Below are positions 1 through 55,594 of a stretch of 55,594 bases of DNA, piece after piece. The first letter of the stretch is position 1, and each line of letters begins with the position of its first letter. Source of the DNA: Porticoccaceae bacterium (lineage in GTDB: Bacteria > Pseudomonadota > Gammaproteobacteria > Pseudomonadales > Porticoccaceae); assembly GCA_029246925.1 (NCBI GenBank), contig JAQWMF010000102.1, positions 1 to 55,594 on the forward strand. The letters are read 5' to 3'. The position numbers were made by a program, and so were the translations under genes. A model generated the notes under the pieces. It did not search any database, had not been told where the DNA came from, and was given only the letters and a program-made list of their open reading frames with translations.

Positions 1-696
1 CTTTAGCTGTTCGGCATCAGTGATTTTATTTTTAATAATAAATGCACTCATCAGGCCGCGAGCACGTTTGGCAAAGAAGCTAATAATTTTATATTTATCG
101 CCTTTTTGGTCCATAAATACTGGCGTGATAATGTCTGCGAGAAGGTTTTTCGGCTGAACAGATTTAAAATACTCATTAGAGGCCAGATTAATCAGTACCG
201 ATTTGGGTGAGGCAGAGAGCAATTCATTGAGCTGGTTGGTAATAATTTCGCCCCAAAATTGATACAGGTTTGCGCCGCGCTGATTGGCAAATTTAGTACC
301 CATTTCCAGCCTATAGGGTTGCATTAAATCAAGCGGACGCAATAGCCCATAGAGACCAGAAAGAATGCGCAAATTATGCTGTGCCCAATTGAGTTCTTTA
401 GCACTCATATTGTCAGCGTCTAAGCCCTGATAAACATCGCCCTTAAAAGCCAGTATGGCCTGCTTGGCATTGTCTGTGGAAAAAGGTGTTTGCCAAGATT
501 GAAAGCGCTCATAATTAAGCGCGCCCAGTTTGTCGCTGAGCCCCATCAATGAACAGATATCCTGAGGAGATAGATTTTTTAACGCCTTTGACAACAACTC
601 GGAATGCTCCAAAAGCTGTGGTTGGCTATGATGTTGAATCTGTGCCGGCTGGCTATAGTCCAATTTTTTGGCGGGAGAAATAATGGTCAGCATCAT
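1..696 (-). CDS. yaaA: YaaA family peroxide stress protein (C-terminus off window)
   Basis: The minus strand is open from an ATG-ATG pair at 696/693 to the left edge, giving 232 codons of a family of about 255-260 residues, so roughly the last 25 residues lie outside. The N-terminus reads MMLTIISPAKKLDY and the centre holds the LRILSGLYGLLRPLD block, both typical of YaaA (DUF328). In E. coli, YaaA is an OxyR-regulated cytoplasmic protein that binds DNA and lowers free iron during peroxide stress. It diverges from the TRAP transporter genes across a 173-base gap. Family assignment is secure; its role here is inferred. Confidence 0.9.
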   Translation of the reverse strand, partial: MMLTIISPAKKLDYSQPAQIQHHSQPQLLEHSELLSKALKNLSPQDICSLMGLSDKLGALNYERFQSWQTPFSTDNAKQAILAFKGDVYQGLDADNMSAKELNWAQHNLRILSGLYGLLRPLDLMQPYRLEMGTKFANQRGANLYQFWGEIITNQLNELLSASPKSVLINLASNEYFKSVQPKNLLADIITPVFMDQKGDKYKIISFFAKRARGLMSAFIIKNKITDAEQLK

Positions 697-802
697 AACG
701 ACAATTGCCCTGTTTTAAGTGCATAGAATGTTCAATGTTTATTTTACTGTAAAAATATATTTTTGGCCCTATCTAAAAGACAGTCCCATTTTAAGCCCAT
801 CG

Positions 803-831
803 CAGAATAAATTTACAATGAATTTATTCTG
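803..831. promoter_or_regulatory. Perfect inverted repeat, candidate operator for the TRAP genes
   Basis: Two 11-base arms (CAGAATAAATT and AATTTATTCTG) flank a 7-base spacer and end 38 bases before the dctQ-like start codon. An A/T-rich perfect palindrome of this size with no following T tract is more like a dimeric repressor or activator site than a terminator. The cognate regulator is not identifiable in the window. Confidence 0.5.
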
Positions 832-869
832 TCTTCAGCAGATGATAAATAATCAGGTAGAATAGGCCG

Positions 870-1406
870 ATGATCGTACTCTCAAAAATTGCACAGCGAA
901 TAAACCAGTTTACACATAGGGTTGGGCAGGTTATTTCATGGCTAACACTATTGCTGGTATTTCTGGTTATGACGGTGGTGATATCCAGATATTTATTAGG
1001 TATAGGATCTATAGCCATTCAAGAGTCGGTTAGCTACGTGCACGCGATTATTTTTATGCTGGGCTTGGCCTTTACTTTGCAGCGTGGCGGACACGTGCGG
1101 GTGGATATTTTTTACCGAGAGTTTTCAGTACATCGCAAGGCATTGGTGGATTTGATTGGGGCCATGTTATTCCTTTTGCCCTTTTGCGGTTTAATTCTGT
1201 TCGGTAGCTGGGACTATGTTATGGCCAGTTGGTCCATTAAAGAAACCTCATCCGAAACTGGCGGCATAGCAGCCGTTTACCTGCTTAAAACCCTAATGAT
1301 TATTATGCCTATTACCCTTGCATTGCAGGGTATAGCGCACATTATAGAGAGCATTCTGGTGCTTAATAACGCGCACGGAAAGTCATCTTCAAAGGGAGAG
1401 TCCTAA
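870..1406 (+). CDS. dctQ: TRAP transporter small permease subunit (DctQ family)
   Basis: This 178-residue protein has four hydrophobic segments (about 25-45, 55-75, 92-115 and 138-160) and the GGHVRVDIFY signature between helices 2 and 3 that marks DctQ proteins. It forms the inner-membrane small subunit of a TRAP (tripartite, ATP-independent) sodium-coupled solute symporter. Its last base overlaps the start codon of the DctM gene, so the two are translationally coupled. No DctP/TAXI periplasmic binding protein gene lies beside it; the upstream gene is the unrelated, divergent yaaA. Substrate is unknown. Confidence 0.88.
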   Translation: MIVLSKIAQRINQFTHRVGQVISWLTLLLVFLVMTVVISRYLLGIGSIAIQESVSYVHAIIFMLGLAFTLQRGGHVRVDIFYREFSVHRKALVDLIGAMLFLLPFCGLILFGSWDYVMASWSIKETSSETGGIAAVYLLKTLMIIMPITLALQGIAHIIESILVLNNAHGKSSSKGES

Positions 1407-2779
1407 TGGTCGAGTGGATTCCCTTTATTATGTTTTTAACCGTTTGTTTGGTGCTGATGGCAGGCTATCCAGTGGCATTTTCGCTGGCAGGTACTGCATT
1501 ATTGTTTGCGCTAATGGGTATGGGCTCCGGTCATTTTGATCCGGCCTTTTTACAGGCATTACCTAATCGCTTATTTGGCATTATGCAAAATGGCACATTG
1601 ATAGCCGTGCCGCTGTTTGTACTAATGGGCATAATGCTTGAAAAATCTCGCTTAGCAGAGGATCTGCTCGGTAGTATGGCGGCTTTATTTGGCAGATTTC
1701 GCAGTGGCCTCGGTATATCTGTCGTTTTAGTAGGCGCTTTGTTGGCGGCCAGTACGGGCATTGTTGGCGCTACAGTGGTCACTATGGGTTTAATGTCATT
1801 GCCGACTATGTTGAATAGAGGGTACTCGTCTTCGCAGGCTACAGGAATTATTGCCGCCACTGGCACTTTGGGACAAATTATTCCGCCATCGATTGCTCTA
1901 GTTCTGCTGGGTGATACGCTATCCAGTGCCTATCAGCAGGCGCAGCTAAATATGGGGATTTTCACGCCAAAAACCGTCTCAATTGGTGACCTTTTTGTCG
2001 GAGCGATTGTTCCAGGATTAATCTTAGTTATTTTTTACATCAGCTATGTGGTGTTATTTGCACGTCCCAAGTTAGATATTCAGGTAGCCTCTCAGGCCAA
2101 TCATGGCGATGCACAGCTTGTTAGCGTTTTACGCAACCTACTTCCGCCAATTTGCTTGATTATTGCTGTATTAGGGTCAATTCTCGCGGGAGCGGCTACC
2201 CCCACCGAAGCGGCTGGCGTGGGGGCATTTGGCGCAATATTATTAGCGGCCCTGAAAGGGCGTTTAAATTTATCACGGTTGCGCGAGGTGGCTCAGGGCA
2301 CGGCGCAGGTAACATCAATGGTGTTTTTAATTTTGATTGGTGCGGCGGTGTTTTCGCTAGTTTTTCGCGGGTTTGGGGGCGAGGAAGTGGTTGAACAATT
2401 TTTTGCCAGCCTGCCAGGTGGCGTCATATCTGCAACAATTTTAGTGATGCTAGTTATCTTTTTACTGGGCTTTATTTTAGATTTTATTGAAATTACCTTT
2501 GTTGTTGTGCCGATTATCGGGCCAGTTCTTTTGGCGATGGGGCTGGATCCAATATGGTTAGGCGTGATGATTGCTATTAATTTACAGACATCATTTTTGA
2601 CCCCACCTTTTGGCTTTGCATTGTTCTACTTACGAGGCGTGGCACCGGATTCGGTAGAAACATCCGCAATGTATCGCGGTGTTGTTCCGTTTATTTTTAT
2701 GCAGATAGTGCTGATGATACTTCTGGCCATTTGGCCACAGATTGCAACATGGCTTCCAAGTATAGTTTACGGCCGCTAA
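1406..2779 (+). CDS. dctM: TRAP transporter large permease subunit (DctM family)
   Basis: The 457-residue, very hydrophobic protein has about 12 predicted membrane segments and the conserved blocks of the DctM family, including GIVGATVVTMG near residues 117-127 and the SFLTPPFGFALFYLRG block near residue 397. It is the ion-coupled translocation subunit that works with DctQ and a periplasmic binding protein. Length is slightly above the usual 425-435 because of a longer loop around residues 165-190 and a longer middle region. It ends 13 bases before a convergent hydrolase gene. The binding-protein partner must be elsewhere. Confidence 0.9.
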   Translation: MVEWIPFIMFLTVCLVLMAGYPVAFSLAGTALLFALMGMGSGHFDPAFLQALPNRLFGIMQNGTLIAVPLFVLMGIMLEKSRLAEDLLGSMAALFGRFRSGLGISVVLVGALLAASTGIVGATVVTMGLMSLPTMLNRGYSSSQATGIIAATGTLGQIIPPSIALVLLGDTLSSAYQQAQLNMGIFTPKTVSIGDLFVGAIVPGLILVIFYISYVVLFARPKLDIQVASQANHGDAQLVSVLRNLLPPICLIIAVLGSILAGAATPTEAAGVGAFGAILLAALKGRLNLSRLREVAQGTAQVTSMVFLILIGAAVFSLVFRGFGGEEVVEQFFASLPGGVISATILVMLVIFLLGFILDFIEITFVVVPIIGPVLLAMGLDPIWLGVMIAINLQTSFLTPPFGFALFYLRGVAPDSVETSAMYRGVVPFIFMQIVLMILLAIWPQIATWLPSIVYGR

Positions 2780-2792
2780 TTAATGGGGATCT

Positions 2793-3737
2793 TTATAATT
2801 CTATTGCATCAAAAATCTGGCTCCGAATATCCTTAGTCTCATTAGCCATATGATGATATGCCTCATTAATAAGGTTTAACCGCATATTCGGCAACTTTTC
2901 TTTAAATACCCTAAGATTATATTTCCAATCTAGAGTTGTATCCTCGGTGCCCTGAATAATATTGACAGGAAAATCATTGCCATTGAAGGTTTCAAATTGT
3001 TGCACCCATTTATCGGCGGCCTCAAACCATGGTATAGGCATTGTCTTTGGCTGAAAAATATCTTTCTCGCGAATAAATGTTAAAAATTCTGAATCATGGG
3101 AGCTGTTGCCAAAGTGCCGTTTCAGCGATTTTCTAAAGAGCTTTATAAATGGCAATATGTGTCGATTAAGCCACCACCCTTTAGGGTGAAGAAGGGGGGC
3201 TAGCAGGTTTAGGGATTTGAATGGGTAATCTTCTTTAGCCTGATGGTCTAGAAGGTGCTTGAGCAGAATAGCGCCGCCTGTACTTTGCCCTAGACCATGG
3301 AATGGGGCGGTAAACTGTTTTTGGCAGAGATCAAGAATCGCTTGTAGCGCTAAGGTGTAGTCTGCAAAATTACCAATAAAAGCCTGCTCTCCGTCCGATA
3401 ACCCAAGCCCGGGCAAGTCAAAACAGACCACGGTTAAATTCTGGCGTATTAGATGCTCGATTAAGTGGCGATATAAGCCCAAATTATCCAAGTAACCGTG
3501 AACGATAATCGCAGTTCCCTCTGCTTTAGGGGGCTGCCAAGCGGCGCTAAAAATTGATTGCTGGCTAACCTCTATTTTTCCGCAGTAGAAGCTCAGTTCA
3601 GCGCTAGGTTGTGGCAATTTATACAGTGATAGGTATGAATCTAACCAGTCAATGCGTGATGATCGGTCAGTGATTTTGCCAAACACAGGAAGACTTTCTT
3701 TGATCTGCGGCACAGAATTAAGGTCTAGCTTGGGCAT
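2793..3737 (-). CDS. Alpha/beta hydrolase, lysophospholipase-like
   Basis: The 314-residue protein has the oxyanion block IIVHGYLDN (about 77-85), a GLGQSTGG nucleophile elbow with Ser152 in the GxSxG motif, and a His in NEAYHHMAN near residue 301. This matches the serine aminopeptidase S33/Hydrolase_4 group that includes monoacylglycerol lipases and lysophospholipase L2. There is no signal peptide, so it is probably cytoplasmic. The gene stands alone, convergent with dctM. The substrate cannot be told from sequence; an esterase or lysophospholipase activity is inferred from the family. Confidence 0.75.
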   Translation of the reverse strand: MPKLDLNSVPQIKESLPVFGKITDRSSRIDWLDSYLSLYKLPQPSAELSFYCGKIEVSQQSIFSAAWQPPKAEGTAIIVHGYLDNLGLYRHLIEHLIRQNLTVVCFDLPGLGLSDGEQAFIGNFADYTLALQAILDLCQKQFTAPFHGLGQSTGGAILLKHLLDHQAKEDYPFKSLNLLAPLLHPKGWWLNRHILPFIKLFRKSLKRHFGNSSHDSEFLTFIREKDIFQPKTMPIPWFEAADKWVQQFETFNGNDFPVNIIQGTEDTTLDWKYNLRVFKEKLPNMRLNLINEAYHHMANETKDIRSQIFDAIEL

Positions 3738-3874
3738 GCTTTTCCCTGTTTGGCGGTCATTGATTATATTCTTTTATTAAGACTTATAATCTCACAGCCA
3801 CGGTCAAAAGCAAGACTTTAGGGCTTGGTCATAACAAACAGTGGGTAATCTTGGTGCCTATGCCGGCAATAAAA

Positions 3875-4279
3875 TCACTCAGTAGATAGAGAAATATTGT
3901 ATACGCCTGCTTCTCTAGCCTGATCAGAAATCATGACAAAGACTTCAGTTTTTGCTTTGGGGTGAGAATTAATCACCACCTTAGCTTCAGGTTTTTCTGC
4001 GTGCAAGCGTTCCACATTGGCACGTACAGAGCGGATATCAACGCGACGACCTTCAAGCATAATCTCATTGCTTTCAGAAACGTGGAAAACAATATTGGTA
4101 TTCTGTGAGTCGGGCGGTGGTTGGTCTGTGGTTGGCGGACGATCGACATTAAGGCCAGTTTCATTGACGAAAGAGGCAGTTACAATAAAGAAAATTAGCA
4201 TAATAAACACCACATCCAACATGGGTGTTAGATCAATTTGAGAATCATCTTCTCCTTTGCGTCTTTTTCCTAAAGCCAT
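3875..4279 (-). CDS. exbD: ExbD/TolR family biopolymer transport protein
   Basis: The 134-residue protein starts with a short basic cytoplasmic tail, then DLTPMLDVVFIMLIFFIVT around residues 16-34. This is the single transmembrane helix with the conserved proton-path Asp of ExbD/TolR. A Pro-rich linker and a periplasmic domain follow. ExbD works with ExbB and TonB to power outer-membrane uptake. Here no exbB or tonB gene is next to it: upstream is mutM on the opposite strand and downstream, 137 bases away, is the hydrolase. It may pair with an ExbB encoded elsewhere. Confidence 0.85.
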   Translation of the reverse strand: MALGKRRKGEDDSQIDLTPMLDVVFIMLIFFIVTASFVNETGLNVDRPPTTDQPPPDSQNTNIVFHVSESNEIMLEGRRVDIRSVRANVERLHAEKPEAKVVINSHPKAKTEVFVMISDQAREAGVYNISLSTE

Positions 4280-4437
4280 GTTTATTCAAGCCTCTATCAG
4301 TCGGTCTTTTACACTGCTGAGGATTCTACTGTAATTTAAGAAAATTACTAGTGATTCCTTTATGATAGACGCTGAGTTTCTATGCTACTCTTGCCATTCC
4401 AATAACAACAGTATGTCTTCAGTGATAAGTTATACGT

Positions 4438-5735
<1,298 letters not shown>

Positions 5736-5762
5736 CTACTAGCTAAAATTAGGATCAGCATC

Positions 5763-6362
5763 TTACTTAATTACATCGCTTTGCTCAACGTATGTAAAAA
5801 GGCAAAATCGAACGTTGCCAGCGGTTTTATCTTTTAACAATTGCCAGCTTGAGGGCATGCATTGAGCCTCAGTAAGAGGTAGTTCACAGTAAATCAGGGC
5901 ATTGGAGGCCAGCCGATTACCCTCAGTTAACAGCTGGGCTATCTGTTTATGCATCCCCTGATTGAATGGCGGGTCTAGAAATACTACATCATATTTCTCG
6001 CCAGAATGCATGTCACGTAAAAACTGTCTGGTATCTATCGGAATAATATTCAGTCCATCTGCACTAAGCTTAGTTTTATTAGTCGTTAATTGTGAAATGG
6101 CAGTGCGGTTGTTCTCCAATGCAGTGCAGTATCTAGCGCCTCTAGAAAGCGCCTCAAAGCAAAGAGCCCCAGAGCCAGCAAATAGATCGAGACATCGGGC
6201 GCCCTCAATCTGCGGCGCTAGCCAGTTAAACAAAGTCTCTCTAATTCGACTGCCAGTTGGGCGCAATCCATCGGCTGCTTCGAACTTTAGCTGTCGGCTT
6301 CGCCATTTACCGCCAATAATTCGCACAGTCTCTGATGGTAGTGTAGATATTTTTCTTGCCAA
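5763..6362 (-). CDS. rsmD: 16S rRNA (guanine-966-N2)-methyltransferase RsmD
   Basis: The 199-residue protein has RIIGGKWRSRQL near residue 14, the SAM-binding LDLFAGSGALCFEALSRG block at about 59-76 and the catalytic DPPF motif near residue 130. It methylates G966 of 16S rRNA. The start appears to be a TTG at 6362, preceded by GGGAG with a 10-base gap; no ATG lies nearby in frame. It is divergent from ftsY and probably co-transcribed with coaD. A slightly different start cannot be excluded. Confidence 0.93.
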   Translation of the reverse strand: MARKISTLPSETVRIIGGKWRSRQLKFEAADGLRPTGSRIRETLFNWLAPQIEGARCLDLFAGSGALCFEALSRGARYCTALENNRTAISQLTTNKTKLSADGLNIIPIDTRQFLRDMHSGEKYDVVFLDPPFNQGMHKQIAQLLTEGNRLASNALIYCELPLTEAQCMPSSWQLLKDKTAGNVRFCLFTYVEQSDVIK

Positions 6363-6390
6363 TGGAAAGCTGCTCCCAGTGTAATAATTA

Positions 6391-6408
6391 AGCCCATTTT
6401 TATGGGCT
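6391..6408. other. Small hairpin between rsmD and ftsY
   Basis: The arms AGCCCAT and ATGGGCT with a TTTT loop lie in the 124-base divergent gap. There is no T tract after the stem in either direction, so it is not an obvious terminator. It could be an operator or a 5' leader hairpin of rsmD. Confidence 0.3.
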
Positions 6409-6486
6409 AGCCGTCAGGGATAGGATACACTAGAAACCATCAACTCTGTAAACCAACCTTTTTTGTAACTGGAGTTTTTTTATTTA

Positions 6487-7524
6487 ATGCAGCAGTCAGA
6501 GAAAAAATCTTTTTTTGATCGGTTTAAGCGAAATAATTCTGAAGCAGAGGGCAACAAGCACTCTGAATTGGCGACTGAGAAGGATTCTGCCAATAAAACA
6601 ACAACCCAGAATTTTATGGGGCGGATGCGCAAGGCGCTCGCGCGCACTAGCAGCGGTTTTGGGGGTCTGTTTCTCGGTAAAAAAGTTATTGATACAGAAA
6701 TTTTAGAAGAGTTAGAAACCCTGCTTCTGGTTGCGGATGTAGGCATTGAAGTTACAGATTCCATCATTAAAGAGCTGACCGAGCAGGTGAATCGAAAACA
6801 GCTTCAAGATGGAGCAGCCCTTCATTCGGCGCTTAAAACATTATTGCACGCCAAGTTACAGCCATGTGAAATGCCTTTGTTACCAGAGTCAGAAAATGCA
6901 CCCTATGTCATATTGGTTGTTGGGGTAAATGGTGTAGGTAAAACAACCACAATTGGAAAAATAGCCAATCGCCTAAAGCAACAGGGCAAATCAGTGTTGC
7001 TCGGTGCAGGGGATACTTTTAGAGCGGCGGCCGTGGAGCAGCTTCAAGTCTGGGGTGAGCGCAATCAGGTGCCAGTCGTAGCCCAGCATACGGGTGCCGA
7101 TAGCGCGTCAGTTATATTTGATGCAGTTCAGGCGGCTAAGAGTCGCGGCATTGATGTGGTAATAGCAGATACGGCGGGGAGGTTGCATAACAAAAGCAAC
7201 TTGATGGAAGAATTGGAAAAGGTAAAACGTGTAGCGGGTAAGCTAGATAGCGAAGCTCCTCACGAAGTTTTGCTAGTATTGGATGCAGGTACGGGACAAA
7301 ATGCAGTCGTTCAAATGACACAGTTTAATCAATCGGTTGGCGTTTCTGGTATAGCCTTAACCAAGCTAGATGGCACCGCAAAAGGCGGGGTTATTTTTGC
7401 GCTTGCCGAACAGTTCGCAATACCTATTCGATATATAGGCGTAGGTGAGGGCCAAGACGATCTGCAATCCTTTGTCGCCAGTGATTTTATTGAGGCGCTA
7501 ATGGGGTCTGAGCATGGTGACTAA
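6487..7524 (+). CDS. ftsY: Signal recognition particle receptor FtsY
   Basis: The 345-residue SRP GTPase has a short charged A domain (1-40), an N domain and the G domain with the P-loop VGVNGVGKTTTIGKIA, DTFRAAAVEQL, DTAGRL and TKLDGTAKGG. It docks SRP-ribosome complexes to SecYEG at the inner membrane. The acidic A domain is much shorter than in E. coli, which is normal in many gammaproteobacteria. It is followed after three bases by ftsE and then ftsX, the standard ftsYEX operon. Confidence 0.97.
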   Translation: MQQSEKKSFFDRFKRNNSEAEGNKHSELATEKDSANKTTTQNFMGRMRKALARTSSGFGGLFLGKKVIDTEILEELETLLLVADVGIEVTDSIIKELTEQVNRKQLQDGAALHSALKTLLHAKLQPCEMPLLPESENAPYVILVVGVNGVGKTTTIGKIANRLKQQGKSVLLGAGDTFRAAAVEQLQVWGERNQVPVVAQHTGADSASVIFDAVQAAKSRGIDVVIADTAGRLHNKSNLMEELEKVKRVAGKLDSEAPHEVLLVLDAGTGQNAVVQMTQFNQSVGVSGIALTKLDGTAKGGVIFALAEQFAIPIRYIGVGEGQDDLQSFVASDFIEALMGSEHGD

Positions 7525-7527
7525 GCG

Positions 7528-8208
7528 ATGATTCATTTTGATAATCTGAGCAAGCGCTACCCAGGGGGGTTTGAGGCGCTAAAGGGTATCAATTTGCATG
7601 TAGATGCTGGAGAACTGGCTTTCTTAACTGGGCATTCTGGCGCGGGAAAAAGCAGCTTGCTAAAGCTTTTAATGTTACTTGAGCGCCCTAGCTCGGGGGC
7701 GCTATTGATTAACGGAAAAAATATTAACCGCCTAGCGGACAACAAAATTCCTAGTTACCGCCGTCAGTTGGGGGTTGTTTTCCAAGATCATCAGTTATTA
7801 ATGGATCGCAGTGTTTTCGATAACGTAGCCTTGCCGCTTCAAGTAGCGGGGCAGCCGCGGAAAGAAATCGGGCGCCGCGTTCGGGCTGCACTCGATGGGG
7901 TAGGCCTGCTGTCCAAAGAAAAGCACAGTCCAATGATGCTTTCTGGGGGGGAGCAACAGCGAGTAGGTATTGCAAGAGCAGTGGTGCATAAGCCAAGAAT
8001 ACTGCTAGCCGATGAGCCAACGGGTAATTTAGATCCTGCGCTATCGGCTGAAATTATGGCGCTATTTAGGCGTTTTCAAGATGTCGGCGTTACAGTATTA
8101 ATTGCAAGCCATGATATTGATCTTATCAATCGAATGAATTGCAGAATTATTCGTCTTGAGCAGGGGATGGTGGCTGACGATGGAGGCGCTTATGGCCCCG
8201 TCAGTTAA
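7528..8208 (+). CDS. ftsE: Cell division ATP-binding protein FtsE
   Basis: The 226-residue ABC ATPase has Walker A GHSGAGKSS (about 36-44), the Q-loop VVFQDHQLL, the signature LSGGEQQRVGIARA near 138-151 and Walker B ILLADEPTGNLD. With FtsX it forms a divisome complex that activates periplasmic murein hydrolases through EnvC-type partners. It sits between ftsY (3-base gap) and ftsX, whose best start lies inside the end of ftsE. Confidence 0.96.
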   Translation: MIHFDNLSKRYPGGFEALKGINLHVDAGELAFLTGHSGAGKSSLLKLLMLLERPSSGALLINGKNINRLADNKIPSYRRQLGVVFQDHQLLMDRSVFDNVALPLQVAGQPRKEIGRRVRAALDGVGLLSKEKHSPMMLSGGEQQRVGIARAVVHKPRILLADEPTGNLDPALSAEIMALFRRFQDVGVTVLIASHDIDLINRMNCRIIRLEQGMVADDGGAYGPVS

Positions 8209-9178
8209 AAGTAAGTTGCGCCGTGGCGCCGTGGGGTCAAGGATTGGTTTTTTCGGTCGATTAAGAGCCGCTGCGGGCCATCACTCCCATACTTTTCAAG
8301 ATAGTCTGTTAAGGCTGTGCAAAGAGCCGCTGCAAACGCTAATGACCACTACAGCAATTGCTATTGCGCTGTCTCTTCCGGCGACGCTGTTTGTAACAGT
8401 GGACAACGCACGTCAATTTGAAAGTAGTTTTGAGTCCTTCTCTCAGATCACTGCTTACGTAGAAAATGATGCGAGCGCAAGACAGATAGCGAATATTGAA
8501 AATCAGCTAGAAGCAATGACAGAAGTGGCCTCGGTGGTTTATATCTCACCTGATCAAGCCTTGCAGGAATTTATACAGGGCTCTGGTTTTGGCTCGGCAC
8601 TTGAGCACTTAGCGGCCAATCCATTGCCCCCAGTATTTATTATCGAGCCTAAAGAGAAGTCGCCAGCAGAGGCAGGTCAAGCGCAACAGTTAGTGTCTAA
8701 AATAAATAAGGTTGCTCAGATTGAGGATGCGCAAATTGATATGCTATGGCTTCAGCGCCTGCGAAGTTTGACCCAAATGGGGCAAAAGATTGTGCTGGCT
8801 TTGGGTGCTGCGCTTGGTTTGGGCGTGTTAGTGATTATAGGCAATAGTATTCGGCTGGCGATTCACAACCGCCGAGAAGAAATTATCGTAGTGAAGCTGG
8901 TTGGTGGCACCGATGCTTATGTAAGAAGGCCCTTTTTGTATTCAGGCCTACTAATGGGCCTGCTGGGCGCCTTAGGCGCTTCATTTATACTCGTGATTGG
9001 CTTCTGGTGGCTCGGCGGTTCAGTGGTCCAGATAAGCGAGCTTTATAATAGCCAGTATCGACTGCAGGGCCCCGGTTTCCAAGGCTGTCTAACACTGGTT
9101 GCTATAGGTTCTGGTCTTGGATTGTCAGGATCTTGGCTGGCGGTGGGCAGGCATTTAAAAGATATAAAACCAAGGTAA
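8192..9178 (+). CDS. ftsX: Cell division permease-like protein FtsX
   Basis: The protein has a cytoplasmic N-terminus, a first membrane helix (TTTAIAIALSLPATLFVTV), a large periplasmic domain and three C-terminal helices including the FtsX core block NRREEIIVVKLVGG. I chose the ATG at 8192 because GGAGG lies at 8182-8186 with five bases between. The reading frame is open further upstream to a TTG at 8156, but that start has poorer support. The overlap with ftsE is 17 bases, so the two are translationally coupled. Product length is 328 residues. Confidence 0.94.
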   Translation: MAPSVKSKLRRGAVGSRIGFFGRLRAAAGHHSHTFQDSLLRLCKEPLQTLMTTTAIAIALSLPATLFVTVDNARQFESSFESFSQITAYVENDASARQIANIENQLEAMTEVASVVYISPDQALQEFIQGSGFGSALEHLAANPLPPVFIIEPKEKSPAEAGQAQQLVSKINKVAQIEDAQIDMLWLQRLRSLTQMGQKIVLALGAALGLGVLVIIGNSIRLAIHNRREEIIVVKLVGGTDAYVRRPFLYSGLLMGLLGALGASFILVIGFWWLGGSVVQISELYNSQYRLQGPGFQGCLTLVAIGSGLGLSGSWLAVGRHLKDIKPR

Positions 9179-9256
9179 AAATATAGTCGCAATAGTTAAG
9201 CGTTAGTTTCGGATGTACTTGAATTTTGCTTAATTAGGTACTATTAATAAAATATT

Positions 9257-9264
9257 GCTATAAT
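9257..9264 (+). promoter_or_regulatory. Extended -10 promoter candidate for rpoH
   Basis: A perfect TATAAT (9259-9264) is preceded by TG one base earlier (TGCTATAAT), an extended -10 element, 28 bases before the rpoH start codon. No good -35 hexamer lies at the usual distance, as is common for extended -10 promoters. The 114-base gap after ftsX supports an independent rpoH transcript. Confidence 0.5.
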
Positions 9265-9292
9265 GGGCGGCTGAGACAAGAGAAATTTTAGT

Positions 9293-10150
9293 ATGAGCAA
9301 CTCCCTTCAAACAATGGATTGGATGAGTCCTGGCGCTAACCTGAATGCTTACATTCAGGGCGCTGCCTCTGTGCCTATTCTAACCTTGGATGAAGAGCGC
9401 TTCCTTGGTGAAGCCCTTTATTATCAAGATGATCTTGATGCCGCGCGACGACTCGTTATGGCGCATCTACGTTTTGTAGTGCACATTGCCCGTTCCTACA
9501 ACGGCTATGGCTTGCCGTTGGGTGATTTGATTCAGGAGGGCAACGTTGGGTTAATGAAGGCGGTTAAGCGTTTTAATCCAGAGAAAGGGGCGCGGTTGGT
9601 TTCCTTTGCTGTTCATTGGATCAAAGCCGAAATACATGAATTTATTCTTCGTAACTGGCGAATTGTTAAGGTTGCTACCACTAAGTCCCAGCGCAAACTA
9701 TTCTTCAATCTGCGCAGTGCTAAAAAGCAGTTGCAATGGCTTTCTGCCGATGAAGCGCAAGCGGTTGCCGATGATTTGGGTGTAGACGTCAAAGATGTGA
9801 TGGAAATGGAGATGCGTCTTTCAGCGCATGATGCCTGTTTTGACGCGCCAGATGACGACGACGATGACAACAAAACTGCTTATGCGCCAGCGCTGTACCT
9901 TGAAGATAAGAGCGCAGATCCAGCTGAGCAGGTGGAAAGCCAAGATTATGAAGCGGATAATAACGCGCGACTTGGTCAAGCAGTCGAAGCGTTAGATCAG
10001 CGTAGCCAAGATATTCTTCAGCGTCGTTGGCTAGATGATCAAAAGGCGACGCTGCATCAGCTAGCTGATGAATACGGTGTTTCAGCGGAAAGAATTCGGC
10101 AGCTTGAAAAAAATGCGATGACAAAAGTTCGTGCTGCAATGGAAGCCTAA
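9293..10150 (+). CDS. rpoH: RNA polymerase heat-shock sigma factor RpoH (sigma-32)
   Basis: The 285-residue sigma-70 family factor has region 2 ([19 protein letters not shown]), the diagnostic RpoH box ([10 protein letters not shown], near residue 127) and a region 4 helix-turn-helix ([16 protein letters not shown]). The RpoH box separates it from RpoD and RpoS. It directs transcription of chaperone and protease genes. An unusual run of Asp residues (DDDDDD near 183-188) sits in the linker between regions 3 and 4. It follows ftsX, as in Pseudomonas and E. coli, and ends at an intrinsic terminator. Confidence 0.97.
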
Positions 10151-10168
10151 TCTATAGAGAGAATTTGC

Positions 10169-10205
10169 AAACCGCACAGTCCAGATTTAACCGTGCGGTT
10201 TTTTT
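10169..10205 (+). terminator. Intrinsic terminator after rpoH
   Basis: A nine-base stem (AAACCGCAC with GTGCGGTTT) and a 15-base loop run into a T tract at 10199-10205, 19 bases after the rpoH stop codon. This is a clear Rho-independent terminator on the plus strand. Confidence 0.9.
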
Positions 10206-10211
10206 ACGCCT

Positions 10212-10589
10212 ATGAATAAACTATTTTGGATAAAAGTTACAGCATTTAGCGGACTGCTATCGGTTGTGCTTGGCGCATTTGCAGCGCACGTGCTAGATGG
10301 ATTGTTAACTATTCAGCGCATGGAAGCTTTTCATACTGCTGTGCAGTATCAATGCTTTCACACCCTCGCATTATTTTGCCTCATTTGTGTCGATGACAGT
10401 CTATTGGTGGCCCGCTGGAAAAAATATGCTGCAGGCTGTTTTCTGCTAGGTATTATCCTTTTTTGCGGCTCTCTGTATCTACTAATAGCAACGAATATTT
10501 CAAAACTAGCCATGATCACACCGCTGGGTGGATTGTCATTTGTTGCGGGTTGGATCATGCTACTACTTGCAGCAACAAGAGAAAAATAG
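10212..10589 (+). CDS. DUF423 family membrane protein (YgdD-like)
   Basis: The 125-residue protein has four hydrophobic helices and the family block VVLGAFAAHVLD near residue 18, followed by FHTAVQYQCFHTLALF. This marks DUF423/YgdD inner-membrane proteins of unknown biochemical role. The ATG lies only seven bases after the rpoH terminator T tract and has no clear Shine-Dalgarno sequence. Its stop codon abuts the trmB start at 10590 with no gap, suggesting co-translation. Confidence 0.85.
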   Translation: MNKLFWIKVTAFSGLLSVVLGAFAAHVLDGLLTIQRMEAFHTAVQYQCFHTLALFCLICVDDSLLVARWKKYAAGCFLLGIILFCGSLYLLIATNISKLAMITPLGGLSFVAGWIMLLLAATREK

Positions 10590-11279
10590 ATGGAAATTAA
10601 GCCAGAATACCGCGATAAAACAATACGCAGCTTTGTAGTGAGGGCCGGCCGAATGACAAAGGCCCAGCGCAGTGCCTTTGAATCAGGCTGGGAATCGTAT
10701 GGACTGCGTTTAGCCGATGGCATGATCGATATGAAGGCTTTATTTGGCCGGGGCAACCCCAAAGTGGTTGAAATAGGATTTGGTATGGGTGGCTCTCTGC
10801 TAGAAATGACAGAAGCCCAGCCGGAAACAGATTTTATTGGTATAGAGGTTCACCCTCCAGGCGTTGGAAGTTTAATTAATGCGGCTCAAGAAAAACAGAT
10901 GAACAATTTAAAAGTTTATCTAGCGGATGCAACCGATGTGCTTAACGAATGTTTTCCAGATGCAAGCCTGGATAGAGTGCAAATATATTTTCCAGATCCA
11001 TGGCACAAAAAGAAGCATAATAAACGACGTATTATTCAGCCAAAATTCTTGCAATTAATTCGCGAGAAGTTGCGATTGGGCGGCGTCTTACATATGGCGA
11101 CCGATTGGCAGCCCTATGCGGAGCAAATGCTAGAATTGATCACTGAAGCCGATGGGTTTAAAAATATGGCCGAAGACTATGTGCCGCGACCAGATTTTAG
11201 GCCGCTAACAAAATTTGAAAGACGTGGCGAAAGGCTGGGTCATGGAGTTTGGGATCTTATGGCAGAAAGAACGTTATAA
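10590..11279 (+). CDS. trmB: tRNA (guanine-46-N7)-methyltransferase TrmB
   Basis: The 229-residue enzyme has the SAM-binding VVEIGFGMGGSLLEM block near residue 55, GIEVHPPGVG near 85 and the TrmB signature YFPDPWHKKKHNKRR near 131-145. It makes 7-methylguanosine at position 46 in the tRNA variable loop. It begins immediately after the DUF423 stop codon. Length and motifs match the family throughout. Confidence 0.96.
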   Translation: MEIKPEYRDKTIRSFVVRAGRMTKAQRSAFESGWESYGLRLADGMIDMKALFGRGNPKVVEIGFGMGGSLLEMTEAQPETDFIGIEVHPPGVGSLINAAQEKQMNNLKVYLADATDVLNECFPDASLDRVQIYFPDPWHKKKHNKRRIIQPKFLQLIREKLRLGGVLHMATDWQPYAEQMLELITEADGFKNMAEDYVPRPDFRPLTKFERRGERLGHGVWDLMAERTL

Positions 11280-11393
11280 TAAGTTAGTAAATGATTTTCG
11301 TTAAGCAAGGCGAACTATTTAATATTTGTATAGTCTTAGAAATAGCCTAAACTAGTAGATGAGAATTTTAATTTTAATTATTAGGAATAAAAG

Positions 11394-12134
11394 ATGAAAA
11401 AAATTAGCCTGATTTCAATGATCGCCTTGGGCATTACTGCCTGTGGTCATGAGGAAACAACTGAGACAGAGGTAGCTGTTATTGATACGCAAGATCAAAA
11501 AGTCAGCTACCTAATGGGTATAGAAAACGGAAAAGGCATTGGTTCCACCGGTATTAATCTAGACCTTGCGGCTTATCAGCAGGGTTTTGCAGATGGTGTT
11601 GCCAAGTTAGAGTCAAAGCTTGATGACGAGGAGGCCAGCAAGGTGATCCAAGAATTCCAAAAGCAGATGATGGCTAAACGCGATGAAATGCAAAAGGCTG
11701 AACAGGAATCAGCGCAGCTTGAGTCAGCGGCAAATTTAGACGAAGGTAAAGCTTTTCTTGCGGCTAACGGCGCAAAAGAAGGGATTGTTACCACAGAATC
11801 TGGTCTTCAATATAAGGTGATCACTGCAGGAACTGGCGAGAAGCCAAGTGTAGAGAGCACTGTTGAAGTGCATTATGCGGGAAGTCTTTTAGACGGCACA
11901 GAGTTTGATAGTTCTATTAAGCGTGGCAATCCGGTTAAATTTGGTGTGACGCAGGTAATTCCTGGTTGGACTGAGGCTCTTCAGTTAATGCCTGAGGGTT
12001 CAAAGTGGGAACTATATATACCCGCCGATTTAGGTTATGGCGCTGGCGGTCAGGGGCCTATTGGGCCTAATGCAGTCTTGATTTTTGAGGTTGAATTGCT
12101 ATCAGCTAATGTGAGCAAAGCTGAAAAGGGCTAA
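11394..12134 (+). CDS. FKBP-type peptidyl-prolyl isomerase lipoprotein (FkpA/Mip-like)
   Basis: The 246-residue protein has a short lipoprotein signal ending in GITAC, with Cys17 as the predicted lipidated residue. An N-terminal helical dimerisation domain (about 35-115) follows, then a C-terminal FKBP domain (about 125-240) with VEVHYAGSLLDGTEFDSS and PADLGYG. It is expected to act as a periplasmic chaperone and prolyl isomerase. An AGGA ribosome-binding site sits eight bases before the ATG. A bidirectional terminator follows. The choice between fkpA, fklB and mip names cannot be made by sight. Confidence 0.92.
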   Translation: MKKISLISMIALGITACGHEETTETEVAVIDTQDQKVSYLMGIENGKGIGSTGINLDLAAYQQGFADGVAKLESKLDDEEASKVIQEFQKQMMAKRDEMQKAEQESAQLESAANLDEGKAFLAANGAKEGIVTTESGLQYKVITAGTGEKPSVESTVEVHYAGSLLDGTEFDSSIKRGNPVKFGVTQVIPGWTEALQLMPEGSKWELYIPADLGYGAGGQGPIGPNAVLIFEVELLSANVSKAEKG

Positions 12135-12152
12135 TTTAACGCTTCGACGGCT

Positions 12153-12180
12153 AAAAGCCCCATTTTAACGGGGCTTTTTT
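12153..12180. terminator. Bidirectional intrinsic terminator between FKBP gene and rsd
   Basis: A GCCCC/GGGGC stem extended by A-T pairs (AAAAGCCCC with GGGGCTTTT) has an eight-base loop and six T on the plus strand. The complementary strand ends in four T. It sits between convergent genes and can serve both. Confidence 0.88.
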
Positions 12181-12189
12181 ATGCGATAT

Positions 12190-12690
12190 TTAGTTAGCAG
12201 GCTTCTTTTGGATTAATACCTGTTGATAATGAGCACTGTGCAGGATATTGACCATACTGTCTTCAATTTCGAATCTCTGAGCCAGATTTTCTCCTAGATT
12301 CGACAGGTCATTCGCTAGTGATGTTAGGTCATCTGTGGCCAAATACTTGTCATTGAAGTCTAAGAGAAGGTCGGTCAGCGAATATATTGCAGGTAGAAGT
12401 TTTTTCCCCGAGGCTAGGGCTTCGGCGTCGTTAAATAGATGACCTTCGTTGATTAACTGCTCAAATATTTCAAAGTGACCCTCTGAAATATAATCGACTA
12501 ACTGTTGGCAAAAGGTTTGCAATAGCAAGCCTTGATTGGGGTCTTGGTGATGGAAATCCTTGACGTTGCTTAGCTCGCAAAAGGTTACAAGAAGCATCCG
12601 GCGAGCTTCTAGCCAGTGTTTAATGCGTTCATGCACCCATGGCCAAAATTCATTTGGCTTTAAATTTTCGTCTTCCATAATAGTTTCCAT
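12190..12690 (-). CDS. rsd: Rsd/AlgQ family regulator of sigma-70
   Basis: The 166-residue helical protein matches the Rsd/AlgQ family, with ARRMLLVTFCEL near residue 30 and CQQLVDYISEGHFEIFEQL near 61. Rsd binds region 4 of sigma-70, while AlgQ in Pseudomonas affects alginate and siderophore genes. Two starts are possible: the ATG at 12690 or one four codons later at 12678, which has GGAAA with better spacing. The neighbouring dsbB gene upstream matches the algQ-dsb arrangement of Pseudomonas. Confidence 0.88.
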   Translation of the reverse strand: METIMEDENLKPNEFWPWVHERIKHWLEARRMLLVTFCELSNVKDFHHQDPNQGLLLQTFCQQLVDYISEGHFEIFEQLINEGHLFNDAEALASGKKLLPAIYSLTDLLLDFNDKYLATDDLTSLANDLSNLGENLAQRFEIEDSMVNILHSAHYQQVLIQKKPAN

Positions 12691-12805
12691 TGTCCATTAT
12701 TTTCAATAATAGCTTACTCTTTTTATTATTAGAAAGGAAAATGTTTATTTATTAGTCAATAACGAAAGTAGTTAAGGGAAAGACGGTTACTAGGCTAAAG
12801 GCTGA

Positions 12806-13300
12806 TTAGGCTTTTCGAGTGATCTGGATAATCCCTATAGCTGCATATCCGATAAAGGCGACTAAAACCCAGCCAGGCATGCTAATTCCCAACAATTGCC
12901 ACTGTACTTCAGCGCAATTTCCATCGCCTTTAAGGAGGTGAGATATTGCTTCTGATAAAGAGAAGACGTCAAATAGATAATCAACCGGTATACCGCAGGC
13001 AGGCACTTTGTCGTCAGGTAGGCTTTGAAGCCAAAGCTGCTTAATAGAAAAATAACCGCCAACTACAGCTAGCATAGTGGAAAGGCTAGCATAGGCTCTT
13101 TGGCCGTACGTCGAGGGGTTATGGAGAGCTGCTAGGGTACAGACTAGTGTAATTGCGATCACAAAAACCCGCTGAGTAATACATAAATAGCAGGGTTCTA
13201 ACTGCAGGTGATGCTGAAAGTAAAACACGGCGATAAGAATGAGTAACATCCCAGAAAGTGCTTGTAGGCCGTTTAGTACTCTATGGTTGGATGGCAGCAT
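12806..13300 (-). CDS. dsbB: Disulfide bond formation protein DsbB
   Basis: The 164-residue protein has four membrane helices, the first periplasmic Cys pair in EPCYLCITQR (about 35-44) and the second pair in PACGIPV and GNCAEVQW. These are the two redox-active disulfides of DsbB. It reoxidises periplasmic DsbA and passes electrons to ubiquinone. The C-terminal GISMPGW block is typical. It lies 115 bases upstream of rsd on the same strand. Confidence 0.95.
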   Translation of the reverse strand: MLPSNHRVLNGLQALSGMLLILIAVFYFQHHLQLEPCYLCITQRVFVIAITLVCTLAALHNPSTYGQRAYASLSTMLAVVGGYFSIKQLWLQSLPDDKVPACGIPVDYLFDVFSLSEAISHLLKGDGNCAEVQWQLLGISMPGWVLVAFIGYAAIGIIQITRKA

Positions 13301-13354
13301 TTCTGTCTCCTAAAATTTCACTTGGTCATTGTAATACATCATTTGGCATAGGGG

Positions 13355-14944
13355 CTAATCAGCTTGTGATGACCGCCAATAATCGGATAAAAATTTATCA
13401 AAGGACTTAGAGTCACTATTTTCTTTGATGGCTTGTTGGCTGTGAGATGTTTCGGCTAACGCTCCATAGGTTTGGGCTATTGCATTGTCGAGATCGCCAG
13501 CAAGGAAAAGGTGTCTTTGCTCCTGAGCCTTGCGCATTGCCATACCGTAATAGGTCTCACTATTTTCCTGCATCTCGTTAAGCATGGATGCTGAGGGGGT
13601 CATGTTTGAATCATCTATTGCCGATTGCATTTTTTTTAGCCCCTGTAGATAAAGTTGAGTACTATTTTGATGAGCATGGTCTAATTGTTCAGCCACTGGC
13701 TGCATTTGGGCTAGCAGTTCGGCGCCCCAGTCTCTGAGCTTAACATCCGTTTGATTGCGACGAAGCATAAGCGCGTAATCTCGCCCCTGATATACAGTAC
13801 GCAGCATATTTTCTGATAAGTCTAAAGATTCAGCGCTACTGGTTTTCGGGCTTTCAGACAGCAGGCAAAATAGAAGAAAAGTATCTAAGAAGCGCATGGT
13901 TTGAGCATCAATGCCGCAAGCGATCAGAGGATTTACATCTAGGCAGCGAACCTCAATATATTCAACGCCTCGGTGCTCTAATGCCTGAAGAGGCGTTTCA
14001 TTTGACGCTGCAGTGCGCTTGGGTCGAATAGCGCTGTAAAATTCATTCTCAATTTGTAAAAGATGCGTATTGAGCTGCTGATAATTGCCCTGTTCATCTT
14101 TAAGCCCAATGTCATCATAGGCTTGATAGGGTTTAGCCAGTGCGCCACGAAGAGATATTACATACTGCTCTAGGCTGTTATAGGAGATATCCACAGCGCT
14201 CTGTACCTGACTTTGATAGCCTAGGTCGCCCATTCGCAATGAGGTCGCATAAGGCTGATATAGACTGTGACTATCTTGCCCCACGGGGCTTAAGCGATGG
14301 TCGCGATTAGCGACAAAGCTTCTACAGACCGCCGGTGCCGAGCCTAAAAGATAAAGCAGCAACCAGGCATAGCGGCGAAAATTACGGATTAAGTGAAAGT
14401 ATCCTTCAGATTTAAAGTCCCGTAATACTTGAGTATTTTGTTGTTGCTTTTGTAGCTCGAGCCAAAGTTCATCTGGCACAGAAAAATTATAGTGAATACC
14501 CGCAATAGTTTGCATCGCTCGGCCGTATCTGTGGCCTAGACCTAATCGATAAACCTGTTTCATTTGCCCTATATTAGAAGACCCATACTTAGCTACTGGA
14601 ATTTCATCATCAGGGCCTAGCTGGCAGGGCATGCTACTTACCCATAGAAGCTCTTCGCCTATTTGTCGATAGCTGAATCGATGGATATCATCAAGCTCTT
14701 TAAGCACCTTTTCAATCGAGCAAGATGGCGCAGTAATAAACTCTAAAAGTGCCTCAGAATAATCTGTGGTTATTGATGGATGAGTAAGCGCTGAGCCCAG
14801 AGTTTTTGGGTGCGCGGTATTTGCAATATGTCCGTTAGGTGAAACCCGAAGGCTTTCTTTCTCAATGCCCCTAACAATACCGCGTAAAAGTGCAATTTTT
14901 TGAGGGTTATCAAATAGTGCCAAACGATCATTTAAAGACAGCAT
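13355..14944 (-). CDS. gshA: Glutamate-cysteine ligase GshA
   Basis: The 529-residue protein has the proteobacterial type-1 GCL features: IVRGIEKESLRVSPNG near residue 23, then TDYSEALLEFITAP near 79-92, and a conserved core containing GIHYNFS. It joins glutamate and cysteine, the first and rate-limiting step of glutathione synthesis. The partner enzyme gshB is also in this window, at 30.9 kb. It lies 10 bases after a small unknown gene, with which it may be co-transcribed. Confidence 0.96.
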   Translation of the reverse strand: MLSLNDRLALFDNPQKIALLRGIVRGIEKESLRVSPNGHIANTAHPKTLGSALTHPSITTDYSEALLEFITAPSCSIEKVLKELDDIHRFSYRQIGEELLWVSSMPCQLGPDDEIPVAKYGSSNIGQMKQVYRLGLGHRYGRAMQTIAGIHYNFSVPDELWLELQKQQQNTQVLRDFKSEGYFHLIRNFRRYAWLLLYLLGSAPAVCRSFVANRDHRLSPVGQDSHSLYQPYATSLRMGDLGYQSQVQSAVDISYNSLEQYVISLRGALAKPYQAYDDIGLKDEQGNYQQLNTHLLQIENEFYSAIRPKRTAASNETPLQALEHRGVEYIEVRCLDVNPLIACGIDAQTMRFLDTFLLFCLLSESPKTSSAESLDLSENMLRTVYQGRDYALMLRRNQTDVKLRDWGAELLAQMQPVAEQLDHAHQNSTQLYLQGLKKMQSAIDDSNMTPSASMLNEMQENSETYYGMAMRKAQEQRHLFLAGDLDNAIAQTYGALAETSHSQQAIKENSDSKSFDKFLSDYWRSSQAD

Positions 14945-14954
14945 AATATCTCAA

Positions 14955-15188
14955 TTAGGCAGCATTAGAGGAGGATTCAGGAACAATAACACGACCTTTG
15001 CTATCAATTTCGCAGGAGGTTACCTTGGCTCTAAGGCTAATATCCTTCGCATTTAGCTCTATTAACTTATTGAGAGCAATATCTTGGTGTTCTGATTGAA
15101 ATAGCGGGGTATTTTTGATGTCAGAAGTCCACATTAAATCTTTGCCAAGGCAGCGATCATCGGACAGTTGTAAGATATATCTAACCAT
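14955..15188 (-). CDS. Small hypothetical protein upstream of gshA
   Basis: This 77-residue reading frame, starting MVRYILQLSDDRCLG, has no signal peptide or membrane segment that I can see. It is moderately charged and ends ESSSNAA. I do not recognise the family. It sits 10 bases upstream of gshA in the same direction, which favours a real, co-transcribed gene. Its ribosome-binding site is weak and it has only one neighbour on its own transcript, so a spurious call remains possible. Confidence 0.5.
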   Translation of the reverse strand: MVRYILQLSDDRCLGKDLMWTSDIKNTPLFQSEHQDIALNKLIELNAKDISLRAKVTSCEIDSKGRVIVPESSSNAA

Positions 15189-15299
15189 GTAATAGCCGTG
15201 ATAGAAGCGTTGAATTAACGGGTAGTTTAACCCATACGCTGTAATGAAAAAAAGGTAATTATTGCTTTATCGTTAACTCAAATATTGAGCCTAAAGCGC

Positions 15300-16676
15300 T
15301 CAATGATGACTATTTTCAGATTGCTTTAGATTTGCCCAGTGCTTCAATCCCCTCATAAAAACGGGCTCAAGATAAAAAATAATTCCCATAAAGGCGAGAT
15401 TTAAAAGCGCTAGAAGTAAAAAGAATTGCGGTATGCTCCATCCTAGTTGGCTTAAAAAAAGCATGCCCAATAGACTGCCAGACACCATGAATAAAGCATT
15501 AAAAATATTGTTTACGGATAACACTCTAGCTCGGGTTGCGCCATTGGTATTGCGTTGGATCATGGCGTAAATTGGCACAATAAATAAACCACCAAATAGG
15601 CCGATAAAAAGTAAATCAATCAGTACTCTTAGGCCTGAGGCCATGGTTATAAATTCCAAGGGCAAAATGATTTCTCCAGCCGTATTGATGGCCGCATAGG
15701 AGGTTGAGGAAAAAAATAAATCTATTGCGAACAGGCTAAGGCCTAAGGTACCAACGGGGACTAAGCCTGGTTCAACTCGTCCTCGTGATAGCCAGTTACA
15801 ACATAGAGAACCTATGGCAACACCAATAATAAATGAGCCTAATAAAATTGAAATAAGTTTTGGGTCGCCACCTAAAATAGCCACTGAAAAATTCGGTACC
15901 TGCGTTAAAAAACAGGCCCCATAAAGCCAAAACCAAGAGCTGGAAAAAATACAGTAGAGAACCGTTTTATTTTGTTTGGCGAGCCTGTAATTAAAAACAG
16001 TTTCTCGAATTTGATTAAATGATACCTGATGGTCAGTGGTTGCTTTTTCGGGGGGAGCATTGGGAATCTGGCAGCTGCTAAGCCAGCCGACAATGGCTAC
16101 CAAAATAATCAGTGCCCCCAACTGCATTGGCCCCTGCGGGCCAGTGACCAGCCAGCCGCCAATCAAAGTGCCTAGTAAGATAGACACAAAAGTGCCCATT
16201 CCCACCTGAGCATTGGCCGCCAGCAATTCGTTATCCTCAACATGTTGAGGAATAATGGCATATTTTATTGGGCCAAAGAACGCAGATTGAACGCCCAGTA
16301 AAAATAGTATTGCCAGCATAAGATTTATATTAGCCTGCCATAGAGAAAAACAGCCGAGGAGCATCAGGATTATCTCTGCAAATTTAATGCGTCGAATTAA
16401 GTAAGCTTTATCGAAGTGATCGGCAAGACGGCCCGCCATGGTTGAAAATAAGAAGAAGGGCAATATAAATAGGCCTGCCGCAAGGTTGGTAATGAAATTT
16501 GTAGTGTTATCAGAAGATGCAACGGCGGTACTAACCACGATAACCATCAAGGCATTTTTAAAAAGGTTGTCGTTTAGCGCCCCAAGAAATTGGGTAATAA
16601 AAAACGGCAAAAACCGACGCTTAGAAAATAGATAGAACTGACCTTTGTTGTTATTCACTTGCGGCCCCTGAGACAA
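15300..16676 (-). CDS. LplT-like major facilitator permease without acyltransferase domain
   Basis: The 458-residue protein has 12 predicted membrane helices. Its N-terminus (FFITQFLGALNDNLFKNAL, about 25-43) and GVQSAFFGPIKYAIIPQ block (about 128-144) are typical of the permease half of bifunctional Aas proteins and of LplT. Those proteins flip lysophospholipids across the inner membrane for re-acylation. The protein stops after the permease portion, so there is no fused PlsC-type acyltransferase or acyl-ACP synthetase. Lysophospholipid transport is inferred by family. Confidence 0.78.
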   Translation of the reverse strand: MSQGPQVNNNKGQFYLFSKRRFLPFFITQFLGALNDNLFKNALMVIVVSTAVASSDNTTNFITNLAAGLFILPFFLFSTMAGRLADHFDKAYLIRRIKFAEIILMLLGCFSLWQANINLMLAILFLLGVQSAFFGPIKYAIIPQHVEDNELLAANAQVGMGTFVSILLGTLIGGWLVTGPQGPMQLGALIILVAIVGWLSSCQIPNAPPEKATTDHQVSFNQIRETVFNYRLAKQNKTVLYCIFSSSWFWLYGACFLTQVPNFSVAILGGDPKLISILLGSFIIGVAIGSLCCNWLSRGRVEPGLVPVGTLGLSLFAIDLFFSSTSYAAINTAGEIILPLEFITMASGLRVLIDLLFIGLFGGLFIVPIYAMIQRNTNGATRARVLSVNNIFNALFMVSGSLLGMLFLSQLGWSIPQFFLLLALLNLAFMGIIFYLEPVFMRGLKHWANLKQSENSHH

Positions 16677-16778
16677 TAATATCTGAATCCAGATAACTTA
16701 ATCTTCTAGTCGGCGCTATGCAAGCTTAAAAACAATTTTTCAAAATTAGGGGGCGGGGAATGCCGTTGAGGTTACCTG

Positions 16779-18260
16779 TTATGGTTGTTTAGCCTCAGAG
16801 ATGCCCAATTCACGCCAAAGCTTATCAATTCGTTGTTTAACCTCAGAATCCATCTCTATGGGGGCTCCCCATTCGCGGTTAGTTTCGCCGGGCATTTTAT
16901 TGGTTGCATCCAGTCCCATCTTTGAGCCTAGGCCAGATACTGGAGAGGCAAAATCGAGGTAGTCTATCGGTGTATTATCGATCATTACCGTATCTCTGGC
17001 AGGGTCCATTCGGGTAGTAATCGCCCAGATCACATCCTCCCAATTGCGAATATTAATATCTTCATCGGTAACTATAATAAATTTGGTGTACATAAATTGG
17101 CGCAAAAATGACCAGACGCCCATCATTACGCGCTTGGCGTGTCCCGGAAATTGTTTTTTTATACTTACCACTGCCATTCTGTATGAACAGCCCTCGGCGG
17201 GAAGGTAGAAATCGGTAATTTCAGGAAACTGCTTCTGCAAAATTGGCACAAACACTTCGTTGAGGGCCACGCCTAAAATGGCGGGCTCATCTGGCGGGCG
17301 ACCCGTATAGGTGCTGTGATAAATAGGGTCTTTGCGATGGGTTATTCGCTCAACGGTTAATACTGGAAAGCGTTCAACCTCGTTGTAATAGCCGGTGTGA
17401 TCGCCAAATGGACCCTCATCAGCTTCTTCCCCTGGCTGTAGGTAGCCCTCAAGAATAATTTCAGCGGTAGCTGGTACTTGTAAGTCGCTGCCGATGCATT
17501 TAGCAACAGAGGTTTTTTCGCCGCGCAAAAGACCGGCAAAAGCGTATTCAGACAGGCTATCTGGAACTGGAGTCACTGCGCCAAGGGTGGTCGCTGGATC
17601 TGCGCCAAGCGCAATGGCCACAGGATAGGGTTTGCCCGGATTCTTTATTTGCCAGTCGCGATAGTCTAAGGCTCCGCCGCGGTGGGCTAGCCAGCGCATA
17701 ATAAGCTTATTTTTAGCCAGCTTTTGCATGCGATAGATGCCTAGATTTTGGCGCTCCTTGTCAGGCCCGCGAGTAATCACTAATGGCCATGTGATTAATG
17801 GTGCGGCATCCCCAGGCCAGCAAGTTTGAATAGGTATCTGGCTTAAATCTACTTGGTCTCCCTCAAGAACAACTTCTTGGCAAGGCGCTTTTTTTACAGA
17901 TTTAACAGGCATATTAAGTACCTGTTTAAAGTCATGACGCTTATCCCAAAGGTCGCGAAGGTTTTTGGGTGGTTCGGGTTGCTTTAAAAAAGCCAATAAC
18001 TCACCTACATCGCGCAAAGCCGCGACTGATTCTTGGCCCATGCCCATGGCGACTCTTTTTGGCGTGCCAAATAGGTTGCATAGAACAGGCATTGAATAGC
18101 CCTTGGGGTTTTCAAATAGTAGAGCAGGGCCCTTAGCGCGTAATGTCCGATCGCTGATTTCGGTCATTTCAAGGTTGGGATCTACTTCTTGTGAGATACG
18201 GATCAGCTCACCCTGCTGTTCAAGGAATGAGATAAAACTGCGTAAATCAGAATGTTTCAT
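16779..18260 (-). CDS. ubiD: 3-octaprenyl-4-hydroxybenzoate carboxy-lyase UbiD
   Basis: The 493-residue protein matches UbiD over its full length, with [11 protein letters not shown] near residue 100, [21 protein letters not shown] near 213-233 and [12 protein letters not shown] near 287. It is a prenylated-FMN enzyme that decarboxylates the ubiquinone precursor ring; its cofactor comes from UbiX, which is not in this window. It lies 45 bases downstream of rho on the same strand, an order also found in Pseudomonas. Confidence 0.96.
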
Positions 18261-18305
18261 GGGGCGGGCTCAAATATTGTCAGTACATCGGTAACTGTGC
18301 GACAA

Positions 18306-19565
18306 CTATTTACGTTTCATCGCACCAAAAAATTCACCGTTGCTTTTGAAACTTTTTAATTTTTCTATCATAAATTCGATAGCGGTTAGATCTTCCATAT
18401 CATGAAGAAGTTTGCGCAAAATCCAAACGCGTTGAAGTTCTGTTTCGTCCATTAGTAAGTCTTCACGACGAGTTCCAGAGCGACGAATGTTAATAGCAGG
18501 GTAAACACGTTTTTCAGCGATCTTACGGTCAAGGATTAGCTCCAAGTTACCTGTGCCCTTAAATTCTTCGTAAATAACTTCATCCATTTTTGAGCCGGTA
18601 TCAACCAAAGCGGTGGCAATAATGCTGAGGCTGCCACCGTTTTCAATGTTACGTGCAGCACCAAAGAAGCGCTTGGGTTTTTCCAATGCGTGGGCATCAA
18701 CACCACCGGTTAGAACCTTACCTGACGATGGGATCACCGTGTTATAAGCTCTGGCTAGACGAGTAATCGAGTCAAGCAAGATAACCACATCTTTTTTATG
18801 CTCTACGAGGCGCTTAGCTTTTTCAATGACCATTTCAGCAACCTGAACATGGCGATTGGGTGGCTCATCAAAGGTGGAAGCAATCACTTCGCCGCGAACG
18901 GTGCGCTGCATTTCGGTTACTTCTTCAGGGCGCTCATCAATAAGCAGAACAATGATGTAGCACTCAGGATTATTGCGAATAATGGACTGCGCAATATTCT
19001 GCATCATAATTGTTTTGCCCGCTTTAGGCGGAGCAACAATCAATCCTCGCTGACCTTTACCTATAGGCGACACCAGATCAATGACGCGGCCAGTGAGATC
19101 CTCTGTGGAGCCGTTACCGGCTTCAAGCAGCAGTGGTTCATCTGGGAAAAGAGGTGTTAGGTTTTCGAACAAAATTTTATTGCGTGCATTTTCTGGCGCG
19201 TCAAAATTAATTTCATCGACTTTAAGCATGGCAAAATAACGCTCGCCATCTTTAGGCGGGCGTATTTTTCCGGCGATACGGTCACCGGTGCGCAGGTTAA
19301 AGCGCCTAATCTGGCTTGGAGAGACATAGATATCATCTGGCCCAGCTAGATAAGAAGCACCTGCAGAGCGCAAAAATCCAAAGCCATCGGGTAAAATTTC
19401 TAATACACCATCACCGTAAATATCTTCTCCGCTTTTAGCGTGACGCTTTAGTAGGGCAAAGATAATATCTTGTTTGCGGGATCGCGCTAGATTGTCCAGC
19501 CCCATTGAGGCAGTCATTTCTAGAAGTTCGTCAATTGGTTTTTGCTTTAATTCTGATAGATTCAT
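18306..19565 (-). CDS. rho: Transcription termination factor Rho
   Basis: The 419-residue hexameric helicase has the N-terminal cold-shock-like RNA-binding domain ([16 protein letters not shown] near 57-72), the P-loop [12 protein letters not shown] (about 174-185), the Walker B/Q-loop region [16 protein letters not shown] and the C-terminal GTRREDLL block. Length and motifs match E. coli Rho exactly. A leader of about 200 bases separates it from trxA upstream, which fits autogenous control known for rho genes but not shown here. Confidence 0.97.
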
Positions 19566-19748
19566 AGGATGTTCTTAGGGTATATGTAGTTCGGAGAAAT
19601 TATTGTCTTGACCATAGCCAAGGGTTGGTTTTGTTTGAGTGTAGTCTACTGTCGCAGTTAGCACTTGTTTTTTTAGCGTGCCAATTAGGTCATCGAATAG
19701 GGACGTATGTAAGACTAAAGGGTTGTGGCTATAAACGCAAGCTGAATT

Positions 19749-19771
19749 TTGCGGCCCCATTGGGGCCGCAA
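19749..19771 (-). other. Strong GC hairpin just after trxA, no T tract
   Basis: A perfect ten-base stem (TTGCGGCCCC with GGGGCCGCAA) closes a three-base loop six bases beyond the trxA stop codon. On the minus strand it is followed by AAAATTCAGC rather than a run of T, so it is not a classical terminator. It may act as a 3' stabiliser of trxA mRNA or as part of the rho leader. Confidence 0.55.
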
Positions 19772-19776
19772 GAAGC

Positions 19777-20103
19777 TTAAATAAGGCTATCTACAAACGC
19801 TGTTAATTGTCCTTTGGAAAGGGCGCCTACTTTAGTGGCCTCAACAGCACCATTTTTAAATACCAAAAGAGTAGGAATTCCACGTACATTAAATTTAGCA
19901 GCGCTCTCGGGGCTACTATCTACATCAACTTTACACACTTTAATTTTGCCTGCGTATTCAATGGCTAGCTCATCAAGTATAGGTGCAATCATTTTGCATG
20001 GGCCGCACCAAGGTGCCCAAAAATCAACCAGCGTTGGCAATTCGGATTGAAGTACGTCAGCGTCAAAGCTGGCATCGGTTACATGGACAATTGAGTCACT
20101 CAT
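19777..20103 (-). CDS. trxA: Thioredoxin 1
   Basis: The protein has the thioredoxin fold with the [14 protein letters not shown] active-site block near residue 30 and the cis-Pro region [11 protein letters not shown] near 72. It reduces cytoplasmic disulfides using electrons from thioredoxin reductase. I place the start at the ATG at 20103, preceded by GGAGAAA with eight bases spacing, giving 108 residues. A TTG five codons upstream would overlap that ribosome-binding site. The trxA-rho-ubiD order matches Pseudomonas. Confidence 0.97.
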
Positions 20104-20153
20104 TGGGAATTTCTCCAAAAAAACAGGTTTTAATCATTTTTGTTTAGACGGCT

Positions 20154-20182
20154 ATAATATCATCAGGCCAATCCTGCACCAA
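20154..20182 (-). promoter_or_regulatory. Sigma-70-type promoter candidate for trxA
   Basis: On the minus strand, TTGGTG (-35) and TATTAT (-10) are separated by exactly 17 bases, about 50 bases before the trxA start codon. The -10 matches five of six consensus bases and the -35 three of six. Confidence 0.45.
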
Positions 20183-20220
20183 TTAATACTTTCTATTTTA
20201 CGCTATTAATTTGTAACAGA

Positions 20221-21147
20221 TTATTCAAATGTTGCGACTGTTTCTTTGCCGATAACCGACGTGGGGTCTATGTGAATAATAATTTCAGATCCGGGGTAAG
20301 TTTCTAAAAGCTTAATTTCTATTTCGTCAGAAACATTGTGAGCCTGTAAAAGCGTTAGATCGTCCTCTATTTCAAGATGAAACTGAATAAACGTCATGGT
20401 GCCTGAATGTCGTGTCCTCAAGTCGTGCATCCCCTGTGCTTGGGGGTGAGATAAAGCAATTCCTTTAATATCTGCTCTTACCTCGTCAGTAAGCTCTCGA
20501 TCCATTAATTGATCTAAAGAAATGCTCGCAATACTCCAAGCGCTGTAAAGAATATAGCAGGCAATTATTCCGCCAATAATGGGGTCAAACAGATTCAAGC
20601 CTATAGTCGAGAGCCACAGAGCAAGAATTACAGCGGCATTCATAAGAATATCAGACTTATAGTGCAGGGCATCGGCACGAATGGCGACAGACTGGGTTTT
20701 TCTAATCACATAATGCTGAAAACTCACTAAAATAAGCGTCACAACAATTGAAACAACCATTACCGCAATGCCGGCAATTGGATGTTTGATTTCTGTAGGA
20801 TTGAAAAATGTCTGACCAGCTTCGAGCAACAGGAATAATGAGGATCCAGAGATAAACAGGGATTGGCTTAATCCAGCAAGAGCCTCAGCTTTACCATGAC
20901 CAAATCTGTGCTCCTTATCTGCCGGCGTCAGCGCGTGCCTGACCGCTATTAAATTAATAATTGAGGCGAATGCATCTATTACAGAATCTACCAGAGTGGC
21001 TAAAAGACTAACGGAGTCGGAGCGACCCCAAGCAATTAGTTTTACAGCAATCAAAAACACCGCAACACTAACAGAGGCGTAAGTAGCCCTCCGCAATAAG
21101 CGAGCTGTCTCAGCAGGAACTGAATTGTGTGAGCTTTTGATATCCAA
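20221..21147 (-). CDS. fieF: Cation diffusion facilitator (FieF/YiiP-like)
   Basis: The 308-residue protein has six predicted helices. The metal-site motifs are DSVIDAFAS in helix 2 (about 54-62) and ADALHYKSDILMN in helix 5 (about 158-170), matching the DxxxD and HxxxD sites of E. coli FieF. The HRFGHGKAEALAGL loop and a C-terminal cytoplasmic domain with metal-binding His residues are also present. It is expected to export zinc or ferrous iron in exchange for protons. It stands alone between trxA and hemW. Confidence 0.9.
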   Translation of the reverse strand: MDIKSSHNSVPAETARLLRRATYASVSVAVFLIAVKLIAWGRSDSVSLLATLVDSVIDAFASIINLIAVRHALTPADKEHRFGHGKAEALAGLSQSLFISGSSLFLLLEAGQTFFNPTEIKHPIAGIAVMVVSIVVTLILVSFQHYVIRKTQSVAIRADALHYKSDILMNAAVILALWLSTIGLNLFDPIIGGIIACYILYSAWSIASISLDQLMDRELTDEVRADIKGIALSHPQAQGMHDLRTRHSGTMTFIQFHLEIEDDLTLLQAHNVSDEIEIKLLETYPGSEIIIHIDPTSVIGKETVATFE

Positions 21148-21215
21148 GATAAAAATAATTTTTTATTAACTTCAGACAATTATAGCAAAAAAAGAATGTC
21201 CTCAGAAGTGAGAAA

Positions 21216-22355
21216 TTAAGAAAAGCGCTGCAGTATAGTGTCGAGAAAACGCATACCCAGATCAGTGGTGCAATACTTGGAGGATTGAGGTTTCAAAAAT
21301 CCCTCCTGCTGAAGTCGATCAATCTTAGGTCGAATCTGATCAATTAACAGGCCTGTCCGGGTTGTCAATAAATCTTCGGTCACACCAGAGGTAAGGCGCA
21401 GTCCATTCATCATGAATTCCAGTGCAAGTTGATCTTCAGCAATGGGCGTATTGGCGGCAAGCGCTGTAACTTCATGGTTGAGGTAATGGTTGGGTTGCCG
21501 TGTTTTCGCGGTGCGAATAATCTTGTTCTGGTCAGGCAGGGTTATCTTGCCATGGGCGCCTGCTCCAATGCCTATATAGTCACCAAACTGCCAATAGTTG
21601 ATATTGTGGTTGCAGTGCTCAGCATTGCGGGCGAAAGCGGAGATTTCGTACTGTTCAAAGCCTGCATCAGCCAGTGTTTTCTGCCCTAGATCCTGTATGT
21701 CCGCAAGCTGATCCTCAACCGGCAAAATAGGGGGTTTAGAGTAAAAGGCCGTATTGGGCTCGATGGTCAGTTGATACCAAGATATATGGGTTGTACCTGT
21801 GTTAATGGCAGTTTCTAAGTCGGTTATTGCCTGTGCTCGTGTTTGATTGGGCAGTCCGTGCATGAGGTCGACATTAAGGCGGTCAAAGCCTGAATTTTGC
21901 GCCATTTCAATTGCGCGACGGGCATTATTCCCATCATGGATGCGGCCTAGAGCGCTTAGGTGATCATTATTAAAGCTTTGCACGCCCAAGGAAAGGCGGT
22001 TGACCCCCGCTGATTTAAAGTCGGCAAATTTTTGCTGCTCGGCTGTGCCTGGATTGGCTTCTAGGGTGATTTCTATGTCATCTTCAAAGCCAATCAATGT
22101 TTCAGCGCGCTGAATAATCTGTTCTATTGCGCGGGCTGAAAAAAGACTGGGGGTACCGCCGCCAAAGAAGATAGAGCGAAGCTTTCTATTTTGCGCCCAA
22201 GGCAGATCATTTTTAAGATCTTTGATAAGTTTATCTAAGTACGCATTTTCCGGTATTTTATTCGCACTTTCGTGGGAGTTAAAGTCACAATAGGGGCATT
22301 TTCTAACACACCATGGAATATGAACATACAGAGATAAGGGGGGTAGCTCCAACAT
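21216..22355 (-). CDS. hemW: HemW, radical SAM heme chaperone
   Basis: The 379-residue protein begins with LYVHIPWCVRKCPYCDFNSH, containing the CxxxCxxC cluster motif. The SAM-binding GGGTPSLF follows near 66-73, with a C-terminal HemN-like domain. HemW proteins resemble coproporphyrinogen oxidase HemN but act in heme delivery. It starts on the last base of rdgB, so the two are translationally coupled. The hemW-rdgB-DUF4426-metW-metX order is the same as in Pseudomonas. Confidence 0.93.
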   Translation of the reverse strand: MLELPPLSLYVHIPWCVRKCPYCDFNSHESANKIPENAYLDKLIKDLKNDLPWAQNRKLRSIFFGGGTPSLFSARAIEQIIQRAETLIGFEDDIEITLEANPGTAEQQKFADFKSAGVNRLSLGVQSFNNDHLSALGRIHDGNNARRAIEMAQNSGFDRLNVDLMHGLPNQTRAQAITDLETAINTGTTHISWYQLTIEPNTAFYSKPPILPVEDQLADIQDLGQKTLADAGFEQYEISAFARNAEHCNHNINYWQFGDYIGIGAGAHGKITLPDQNKIIRTAKTRQPNHYLNHEVTALAANTPIAEDQLALEFMMNGLRLTSGVTEDLLTTRTGLLIDQIRPKIDRLQQEGFLKPQSSKYCTTDLGMRFLDTILQRFS

Positions 22356-22963
22356 TAGAGAGTTTTGTGCTTTAGTTTTTCGAGCAACTGATTAATGGCT
22401 TTACCGCGATGGCTAATGGTGTTTTTAACCGATTTTTCTAGTTCTGCAGCATGGCAATCTGTATCCGCAGGCTTAAAGACTGGGTCATAACCAAACCCTT
22501 CGGTGCCTTTTTCTTCGAAGGTGATTTCACCTTCCCAGGTGCCTTGGCAAATAATGGGCGTGGGGTCAGTAGCATGGGCCATAATCGCAATCACTGTTTG
22601 ATATCTGGCGTAGCGCCTATTGGCCGGCACCCCTTGCATTTCAGACATCAATTTATCGAGATTACTTTGATCGGTTGCGCCTTTACCAGAAAAGCGCGCT
22701 GAATAAATACCCGGCGCACCCTTTAAATAATCAACTTCAAGGCCAGAGTCATCTGCAATAGCGGGAAGGCCAGATTTTTCGGCGGCATGCCGCGCTTTTA
22801 ATATAGCATTCTCGACAAAGGTAAGACCGGTTTCCTCGGCATCTTCAATGCCGAGATCCTGCTGAGGAATTATATTAATTCCCAGCCCGCCTAACATATC
22901 TTGTAGTTCTCTAATTTTGCCTTTATTGGCGCTAGCTAGCACCCAATCTTTTATGTCTGTCAC
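22355..22963 (-). CDS. rdgB: Non-canonical purine NTP pyrophosphatase RdgB
   Basis: The 202-residue enzyme has LASANKGKIRELQDML at residues 8-23, IADDSGLEVDYLKGAPGIYSARF near 70 and GFGYDPVFKP near 157. These are the three blocks of the HAM1/RdgB family. It hydrolyses dITP, XTP and related non-canonical nucleotides, preventing their incorporation into DNA. It overlaps hemW by one base and follows the DUF4426 gene by 24 bases. Confidence 0.95.
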   Translation of the reverse strand: MTDIKDWVLASANKGKIRELQDMLGGLGINIIPQQDLGIEDAEETGLTFVENAILKARHAAEKSGLPAIADDSGLEVDYLKGAPGIYSARFSGKGATDQSNLDKLMSEMQGVPANRRYARYQTVIAIMAHATDPTPIICQGTWEGEITFEEKGTEGFGYDPVFKPADTDCHAAELEKSVKNTISHRGKAINQLLEKLKHKTL

Positions 22964-22987
22964 GATGGAAGTCTCATCAGGTTATGG

Positions 22988-23419
22988 TCAGTTGTGATAC
23001 ATTTTTTTTTGAAATTTAAAGCTATAGGGGCCTTGATTGCTCTGACTGTCCACGGTGATTTTGAACGTTAAAAAATCTTCGTTCTCAAATTCAAAAGGCG
23101 CTAAGTAATAAGTACTGTTTTGTTCTTTAATTGGAATAAATTCAAGTTGCTGTGACTGCTGAAAAATATTCAATACCTGACCAGAAATTTTAGCCGGCTC
23201 ACCCTGCCCCAGTGTTTTAACGACGGCAATATTGACCAAACCCTTATCTTTTCCGCGGACGAAATCGTAGGCAGCGGCCACTTCAGGCGCTATAAAGGAA
23301 CTATCAAAAGCACTGTAGAAAATTTTAGTGTCGCCATGCTGTTTATAATGACTTTGCTTCACAGGCTCTGATATTGCCATTGAGGCTAAAAGCATAGATA
23401 GCACTATAAGGTACTTCAT
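22988..23419 (-). CDS. DUF4426 family periplasmic protein
   Basis: The 143-residue protein has an N-terminal signal peptide (hydrophobic MKYLIVLSMLLASMA) and a beta-rich mature part with AYDFVRGKDKGLVNIAVV near residue 50. This corresponds to the DUF4426 gene that sits between rdgB and metW in Pseudomonas (PA0388 type). Function is unknown in the family. Its place in the operon is the main evidence for identity. It is likely exported. Confidence 0.78.
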   Translation of the reverse strand: MKYLIVLSMLLASMAISEPVKQSHYKQHGDTKIFYSAFDSSFIAPEVAAAYDFVRGKDKGLVNIAVVKTLGQGEPAKISGQVLNIFQQSQQLEFIPIKEQNSTYYLAPFEFENEDFLTFKITVDSQSNQGPYSFKFQKKMYHN

Positions 23420-23448
23420 TGGAGGCTCTCCCAGATTAGGTATTTTGG

Positions 23449-24039
23449 TTAGCGGCTTAAATGATATACCGCTGTTTCAGTAAATAGGTTTGGCCAAACT
23501 GATTTAAGCAATCTATCAGGAAAGCCATGAGTCAAAAATTGGCGGTGAAGAATATTTATAGTCCTTTCTTTACACAAAGCTTCAAAATCCGCATAGGTAA
23601 AAAAGTGAATATTGGGGGTGTCATACCACTGGTAAGCTAACTGCTTAGTCACCGGCATTCTTCCGCGAAGGCTTAGATAAGCTCTGGTGCGCCAATTGCC
23701 AAAATTAGGAAATGTGACAATACCTTTGCCGCCAATGCGCAAAATCTCATCTAAAACCAAATGAGGATAACGAAGCGCTTGCAGCGTATGGGTCATCAAA
23801 ACAGTATCAAAACTCTGGTCGGCAAAATTTTTCAAACCTTTGTTAAGGTCATGCTCAATAACATTCACGCCTTTCTCAAGGCAGCTACCAATGGATTTAG
23901 GGTCAATTTCTAGCCCATAGCCTAGAACCTTGCGTTGATCTCTCAAGCTAGCCAATAAGGTGCCATCACCGCAGCCTACATCTAAAACGCGCGATCCCGG
24001 CTCAATCCATTGCTCAATAAAGTCAATATTATGGTTCAT
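23449..24039 (-). CDS. metW: Methionine biosynthesis protein MetW
   Basis: The 196-residue class I methyltransferase-like protein has the SAM motif [17 protein letters not shown] near residue 18 and [12 protein letters not shown] near 106. It always travels with metX in this lineage and is thought to work with MetX in homoserine acylation, though its biochemical activity is not settled. The start codon overlaps the metX stop by four bases, strongly suggesting translational coupling. Confidence 0.92.
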
Positions 24040-25211
24040 TGGGCGCCCTCAAGTTGATCGGCCAGCCTACTTAAATAGCCGCCAAGCGCCTCTTGATAGC
24101 GTTGATTAGGCAACAAAAAGGCGTCATGCCCATGATCTGAGTCAATAGCGATATAGGATACATCTTTGCCTGCGGCTATTAATGCATCCGTGAGTTCTCT
24201 GGATCTAGCAGGTGAAAAGCGCCAGTCACTGCTAAAAGAAACAACCAAGAACTTACATTTAGCATGTTTAAATGCTGCAACAGGATCATGGTTATACTCT
24301 CTTGCAAGATCGAAATAATCGAGCATTTTAGTGATAAGAATATATGAGTTAGCATCAAAAAAATCAGAAAATTTATCGCCCTGATAATTTAAATAACTTT
24401 CAATTTGAAATTCAACCGGCTCCGTTTTGCCTTGTAGCAGGTCGCCTGCTTTTAAGTCGCGGCCAAATTTTTGCCCCATTAATTCATCGGACAAATAGGT
24501 AACATGACCAATCATGCGAGCTAGCGCTAGGCCGCGATGGGGAATTTTATTTTCCTGTAAGTAGTTGCCATCGCAAAAATCAGCATCAGATTTTATTGCC
24601 TTTCGAGCAATTTCATTAAACGCTATATTTTGGGCGGTTAGCTTCATGGAAGAGGCGATAACCACGGCATGTTGCAACTTATCCGGGTGCTCTAGGGACC
24701 AACGCATAGCCTGCATGCCGCCAAGACTGCCACCTACTACCGCGGCCCAGCAGTCAATATTGAGGTGCGCCATTAAAAGTCGCTGAGACTCTACCCAATC
24801 TCTTGCTCTTAAAGGGGGAAAGTTCGCGCCGAAGGGTTTGCCTGTGTCAGGATTGTCTGAGGCGGGTCCAGTGCTACCAAAGCAACTGCCGATATTGTTG
24901 ACACAAACAATAAAAAAGCGATTGCTGTCGATAGGCTTTCCCGGGCCAATATATTGATCCCACCAGCCGGGCTTGGGATCATCTTTATAAAACCCAGCCG
25001 CATGGTGATTTCCGCTAAGCGCATGGCAGATAAGAATCGCATTGCTACACTCTTTGTTTAGCTTGCCGTAGGTCTCATACACCAGCGTATGGCTTGGCAA
25101 AACAACACCACAGGCTAGCTTGAGCGGCTGCTCTATCAGTACCTTTTGGGGTTTAACCCAGCCTACTGATTCGCTGAGATCTTTTTGTGTATCCGATGTT
25201 TCTAATGACAT
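24036..25211 (-). CDS. metX: Homoserine O-acyltransferase MetX
   Basis: The alpha/beta-hydrolase-fold enzyme has [15 protein letters not shown] near residue 62, the nucleophile elbow [14 protein letters not shown] near 160 and the catalytic Asp/His pair in [13 protein letters not shown] near the C-terminus. It acylates homoserine for methionine synthesis. Many MetW-paired MetX proteins use succinyl-CoA rather than acetyl-CoA, which cannot be settled by eye. I chose the ATG at 25211 over the TTG two codons earlier; neither has a strong ribosome-binding site. Confidence 0.93.
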
Positions 25212-25404
25212 AGGCAAATTTATTTAAATGTTGGCTTACAAGTCTAAGAGTGCCTAGACGTTTAAGCAATAGTATAGGTTCAAAGTATTGTTTATATACA
25301 TTAAATACCCGTAAAGTTATGGCGTTTAGTCGCTGATTTTTACTACTATACCTGATATGGTCGAGCGATTTGACTTAAATTGAATTGATGAGTGAGAAGG
25401 CAAT

Positions 25405-26454
25405 ATGGAATATCGATCACTGGGTAAAACAGGTTTGCGGGTGCCATTAATTGGCTTAGGGACCATGACATGGGGAGAGCAAAACAACCTTCAGCAGGCC
25501 TGTGAGCAAATGGATTACGCCCTTTCTAGAGGCGTCAATTTGTTTGATGTAGCGGAAATGTACCCAGTGCCGCCTCGCGCTAAAACAGTTGGCGCAACAG
25601 AGCGCTGCGTGGGTGAGTGGCTTGCGCAAACAGGCAAGCGTGCGGATATAATTTTGGCGACTAAGGTAACCGGTCGTGCAGATCAAAAAAATTCAGCACT
25701 TACACATATTCGAGATGGCGCGCGCCTGAGCAGAGACCATATACGCCGAGCTATAGAGGGCTCGCTAGAGCGAATGCAAACAGACTATATTGATCTTTAT
25801 CAGGTGCACTGGCCAGAGCGTGCCACCAACTATTTTGGCGCTCGAGGCTATCGCCATAACCCAGATGGCGATGGTATAGCTATAGAAGAAACCCTGAGAG
25901 CACTATCTGAGTTAGTCGATGAGGGGCTAGTCAAGCAGATTGGAATTTCCAATGAAACGCCTTGGGGCACTATGGAATACCTGCGTCTTGCCGCCGATCA
26001 TGGACTGCCTACAGTAGCCAGTATTCAAAATGTGTATAATTTATTAAATCGCCAATTTGAAACTGGTCTTGCCGAGATGTCCATAAGGGAAAATGTTGGA
26101 TTGCTGGCTTATTCGCCTATGGCGTTTGGCGTCTTGAGCGGAAAATATTTAGCGGGGCAAAAACCCTCTGGTGCAAGACTTACGCTGTTTGACCGCTTTA
26201 CTCGCTATGATAGCCCCCAGTCCCTAGCGGCTACCGAAGCCTATGCACAGATTGCCAGCCAACAGGGTATAAGTCTTGCTCAAATGTCATTGGCGTTTGT
26301 ATGTCAGCAGCCATTTGTTGCCAGCTGTCTTATCGGAGCGACAACTATGCAACAATTAAAAGAAAATATTGATGCCGTCGAGTTAACTTTGAGCGATGAA
26401 GTGATGGCAGAGATAGAGGCTGTTCATAATTGTTATCCAGATCCAGCCCCCTGA
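25405..26454 (+). CDS. tas: Tas-like NADP(H)-dependent aldo/keto reductase
   Basis: The 349-residue protein reads like E. coli Tas over its length: LGLGTMTWGEQN near residue 17, DVAEMYPVPPR near 48 with the catalytic Tyr, DYIDLYQVHWPER near 126-138 and a C-terminal IEAVHNCYPDPAP. Tas is a cytoplasmic beta-barrel aldo/keto reductase of uncertain physiological substrate. It is on the plus strand and interrupts an otherwise minus-strand block, between metX and yggT. An AGAAGG ribosome-binding site precedes the ATG. Confidence 0.88.
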   Translation: MEYRSLGKTGLRVPLIGLGTMTWGEQNNLQQACEQMDYALSRGVNLFDVAEMYPVPPRAKTVGATERCVGEWLAQTGKRADIILATKVTGRADQKNSALTHIRDGARLSRDHIRRAIEGSLERMQTDYIDLYQVHWPERATNYFGARGYRHNPDGDGIAIEETLRALSELVDEGLVKQIGISNETPWGTMEYLRLAADHGLPTVASIQNVYNLLNRQFETGLAEMSIRENVGLLAYSPMAFGVLSGKYLAGQKPSGARLTLFDRFTRYDSPQSLAATEAYAQIASQQGISLAQMSLAFVCQQPFVASCLIGATTMQQLKENIDAVELTLSDEVMAEIEAVHNCYPDPAP

Positions 26455-26468
26455 TTAGAACCAATATC

Positions 26469-26490
26469 GGCTGCTACATGAGTAGCGGCC
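26469..26490. other. Hairpin at the tas/yggT convergent junction
   Basis: A nine-base stem (GGCTGCTAC with GTAGCGGCC, one G-T wobble) closes an ATGA loop and overlaps the yggT stop codon. No T tract follows on either strand. It may protect 3' ends or limit read-through between the two genes. Confidence 0.35.
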
Positions 26491-27043
26491 GAATTTGCAT
26501 AGCAATGATAGGAAGGATTTGCGCGCGAATGATCATCAGTGTAAAAATCGCAACCATAGGTGATATATCAATCATGCCAAGAGGCGGAATAAACCGTCTA
26601 AAAATATTGGTGTAGGGCAAAATCACCTGACCAACTAGGCGTGCAGCGGGATGGGGTGGCGTGCCGATCCAGCTGAAAATAACTAAGATAAATACGCCGT
26701 AAAAATAAATTGTTATCAATGTGCGCAATAGTTCGAACGCTGCCAGTGCTAAAAACGCAAAAATCCCCACCGAAAGCAATCCATTTGCCGCCGCTATCAG
26801 GATAAAAAAGCTCCACTTAACCAAAATGGCAGCCGTCAATACGGCCAGATTAAAGCGCCCCATAGTTGGCATTAATCTTTGTAGTGGTGCAACAATCGGC
26901 GTGCAGATCTTAAGTATGCCCTGAGAAACGGGGTTATAAAAATCAGCCTGTGTTAGTTGAAGTAAAAACCGAATCAAAAGCAGGGTGGCAATGATGTCTG
27001 TGGCATACTTTAAAATAAAAATTACTGTTTCATTCATAGTCAA
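26474..27043 (-). CDS. yggT: YggT family membrane protein
   Basis: The 189-residue protein has two copies of the YGGT repeat, each a pair of helices: about residues 8-90 with the RFLLQLTQADFYNPVSQ block, and about 95-180 with IGTPPHPAARLVGQVILPYTN. The family has been linked to membrane and osmotic functions but remains poorly defined. It is 47 bases downstream of proC in the usual yggS-proC-yggT order. Confidence 0.88.
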   Translation of the reverse strand: MTMNETVIFILKYATDIIATLLLIRFLLQLTQADFYNPVSQGILKICTPIVAPLQRLMPTMGRFNLAVLTAAILVKWSFFILIAAANGLLSVGIFAFLALAAFELLRTLITIYFYGVFILVIFSWIGTPPHPAARLVGQVILPYTNIFRRFIPPLGMIDISPMVAIFTLMIIRAQILPIIAMQIRPLLM

Positions 27044-27090
27044 AAACTCAATTAGGTCGTTGAGGGCTTAGACAGCCAGTGTGGGCGATA

Positions 27091-27906
27091 TTAACCTGCA
27101 AAATCATCAGACATTTCTTTGGCACGGTCTAATGCGCCAGTCATTGCTACACGAAAAACATTCTCCAGATCTTGAGATTGGAACGATTCGATTGCCGCTT
27201 GAGTTGTTCCCCCTGGTGATGTTACTTGCTGGCGAAGCTCTTCTGGGGTCTTATCAGACGCTAGAGCTAAACGTGCAGCGCCCAAGGCCGTATGCAGGGT
27301 TAGCTGAGAGGATGTTTGGTTATCAAGACCTAACTCTTGAGCCACTTTTAGCATAGCTTCATAGATTAAGAAAAAGTAGGCAGGGCCACTTCCGGACACC
27401 GCAGTCACAGCATCTATTTGCGACTCCTGATCAACCCAGCAGGCATAGCCTACAGCTGTAAATATATTTTCAATGATTGATTGTTGGTCTGCACTAAGTG
27501 ATTGACTGGCAAACAGGCCGGTGGCGCCAGACTGTACCATAGCCGGCGTATTGGGCATGGCGCGGACTATTTTTAATGTTTGACCCAGCCAGTTTTGCAG
27601 TGCACTTACTGGAATGCCTGCAGCAATTGAAACCACAATAGGCCCATGGCCTAGAGCGGTAGCAAGGGGTGATGCGACCGCCCCCAAAATTTGTGGCTTA
27701 ACGGCCAACACCACAATATCTGCTTGAGAAACAGCGGCTATATTGTCTTTGGTCGTTAATATTCCATGAGTCGATGCAATTCGCTGGCGTGAGGCCTCAT
27801 TAGGCTCGCTGACCATAATGTCATGGCTGGAAAATCCATTGGCTAGCATGCCGCCAATAAGACATGACGCCATATTGCCGCCGCCGATAAAGACTATTTT
27901 ACTCAT
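27091..27906 (-). CDS. proC: Pyrroline-5-carboxylate reductase ProC
   Basis: The 271-residue protein has the N-terminal dinucleotide-binding motif FIGGGNMASCLIGG, VLAVKPQ near residue 66 and the C-terminal signature AVSGSGPAYFFLIYEAM near 165. It catalyses the last step of proline synthesis with NAD(P)H. It follows yggS after 15 bases, and the order is that of many gammaproteobacteria. Confidence 0.96.
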   Translation of the reverse strand: MSKIVFIGGGNMASCLIGGMLANGFSSHDIMVSEPNEASRQRIASTHGILTTKDNIAAVSQADIVVLAVKPQILGAVASPLATALGHGPIVVSIAAGIPVSALQNWLGQTLKIVRAMPNTPAMVQSGATGLFASQSLSADQQSIIENIFTAVGYACWVDQESQIDAVTAVSGSGPAYFFLIYEAMLKVAQELGLDNQTSSQLTLHTALGAARLALASDKTPEELRQQVTSPGGTTQAAIESFQSQDLENVFRVAMTGALDRAKEMSDDFAG

Positions 27907-27921
27907 GGTATTTTAAATTCC

Positions 27922-28629
27922 TCATAATGTGGCTTTGCCAGTTCTTGGCCCAAAAATATCTGTACCCACGCGCAAGATGGTGGCCCCTTCAAGGACAGCT
28001 GCTTCGATATCTCCAGACATTCCCATTGAGAGAGTATCTAGTTTTTGAGAATTGTCCAGTTGTCGATTAATTTCTTCTTTCAGCAAGCGCAGGTCGCGAA
28101 ATGGTCGACGCTGGCTATCTATATCATGGCGCGCCATAGGGATTGCCATAAGTCCGCGTAAGCACAGGTTCGGCAGTTCGCTGATCGACTGGGCTAAATC
28201 CCAGGCTTGATCAGGCATAAGACCTGACTTGCTTGGCTCATTATCAATGTTAATCTGCAGGCAGATATTTAATGGGCCTAAGCTTTCAGGTCTTTGATCA
28301 TTTAAGCGCTTGGCAATTTTTAATCTATCTACAGTATGAACCCAGCTAAAATTTTCAGCCACCTGTTTGGTTTTATTAGATTGAAGCGGGCCAATAAAGT
28401 GCCACTCGGCGGAGATTGATGCCAAGCTCTTTATTTTATTGAGCGCTTCCTGCAAATAGTTTTCACCAAATGCACTTAGACCCTTAGAAAAAGCGAGTTG
28501 AATGTCTTCTTCACTACGGGTTTTGCTTACAGCTAAAAGCTGCAAAGTCTGTGGATCGCGCGCTGCTTTAGCTGCGGAATGTTCAATTCGCGCCATCACT
28601 GCAGAAATATTTTTTTCAATGATTTCCAT
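27922..28629 (-). CDS. yggS: YggS/PLPBP family PLP homeostasis protein
   Basis: The 235-residue protein has the PLP-binding lysine in LLAVSKTR near residue 36, FGENYLQEA near 54, WHFIGPLQSNK near 77 and a C-terminal SMGMSGDIEAA block. This family binds pyridoxal phosphate on a single-domain TIM barrel and balances cellular PLP and amino-acid pools; it is not a classical enzyme. It is divergent from pilT across 190 bases. Confidence 0.95.
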   Translation of the reverse strand: MEIIEKNISAVMARIEHSAAKAARDPQTLQLLAVSKTRSEEDIQLAFSKGLSAFGENYLQEALNKIKSLASISAEWHFIGPLQSNKTKQVAENFSWVHTVDRLKIAKRLNDQRPESLGPLNICLQINIDNEPSKSGLMPDQAWDLAQSISELPNLCLRGLMAIPMARHDIDSQRRPFRDLRLLKEEINRQLDNSQKLDTLSMGMSGDIEAAVLEGATILRVGTDIFGPRTGKATL

Positions 28630-28819
28630 AGGGTTTAAGTCTACATTGGTATGGAAAAATACGATATTAATTTGCCTGCATTTTATTATGCTATATTAAA
28701 TATATTGTTATCGTGGTCGTAACGGTATCACATGGAGTATTTTGACGACCTTATAGGCGATCAGCAATAACTTTGTAACAATTGTCATATACTAATAATT
28801 CAAAGGATTGGAAATTATT

Positions 28820-29854
28820 ATGGAAATCTCAAATTTACTCGAAATAACTCTTGAAGCAGGGGCCTCAGATCTGCATCTCTCCACAGGCTTGCCGCCCATT
28901 TTGCGAATTGATGGCGAAATGCAAGCAACATCACTGCCACCCCTTGAGCAGCCACAAATTAAGCGCCTAGTCTATGGGCTTATGAGCGATAGGCAGGTTG
29001 GATTATTTGAAAAAAATTCTGAAATAGATCTTGCTTGGGAATTATCTAGGCGCGCTCGTTTTAGAGTTAATATTTTTAAACAGCACCGCGGTATAACGGC
29101 AGTATTTCGGGCTATCCCTCTTGCTATACCCACTTTGGCGGAGCTCGGCTTAGGTGGAATTTATCAAAAAATAACAGGAAAACCCCGTGGTTTGGTTCTG
29201 ATTACTGGAGCATCTGGTTCTGGTAAATCGACCACATTGGCGGCAATGATTAAGCATATTAATGATTCTAGTCGCAAACATATCGTCACTCTTGAAGATC
29301 CGATTGAGTATGTTCATTCAAGCAGTAAAAGCGTAGTTAATCAGCGCCAAATAGGTCGAGATGCCAGTAGTTTTGATCGCGCCTTACGATCTGCGATGCG
29401 TGAGGATCCAGATGTGATTATGGTTGGCGAAATGCGCGATCTAGAAACGGTCAGAATGGCCCTTGCGGCCGCTGAGACAGGGCATTTAGTTCTGGCAACA
29501 CTGCATACGGCTGGTGCTGCCGCTTCGATAAACCGCATTATTGATATGTTTCCCTCTGAAGAAAGGCAGTTAGTGCGCACTATGCTTGCAGAATCATTAC
29601 AGGCAGTGGCATCCCAAACGCTGCTAAGGCGCAAAAGTGGTGGTCGTGTTGTCGCTAGTGAGATAATGGTGACAACGTCCGCTATCAAAAACTTGATCCG
29701 CAGTGATCGTGTGGCTGAAATTCATTCTGCGCTTCAAACCGGAGCGGCATCGGGAATGACGACCATGGATCAAAGTCTTAGCAGGTTGGTGGGCAAAGGT
29801 CTTGTAAGTCGCGATCTGACATCGTCAAAAGTGACATCTCGCTGGGCGAGCTAG
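28820..29854 (+). CDS. pilT: Type IV pilus retraction ATPase PilT
   Basis: The protein has the PAS-like N-terminal domain (EAGASDLHLSTGLPP near residue 14), Walker A ITGASGSGKSTT near 133, the Asp and His boxes and the AIRNLIR-like motif as AIKNLIR. It powers pilus retraction and twitching motility. The frame extends upstream to a TTG, but the ATG at 28820 fits the family start and has GGA seven bases before it. The usual partner pilU does not follow; the next gene is convergent ruvX. Confidence 0.94.
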   Translation: MEISNLLEITLEAGASDLHLSTGLPPILRIDGEMQATSLPPLEQPQIKRLVYGLMSDRQVGLFEKNSEIDLAWELSRRARFRVNIFKQHRGITAVFRAIPLAIPTLAELGLGGIYQKITGKPRGLVLITGASGSGKSTTLAAMIKHINDSSRKHIVTLEDPIEYVHSSSKSVVNQRQIGRDASSFDRALRSAMREDPDVIMVGEMRDLETVRMALAAAETGHLVLATLHTAGAAASINRIIDMFPSEERQLVRTMLAESLQAVASQTLLRRKSGGRVVASEIMVTTSAIKNLIRSDRVAEIHSALQTGAASGMTTMDQSLSRLVGKGLVSRDLTSSKVTSRWAS

Positions 29855-30306
29855 GGCTTTTGGCCTAGGCTTGGCTGATCTAGCCAGCTTTGTAAAATAA
29901 GGGCGGCGGCAAGATGATCGATTTTAGTTAAATCAACTTTGCCGCCTTCTCTGCTAGAGCCTGCCTCTCTCAATGATGACTTAGCGTCTTGGCTGGTTAG
30001 GCGCTCGTCAACCATTAGCACGTCTAAATTGAAGCGACCGTGTAATCTGCGAGCAAATTTTCTAGCTAGGCGGCTCAGTTCGCTCTCGCTACCGTCCATA
30101 TTAAGAGGCAATCCCACCAAGAGTAAGCCGGGTTTCCATTCATTGAGTAATGAATGCACCTGATCCCAGTTGGGAACGCCATCAGATGCTTTTAAGATAC
30201 CTACGCCCTCGGCACTTGATGTCAGAGTTTGGCCATGCGCCACGCCAATCTGTCGCAGCCCATAATCAAAGGCCATCAGGGTTTGGTGTTTTTTAGAATC
30301 AGGCAT
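29851..30306 (-). CDS. ruvX: RuvX/YqgF family RNase-H-fold protein
   Basis: The 151-residue protein has the N-terminal MAFDYGLRQIGVA, LVGLPLNMDGSESE near residue 58 and VDERLTSQDAK near 97, the acidic active-site positions of YqgF. The family is proposed to act in 16S rRNA 5'-end processing, with a debated link to Holliday junction resolution. It overlaps yqgE by eight bases and the pilT stop by four bases. Confidence 0.93.
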   Translation of the reverse strand: MPDSKKHQTLMAFDYGLRQIGVAHGQTLTSSAEGVGILKASDGVPNWDQVHSLLNEWKPGLLLVGLPLNMDGSESELSRLARKFARRLHGRFNLDVLMVDERLTSQDAKSSLREAGSSREGGKVDLTKIDHLAAALILQSWLDQPSLGQKP

Positions 30307-30877
30307 GTCCGGAGTCTGGGGCTAGGGCGTCTAAATTTAAGCCGATGGATAAGGCGGCGGCATGCGCTCGTTGGGCGCAGTCGGTATTAAAAATAATGGC
30401 TGAATCAGCGGGGATGGTAAGCCAGCTATTTTCTTGTAATTCTTTCTCTAGCTGTCCGCCCTCCCAGCTAGAGTAGCCCAACGTGATAAGCGAATCTTTT
30501 GGGCCGCTTCCTAGGGCGATATCGCCGAGAATATCTTTTGATGTAGATAAACTAACATCCCCGCCAATATGAATAGTGGATTCCCACTTTTTCTCGCTGG
30601 TGTTATGCAAAATAAATCCGCGATCCTGTTGCATGGGGCCGCCATCAAAAATCAAGTCATTTCCTCGGTCACTTTTTTGTTCAAGGTCAAGTCGGTCAAA
30701 AACAGCTTTTGCGGGTATATCTAATTGTTGGTTAATAATAAGCCCCATTGCGCCCTCTGTATTGTGTTCGCAAATGTAGACTACGCTGCCAGAAAAGTTT
30801 TCATCATGCAGTCCGGGCATTGCCACAAGGAAATGATTTTTAAGGCTGTTAATGATTTTTTTCAAAGATGATCCCAT
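30299..30877 (-). CDS. yqgE: YqgE/AlgH family protein (DUF179)
   Basis: The protein carries HFLVAMPGLHDENFSGSVVYI near the N-terminus, HNTEGAMGLIINQ after it and a C-terminal WGGQLE-like block (WEGGQLEKEL). This identifies the YqgE/AlgH family. AlgH affects alginate and virulence genes in Pseudomonas, but its biochemical role is unclear. The frame opens upstream to a TTG at 30913; the ATG at 30877 fits the family better, although neither has a good ribosome-binding site. The gene lies between gshB and ruvX. Confidence 0.92.
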   Translation of the reverse strand: MGSSLKKIINSLKNHFLVAMPGLHDENFSGSVVYICEHNTEGAMGLIINQQLDIPAKAVFDRLDLEQKSDRGNDLIFDGGPMQQDRGFILHNTSEKKWESTIHIGGDVSLSTSKDILGDIALGSGPKDSLITLGYSSWEGGQLEKELQENSWLTIPADSAIIFNTDCAQRAHAAALSIGLNLDALAPDSGHA

Positions 30878-30940
30878 GGTTAACAATATGAGGCCTGTTC
30901 CCAAGAAAAACAAGCTAAAGTCAATTGTTTGGTGGCTTGA

Positions 30941-31888
30941 CTAGTTAAGGCGGCGATCAATAGCTGCAATTAATTTATCGCCAATCTCGGTATTTTGCGC
31001 GTTATCAATTTCTTGCACGCAGGTCGGGCTAGTCACATTAATTTCGGTGAGATAATCACCAATAATATCTAGCCCAGCAAATAATAGGCCGCGCTCAACC
31101 AATACGGGGGCCACCTGTTCAGCGATCCACTGATCCCTGTCCGATAACGGCCTTACTTCACCCTGACCGCCGGCAGCCAGATTGCCGCGAAAATCGTTGG
31201 CAGATGGAATCCTCGCTAGACAAAAGGGAATTACCTCGCCATCCACAATTAGAACACGCTTGTCGCCATCAGAAATTTCTGGCAAATACTTCTGCGCCAT
31301 AATGGTTTCATTGCCGTACTGGGTAAGATTTTCCAAGATAACATTAAGATTTTGATCACCGGATTTTACTCGAAAAATTGAGGTTCCGCCCATACCGTCA
31401 AGGGGCTTATAGACTACTTCTTGATGCTCCTGTAAAAAAGCTTTTAGGCGCTTTAGGCTTCGACTCACCATCAAGGGCGGAGTGCACTGGGAAAACTCTG
31501 TAGCAAATACCTTTTCATTGCAGTCGCGAAGACTCTGTGGTTTGTTAACAACCAAGGTGCCACGTTTTTCAGCCGCTTCTAGGATATAAGTGGAGTAAAT
31601 ATATTCACTATCAAACGGCGGATCTTTGCGCATTAACACAGCGTTTAGCTCATTTAAGGGTACTGCGCTTCGATTATCAAGCTCATACCAGCAGTCAGGG
31701 TTATCAAATACTCGCAGCGGGCGCACCTCGGCAAAAGGCGCGCCATTTTCCAAAAATAAGTCCTTTTGCTCCATATAGAAAAGCTTAAAGCCTTGATTTT
31801 GTGCCGCAAGCAAAATGCTAAGGGTAGTATCTTTATAGAAGTTGATAGACTGAATAGGATCCATTACGACCCCTAAAGATTTTTCCAT
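30941..31888 (-). CDS. gshB: Glutathione synthetase GshB
   Basis: The ATP-grasp enzyme begins MEKSLGVVMDPIQSINFYKD, as in E. coli GshB. It has AVLMRKDPPFDSEYIYST near residue 84 and VYKPLDGMGGTSIFRV near 155, then INVTSPTCVQEI near the C-terminus. It adds glycine to gamma-glutamylcysteine. The ATG at 31888 matches the family start; the frame is open six codons further to a TTG. The gshB-yqgE-ruvX order is conserved in gammaproteobacteria. Its partner gshA is 16 kb away in this window. Confidence 0.95.
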   Translation of the reverse strand: MEKSLGVVMDPIQSINFYKDTTLSILLAAQNQGFKLFYMEQKDLFLENGAPFAEVRPLRVFDNPDCWYELDNRSAVPLNELNAVLMRKDPPFDSEYIYSTYILEAAEKRGTLVVNKPQSLRDCNEKVFATEFSQCTPPLMVSRSLKRLKAFLQEHQEVVYKPLDGMGGTSIFRVKSGDQNLNVILENLTQYGNETIMAQKYLPEISDGDKRVLIVDGEVIPFCLARIPSANDFRGNLAAGGQGEVRPLSDRDQWIAEQVAPVLVERGLLFAGLDIIGDYLTEINVTSPTCVQEIDNAQNTEIGDKLIAAIDRRLN

Positions 31889-32071
31889 AATCCAAAAACC
31901 CGCCAAATTAAATAGTAAGGTTTATTGTGACATAGTTAGATAGCATAATTATAGCGTTGGGTCCTATTATTGAAGCACGACTGAGCCTATCTACTTAAAT
32001 TTACCCTCAAATCATTTGCACCTAAAACCATTCTCTAGCATTATTACGTCTTCCGTTTAAATGGGTGTTTT

Positions 32072-32743
32072 ATGACAGATTATCTAATTGCTCCATCTAT
32101 ATTAGCAGCCGACTTTGCTCGCTTGGGCGAAGAGGTAGAAACCGTGCTAGATTCAGGTGCCGATATCGTGCATTTTGATGTAATGGATAACCATTATGTA
32201 CCCAACCTAACGATTGGCCCTATGGTGTGTAAAGCGCTTAGAGACCATGGTGTCACGGCGCCAATTGATGTGCATCTAATGGTACAGCCGGTGGATGATC
32301 TAATTCGCATGTTTGCCGATGCGGGTGCTAGCTATATTACCTTTCATCCCGAGGCCTCTCAGCATGTTGATCGATCCCTGCAGTTAGTTCGAGATTTGGG
32401 CTGTAAAGCAGGTCTTGTTCTAAATCCAGCTACAGGGTTGGATGTAACGGACTGGGTGCTCGACAGGTTAGATATGCTATTACTGATGTCAGTTAATCCA
32501 GGTTTTGGCGGACAGAAATTTATACCCTCAACGCTGGACAAACTAAAGCAGGCGAGAAAAATTATTGATGATAGCGGCTTTGATATTCGGCTTGAAGTTG
32601 ATGGTGGGGTTGGCGTTGGCAACATACAAGAGATTGCTGCTGCTGGTGCGGATACCTTTGTGGCGGGCTCGGCTATCTTTAGTCAGCCTAACTACAAAGA
32701 AGTGATTGATCAGATGCGAGCTGAGCTGAGCTCGATAGGTTAA
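32072..32743 (+). CDS. rpe: Ribulose-phosphate 3-epimerase
   Basis: The 223-residue TIM barrel has [16 protein letters not shown] at the N-terminus, [18 protein letters not shown] near residue 33, [12 protein letters not shown] near 139 and the C-terminal [10 protein letters not shown] and AGSAIF blocks. It interconverts ribulose 5-phosphate and xylulose 5-phosphate. In Pseudomonas, gph follows rpe and precedes trpE; here gph is absent and the trp promoter starts immediately after the rpe stop codon. Confidence 0.96.
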
Positions 32744-32772
32744 TTTACGGACAGCAGAATATTGGCTACAAT
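32744..32772 (+). promoter_or_regulatory. Promoter candidate for the trp operon
   Basis: TTTACG (-35, 32744-32749) and TACAAT (-10, 32767-32772) are separated by 17 bases and begin at the base after the rpe stop codon. The predicted start near 32779 would give a leader of about 140 bases before trpE, six bases before the trpL ribosome-binding site. Confidence 0.5.
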
Positions 32773-32797
32773 AAGGGTCAATGAAGAGGGTTGGATT

Positions 32798-32860
32798 TTG
32801 AAGCAAAGTGTTTTTGCAAAGCAGGCGACATGCCGCCAGCGGTGGCGATGGTACCTATAG
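32798..32860 (+). CDS. trpL: Probable trp leader peptide (trpL)
   Basis: A 20-residue frame starts at TTG and is preceded by AGAGGG with seven bases spacing, an excellent ribosome-binding site. The peptide reads MKQSVFAKQATCRQRWRWYL, with two Trp codons three codons before the stop. This is the pattern of tryptophan attenuator leaders. A hairpin CGCCA/TGGCG (32834-32847) covers the first Trp codon. GGTACC (32850-32855) can pair with GGTGCC (32878-32883), which overlaps the alternative stem GGGG/CCCC (32868-32885). No clean T tract follows, so the terminator half is uncertain. Confidence 0.5.
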   Translation: MKQSVFAKQATCRQRWRWYL

Positions 32861-32919
32861 TATCGTCGGGGACGGTTGGTGCCCCATAAATAATCCGCTT
32901 ACAGTGCTAGGAATTCCAA

Positions 32920-34401
32920 ATGACCCCTGAAAAATTCGCCGAACTCGCAGGCCAAAACTTTAACCGTATCCCGGTGACTCGTAAAGTTTTAGCTGATTTT
33001 GAAACGCCATTGAGCGTTTATCTCAAGTTAGCTCATGGCCCTAACTCCTACCTTTTTGAATCTATGCAGGGCGGAGAAAAGTGGGGTCGCTACTCACTGA
33101 TTGGTCTACAAACGTCCACAGTACTCAGAGTTTATGGCCAGCGTTTAGAAATTATTCGAGACGGTAAGCCCATGGTTAATCGACAGACCGATGATCCAAT
33201 GGCCGAAGTTGAGCGCTTTCGCCAGCTTTTTAGTATGCCCGACTTGCCTGATTTGCCGAGATTTACCGGTGGGCTAGTGGGCTACTTTGGTTATGATACG
33301 GTGCGCTATGTCGAGCCGAGGCTAGCCAAGTCTGAGCCTAAAGATGAGCTAGGCACCCCAGATATATTACTGATGGCATCTGATGAAGTGGCCATTTTTG
33401 ATAATCTATCAGGCACACTAATGCTAGTGGTTCATGTGGATGCTGAGCAAGCGGGTGGGCTTGAGCAGGCAAATGCTCGCTTAGATGAGATACAGCAAAA
33501 GCTGGCTATGCCTACCCCGCAGTTGCCCGAAGTAAAAGGGTCTAAAGATGAGCTCTCGGAAGATGCTTTTAAGTCCAGCTTTGGGCGTGAAGCATTTCTT
33601 GAGTCAGTGAATAAGATCAAAGACTATATTATGGCCGGCGATGCGATGCAGGTAGTTCCATCGCAGCGCCTATCTGCGCCATTTACAGCCTCCCCTTTAA
33701 ACCTCTATCGGTCACTGCGGCGCCTTAATCCTTCGCCCTATATGTTTTTTTTAAACTTGGATGATTTTCATATTGTGGGCTCATCGCCTGAGGTTCTTGC
33801 TCGATTGGAAGATGGTCAGGTAACGGTTAGGCCAATCGCGGGCACTCGGCGTCGAGGCAAAACTGCAGAAGAAGATTTAGCCTTAGAGCAAGATATGCTC
33901 GACGATCCTAAAGAAATAGCTGAGCATCTAATGCTGATTGATTTAGGGCGTAACGATGTGGGCCGTATCAGCAAGTCCGGATCCGTCGAAGTAACCGAAA
34001 AAATGGTCGTTGAGCGCTACTCTCATGTGATGCATATTACGTCCAATGTTGTTGGTGATGTAACTGACAATATGGGGCCGATTGAAGTGTTGAAAGCGAC
34101 TCTTCCCGCCGGCACCCTCAGTGGCGCGCCCAAAATTCGCGCGATGGAAATTATTGATGAGTTTGAACCTGTAAAGCGCGGCATCTATGGTGGTGCAGTT
34201 GGCTATATCGGCTGGAATGGCAATATGGATACTGCGATTGCTATTCGTACAGCGGTCATTAAAGACGGCATGTTACATGTCCAAGCTGGGGCCGGGGTTG
34301 TTGCCGATTCGAAGCCCGAGCTGGAATGGAAAGAAACAATGAATAAAGCGCGTGCGGTCATGCGTGCTGCAGCCATGGTGAGTGCTGAGGTGAAAAAATG
34401 A
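32920..34401 (+). CDS. trpE: Anthranilate synthase component I TrpE
   Basis: The 493-residue chorismate-utilising enzyme has an N-terminal feedback region including [16 protein letters not shown] (about 43-58, the LLES-type element). The C-terminal catalytic core includes [27 protein letters not shown] and [12 protein letters not shown]. It converts chorismate and glutamine-derived ammonia to anthranilate together with TrpG. Its stop overlaps the trpG start by four bases. A promoter and probable leader peptide precede it. Confidence 0.96.
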
Positions 34402-34976
34402 TTTTAATGGTGGATAACTACGATTCGTTCACCTATAACGTGGTGCAGTACTTAGCTGAGCTCAGTGCAGATGTTCAGGTTCACCGCAATGACCAGATAA
34501 CCATTGCTGAAATTGAGCAGCTTGCACCGGAGAAAATTGTTATTTCTCCCGGTCCCTGTACGCCCAATGAAGCTGGTATATCGGTTGAAGCAATCAAGCA
34601 TTTTGCTGGAAAAGTTCCTATTCTAGGCATCTGTTTGGGGCATCAGAGTATAGGGCAGGCGTTTGGTGGTGAAATAGTTCGAGCCAAGCAGGTAATGCAT
34701 GGTAAAACCTCGATGATTTACCATAATAATAGCGGTGTATTTGCAGGTTTGACCAATCCGTATGAAGCCACTCGATATCACTCATTGGTGATAAATCAGG
34801 ACACACTTCCAGACTGTTTAGAGGTCACTGCGTGGACCCAAAGTGATGATGGATCCTTAGACGAAATTATGGGTGTGAGGCATAAGGCGTTGGCAGTGGA
34901 GGGGGTGCAGTTTCATCCAGAATCTATTCTTACACAGCATGGTCATGACCTGCTAAATAACTTTTTAAAGGGTTAA
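34398..34976 (+). CDS. trpG: Anthranilate synthase component II (glutamine amidotransferase) TrpG
   Basis: The 192-residue class I glutamine amidotransferase has [15 protein letters not shown] at the N-terminus, the nucleophile block [17 protein letters not shown] near residue 75 (Cys in GICLGH) and the His-Glu pair in [13 protein letters not shown] near 169. It supplies ammonia to TrpE and may also serve p-aminobenzoate synthesis. It is coupled to trpE by a four-base overlap and separated from trpD by three bases. Confidence 0.96.
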
Positions 34977-34979
34977 CTT

Positions 34980-36017
34980 GTGGATATTACTCAAGCATTA
35001 GACAGCGTGGTAAATAACAAGAATTTAGAATCTGCAGCCATGCGCGATGTGATGCGGCAGATTATGACGGGTAAAGCAACTACTGCACAGATTGGCGCAT
35101 TTCTTGTTGCCTTGCGCATGAAAGGCGAAACCATTGATGAGATTGCTGGCGCAGTTGAAGTAATGCGCGAGCTGGTTACTGGCGTTGAGGTATCTGGTGA
35201 TTATTTGGTTGATATCGTAGGAACGGGCGGCGATGAATCCAATCTATTTAATGTATCCACAGCCTCCAGTTTTGTGGTTGCGGCTTCGGGTGGTCGAGTT
35301 GCTAAGCATGGCAACCGTTCAGTAAGCAGCAGTAGTGGAGCAGCGGATTTACTTGAAGCCGCTGGCGTTAACCTTAGCCTCAGTCCAGAGCAAGTGTCTC
35401 GCTGTGTTGACGAGTTGGGGGTAGGGTTTATGTTTGCACCAGCCCATCACAGCGCAATGAAGCATGCCATAGGGCCTCGGCGAGAGCTGGGTCTGCGAAC
35501 TATTTTTAATATCTTAGGGCCAATGACTAATCCTGCAGGTGTGGATCAGCAATTGATTGGAGTTTATGATCGATCTCTTTGCCGTCCCATGGCAGAAGTG
35601 TTGGGGCGACTGGGAGCCAAGCATATTATGGTGGTCAATTCTGCAGATGGTTTAGATGAAATTAGTATTGCAGATGAAACCTTTGTGGCTGAGTTCCGAA
35701 ATGGCGAGATCACTGAATATACTATTAAGCCTGAAGCATTTTTTAATGTTCGTCAGAGCCTAGAAGGGCTATCAGTCAGTGATGCACAACAATCCTTCGA
35801 AATTATTTCCGACGCCTTGGGTAAGCAGCAGGGAGAAAGTGCTGAAAAAGCAGCAGATCTGATTGCCATAAATGCTGGTGCTGCACTCTATGTTGCGGGC
35901 TGTGCGACTGATATGAAACAGGGGGTAGCAATGGCGCAAGATGCCATTGTATCGGGATTGGCTAGAACTAAAATTAGTGATTTTGCCGCCTTTACCAGAG
36001 CTCAGGCTGACAGCTAA
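34980..36017 (+). CDS. trpD: Anthranilate phosphoribosyltransferase TrpD
   Basis: The 345-residue protein has [21 protein letters not shown] near residue 77, the glycine-rich PRPP loop, [19 protein letters not shown] near 105 and a second metal-site region [11 protein letters not shown]. It transfers phosphoribose to anthranilate. The start is a GTG at 34980, three bases after the trpG stop codon, with AAAGGG upstream as ribosome-binding site. Confidence 0.96.
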
Positions 36018-36038
36018 GTCTTTTTTAAAGAGAACATT

Positions 36039-36839
36039 ATGAGTAATGAAACACCTACGGTATTAAAGAAAATATTGGCCAGAAAGGCGCAAGAAATTGC
36101 AGACAGAAAGGCTGTAGTCAGTATTGATCAGCTAAAATCACAGATCGAAAACGTCTCTGCGCCGCGCGGTTTTGCGAAGGCTTTACAGGCAAAAATATCA
36201 GCCGGTGAGTCAGCGGTTATTGCCGAGATAAAAAAGGCTTCGCCGAGCAAAGGCGTTATTCGAGAGCAGTTTGATCCGATTGAAATTGCCAAAAGCTATG
36301 AGCGTGGCGGTGCGGCTTGTTTGTCAGTGCTTACCGATGTGGATTTTTTTCAGGGTGCTGATCAATATCTTAAAGATGCGCGAGCGTCCTGCAATCTTCC
36401 CGTTATTCGCAAAGATTTTATAATAGACGAATATCAGTTGTATGAATCAAGAGCGCTCGGGGCAGATTGTGTGCTGTTAATCGTATCAGCGCTACAGCCA
36501 GAGGCGCTTTACAGCTTGCATGCCGCTGCGCTTTCTTTAGGCTTGGATGTTTTGATTGAGGTGCATGACCAGCGAGAGTTAGAGATTGCGCTTGCTGTAG
36601 ATAATCCCATGGTGGGTATCAACAATAGAAACCTTCATACCTTCGAGGTTTCATTGGACAATACTTTTCAGTTGCTAGATCAAATTCCCCGTGACCGAAT
36701 GGTGATTACAGAGAGCGGCATCCACAGTGGCGATGATGTTCAGCTTATGAGAGACAACAATGTGCATGCCTTTCTAGTGGGCGAGGCTCTTATGCGCTGC
36801 GAGGACCCAGGGCAGCAACTCAAACATCTTTTCAGTTAA
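36039..36839 (+). CDS. trpC: Indole-3-glycerol phosphate synthase TrpC
   Basis: The 266-residue TIM barrel begins with [17 protein letters not shown]. It has [15 protein letters not shown] near residue 59, [16 protein letters not shown] near 94, [21 protein letters not shown] and [13 protein letters not shown], the full set of IGPS active-site blocks. There is no fused TrpF domain. It closes the trpEGDC group and overlaps the convergent crp stop by four bases, as trpC and vfr do in Pseudomonas. Confidence 0.96.
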
Positions 36840-37510
36840 AGTATTGTTGGTGCTAGCGGCATCAGTGATAGCTGATTCTGGCTGGTTTTTAGTACCACGA
36901 TGGTTTTTCCATAAAGTGAAATTAGTTGTTTCGCTTTCAAATCTTTCAGTATTCTGCCTGCCATTTCTCTGGAGCAGCCAGCCAATCTAGCAATTTCTTG
37001 GCGAGTAATATGAATTTGCGTGCCGTTTGTTTTTTTCAGGGCATCTGGCTCATTACATAGATCAAGAAGAGCGCGTACTACGCGACCGCTGACATCAAGA
37101 AAGGCTAAATCACAGGCCTTGCGCGATGTATGGGCAAGGCGCAATGAGATTTGTCGAGCGATGGCAAACATAAGCTCAGGGCATTTAGTGCTCAGTGAAT
37201 GAAACTTCAGATAACTAATTTCGCCCAATTCACATTTGGTTTTTGCCCTGATGCACGCGCTGCGACGACGCTGTTCAAATAGCCCCATCTCACCGAAAAA
37301 ATCTCCAGTATTAAGATAGGATAGGGTTATTTCTTTACCCTCACTATCCTCTCCCACAACGGCTACAGATCCTTTCAGTATATAAAATAGCGAGGTGCTG
37401 AAATCACCAGAATGAATAATAATACTTTTAGGTTTATACGTTCGTCTTCGACAATGCGTAAGAAGATCACCTAAATTTTTCAAGGGGTCAAAGGCTCGAT
37501 TATTGGTCAA
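36836..37510 (-). CDS. crp: CRP/Vfr-type cyclic AMP receptor protein
   Basis: The protein has a cyclic-nucleotide domain with [21 protein letters not shown] (the phosphate-binding cassette; Arg before Ser contacts cAMP). Its C-terminal helix-turn-helix, [21 protein letters not shown], is typical of CRP and Vfr. It should be a global regulator. I place the start at the TTG at 37510 because AGGAG precedes it by seven bases; this gives 224 residues, close to Vfr. A longer frame to 37582 lacks such a site. The trpC-crp-osmC context matches vfr of Pseudomonas. Confidence 0.92.
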
Positions 37511-37665
37511 TTTATATCTCCTAGTCTTGTGTTTTGGAAATATTAGATGTTTGATTTCCCATAATATGAAGGGACATTTCAATACTAGTAAACAATACTG
37601 CTACTTGCGTGCCTTCACTGGTAAAATAAAAAATTAAATGTATCGGTTGGTTAGAGGTTATTAAA

Positions 37666-38079
37666 ATGAAAGCAGTAGTAAAGTGGGTAGATGGCGTTAT
37701 GTTTTTAGGGGAGTCAGGTAGCGGGCACTCAGTGGTTATGGATGGTGCGCCAGAGCAGGGTGGTAGAAATATGGGTGTGCGCCCAATGGAAATGCTTCTT
37801 TTAGGCCTTGGGGGCTGTGCTTCCTACGATGTTATTGCGATGCTAAAGAAAGGCCGCCAACAAATAGTAGATTGCCGAGCTGAGGTTGAGGCCGAGCGGG
37901 CAGATGCTGTCCCTGCAGTATTTAGCAAGATACATATTAAGTTTATTATTACTGGCAGTGACCTAAAAGAGAAACAAGTAAAACGTGCCGTCGACCTATC
38001 GGCAGAAAAATACTGCTCTGCTTCAATTATGCTTGGAGCGGCTGGGGTTGCTATGAGCCATAGCTACGAAATTCAGTAA
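37666..38079 (+). CDS. OsmC family protein (YhfA-like)
   Basis: The 137-residue protein has the OsmC fold pattern with GVRPMEMLLLGLGGCASYDVI near residue 38, containing the first conserved Cys, and VDLSAEKYCSASIML near 109, containing the second. The family reduces organic hydroperoxides or acts in general thiol stress. It is divergent from crp across 155 bases, as in Pseudomonas and E. coli (crp-yhfA). The region downstream holds the small RNA candidates. Confidence 0.9.
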   Translation: MKAVVKWVDGVMFLGESGSGHSVVMDGAPEQGGRNMGVRPMEMLLLGLGGCASYDVIAMLKKGRQQIVDCRAEVEAERADAVPAVFSKIHIKFIITGSDLKEKQVKRAVDLSAEKYCSASIMLGAAGVAMSHSYEIQ

Positions 38080-38098
38080 GTCGATACAAAATTTAGAC

Positions 38099-38127
38099 AA
38101 AAAAAAGGGAGCCAAAGGTTGGCTCCC
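38099..38127 (-). terminator. Intrinsic terminator of small RNA candidate 1
   Basis: On the minus strand an eight-base stem (GGGAGCCA with TGGCTCCC, five-base loop) is followed by eight T (38106-38099). The T tract lies on this strand only; on the plus strand the stem is followed by TATAAATTC. It therefore terminates a minus-strand transcript, yet no minus-strand protein gene lies upstream. Confidence 0.82.
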
Positions 38128-38200
38128 TATAAATTCTTTGGACAAATCGCAAAGAGGGGTTTGGGGAAGAAAGCTGCTAAGGGGTAGCTATCTTTCTAAG
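38099..38200 (-). ncRNA. Small RNA candidate 1 (about 100 nt)
   Basis: The predicted transcript starts near 38200, seven bases after a TAGAGT -10, and ends in the terminator T tract. Its 5' half can fold into a stem (AGAAAG with CTTTCT, inner GCT/AGC) whose loop displays ACCCCTT. It then carries CAAACCCCTCTT at 38163-38152. That 12-base motif is repeated exactly in candidate 2, at the same 24-base distance from the terminator stem. No start codon with a ribosome-binding site is present. The C-rich stretches complement Shine-Dalgarno sequences, suggesting a base-pairing regulator. Confidence 0.6.
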
Positions 38201-38206
38201 GCGCGC

Positions 38207-38236
38207 ACTCTAATGTTCGGGCTAACATTAATCCAA
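38207..38236 (-). promoter_or_regulatory. Promoter of small RNA candidate 1
   Basis: On the minus strand TTGGAT (38236-38231) and TAGAGT (38212-38207) are 18 bases apart. The context AATGCA-TT directly before the -35 is the same as in the second promoter at 38475-38504, which also has an 18-base spacer and a -10 ending in AGT. Confidence 0.55.
38211..38230. promoter_or_regulatory. Inverted repeat within promoter 1
   Basis: TAATGTT and AACATTA form perfect seven-base arms around a six-base spacer. The repeat fills the -35/-10 spacer of the small RNA 1 promoter, a position suited to a repressor. Promoter 2 has no equivalent repeat. Confidence 0.4.
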
Positions 38237-38252
38237 TGCATTTTATGCATAA
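38234..38252. promoter_or_regulatory. LysR-type box upstream of small RNA 1
   Basis: CAATGCA-N5-TGCATAA is a near-perfect inverted repeat that contains the T-N11-A pattern of LysR-family sites. It overlaps the -35 of the small RNA 1 promoter. The same repeat, perfect this time, occurs at 38502-38520. Confidence 0.5.
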
Positions 38253-38287
38253 TTGTCATTACATTTTGTTATGACCCTATGCTAAGC

Positions 38288-38313
38288 AAAAAAAAGGACC
38301 CTGTGAGGGTCCT
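38288..38313 (-). terminator. Intrinsic terminator of small RNA candidate 2
   Basis: An eight-base stem (AGGACCCT with AGGGTCCT) with a three-base loop is followed on the minus strand by a run of T (38295-38288, the first paired). On the plus strand the stem is followed by A residues. It therefore serves a minus-strand transcript. Confidence 0.82.
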
Positions 38314-38468
38314 AAAAAAATCCTAAAGCAAGGATATAAGAGGGGTTTGTTACCGTTCGCATTCATCAGGCATCTTGATGCTTAACGTTTAAACTGCCTT
38401 TAGTTTGTCGCTGTTGGTTTAGCGCTAAAACTTATAAATCGTTCAAGCCGATTAGTCATGGCTTTATG
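38288..38468 (-). ncRNA. Small RNA candidate 2 (about 180 nt)
   Basis: The predicted transcript starts near 38468 and ends at the terminator. It carries the identical CAAACCCCTCTT motif at 38349-38338, 24 bases before its terminator stem, exactly as in candidate 1. A small hairpin (ATCCT with AGGAT) lies between motif and terminator. Its 5' part is longer than candidate 1 and contains a 19-codon frame (38459-38400, starting MTNRLERF) without a ribosome-binding site, so a dual-function RNA is possible but unsupported. Confidence 0.55.
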
Positions 38469-38474
38469 GTTGAT

Positions 38475-38504
38475 ACTATATGGTGCTTCATGCCATAATT
38501 CTAA
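38475..38504 (-). promoter_or_regulatory. Promoter of small RNA candidate 2
   Basis: On the minus strand TTAGAA (38504-38499) and TATAGT (38480-38475) are 18 bases apart and directly follow AATGCA, the same geometry as the small RNA 1 promoter. Confidence 0.55.
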
Positions 38505-38520
38505 TGCATTGTTTGCATTA
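38502..38520. promoter_or_regulatory. LysR-type box between small RNA 2 and lysR
   Basis: TAATGCA-N5-TGCATTA is a perfect seven-base inverted repeat with the T-N11-A pattern. It overlaps the -35 of the divergent small RNA 2 promoter and ends 36 bases before the LysR start codon, the classical place for a LysR regulator to control itself and its divergent target. Confidence 0.55.
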
Positions 38521-38556
38521 ACATTATGCGTTTTGGTAATAACCATAGGAGCGGTG

Positions 38557-39537
38557 ATGAATCTCCAAAGACTATCTCGGCTAGACTTAAATTTATTGGT
38601 GTCTTTGCAGGCGCTATTGGAAGAGAAAAGCGTCACTAAAGCCGCTGGGCGACTATTTATAACTCAGCCGGCCATGAGTCGAGTTTTGCAACGCCTGCGA
38701 GACCAGCTAGAAGACCCGCTGTTTACAAGAACCGGCAATGAGCTAGTTCCCACCCCAAGAGCCAGAGCGCTGCAAATGCGATTGCCAGGCTTGCTTGATA
38801 CAGTGTTAGAGATGGTTAGCGAGGGAGAGTTTGATCCTGCAACCTATGTGGGTGAAATCAATATTGCAGTTCCGGAATTTGTGGCTATCTCATTGGTTTC
38901 TGAATTAACTCGCGTAATTACTGAGCATGCGCCTAATGTAATCCTATCCATTTCCAGCGAAACCGACTCTGTAGAAGGCGAATTGGCAGAGGGAGTGTTG
39001 GACTTTGCCATTGATGTTGAGCGCGGAGTGACTGAGGATATTTCCTCCAAAAGGTTAGCTATTTTTACCCCCTCAATATGGATGAGGGAGGGGCACCCCC
39101 TAGCCAACAATTCTGAAGTTACCCTTGATGAAATATTAGAGTATCCCTTTGTGCAGTATTACTTACTTATTTCAAAACGGGTGAGTGCGCGAACTGATGC
39201 TCGATTTGATAAGGCACTGCGGGATCTGGGAAGAAAGCGAAAAAAAGCGCTAGTTACCAATCAGTTAATGACGGCAATGGAAACGGTTTGTGGTACAGAT
39301 TGCCTAATGGTAGCCGCTAAATATGGCATGGCTTTAGATCGTGAAATGTACAGAATTGTGCGTAAACGTTATCCCGCGGGATTGCCCCATGTGGGTACAA
39401 TTCCAATGGCCCTATTGCAGCACAATAGAACCGCAAGTTCGCCGATTCATAGTTGGGTAGCTAATCAGATCGTTAATTTGATTAATGGATGGCAGCAAAA
39501 TCTTGATGCCGATCGCGAAAGTATTTCAAGTAAGTAA
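38557..39537 (+). CDS. LysR family transcriptional regulator
   Basis: The protein starts MNLQRLSRLDLNLLVSLQ and has the N-terminal winged helix (KSVTKAAGRLFITQPAMSRVLQRL, of which SVTKAAGRLFITQPAMSRVL is the core) and a periplasmic-binding-like effector domain. It resembles the LeuO/NahR subgroup. The frame is open upstream to 38458, but AGGAG five bases before the ATG at 38557 fixes the start, giving 326 residues. It is divergent from two small RNA candidates whose promoters carry LysR-type boxes. No metabolic target gene is adjacent, so the effector is unknown. Confidence 0.9.
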   Translation: MNLQRLSRLDLNLLVSLQALLEEKSVTKAAGRLFITQPAMSRVLQRLRDQLEDPLFTRTGNELVPTPRARALQMRLPGLLDTVLEMVSEGEFDPATYVGEINIAVPEFVAISLVSELTRVITEHAPNVILSISSETDSVEGELAEGVLDFAIDVERGVTEDISSKRLAIFTPSIWMREGHPLANNSEVTLDEILEYPFVQYYLLISKRVSARTDARFDKALRDLGRKRKKALVTNQLMTAMETVCGTDCLMVAAKYGMALDREMYRIVRKRYPAGLPHVGTIPMALLQHNRTASSPIHSWVANQIVNLINGWQQNLDADRESISSK

Positions 39538-39545
39538 GAGTAATA

Positions 39546-40190
39546 CTAGATTCTATAGCTACTTTTGGTCATAGCTGAAGACACTAGCGTCATCAATGCC
39601 TTGATCGGTTTTGGGAATCTGTGACCGCCAGCGGAAAGTGCAGATTCGGCATGATGAGCCTCATCAACTAGCATTTGCTCAATGATCGAGCGACTTTTAT
39701 TATCTTCGAGGGGAAGCGCCTCGAGGTGGCTTTCAAGATGGCTGCAAACTTGATTTTCAGTGGCGGCAACAAAGCCTAAACTCAGCTTATCGCTTATTAG
39801 CCCAGCACCTGCTCCGAGTGTAAATGACATGGCATACCATGCAGGATTAAGAACACTGGTGTTTCCGCCTAGCTCATTAATACGTTCTTCACACCAAGCC
39901 AAATGATCAATTTCTTCCTCAGCAGCTTGCTTCATTTTGTCGCCGACTTCAGGTAGCTTAGCGGTTAGCGCCTGCCCCTGATAGAGTGCTTGCGCGCATA
40001 TTTCACCCGCGTGGTTAACGCGCATTAATCCAATAGTATGTTGACGCTCCTGTTCAGTTAACTCAGGTTCATCAAGTGTTTTAGCGGGGGACACGCGCTG
40101 AGGGGTAGGTGCGTTGCCAAAGGAGGTGCGCAAACCAGAGTCAATTTGATCCAGTAATTTATCGAGCAGTGAAAGCTGTCTTTGTCCCAT
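39546..40190 (-). CDS. coq7: Demethoxyubiquinone hydroxylase Coq7
   Basis: The 214-residue di-iron protein has [18 protein letters not shown] near residue 55, [14 protein letters not shown] near 90 and [11 protein letters not shown] near 174. These are the Glu and ExxH ligands of the Coq7 carboxylate-bridged iron pair. It performs the last ring hydroxylation of ubiquinone synthesis. It lies in the crp/osmC neighbourhood, as in Pseudomonas, and 19 bases downstream of a membrane protein gene on the same strand. Confidence 0.95.
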
Positions 40191-40209
40191 TAATATTACA
40201 CCTAAACAT

Positions 40210-40935
40210 TTAATCTGTAGTTGTTATGGCTATTTTCCTTAATAGTATAACCGGCAACATAGCGATAGCAAAAAAACCCATCGCAAGAAATTCTGCAACC
40301 AGAATGTAAATTGGCCATGGGCCAAAATAATCTAGCATCGACGGGTTGATAGGTTTTGCCATTAAATAAAAATAATTAGCATCTAATAAATAATTGATCG
40401 GCATTAGTGCCAATACGTAAATATTAAGCCAGACAAATGCGCTTAGCATGCTTTTTGCCGTTGGATAAAGTTCGAAGCAAACAAGATAATGGATCACCAA
40501 AAGAACTAATCCGACATGGGTTATCCAATATTTAAAGAAGCCATAACTTGGAAATCCGGTATATAGATCGGGGGTAATCACGGCCTGCAAGGTGCCCACC
40601 ATCACCAAAAAATACACGACTACAAAAAATTTAAAGTTTGGTCGCCAAAATAGCCATGGAGCCAAAATAGCAAAAAGATTGCACGTCGATAAGGGTAGAT
40701 CTTCTGCTAGGGTAAATCGACCCAGCGCTATTTCAAAAACGGTATAAACCACAATATTTAGGGCAAGAAAGATGGCTATAAATCGGCCAATCATTAGATT
40801 CTGCTGATGGCTAAGTTTTTTATTCGCAATAAAAATAAGTGTCAGAAACCCAAGTGCGATTAGCAGTACTACAGAATGACTAGCGCCATAGGCACTGAAA
40901 GAGATATCGTTCTGAAAAAAAGCCAAATCAGACAT
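40210..40935 (-). CDS. TIGR02206/YwaF family membrane protein
   Basis: The 241-residue protein has about seven hydrophobic helices. It carries the family blocks [15 protein letters not shown] near residue 81, [10 protein letters not shown] near 116, NYFYLMAKP near 187 and GPWPIYIL near 205. This matches the TIGR02206 (YwaF) integral membrane family, whose function is unknown. It lies between purD (26 bases upstream) and coq7 on one strand, so the three may share a transcript, although no functional link is evident. Confidence 0.8.
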
Positions 40936-40961
40936 ACATACCTATCGCGCTGCGATTCCTT

Positions 40962-42269
40962 TTAGTTTTTTTGCGCTCTAAGGATTGCGCGCCATGCGAT
41001 ATCCTCGCGGAAAAACATTCCTTCCCAGCTAATTGACGAGGCTAGTTGATAGGCCTGTTGCTGGGCATCTAATACAGTGCCCCCCAAAGCTGTAGCACAA
41101 AGTACTCGGCCGCCGTTGGTGCAGATATTCGATTCAATCTGCTGGGTGCCAGCATGAAACACTTTTTCTGAGACCGATACCTCTGAACTGTCTGCGTTTA
41201 ATTCAGGCAAGCCAGAAATAACCTCCCCTTTATTATAGGCGCTAGGGTAACCGCCGGCGGCCAAAACAATACCAACGGCTGGACGGCTATCCCAAGTCGT
41301 TTGCTGTGTGTCGAGTTGACCATCCAATGCTGCAAGACAATGATCGACTAGGTCAGACTGCATGCGCAACATAATGGGCTGTGTTTCTGGGTCGCCAAAG
41401 CGGCAGTTATATTCAATCACCTTGGGCGTTCCGTCAGCCATAATCATCAAGCCAGCGTATAAAAACCCAGTGTAACTATTTCCCTCATCGGCCATCCCTT
41501 TAACTGTAGGATAAATCACCTCATCCATAATGCGTTGATAGATAGCATCGTCTACCACAGGTGCTGGAGAGTAAGCCCCCATACCGCCAGTATTGGGTCC
41601 AGTATCTCCCGCGCCAACGCGCTTGTGATCTTGGCTGGTTGCCATTGGCAGGACATTAACGCCATCTGCCATCACAATAAAGCTAGCCTCCTCACCATCA
41701 AGAAACTCTTCGATAACCACACGGTGGCCGGCCTCGCCAAATGCATTGCCTGCCAGCATATCGCGAACAGCCTCTTCAGCCTCTTGGAGGTCCATAGCAA
41801 CAATAACGCCCTTGCCTGCAGCTAATCCATCGGCTTTAACTACGATGGGAGCGCCTACTTGCTTCAGATAAGCTAGCGCTGGGTCTACCTCAGTAAATGT
41901 CTCGTATTCAGCCGTTGGTATTTGGTGGCGAGCCAAGAAATCTTTAGTAAAAGATTTAGATCCTTCGAGTTGTGCAGCGCCGGAGGAGGGGCCAAAAATA
42001 GGTAGCTGTCGCTCATTAAAATAATCGACAACCCCATCAACCAGCGGTTGTTCAGGGCCAACGATAGTAAGACCAACCGAATTTTTCTGAGCAAATTCAG
42101 CTAAGGCATTAAAGTTGTCAGCGCCAATGGCAACATTCTCAAGGCCAGGCTCGATGGCTGTGCCGGCATTACCCGGAGCAACGAATACGGTGCCTACATT
42201 TGAAGATTGTGATGCTTTCCATGCCAATGCATGTTCGCGGCCGCCTGAGCCAATAACTAATATATTCAT
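40962..42269 (-). CDS. purD: Phosphoribosylamine-glycine ligase PurD
   Basis: The 435-residue ATP-grasp enzyme starts MNILVIGSGGREHALAWK and has VVKADGLAAGKGVIVA near residue 143, QDHKRVGAGDTGPNTGGMGAY near 212 and EYNCRFGDPETQ near 286. It makes glycinamide ribonucleotide, step two of purine synthesis. purH, which completes IMP synthesis, is nearby at 43.9-45.5 kb; the two are usually adjacent but are split here by the photolyase gene. Confidence 0.97.
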   Translation of the reverse strand: MNILVIGSGGREHALAWKASQSSNVGTVFVAPGNAGTAIEPGLENVAIGADNFNALAEFAQKNSVGLTIVGPEQPLVDGVVDYFNERQLPIFGPSSGAAQLEGSKSFTKDFLARHQIPTAEYETFTEVDPALAYLKQVGAPIVVKADGLAAGKGVIVAMDLQEAEEAVRDMLAGNAFGEAGHRVVIEEFLDGEEASFIVMADGVNVLPMATSQDHKRVGAGDTGPNTGGMGAYSPAPVVDDAIYQRIMDEVIYPTVKGMADEGNSYTGFLYAGLMIMADGTPKVIEYNCRFGDPETQPIMLRMQSDLVDHCLAALDGQLDTQQTTWDSRPAVGIVLAAGGYPSAYNKGEVISGLPELNADSSEVSVSEKVFHAGTQQIESNICTNGGRVLCATALGGTVLDAQQQAYQLASSISWEGMFFREDIAWRAILRAQKN

Positions 42270-42413
42270 TTAAAGAAGCTTTAATGTTAGGTTGATTTTA
42301 AGCACGGAATTGTAGCAGAGTAAGCTGCGATTGCGATATAAAACCATGATTAATCCAATCCTAAAACAGGCAACGTAGCATTGGGTGATTATTTATTAAT
42401 AAGGCAAGTGTCT

Positions 42414-43865
42414 ATGAGGTCGAAAACAGATTCAGCATCTCCAGTCATAGTATGGTTTCGACAGGATTTACGCCTAGCCGATAACCCTGCGTTAATTAAG
42501 GCCTGTGAAGCGGGTGAAATTATTCCAGTGTATATCTTGGATGATCATTCTGCTGGCTCTTGGTCCATGGGTGGTGCCAGTCGCTGGTTTCTTCATGGTG
42601 CGTTAAAGGCTTTAGACGATTCATTGCAGGGTAAGCTGAATATTTTTAAAGCTGATCCTCTAGAATGTTTCACTCATTTAGCAGATGTATTTAAAGCCAA
42701 GTCGGTTTATTGGAATCGCTGTTATGAGCCTTGGCGGCTAAATCGGGATACTCAGCTTAAAAGTGATTTAAAAGGCCTAGGGCTAGAGGTTAAAAGTTTT
42801 AATGGCTCGCTACTTTGGGAGCCCTGGGAAATACTAAAAAAAGATCAAACGCCGTACAGGGTGTTTACCGCCTATTACCAGCGAGGCTGCCTTGGTTATT
42901 TGCCGCCAAGAAGACCATTAGCGGCCCCAGAAAGCATTGACCTTCTCGATAAAAGTGAATGTTCACTTACAATAGAAAACCTTATTTTACTACCTGATAT
43001 AAAGTGGGATAGTACAATGAAGGAAATATGGGATATTGATGAGCACAGGGCAGACAGCCTTCTAGATAATTTTCTAAATCAGGGGATTGCCGACTATCGA
43101 GAGGGTAGAAATTTCCCAAGTAAAGCCCATGTTTCACGCCTCTCCCCCTACCTGCATTTTGGGCTGATATCACCCAATACTGCGTGGTACAGAGCCAAGG
43201 AACAGGGTCCTATATCCGCCGATGAAGAAAATATTGGGGTATTTTTAAGTGAACTTGGATGGCGCGAATTTTCATACTATTTGCTCTATCACTTTCCACA
43301 GCTTCCAGACACAAACTTACAGACAAAATTTGATCGCTTTGGCTGGGCTAGCAATAGCGGCGAGGCATTAACTGCATGGCAAAGAGGTCAAACTGGCTAT
43401 CCATTAATCGATGCCGGTATGCGCGAGCTATATAGCACCGGCTATATGCATAATAGGGTGCGTATGGTAGTGGGGTCGTTCCTAGTAAAGAACCTGCTGA
43501 TACATTGGCATGAAGGCGCTAAATGGTTCTGGGATTGCCTCGTAGATGCAGATTTAGCCAGTAATAGCGCCGGCTGGCAATGGATCGCAGGCTGTGGTGC
43601 CGATGCAGCGCCATTCTTTAGAATATTTAACCCGATTACCCAAAGTGAAAAGTTTGATAAGCAAGGGGACTATATTCGTCAGTATGTGCCCGAGTTGGCA
43701 GAACTGCCAGCCAAGTATATTCATGCCCCATGGCAAGCACCTAAAGAGATATTAAGTGCCGCCAATGTCGAACTAGGGAACAACTATCCAATGCCAATTG
43801 TTGATGTTAAACAGTCTCGCGAATTGGCACTAGAAGAGTTTAAGCTAATTAACGCTTCGGTTTAG
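42414..43865 (+). CDS. phr: Deoxyribodipyrimidine (CPD class I) photolyase
   Basis: The protein has the N-terminal antenna domain starting [17 protein letters not shown] and the FAD domain with [36 protein letters not shown] and [20 protein letters not shown]. This is the class I CPD photolyase pattern, and it uses blue light to reverse cyclobutane pyrimidine dimers. I chose the ATG at 42414 (AAGG nine bases upstream) over a TTG at 42381; the product has 483 residues. The gene splits the purD/purH neighbourhood and is convergent with purH. Confidence 0.92.
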
Positions 43866-43875
43866 TCTCAAGAAT

Positions 43876-45450
43876 TTAGTGACGGAAATGGCGCATACCC
43901 GTAAACACCATAGCCATACCCTGCTCATTAGCCGCAGCGATGACTTCATCATCACGCATTGACCCACCCGGCTGAATAATACAGCTAATACCAGCTTCCC
44001 CAGCATTATCAATACCATCGCGGAAAGGGAAGAAAGCATCGGAAGCCATGACTGCGCCCTTCACTTCAAGCCCCGCGTGTTGCGCCTTAATCGCCGCGAT
44101 ACGCGCACTATTAATGCGGCTCATTTGGCCAGCGCCTACGCCCACAGTTTGATTATTTTTAGCGTAGATAATGGCATTGGATTTAACCATTTTCGCCACT
44201 TTCCAAGCGAATAGCATATCCGCCATCTCTTGCTCAGAAGGCGCGCGCTCACTCACTACGCTTAAATCAGCCTGAGTGATCATGCCATTATCTCTATCCT
44301 GAATTAACAGGCCGCCATTAACTCGTTTGTAGTCAAAATCTTGCGGGCGCTGATCGCTCCAGTTGCCACATTCAAGAAGTCGCACATTTTTCTTAGCGCT
44401 AACCACAGCTTTAGCCTCATCGCTCACAGAGGGAGCAATAATTACCTCAACAAATTGTTTCTCGCAAATAGCCGCCGCAGTTGAGGCATCCAATTCGCGG
44501 TTAAAAGCAATAATGCCACCAAACGCAGATTCAGGATCCGTAGCAAATGCCAATTCATAGGCAGTTGCAATATCCGCCGCTATAGCCACACCGCAAGGGT
44601 TAGCGTGCTTAACAATCACGCAGGCCGGCTCATCAAACTGTTTAACGGTTTCTAAGGCTGAATCAGTATCAGCGATATTGTTGAAAGAAAGCGCCTTGCC
44701 TTGAATCTGCGTCGCCGTAGAAACACTGGCATCAGTTGGATTCGCCTCAGTATAAAAAGCCGCCTTTTGATGCGGGTTTTCGCCATAGCGCATATCCTGA
44801 GTTTTCTTATACTGAACATTATAAGTGTCAGAAAAATTGCGGGTTTGGTTTTCCGTATCGCGTCCGCCAAAGTGATTAGCGATCATGCCATCGTAGGCCG
44901 CCGTGTGTTCAAACGCCTTAACCATCAACTGATATCGCGTTTCATAGTCCAGTTGACCCTGATTAGCCTGCATTTCCTCAGCCACTGTTTGATAGTCGCC
45001 GGCATTGACAACAATCGCCACATCGCGATGATTTTTAGCCGCCGAGCGCACCATAGTTGGTCCGCCAATATCAATATTTTCAATCGCGGTAGGTAATTCG
45101 CAATTAGGGTCAGCAACGGTTGCCGCAAAGGGATAAAGATTAACCACAACCATATCAATCGCGTTAATGCCGTGCTTATCCATAACTTCTTCATCAGTCC
45201 CTCGGCGCCCCAAAATACCACCGTGAACCTTAGGGTGAAGCGTTTTTACACGACCGTCCATCATTTCAGGGAAGCCCGTGTATTCCGATACCTCAACAAC
45301 CTTAATACCCTGTTCTTTCAGTAATCTAAATGTGCCGCCAGTAGAAAGTATTTCAACGCCCTGATCATTTAGCATACGGGCAAACTCAACAATGCCAGTT
45401 TTATCTGACACACTAATTAGGGCTCGGGAGATTTTTCGTAATTCGCTCAT
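43876..45450 (-). CDS. purH: Bifunctional AICAR formyltransferase/IMP cyclohydrolase PurH
   Basis: The 524-residue protein has the N-terminal IMP cyclohydrolase domain ([35 protein letters not shown]). Its C-terminal AICAR transformylase domain includes [11 protein letters not shown] and the region [16 protein letters not shown]. It performs the last two steps of IMP synthesis. It follows fis by 15 bases, giving the dusB-fis-purH order seen in Pseudomonas relatives. Confidence 0.97.
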
Positions 45451-45465
45451 TTAATCCTCTGATAT

Positions 45466-45762
45466 TTAAAGAAGGTTGTACTGTTTTAATTTTTTGCGCA
45501 AAGTGCCGCGATTTAAACCCAGCAAAGCGGCAGTTTTACTCTGATTATTTCGGGTATATTTCATTGCCGCCTCAATCAGTGGCGGCTCTACCTCTGCCAT
45601 TACTAAGCTATATAATTCATTAGTATCCTGACCATCCAAATCCTGAAAATAACGCTGCATAGCAGCAGCTACATGATCTCTTAATGATTGTTGTCGATTT
45701 ATTACTAGCGAATCCATCGTCAAATCGTCCATAGGGTCTAGAGTATTGTTTTCTATGGTCAT
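45466..45762 (-). CDS. fis: DNA-binding protein Fis
   Basis: The 98-residue protein has the Fis C-terminal helix-turn-helix (AAMKYTRNNQSKTAALLGLN, followed by RGTLRKKLKQY) and an N-terminal arm. Fis is a nucleoid protein that bends DNA, activates stable RNA promoters and aids recombination. It starts inside the last four bases of dusB, the classical dusB-fis coupling, so its expression should follow the dusB promoter. Confidence 0.96.
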   Translation of the reverse strand: MTIENNTLDPMDDLTMDSLVINRQQSLRDHVAAAMQRYFQDLDGQDTNELYSLVMAEVEPPLIEAAMKYTRNNQSKTAALLGLNRGTLRKKLKQYNLL

Positions 45763-46745
45763 GCAGCTCGCTCCTGAAGTGGATATTTCGAGAAAAATTC
45801 CGAGAGCTGCTGCTGTTGCTGCAATCGAGTCTCATGTTGGTTAAATATTTTCGTAAAGGCTTTACCATCGTCAAGCCAGCGGCTATACCAGCCGATGTGT
45901 TTCCGCGAAATGCGGACACCGCCAACCTCGCCATAAAATTCATGGAGATCAGTTAGATGTCGTGTCATGATTTTCCCCACCTCTTCAAGCGTAGGTTCTG
46001 GTGGTAGCTCACCATGTTCAAGGTAATGGTTAATCTGTTGAAATATCCACGGATTACCCTGAGCGCCACGACCAATCATCACCCCGCTAGCACCGGTCTT
46101 ATGAAGCACAGTTTCAGCCTGAGTAGCGCAAGTGATATCGCCATTGGCAAAAACAGGAATAGAGATAGCATCAACCACCTTAGCAATGCTGTCATACTCC
46201 ACCTCGCCAACAAATCTGCACGCCTTAGTGCGCCCATGAATCGCCAGCGCCTGAATGCCAGATTGCTCAGCAATTGTCGCAATTTCGGTAGCATTGCGAT
46301 TCTGCCGGTCCCAACCAGTGCGAATTTTTAGGGTAACAGGCACATCCACAGCCTCCACCACCGCGCGCAAAATGCTTTCCACCAGTTGAGGATCTTTTAA
46401 AAGTGCCGATCCAGCCGCCCGTTTGCATACTTTCTTCGCAGGGCAGCCCATATTAATATCGATAATCTCCGCGCCTTGCTCAACATTGAAGCGCGCCGCC
46501 GCAGCCATCATCTGCGGATCATAGCCAGCGATTTGCACCGATTTAGGTGAAGGCTCATCGCCAAATTGAATACGCAGGCGTGATTTTCGGGTTGACCAAG
46601 TGGTCGGATCAGAGGCCACCATTTCAGACACCACCAGCCCAGCGCCCATCTCTCGACACAGCTGTCGAAAGGGCAGGTCAGTCACCCCAGCCATAGGAGC
46701 CAGAAGGGTTTTACCGTTTATTTGATAGGGGCCAATAGTAAACAA
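45759..46745 (-). CDS. dusB: tRNA dihydrouridine synthase DusB
   Basis: The 328-residue TIM barrel flavoenzyme has LLAPMAGVTDLPFRQLCREMG near residue 14, IDINMGCPAKKVCKRAAGSAL near 95 with the catalytic Cys, and IHGRTKACRF near 168. It reduces specific uridines in tRNA. The start appears to be a TTG at 46745, because no ATG is in frame upstream before a stop. No clear ribosome-binding site is seen. It is coupled to fis by a four-base overlap. Confidence 0.94.
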   Translation of the reverse strand: MFTIGPYQINGKTLLAPMAGVTDLPFRQLCREMGAGLVVSEMVASDPTTWSTRKSRLRIQFGDEPSPKSVQIAGYDPQMMAAAARFNVEQGAEIIDINMGCPAKKVCKRAAGSALLKDPQLVESILRAVVEAVDVPVTLKIRTGWDRQNRNATEIATIAEQSGIQALAIHGRTKACRFVGEVEYDSIAKVVDAISIPVFANGDITCATQAETVLHKTGASGVMIGRGAQGNPWIFQQINHYLEHGELPPEPTLEEVGKIMTRHLTDLHEFYGEVGGVRISRKHIGWYSRWLDDGKAFTKIFNQHETRLQQQQQLSEFFSKYPLQERAA

Positions 46746-47070
46746 ATGAAAATCTGCGTTAATCTTGGTTAAAATTTGGGTTAATTAAAAACCAAAATCC
46801 ATTTGGCAAGGGGATGCAATCATACTCCTAACCGAGTTGATTAAAAAGTGATCAACTTAAAAAATTACACAATTTCACCGATAAATTATTTTTTAATCAT
46901 ATAAATCCAATGACTAAATGAAAACAACAACCTGAAAATATACTGCTAGAATAAAATAGAGGCGAGGGTAAAAAAAAGGCGGCGCAACAAATTGTTTATT
47001 CACAATATGCGATAAAACCTACTGAATAAGGCGCTGTGGAAATAAGTTAACAGGGTGAGAAAATAAAATC
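46746..47070. other. A/T-rich intergenic region between dusB and the roadblock cassette
   Basis: This 325-base divergent gap must hold the promoters of dusB-fis-purH and of the cassette. The one clear element is a perfect inverted repeat, AGTTGAT (46835-46841) and ATCAACT (46851-46857), with a nine-base spacer. It lies about 90 bases before dusB and 214 bases before the first cassette gene. TATACT and TAGAAT boxes near 46939-46952 could be -10 elements, but no matching -35 is seen. No tRNA or small gene is evident. Confidence 0.5.
46835..46857. promoter_or_regulatory. Inverted repeat in the dusB/roadblock gap
   Basis: Seven-base perfect arms (AGTTGAT and ATCAACT) flank a nine-base spacer in the divergent region. 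No T tract follows immediately on either strand, so an operator is likelier than a terminator. Confidence 0.35.
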
Positions 47071-47409
47071 ATGGAAGATGATGATATTGATCAAATAATG
47101 CAGATAAAGGGCATTAAGGGCGTTATACAAACTAATATAGAGGGCGAAGATATTGCCTCAACTATTGAAGATGAGCAATTGGGTCATTTCATAAGATTCC
47201 TCGTTGGTCATGCACCGCTTTTTGAACAAACATCAGAACTAGGGCCCGTTAGTAGCATTATCTTAACCAGCAACAAAGACGACAACCTGGGTGTTTTTAT
47301 AGGAAAGGAGCACAGTCTAGGTGTGCTTTTTGCCAGAGGCTGTTCAATAAAAAAACTGTACTCGCAAATTGGTAGTTATCTTAAAAAATTGTCGATTGGA
47401 GATACATAA
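47071..47409 (+). CDS. Roadblock/LC7-like small protein
   Basis: The 112-residue soluble protein starts MEDDDIDQIMQIKGIKGVIQ and shows the alternating pattern of a Roadblock/LC7 fold. A first helix leads into a 'gv-iqtnieGe-ia' strand pair, a long helix (about 35-55) follows, then strands (SSIILTSN, LGVFIG, LGVLFARG) and a final helix (SIKKLYSQIGSYLKKL). Roadblock proteins usually form dimeric platforms that regulate small GTPases, as MglB does for MglA. No GTPase gene is adjacent. It overlaps the next gene by one base. Family assignment is by pattern only. Confidence 0.6.
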   Translation: MEDDDIDQIMQIKGIKGVIQTNIEGEDIASTIEDEQLGHFIRFLVGHAPLFEQTSELGPVSSIILTSNKDDNLGVFIGKEHSLGVLFARGCSIKKLYSQIGSYLKKLSIGDT

Positions 47410-48146
47410 TGTCCAAACTTGACATGAACAAGATTCTAGATGAGTCTGTGTCGTTTGACGGTATCAGTCATGGTTGCATTTACAAAGATGAACAGATCAT
47501 GGCCTCTACGTTTCCATCGGTAATACAAGATAAATTAACAGATATGGGGCGCTTCATTGATAAAATATTTACAGGCTCCCGTGCTATCGATCGGGCCCAT
47601 GATGAAATTCATATTGAGTTAGAAGAAAACAGGTTAATCGCATACCGAGTAAATGACGATTTTTTGCTCATGTTAATGGCAGCCAAAGGTATCAATTTAT
47701 CCCTAGTTTATATGACCGTTAAATCAATCGAAAAAAGTGTAAAGTTGCACGGTTTAACGCCACCCAAAAACAAACCCTCTCAACCCAGCTTACTAAAAGT
47801 CATCGATGATAAAGAAGCTGTTTTTGATTATAAAAAAGAAGATATACCCGTTTGGTCTCTAGGCAGTGAGTTGCAGGATGATCCTGCCGAATTAACCTAT
47901 GAGCAAAAAGTTGAGAGCTACTTGAAAGGCCTAAAAAAAATATTGCTAGACAGTTTTGGCCCAGTGGGTGACATTATTTTTGAAGAAGCCGTAAAAGAAT
48001 GGCGGGTTTCACGCCAGCCGACACTAGATAATTTAGGTAAATTAGTCGATCTGATAACGCTGGAAATAGATGGTAAAGGTGAAAAGCGTTCATTTTTTGT
48101 TAAAGCCACAAGATATATTCGTACATCAATCGGAGATAGAAAATGA
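47409..48146 (+). CDS. Two-domain roadblock-like protein with a C-terminal helical domain
   Basis: The 245-residue cytoplasmic protein has an N-terminal part (about 1-115) with roadblock-like strand-helix-strand order and DEIHIELEENRLIAYRVNDDFLLMLM patterning in the sheet (DEIHIELEENRLIAYRVNDD shown). A Pro/Lys linker (about 116-160) follows, then a C-terminal helical domain beginning YLKGLKKILLDSFGPVGDIIF. The 'GPVGDIIFEEA' block recalls C-terminal domains (DUF8082-like) found in roadblock and kinase-associated proteins elsewhere. Function is unknown. Start and stop overlap both neighbours, indicating tight translational coupling. Confidence 0.6.
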   Translation: MSKLDMNKILDESVSFDGISHGCIYKDEQIMASTFPSVIQDKLTDMGRFIDKIFTGSRAIDRAHDEIHIELEENRLIAYRVNDDFLLMLMAAKGINLSLVYMTVKSIEKSVKLHGLTPPKNKPSQPSLLKVIDDKEAVFDYKKEDIPVWSLGSELQDDPAELTYEQKVESYLKGLKKILLDSFGPVGDIIFEEAVKEWRVSRQPTLDNLGKLVDLITLEIDGKGEKRSFFVKATRYIRTSIGDRK

Positions 48147-49333
48147 GTAGCATACGCTACAAAATATTATCACTATGCCTAGTATTGGCCATAGTACCAA
48201 CGGTTGCTGTCAGCACCTACGGCGTGTACTCCACAATCAATGTATTGCAGCATAACAGCCTAAAGGAACAGGACACCAAAATATCCCTACTGAATAAGCA
48301 GTTAGACAGAGTTTTGTCAGTGGTTAAATCGGATCTACTGTACTTTAGGTATTCGACGTCGATGCAAGACCTAATTACAAAATTCACAGACCCAAAGCTA
48401 AGTTTTGAGCAAAGAATGGCAGCCCGAGGTCGTTTGGCTAAAGATTTTTTAGCATTCTCAGAACAGCGACCTATGTATCATCAACTGCGTTTTTTATCGA
48501 AATATGGCCAAGAGGTTGTGCGAGTCGACCGAGTGGATGGTAGAAGCGAAGTTGTGACTCAATTAGAGGACAGAAAAGGGCGTTATTATGTCAATAACAC
48601 GCTCATATTAAAATCAGGTGAGATAATGGTATCCCATCTAGATTTATACCGTGAAAATGGCGAGATTAAAGAGCCCGTGCGTCCAGTAATTCGCTATGGA
48701 ACGCCCGTTTATGGCAGATACGGCAAGCTTCACGGCATACTTCTATTTAATGTATCGGCCAGTAATTTTCTCGAAATACTTCAGCAATCGTCCTACACAA
48801 AAGATGAGCGGTTAGTGATGGTAGATCCTGATGGATACTATTTGTCACATCCCGATAAAACCAAATTATGGGGTTCATTGAGAGATAAAAATACCGGCGA
48901 AAGACTACAAAAAGATTTGCCAAAGTTAGGAAAAAAAATAACCGGTTTAAAAGGGTCCAGTACGCTTTTTGACGGAAAAAACATCATCACAGTAAAGCCA
49001 GTTGGCAATGGTATTGATGATAATCGCAATTTAGGGTATCTAGTCAATTTCATCGCAAGAGACGCAATTTTTGAGCCCGCAACAAAAGCACGCAAATTTT
49101 ACATTGTGGTTACATTGCTGACACTGCTGTTAGCAACGATAATTATTTTGATACTAGCCAGAAAAATTACGCGACCTATTACCGACCTCACTGTCGCAGC
49201 AGAGAATATGAGTAAAGGCAATATTCAAACGTCCGTTATTGTTGAAACCAACGACGAAATTCATGAATTATCAAAGTCGTTAGATAGATTGCGTAAATCT
49301 GTAAAAATATTAATGACGAAATACAGAAGTTAA
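48143..49333 (+). CDS. Cache-HAMP receptor lacking an output domain
   Basis: The 396-residue protein has a first helix (about 9-29), a large periplasmic region (30-315) with dCache features such as MVDPDGYYLSHPDKTKLWG, a second helix (about 317-339) and a HAMP domain (340-390: RKITRPITDLTVAAENMSKG). It stops within about ten residues of HAMP, so there is no kinase, cyclase or methyl-accepting domain. It starts inside the end of the roadblock-like gene (ATGA overlap). It probably passes a ligand signal to a separate cytoplasmic partner, for which the two roadblock-like proteins are natural candidates. Confidence 0.85.
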   Translation: MSSIRYKILSLCLVLAIVPTVAVSTYGVYSTINVLQHNSLKEQDTKISLLNKQLDRVLSVVKSDLLYFRYSTSMQDLITKFTDPKLSFEQRMAARGRLAKDFLAFSEQRPMYHQLRFLSKYGQEVVRVDRVDGRSEVVTQLEDRKGRYYVNNTLILKSGEIMVSHLDLYRENGEIKEPVRPVIRYGTPVYGRYGKLHGILLFNVSASNFLEILQQSSYTKDERLVMVDPDGYYLSHPDKTKLWGSLRDKNTGERLQKDLPKLGKKITGLKGSSTLFDGKNIITVKPVGNGIDDNRNLGYLVNFIARDAIFEPATKARKFYIVVTLLTLLLATIIILILARKITRPITDLTVAAENMSKGNIQTSVIVETNDEIHELSKSLDRLRKSVKILMTKYRS

Positions 49334-49423
49334 TTATTGTGTAATATCGCTGTGCCGTCATTATTTAGCTAAAGCAGGAGGCTAGGCTAAGATCATATTG
49401 GGTATATTTCTCAGGGAGGAGAA

Positions 49424-50530
49424 ATGGCGAAAATACTGTTTGCTATTGTTTTTTTTGTAATGCTCGCCGGAGCCGTGTTTCTATGGTTCTATCAGCCGTT
49501 GATGGGTGTTGTTTCGGTGTCTGATTTAGATGAAAAGCTAAAGGTTGGTTTTATTTATCTGGGGCCCCCTGGCGATCACGGTTGGACCTATCAGCATGAT
49601 CAAGGGCGCATAGCGCTAGAGCGCAGGCTAGGGGATCAAATAGAAACACTGTATGTAGAAGGTGTTCCAGAAGAGGGAACTGCTGCTGAGAATACCATAG
49701 AGCGCCTTGTCAATGATGGTGCCGAGCTGATTTTTACCACATCATTTGGCTATATGGAGTCCACGCTAAAAGTTGCCAAGCGTTATCCCAATGTGACATT
49801 TGAGCATGCCACCGGCTACAAAAGACGTGAAAATGTTGCCACCTATTCATCGCGTTTTTATGAAGGTCGTTATGTTATTGGGCAAATTGCAGGGCACCTG
49901 TCTAAGACCGGTCAAGCTGGGTATGTCGCTTCTTTTCCCATCCCCGAAGTCATGCGTGGAATCAATGCATTTTTACTAGGAGCACAGTCAGTTAACCCAG
50001 ATTTTAGAATGAAAGTTATTTGGGTCAATTCTTGGTTTGACCCAGATAAAGAAGCGATTGCGGCCAAAAAATTATTAGATCAGGGTGTTGATATTCTAAC
50101 CCAGCATACAGATTCCACGGCAGTGGTTCAGATTGGCGAAGAAAATAAAGTTCATTCTTTTGGTCAGGCCTCCGATATGACGCCATTTGCACCAGATTAT
50201 GTATTGACCTCAATTATTAACAACTGGGGAGATTACTATATTGAAAGAACCAAAGCCGTACTCGAAGGCACTTGGGTCAGCACAGATACTTTTGGTGGCA
50301 TGGATGTCAACATGGTCGTTATGGGCAGCCTAAAAAATATGCCCGAAAAAATCAAACGCATAGCCGAAGCAACCACAAAAGCTATTACTAGCGGCGAGTT
50401 ATACCCCTTCACAGGGCCAATCATCAAAAAAGATGGAAGTGCGGTAGTAGATGAGGGCGAGAAATTATCCTTAGAGGCTCTGTTAGACATGGATTGGTAC
50501 GTTCAAGGTGTCGATGTAGTGGGGTTATAA
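49424..50530 (+). CDS. Membrane-anchored BMP/PnrA-family substrate-binding protein
   Basis: The 368-residue protein has an N-terminal hydrophobic anchor (about 4-24) without a lipobox Cys. A BMP-family domain follows: VGFIYLGPPGDHGWTYQHDQG near 42-62, LIFTTSFGYMESTLKVAKRYP near 100 and SRFYEGRYVIGQIAGHLSK near 143. BMP proteins bind purine nucleosides or related ligands for ABC uptake. No ABC ATPase or permease genes are nearby. A strong GGGAGGAG ribosome-binding site precedes the ATG. With the Cache-HAMP gene upstream, it may act as a ligand-presenting protein rather than a transporter part. Confidence 0.85.
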   Translation: MAKILFAIVFFVMLAGAVFLWFYQPLMGVVSVSDLDEKLKVGFIYLGPPGDHGWTYQHDQGRIALERRLGDQIETLYVEGVPEEGTAAENTIERLVNDGAELIFTTSFGYMESTLKVAKRYPNVTFEHATGYKRRENVATYSSRFYEGRYVIGQIAGHLSKTGQAGYVASFPIPEVMRGINAFLLGAQSVNPDFRMKVIWVNSWFDPDKEAIAAKKLLDQGVDILTQHTDSTAVVQIGEENKVHSFGQASDMTPFAPDYVLTSIINNWGDYYIERTKAVLEGTWVSTDTFGGMDVNMVVMGSLKNMPEKIKRIAEATTKAITSGELYPFTGPIIKKDGSAVVDEGEKLSLEALLDMDWYVQGVDVVGL

Positions 50531-50903
50531 AAGCCAAGCTTAATTGATTAAGCGCGCGTGATGGGTCCATCTGCGCGTACTAAATAGCAATAAAATAAGT
50601 CTAAAACGAATAGATTTGCAATTTTCTGCAAAAACACAGCCTTACCCAAAAATATTCTGCTAACTTGATTAGTAAGGATCTGCCGTGGAATATAGTTAAT
50701 CGAGCTGGGCATGGTAGTTTTATCCTGATCATAGTTTGCATACAGGCTTTTTTAAGTGTTGTTCAAAGGTGATCTGTAGTGGGTAAACATGGGTCAGAGC
50801 CTGTCTGTCAAATTGCAATTTTATAGTTGCGGGTTGCTGGGTAGGGTTTCAAATTCCATAGGCAAAACTAAGTTTTGTAGTATATGGAATATTGGAATCA
50901 AGG
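50531..50903. other. Intergenic region upstream of the giant secreted protein gene
   Basis: This 373-base gap has a small hairpin (GCTTAA-TTGA-TTAAGC, 50538-50553) just after the BMP gene, with no T tract. The larger hairpin described separately lies near the end. I see no good -35/-10 pair and no tRNA or convincing small gene. A frame opening at 50789 has no ribosome-binding site and runs out of frame into the large gene. Confidence 0.5.
50853..50890 (+). promoter_or_regulatory. Two-tier hairpin in the 5' leader of the giant gene
   Basis: Outer arms ATTCCATA (50853-50860) and TATGGAAT (50883-50890) enclose an inner stem CAAAAC-TAA-GTTTTG (50863-50877). The structure ends 13 bases before the start codon and four bases before the GGAA ribosome-binding site, so it could influence translation. 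Confidence 0.45.
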
Positions 50904-53900
50904 ATGAACAAACCTCAGTTTACACGGCTGTCTGTCTGGCTATCTTATTGGTTGCTCTGTGCCACACAGGCGCAGGCCATGTCGCCGTTGCCACCGCTTG
51001 AACCCGACTACAACAATGCCGCACTTGTAGCTCAATGGATCGATGACGACCCCGAACTTCCCCAAGCGCTCACATCCACAAGCCCCGAAGATTTCACAGC
51101 AAGCGACTATGGCTGTCATACCTACATCTACCGAACAGCAGCCCATACCTACAACCTGTTTTTTACCACCAAAAAGCCAGTGCTAGAAACCCAGATTGAA
51201 TACCAGCAGAAAACCAGAGACGTTAAAAAGACCCGATTAGTAGACAAAACACGGCAAGTAAAAAAGACCAGACAGGTGCAAAAAACCCGTCAGGTATCAA
51301 AAGTTCGCACTGTCACCAAAACCCGCGAGGTATGGAAAACCACGCAGGTCGCCAACGTCATTTACCCTGTATATAAGACCCGTCAGATTCTCAAAACACG
51401 CACCGTTTACGCACCTTGGTGGTGGTGGTCGTTTGGCATGGGTTGGCACAGTTGGGAAGAACCCTACTGGGTGACAGAAACATACACCACGTTTGAACTC
51501 AAATGGGAAGATCAACGCTACAGAGCAGTAGAAACTTATAAGGAACAAGAACCCTACACCGCTACTGAAAATTACACGGTCACCGAACCCTACTCGGTGA
51601 CAGAAACATACTCGGATATAGAGGCATATACAGACCAAGAGACCTATACTGAGACTGTTGAAGTAAAAAAAGTTGTCTCAAAAGACTGTAGGCAACAGCT
51701 GACAGTCATCAGTCTTATGGATGATATAAACACAGATAAAGCCTATAGGTTTGTTTTGGATAATAATGTTGGTTTGGTGGTAAAAGTTTCTGCGGTTCAG
51801 GCCAAACAAACTCAGGGCCCATTGGCCTATCGTATTTTAGAATTAACCGCAATAGATGCCCTAAGCTCAACATTGATAAATAGCATACTGCCCATAGTTA
51901 GCAACGTAGAATATAAGCAGCGCGAATCCTATTGGTTGCGGCTAAACAGCATCCATATCAAAAAACTCGTTCCCCACATCCCAGTGCTTAGCCTATCTCA
52001 GGGTTTAAACAGCCTTAAACTCGCGTGGAATAACACAAAATATACCGATAATTATGGCGTAGAAGTCGCCTATAACGGCAATAATTGGCAAACTCTAGCC
52101 ACCGTTAAAAGTGATCAATACGTATTCCCCTACAACAGCCAATGGCATCTGGATAAAACCCAATTCCGCATCAATGCCTGTAGAGATAATGGCAATACCT
52201 GTAGCCGATCTAACAGCCAAGCCCTATCCACAGCAGTCACAAAACCCATTGCCAGCGACAAGCATCTAATCGCCATGGCCAATACCCCCATAGAGATCAA
52301 TCTAGCGGAAAGCAACAACAACAAATTTATGCATACCAGCTTACCCAAGTATGGACAGGCAATTTTAGCAGCTGATGGAATGCTTACATACACACCAACA
52401 GCTGGCTACGCCGGAGTAGACGAGTTAAGCTACAAAATCAGCAACAAAAATTATACTGAAATACACTCAAATTCAGCCAAAATAACCATCAGCGTAATAG
52501 CATTCACAGGTGCCGCCGAAGCCGACAGAATCAATGGCAACACACAGGCAACAGAAGCAATTAAAAGCATAATTAGCATCAGCAAACCCAAAGATTGGGT
52601 TGAGATAGAAGCCATAGAAAAACAAGCGGCAATACTAGCGACAAAAGCGTTTAAAGAAGCAAATCAAGCGCTGGCAACCGCCAAACAAAAAGCCCAAGCA
52701 GGCTTAACCACAGCCGCCATCGATGCCGCCAAAGCCGACACAATAAACGGCAATACACAGGCAACAAACGCCATTGCAAATGCCCTAGATACCGCCACAA
52801 CCCTCGCCGAAACAGACACCAAAAAAACACAGGCCATAACCGGCGCGCAAAATGCACTAATCCAAGCCAACCAAGCACTGGCAACCGCCAAACAAAAAGC
52901 CCAAGCAGGCTTAACCACAGCCGACAGCAATGCCACCAAAGCCGACACAATAAACGGTGATACACAGGCCGTAGATGCAGTGGCAAACAGTATAAACACA
53001 GCCACAACCATTGCTGAAATAGCTAGCAAAACAACAGAGGCCATAACTGGCGCGCAGAATGCACTAATTCAGGCCAACCAAGCGCTGGCAGCCGCCAAAC
53101 AAAAAGCCCAAGCCGGCTTAACCACAGCCGCCATCGATGCCGCCAAAGCCGACACAATAAACGGCAATACACAGGCAACAAACGCCATTGAAAATGCCCT
53201 AGATACCGCCACAACCCTCGCCCAAATAGCAACCCAAAAAACACAGGCCATAACCGGCGCGCAAAATGCACTAATCGGCGCTAATCAAGCACTGGCAACC
53301 GCCAAACAACAAGCCATTACCGCATTAACCACAGCCGATAGCGATGCCGCCAAAGCCGACACCATTAAGGGCGATACACAGGCCGTAGATGCAGTGGCAA
53401 ACAGTATAAACACAGCCACAACCATTGCTGAAATAGCTAGCAAAACAACAGAGGCCAGCGCCGAAGCAAAACAGGCACTAGCCAAAGCAGTTAAGCTAAA
53501 AATTAAACCACAGCTCACAATCACCATCGACAGCCCCGCCAGTCTCACAACCCTAGGTGCCACACCAGTCACAGTCAGTGGCAAAGTAGCTGGTGGTATA
53601 ATCGCCCTCACCGTCAACGGCGCACCAGTAACACCTGATGATGGGCGCTTCACCGCCGATGTCAGTCTTAGAGAAGGGCACAACAGCATAGTTGCCCGAG
53701 CTGTAGACGGGCAAAATAACGTCTCCACCGCCTCCATCAGCGTCTCGCTGGATATGACCCCGCCCACCATCACCGTCGAATCACCCACCTCGGGTAAAAC
53801 CCTATACAGCGACAAAGTCACAGTGACCGGCCTAATCAATGATATTGTGCGCGGCACCATCGAACAGCATCAGGCCAATGTGATCGCCAATGGTATTGCT

Positions 53901-55594
53901 GGCACAGTGTCCAATCGCAGCTACTCAGTCAAAGATATACCACTGCAACTAGGCGAAAACAAGATCAGCCTAACCGCATCAGATCAGGTGGGTAACAGCG
54001 CGCAAAAAACCATTACCATTCACTACAAGCAACCTCTGGGCAAAAAACTACAGCTACTTAGCGGTCAAGATCAGTCAGCCCAGATAGGCGCAGTGATAGA
54101 TCAACCCCTAGCCGTAAAAGTAGTCGATGATGCCGATGCCCCCGTCGCCGATCAAGCCGTAGTCTTTCGGGTTATCCAAGGCTCCGGTGCCCTAGCACCC
54201 AATACCGAGCAACAGGGTCGCGCTGTTGCCATTACAACCAATGCCGACGGCGAAGCACAGACCAACTTCCGCCTCGGTCAGCGAGTCGGCACCGCCAACC
54301 ACAAAGTACGCGCCACCATCACCGGCTACGCGGGTGAAATCACCTTTAATGCCAGCGGTTTAGCAAAAATCGGCAACAAAATCAGCATCAACTCCGGCAA
54401 CAACCAGCGCGGCGTCGCCGGACAACCGCTACCAGCCCCCTTTGTGGTCGCCATAACCGATGCCGGTGCCAATGTCGTCAGCGGCTCAAGGGTTAAATTT
54501 CAAGTGACAGAGGGCAGCGGTCGTTTCTACGACTCAAAAAACGACTACCAAACCGGAGAGTTCATTGCTAAAACTGACAGTGACGGTCGTGTCAGCGTGC
54601 AATTTATACTCGGGCAACTACAGGGGCTCGACGCCCAGCGCGTTACCGCCACCCTAATAGACAGCCCACAGGGCAAAACCCTCAGTGCCGGCTTTACCGC
54701 CAGCGCCTTTATCCCCGCCGACCCCGGCAAGACCAGCCTATCCGGTGTAGTGCTCAATAACCAAGACCAACCGCTACAGGGGGTAACCCTGCGCATAGAA
54801 GGCACCACTCGTCAGGCAGTCAGCAACGATCAAGGGCGCTTTACCATTACCGAAGCCCCCGTAGGGCCAGTGCATCTCATTGCCGATGGTTCCACCGCCC
54901 TCGCCAGTGGCGAATACCCCAGTTTAGGTTATCAACTAGTCACCATAGCCGGTGTCGACAACCCCATGGCCACGCCCATCTATATGGTAAAACTGGATAT
55001 ACAGGGCGCGCAATATGCCGGCAAAAAAGATATCAGTTTAACCCTCGAAAAATTCCCCGGTTTTCAGCTAGATATAGCCAAGGGATCAGTCACCTTTCCC
55101 GATGGCGCCAAAGAGGGATTTATTTCAGTGACCTCGGTCAATGCCTCCGCAGTGCCCATGGCACCACCCAATGGCATGCAACCGCAATTTATTGTCACCA
55201 TACAACCCGCCGGCACCCTATTTGACCCACCGGCAAGGCTCAGCTTGCCCAATGTAGATGGGCATGCACCGGGGGCCCAAGTAGAGATGTACTCATTTGA
55301 CCACGACCTAGAAGAATTTGTCGCCATAGGTTTAGGCACCGTGGCAGAAGACGGCTCAGTGGTAGCCACCAACGCCGGAGTAGGGGTTATTAAAGCCGGT
55401 TGGCACTGTGGCAGTCAGCCCGCCGACAGCGGCTGTGTAAGCGGTAAAGGCTGCCCATTCTGTCAAACATCAGCAACTAACGATTGCAATAATAATGACT
55501 GCGTAGATGACCCCGCAAAAGCCGAGGCGCCCCTGCCGACGGCTCAGCAGACCGCGGGGGATTGTCAGACGGCAACCTGCGGGGGTTCGGTGGC
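50904..55594 (+). CDS. Giant secreted multidomain repeat protein (3' end off window)
   Basis: The frame is open from the ATG at 50904 to the window edge (1,563 full codons). Residues 1-25 are a signal peptide (cleavage after AQA). A basic six-residue repeat (about 103-165), a WWWW tip (172-175) and an acidic six-residue repeat (about 180-250) come next. Then come an FN3-like domain (about 360-450), a cadherin/Ig-like domain with YTPTAGYAGVDELSYKI (about 455-535) and an Ala-rich helical repeat region (about 540-865). Two Ig-like domains (870-1040), two Big-like domains (1048-1266) and a carboxypeptidase-regulatory-like domain follow. From residue 1502 there is a segment with eight Cys. The layout resembles N-terminal parts of large RHS-type surface proteins, but no RHS repeat is seen here. 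Confidence 0.85.
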   Translation, partial: MNKPQFTRLSVWLSYWLLCATQAQAMSPLPPLEPDYNNAALVAQWIDDDPELPQALTSTSPEDFTASDYGCHTYIYRTAAHTYNLFFTTKKPVLETQIEYQQKTRDVKKTRLVDKTRQVKKTRQVQKTRQVSKVRTVTKTREVWKTTQVANVIYPVYKTRQILKTRTVYAPWWWWSFGMGWHSWEEPYWVTETYTTFELKWEDQRYRAVETYKEQEPYTATENYTVTEPYSVTETYSDIEAYTDQETYTETVEVKKVVSKDCRQQLTVISLMDDINTDKAYRFVLDNNVGLVVKVSAVQAKQTQGPLAYRILELTAIDALSSTLINSILPIVSNVEYKQRESYWLRLNSIHIKKLVPHIPVLSLSQGLNSLKLAWNNTKYTDNYGVEVAYNGNNWQTLATVKSDQYVFPYNSQWHLDKTQFRINACRDNGNTCSRSNSQALSTAVTKPIASDKHLIAMANTPIEINLAESNNNKFMHTSLPKYGQAILAADGMLTYTPTAGYAGVDELSYKISNKNYTEIHSNSAKITISVIAFTGAAEADRINGNTQATEAIKSIISISKPKDWVEIEAIEKQAAILATKAFKEANQALATAKQKAQAGLTTAAIDAAKADTINGNTQATNAIANALDTATTLAETDTKKTQAITGAQNALIQANQALATAKQKAQAGLTTADSNATKADTINGDTQAVDAVANSINTATTIAEIASKTTEAITGAQNALIQANQALAAAKQKAQAGLTTAAIDAAKADTINGNTQATNAIENALDTATTLAQIATQKTQAITGAQNALIGANQALATAKQQAITALTTADSDAAKADTIKGDTQAVDAVANSINTATTIAEIASKTTEASAEAKQALAKAVKLKIKPQLTITIDSPASLTTLGATPVTVSGKVAGGIIALTVNGAPVTPDDGRFTADVSLREGHNSIVARAVDGQNNVSTASISVSLDMTPPTITVESPTSGKTLYSDKVTVTGLINDIVRGTIEQHQANVIANGIAGTVSNRSYSVKDIPLQLGENKISLTASDQVGNSAQKTITIHYKQPLGKKLQLLSGQDQSAQIGAVIDQPLAVKVVDDADAPVADQAVVFRVIQGSGALAPNTEQQGRAVAITTNADGEAQTNFRLGQRVGTANHKVRATITGYAGEITFNASGLAKIGNKISINSGNNQRGVAGQPLPAPFVVAITDAGANVVSGSRVKFQVTEGSGRFYDSKNDYQTGEFIAKTDSDGRVSVQFILGQLQGLDAQRVTATLIDSPQGKTLSAGFTASAFIPADPGKTSLSGVVLNNQDQPLQGVTLRIEGTTRQAVSNDQGRFTITEAPVGPVHLIADGSTALASGEYPSLGYQLVTIAGVDNPMATPIYMVKLDIQGAQYAGKKDISLTLEKFPGFQLDIAKGSVTFPDGAKEGFISVTSVNASAVPMAPPNGMQPQFIVTIQPAGTLFDPPARLSLPNVDGHAPGAQVEMYSFDHDLEEFVAIGLGTVAEDGSVVATNAGVGVIKAGWHCGSQPADSGCVSGKGCPFCQTSATNDCNNNDCVDDPAKAEAPLPTAQQTAGDCQTATCGGSV
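51210..51659 (+). repeat. Complementary basic and acidic six-residue repeats around a Trp tip
   Basis: Within the giant protein, about eight units of the form R-x-V-x-K-T (for example RQVKKT, RQVQKT) are followed by APWWWWSFGMGWHSW. About eight units of the form E-x-Y-x-x-T (for example EPYTAT, ENYTVT, EPYSVT) come after that. Period, strand-like alternation and opposite charge suggest two long arms pairing as a beta hairpin. Confidence 0.7.
52671..53498 (+). repeat. Four tandem 207-base repeats in the giant gene
   Basis: The word CTGGCA starts units at 52671, 52878, 53085 and 53292, exactly 207 bases (69 codons) apart. Units 1 and 3 are most alike, as are units 2 and 4, so the array looks like a duplicated 414-base dimer. 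A degenerate partial unit precedes it from about 52518. The encoded residues are Ala-, Thr-, Lys- and Gln-rich and predicted helical. Confidence 0.88.

Follow-up and report, generated by a model that had tools for sequence, protein, structure and literature searches.

Tandem predicted C-rich small RNAs beside a divergent LysR gene in SAR92-clade Porticoccaceae, and the loss of a small membrane-protein ORF

In a stretch of 55,594 nucleotides from a SAR92-clade Porticoccaceae genome (hereafter the window), the interval between a yhfA/OsmC-family gene and a LysR-type regulator gene carries two tandem units on its minus strand. In each, a palindromic operator, promoter, and leader precede the motif CAAACCCCTCTT, and a hairpin and then an intrinsic terminator follow it. 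This arrangement raises the question of whether the units are genuine small RNA (sRNA) genes and, if so, what controls them, where they came from, and on what they might act.

Two tandem units beside a LysR gene

The source genome is a 1.55-Mb assembly, 91% complete. Gene order in the window is crp (minus strand), the yhfA/OsmC-family gene (plus strand, 37666-38079), the interval with the two units, the LysR-type regulator gene (plus strand, 38557-39537), and coq7 (minus strand). The regulator gene, 96% identical to Porticoccaceae/SAR92-clade records, encodes 326 aa with the Pfam domains HTH_1 and LysR_substrate, and its product is the putative dedicated regulator of both units. The top NCBIfam model for this protein was BsrA, at 109 bits against a cutoff of 480, and the closest solved chain was 2uye (E 1.5e-20), which we take to be DntR. 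Searching the whole 55.6-kb window with cmscan yielded no Rfam match at gathering score, GcvB included. A permissive Rfam scan of 551 bases returned 11 matches, all under their own cut-offs, with suhB/mmgR at the top (24.3 bits against a cutoff of 41). Both predicted RNAs are a new sRNA family, without an Rfam match.

Read along the minus strand, unit 1 opens with an operator, the palindrome TAATGCA-AACAA-TGCATTA (38502-38520), identified from sequence and comparison. Its promoter (38475-38504), assigned through promoter alignment with relatives, has a -35 of TTAGAA, 18 nt, and a -10 of TATAGT. The predicted sRNA of ~181 nt (38288-38468), with its start inferred from the -10, contains the C-rich motif (38338-38349), then hairpin A (ATCCT...AGGAT, 38320-38335), paired in 44 of 44 distinct alignment rows, and finally the stem-loop of the intrinsic terminator (38295-38313); a T run follows both the hairpin and the terminator stem-loop. 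Unit 2, also on the minus strand, has the operator TTATGCA-TAAAA-TGCATTG together with the -35 TTGGAT (38231-38252), and its -10, TAGAGT, lies 18 bases from the -35 (38207-38212). Its predicted sRNA of ~102 nt (38099-38200, start likewise inferred) comprises a first stem-loop, the unpaired CCCCAAACCCC, a second stem-loop, and the terminator, with the C-rich motif at 38152-38163 and the terminator stem-loop, then a T run, at 38106-38128.

An earlier note on this DNA had described two minus-strand terminators with T runs, an identical 12-base motif in each unit, and two promoters sharing one design (AATGCA, a -35, 18 bases, and a -10), all of which are present at the positions above. It had further placed the motif 24 bases from the terminator stem in both units. 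This is correct for unit 1; in unit 2 the distance is 23 bases, or 24 if the stem is drawn one pair shorter. CAAACCCCTCTT occurs only twice in the 1.55-Mb assembly, once per unit. A plain sigma-70 consensus scan of the interval detected neither minus-strand promoter, both sites that it called being on the plus strand, and the three terminator-like sites in the interval represented no excess over shuffles (2.0, sd 1.3). Judged on a single sequence the case is modest, and it is conservation that makes it strong.

Conservation, operator, and RNA structure across the clade

The comparison rests on 80 relatives of the LysR gene (the best of 102), with identities of 35-96%. In the window and the SAR92-like loci L033-L084, elements were sorted into 50 of unit-1 type and 34 of unit-2 type; a further one, in L074, was left unclassed. 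Across the 50 unit-1 elements, 15 motif columns (ACCCCTCTTAATCCT) were 96-100% identical, compared with 34-72% in the preceding 13 columns, the CCCC columns being conserved by construction because a C run ahead of a terminator was the criterion for choosing elements. Between the window and five close relatives, the operators were 96% (unit 1) and 86% (unit 2) identical, the stretch from -35 to -10 was 90% identical, the motifs 98 and 100%, and the sequence from motif to end 94 and 93%, while the leaders were only 65 and 69% identical and the inter-unit stretch 74%. The earlier note had suggested comparing the locus in related genomes and searching both RNA intervals with covariance models and Rfam; the first of these shows motif and terminators conserved while leaders drift. 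The genus comparison, in which the units appear with their motif, terminators, and operator and with conserved, related promoters, bears out the claim of two real RNA units beside a divergent LysR gene.

Covariance models were built from hand-cut sets of 12 unit-1 (R1) and 15 unit-2 (R2) sequences, and members of these sets that are found again are non-independent matches. Unit 2 of the window scored 74 bits with R2. A strong unit-1 copy was located at lysR in 48 of 50 genus genomes: R1 gave 59 matches of at least 45 bits in these genomes, and all 59 were within 1.5 kb of lysR. The two genus genomes without a match of this strength are 71-73% complete and have no LysR match either. Counting weak matches, R1 hit 49 genomes, of which G046 had only a match of 24-35 bits away from lysR. 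Five R1 matches of 24-35 bits off lysR were inspected (L118, L119, L196, L197, and L203) and proved to be motif-less terminators or unrelated, and a search for the motif in the five weak-match loci L198-L202 found none.

When R1 was run at E 1e-4 against 390 genomes from the order, 13 had a match, nine of which belong to this genus. The four others were a clear copy in G107, a repeat of that copy in G469, and two spurious matches. As R1 matches are nearly confined to the genus, the exact unit-1 RNA is essentially a SAR92-level family. The clear copy belongs to the sister genus, where locus L195 (G107:C26, 984-1044) has, away from lysR, a unit-1 RNA and a shorter version of the small ORF described below, both behind a site that resembles the operator. 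The G469 locus (L179) is approximately a base-for-base copy of it, and G469 may be the same organism as G107 or may contain a mis-binned contig. On the sequence of L195, repeated in L179, the module can apparently sit in trans.

Several loci depart from the common layout. A 41-bit unit-1-like RNA (CCCCCCCATTAATCC, hairpin, terminator) lies off lysR at 1733-1794 of L116 (G053:C49), where the neighbors look by eye like metal uptake and Fur-family genes. At L117 (G049:C86, 1179-1853), three tandem unit-1-type RNAs stand beside a single lysR, so that unit number differs between species. Six relatives (L076-L078 and L080-L082) retain the LysR gene with no unit or operator adjoining it. These six form a well-supported group, and the 3 kb upstream of their lysR has trpC in place of an OsmC-family gene.

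We then considered the operator. Exact sites for ATGCANNNAATGCATTNG numbered 78 in 47 of the 50 genus genomes, against 0 for a reversed-pattern control; 75 of the 78 were within 1.5 kb of lysR, and the remaining three were inside coding genes. A longer 24-base operator pattern, allowing up to one mismatch, was searched in 110 family genomes; it hit lysR contigs in 46 genomes of the genus, and also three genomes of the sister genus (in G107 and G109 beside the gene on the lysR contig, in G106 elsewhere), with one match for the reversed control. In relatives the operator abuts the -35 at a fixed spacing (88 operators, 45 loci), and the commonest -35/-10 pair is TTTGGA/TATATT, 18 bases apart, in 22 of 88 promoters. 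Given an operator nearly exclusive to the lysR locus, the divergent LysR has the look of a regulator devoted to its own neighborhood; to judge from where the sites lie, the units are probably almost all that it controls directly through sites of such strength.

Covariation was assessed in type-pure alignments fitted to the models, mixed-type lists having given larger numbers (5 of 6 pairs for the unit-2 hairpin). Two-sided base-pair changes were present in 6 of 8 pairs of the unit-1 terminator and, for unit 2, in 3 of 6 hairpin pairs and 4 of 8 terminator pairs. Hairpin A of unit 1 was paired in 100% of cells, with two-sided changes in 0 of 6 pairs; being invariant, it provides no covariation evidence. 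None of the shuffles attained the covariation scores of the real alignments, a contrast that relatedness inflates. In the window, the fold of the unit-2 RNA was strong (z -4.59, with 0 of 200 shuffles as low) and that of the unit-1 RNA weak (z -1.5). The unit-2 fold test was extended to 31 RNAs from the window and L033-L069, with L048 left out because its operator was too distant to set a start. All 31 had a hairpin of at least 5 pairs ahead of the motif (mean z -1.74, with z below -1 in 25), and ACCCN was unpaired in 26 of the 31 minimum-energy folds. Over the 8 bases from CCCC, the mean unpaired fraction was 88% versus a 52% background in unit 1 and 56% versus 48% in unit 2. Both units fit the anatomy of Hfq-type sRNAs, namely a short RNA with a predicted unpaired seed and a terminator with a long U tail.

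A small membrane-protein ORF and its loss

Most relatives have one unit, of the unit-1 type, that doubles as an mRNA, with a Shine-Dalgarno site and an ORF of 34-40 aa (MTLVYILIGFTGLAGAAIAKDDF...) ahead of the motif (37 loci); in L083 and L084 the small ORF is 46 aa. The 34-40 aa peptide carries one hydrophobic segment, and seven of the small proteins from relatives matched no Pfam or NCBIfam family at cut-off. Over the first 27 codons of 35 distinct sequences, pN was 0.105 and pS 0.486 (uncorrected), and with pN well under pS the ORF is under purifying selection. It was present in 41 of 50 genus genomes, G019 being counted on a weak partial match. The nine without it are the seven genomes of the window's subclade and two incomplete genomes that also lack a LysR match. 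The subclade is a single clade (100/100) nested among ORF-bearing lineages, in a placement that goes through moderately supported forks. Comparison thereby locates the loss of the ORF in the window's subclade, most likely as a single event.

A ready explanation of these data is that the units are mainly mRNAs for the small membrane protein, that their conserved 3' part is a stability or termination element, and that the window's copies are relics. The breadth of the ORF across the genus and its purifying selection suit this account, as do the related small ORFs that adjoin LysR homologues in other Gammaproteobacteria. Relics, however, would sit poorly with the identities reported above: the ORF-less subclade has kept the unit-1 operator, both motifs, and the stretch from motif to end while its leaders diverged. 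That the subclade lost the ORF yet kept operator, motif, and terminator argues that the RNA itself is functional. Moreover, in the loci examined, ORF-less units elsewhere in the clade retain the C-rich motif: the distal unit in L039-L051 and L057-L069, the proximal one in L052-L055, L070-L075, and L079. We therefore regard a purely messenger role as unlikely. A type I toxin-antitoxin pair, with the small hydrophobic protein as toxin and the second RNA as antitoxin, would account for an sRNA lying next to a peptide of 34-40 aa that has a single hydrophobic segment, but the units are in tandem on the same strand, not antisense, and both RNAs persist after the loss of the ORF, which makes such a pair very improbable.

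We instead judge it likely that this is a local SAR92-clade module of LysR-controlled, tandem, base-pairing sRNAs, one of them ancestrally a dual mRNA whose ORF was lost in the window's subclade. Under this proposal, the LysR protein, sensing some ligand, would bind the palindromic operator (ATGCA, 3-4 bases, ATGCAT) that abuts the -35 of each unit, and so would control the tandem pair of small RNAs (~180 and ~100 nt). Both would expose their C-rich ACCCC by a hairpin and would close with a strong terminator and its U tail. Their likely action would be to pair with G-rich stretches near the translation starts of several mRNAs, so that the C-rich RNAs would presumably repress by base pairing. 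In the ancestral state, one unit would have been a dual mRNA that encoded a 34-40 aa membrane peptide and ended in the conserved RNA element; in the window's subclade, the ORF would then have been lost and the RNA retained. Transcription of the units, LysR binding and its sign, a part for Hfq, and the targets of both RNAs are what we infer from sequence here. Continued selection on the 3' RNA element of a former mRNA, after loss of the ORF, would amount to a natural experiment.

Units of a related kind are seen beyond SAR92. In Porticoccus and other Gammaproteobacteria (L085-L112, judged by eye, some loci showing neither peptide nor RNA), divergent small units lie beside LysR homologues and have related peptides (...GLxGSAIAxDDL...) or C-rich RNAs with terminators, on which grounds the module may be old. 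Divergent ORFs 24-53 aa long, encoding a hydrophobic segment and ends of the GLxGxIAxDD type, were noted beside the non-SAR92 LysR homologues of L085, L100, L102, L103, L104, L107, L108, and L110, and are possibly an undescribed family of small membrane proteins.

Known systems and putative targets

The earlier note knew of no described family with such an arrangement. As to the kind of arrangement this does not stand, as both LsrB/VtlR-AbcR1/AbcR2 and gcvA-gcvB are in print; for the SAR92-clade sRNA module itself, we found none in print among open-licence papers. In rhizobia and Agrobacterium, according to passages of three papers (PMC7486931, PMC8844928, PMC12595884), AbcR1 and AbcR2 (RF02345) are tandem homologous sRNAs beside the LysR gene lsrB/vtlR, and an ultraconserved stretch with the C-rich anti-Shine-Dalgarno sequence UUCCCCUC lies between two stem-loops. 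The same passages report that activation of AbcR1 depends on LsrB, that VtlR also activates small-protein genes, and that the VtlR motif is CAATGCAGCCATGCA. The SAR92 units are similarly tandem, paralogous, and LysR-adjoining, with a C-rich motif before the second stem-loop, and the VtlR motif as given there resembles the SAR92 operator AATGCAAACAATGCA, both containing ATGCA. They differ in that the lysR of SAR92 is divergently oriented and an sRNA unit carries the small ORF, whereas the VtlR-activated small-protein genes of Alphaproteobacteria are, in the passages cited, tagged far from vtlR.

A search with RF02345 gave 0 matches in the window's own genome at gathering score, and AbcR membership was rejected; 12 of 299 phylum genomes were over the cut-off, so the search works. 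Orthology of the regulators was likewise rejected, LsrB from the AbcR locus being 22% identical to the SAR92 LysR over 184 aa. Used as a query in six SAR92 genomes, LsrB matched other LysR proteins in all six, and the module's LysR was absent at E 1e-5. The same results bear on the idea that the units are transferred alphaproteobacterial AbcR (alpha-r15) members that came with their LsrB/VtlR regulator. The shared layout, the common CCCCUC, and the similarity of the operators, as far as the VtlR motif is set out in those passages, speak for a transfer, but the missing RF02345 match and the low identity to LsrB leave it hardly credible. From the sequences, the best reading of the likeness to the LsrB-AbcR module is convergence.

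Two further systems invited comparison. The gcvA/gcvB pair, as described in part of PMC1557403, consists of a gene for a LysR activator and an sRNA transcribed divergently from it. The SAR92 module also pairs a LysR gene with divergent sRNA, and membership was rejected given no GcvB Rfam match in the window and a GcvA model score of 39 bits against a cutoff of 288. gcvB is a single sRNA gene and has no ORF. In the CcsR/CcaF1 locus of Rhodobacter, of the cuckoo RNA family, a small-protein gene is followed by several sRNAs in one co-transcript, and the relevant sections describe an RpoHI/RpoHII promoter, RNase E processing, and a DUF1127 RNA-binding protein (PMC10253847). In SAR92, by contrast, each unit has a promoter and a terminator of its own, and the hydrophobic peptide matches no Pfam family; cuckoo membership was rejected, seven small proteins from relatives giving no DUF1127 match at E 1. 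The CcsR sRNAs carry a C-rich motif.

A broader reading, on which we are evenly divided, is that the module arose independently in Gammaproteobacteria as a counterpart of the LsrB-AbcR-small-protein module. The regulator's only strong operators would be those of its own sRNA units, and a dual unit would have become a pure sRNA by ORF loss in a small-genome branch; the homologues in Porticoccus and other Gammaproteobacteria would suggest an old, widespread, and undescribed module. If true, the design of LysR, tandem C-rich sRNAs, and small protein known from rhizobia and relatives would have originated a second time here.

The earlier note had also proposed pairing with GAGGGG-type ribosome-binding sites, for which pattern searches gave no backing. 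The 10-base complement TTAAGAGGGG had 109 sites in the 50 genomes, including the RNA loci themselves, versus 114 in the reversed control, and so is not enriched. Another 20 TTAAGAGGGG sites were inspected; seven were flagged before an open frame, two of them being the same site at a ribosomal-protein-like gene, and no gene was more widely common among the 20. AGAGGGG-N3-10-ATG gave 15 sites in the window's own genome and 4 when reversed as a control, but none of the 15 precedes a plausible gene start; the only long ORF opened (456 aa) begins at an internal Met of a longer frame. GAGGGGT-N2-11-ATG gave 63 sites in the seven subclade genomes versus 31 in a reversed control that was not composition-matched. 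We examined 62 of the 63, the one omitted being the RNA locus itself, with ORFs under 45 aa not shown. No gene start was common to more than two of the seven genomes.

The lack of a shared ribosome-site target in these searches would be expected if the C-rich RNAs were decoys for an RNA-binding protein and did not pair with mRNAs, and many unit-2 RNAs carry the C-rich stretch twice (ACCCCTACCCC), which also suits a decoy. Against this, we know of no C-binding RNA-binding protein from these bacteria, and we give the decoy explanation little credence. On the base-pairing reading that we prefer, candidate targets come from the GAGGGGT sites, which yielded three gene starts, each in two of the seven subclade genomes: one in G055 and G060, and two in G030 and G035. 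The gene start of G055 and G060 (L247, L280), which is not widely shared, is preceded by GAGGGGT and is a possible target; by sequence, we take the gene to be a ZnuB-like permease. The module is carried by the apparent isolates MOLA455 (L066), HTCC2207 (L067), H231 (L051), and H921 (L039), and is thus directly testable.
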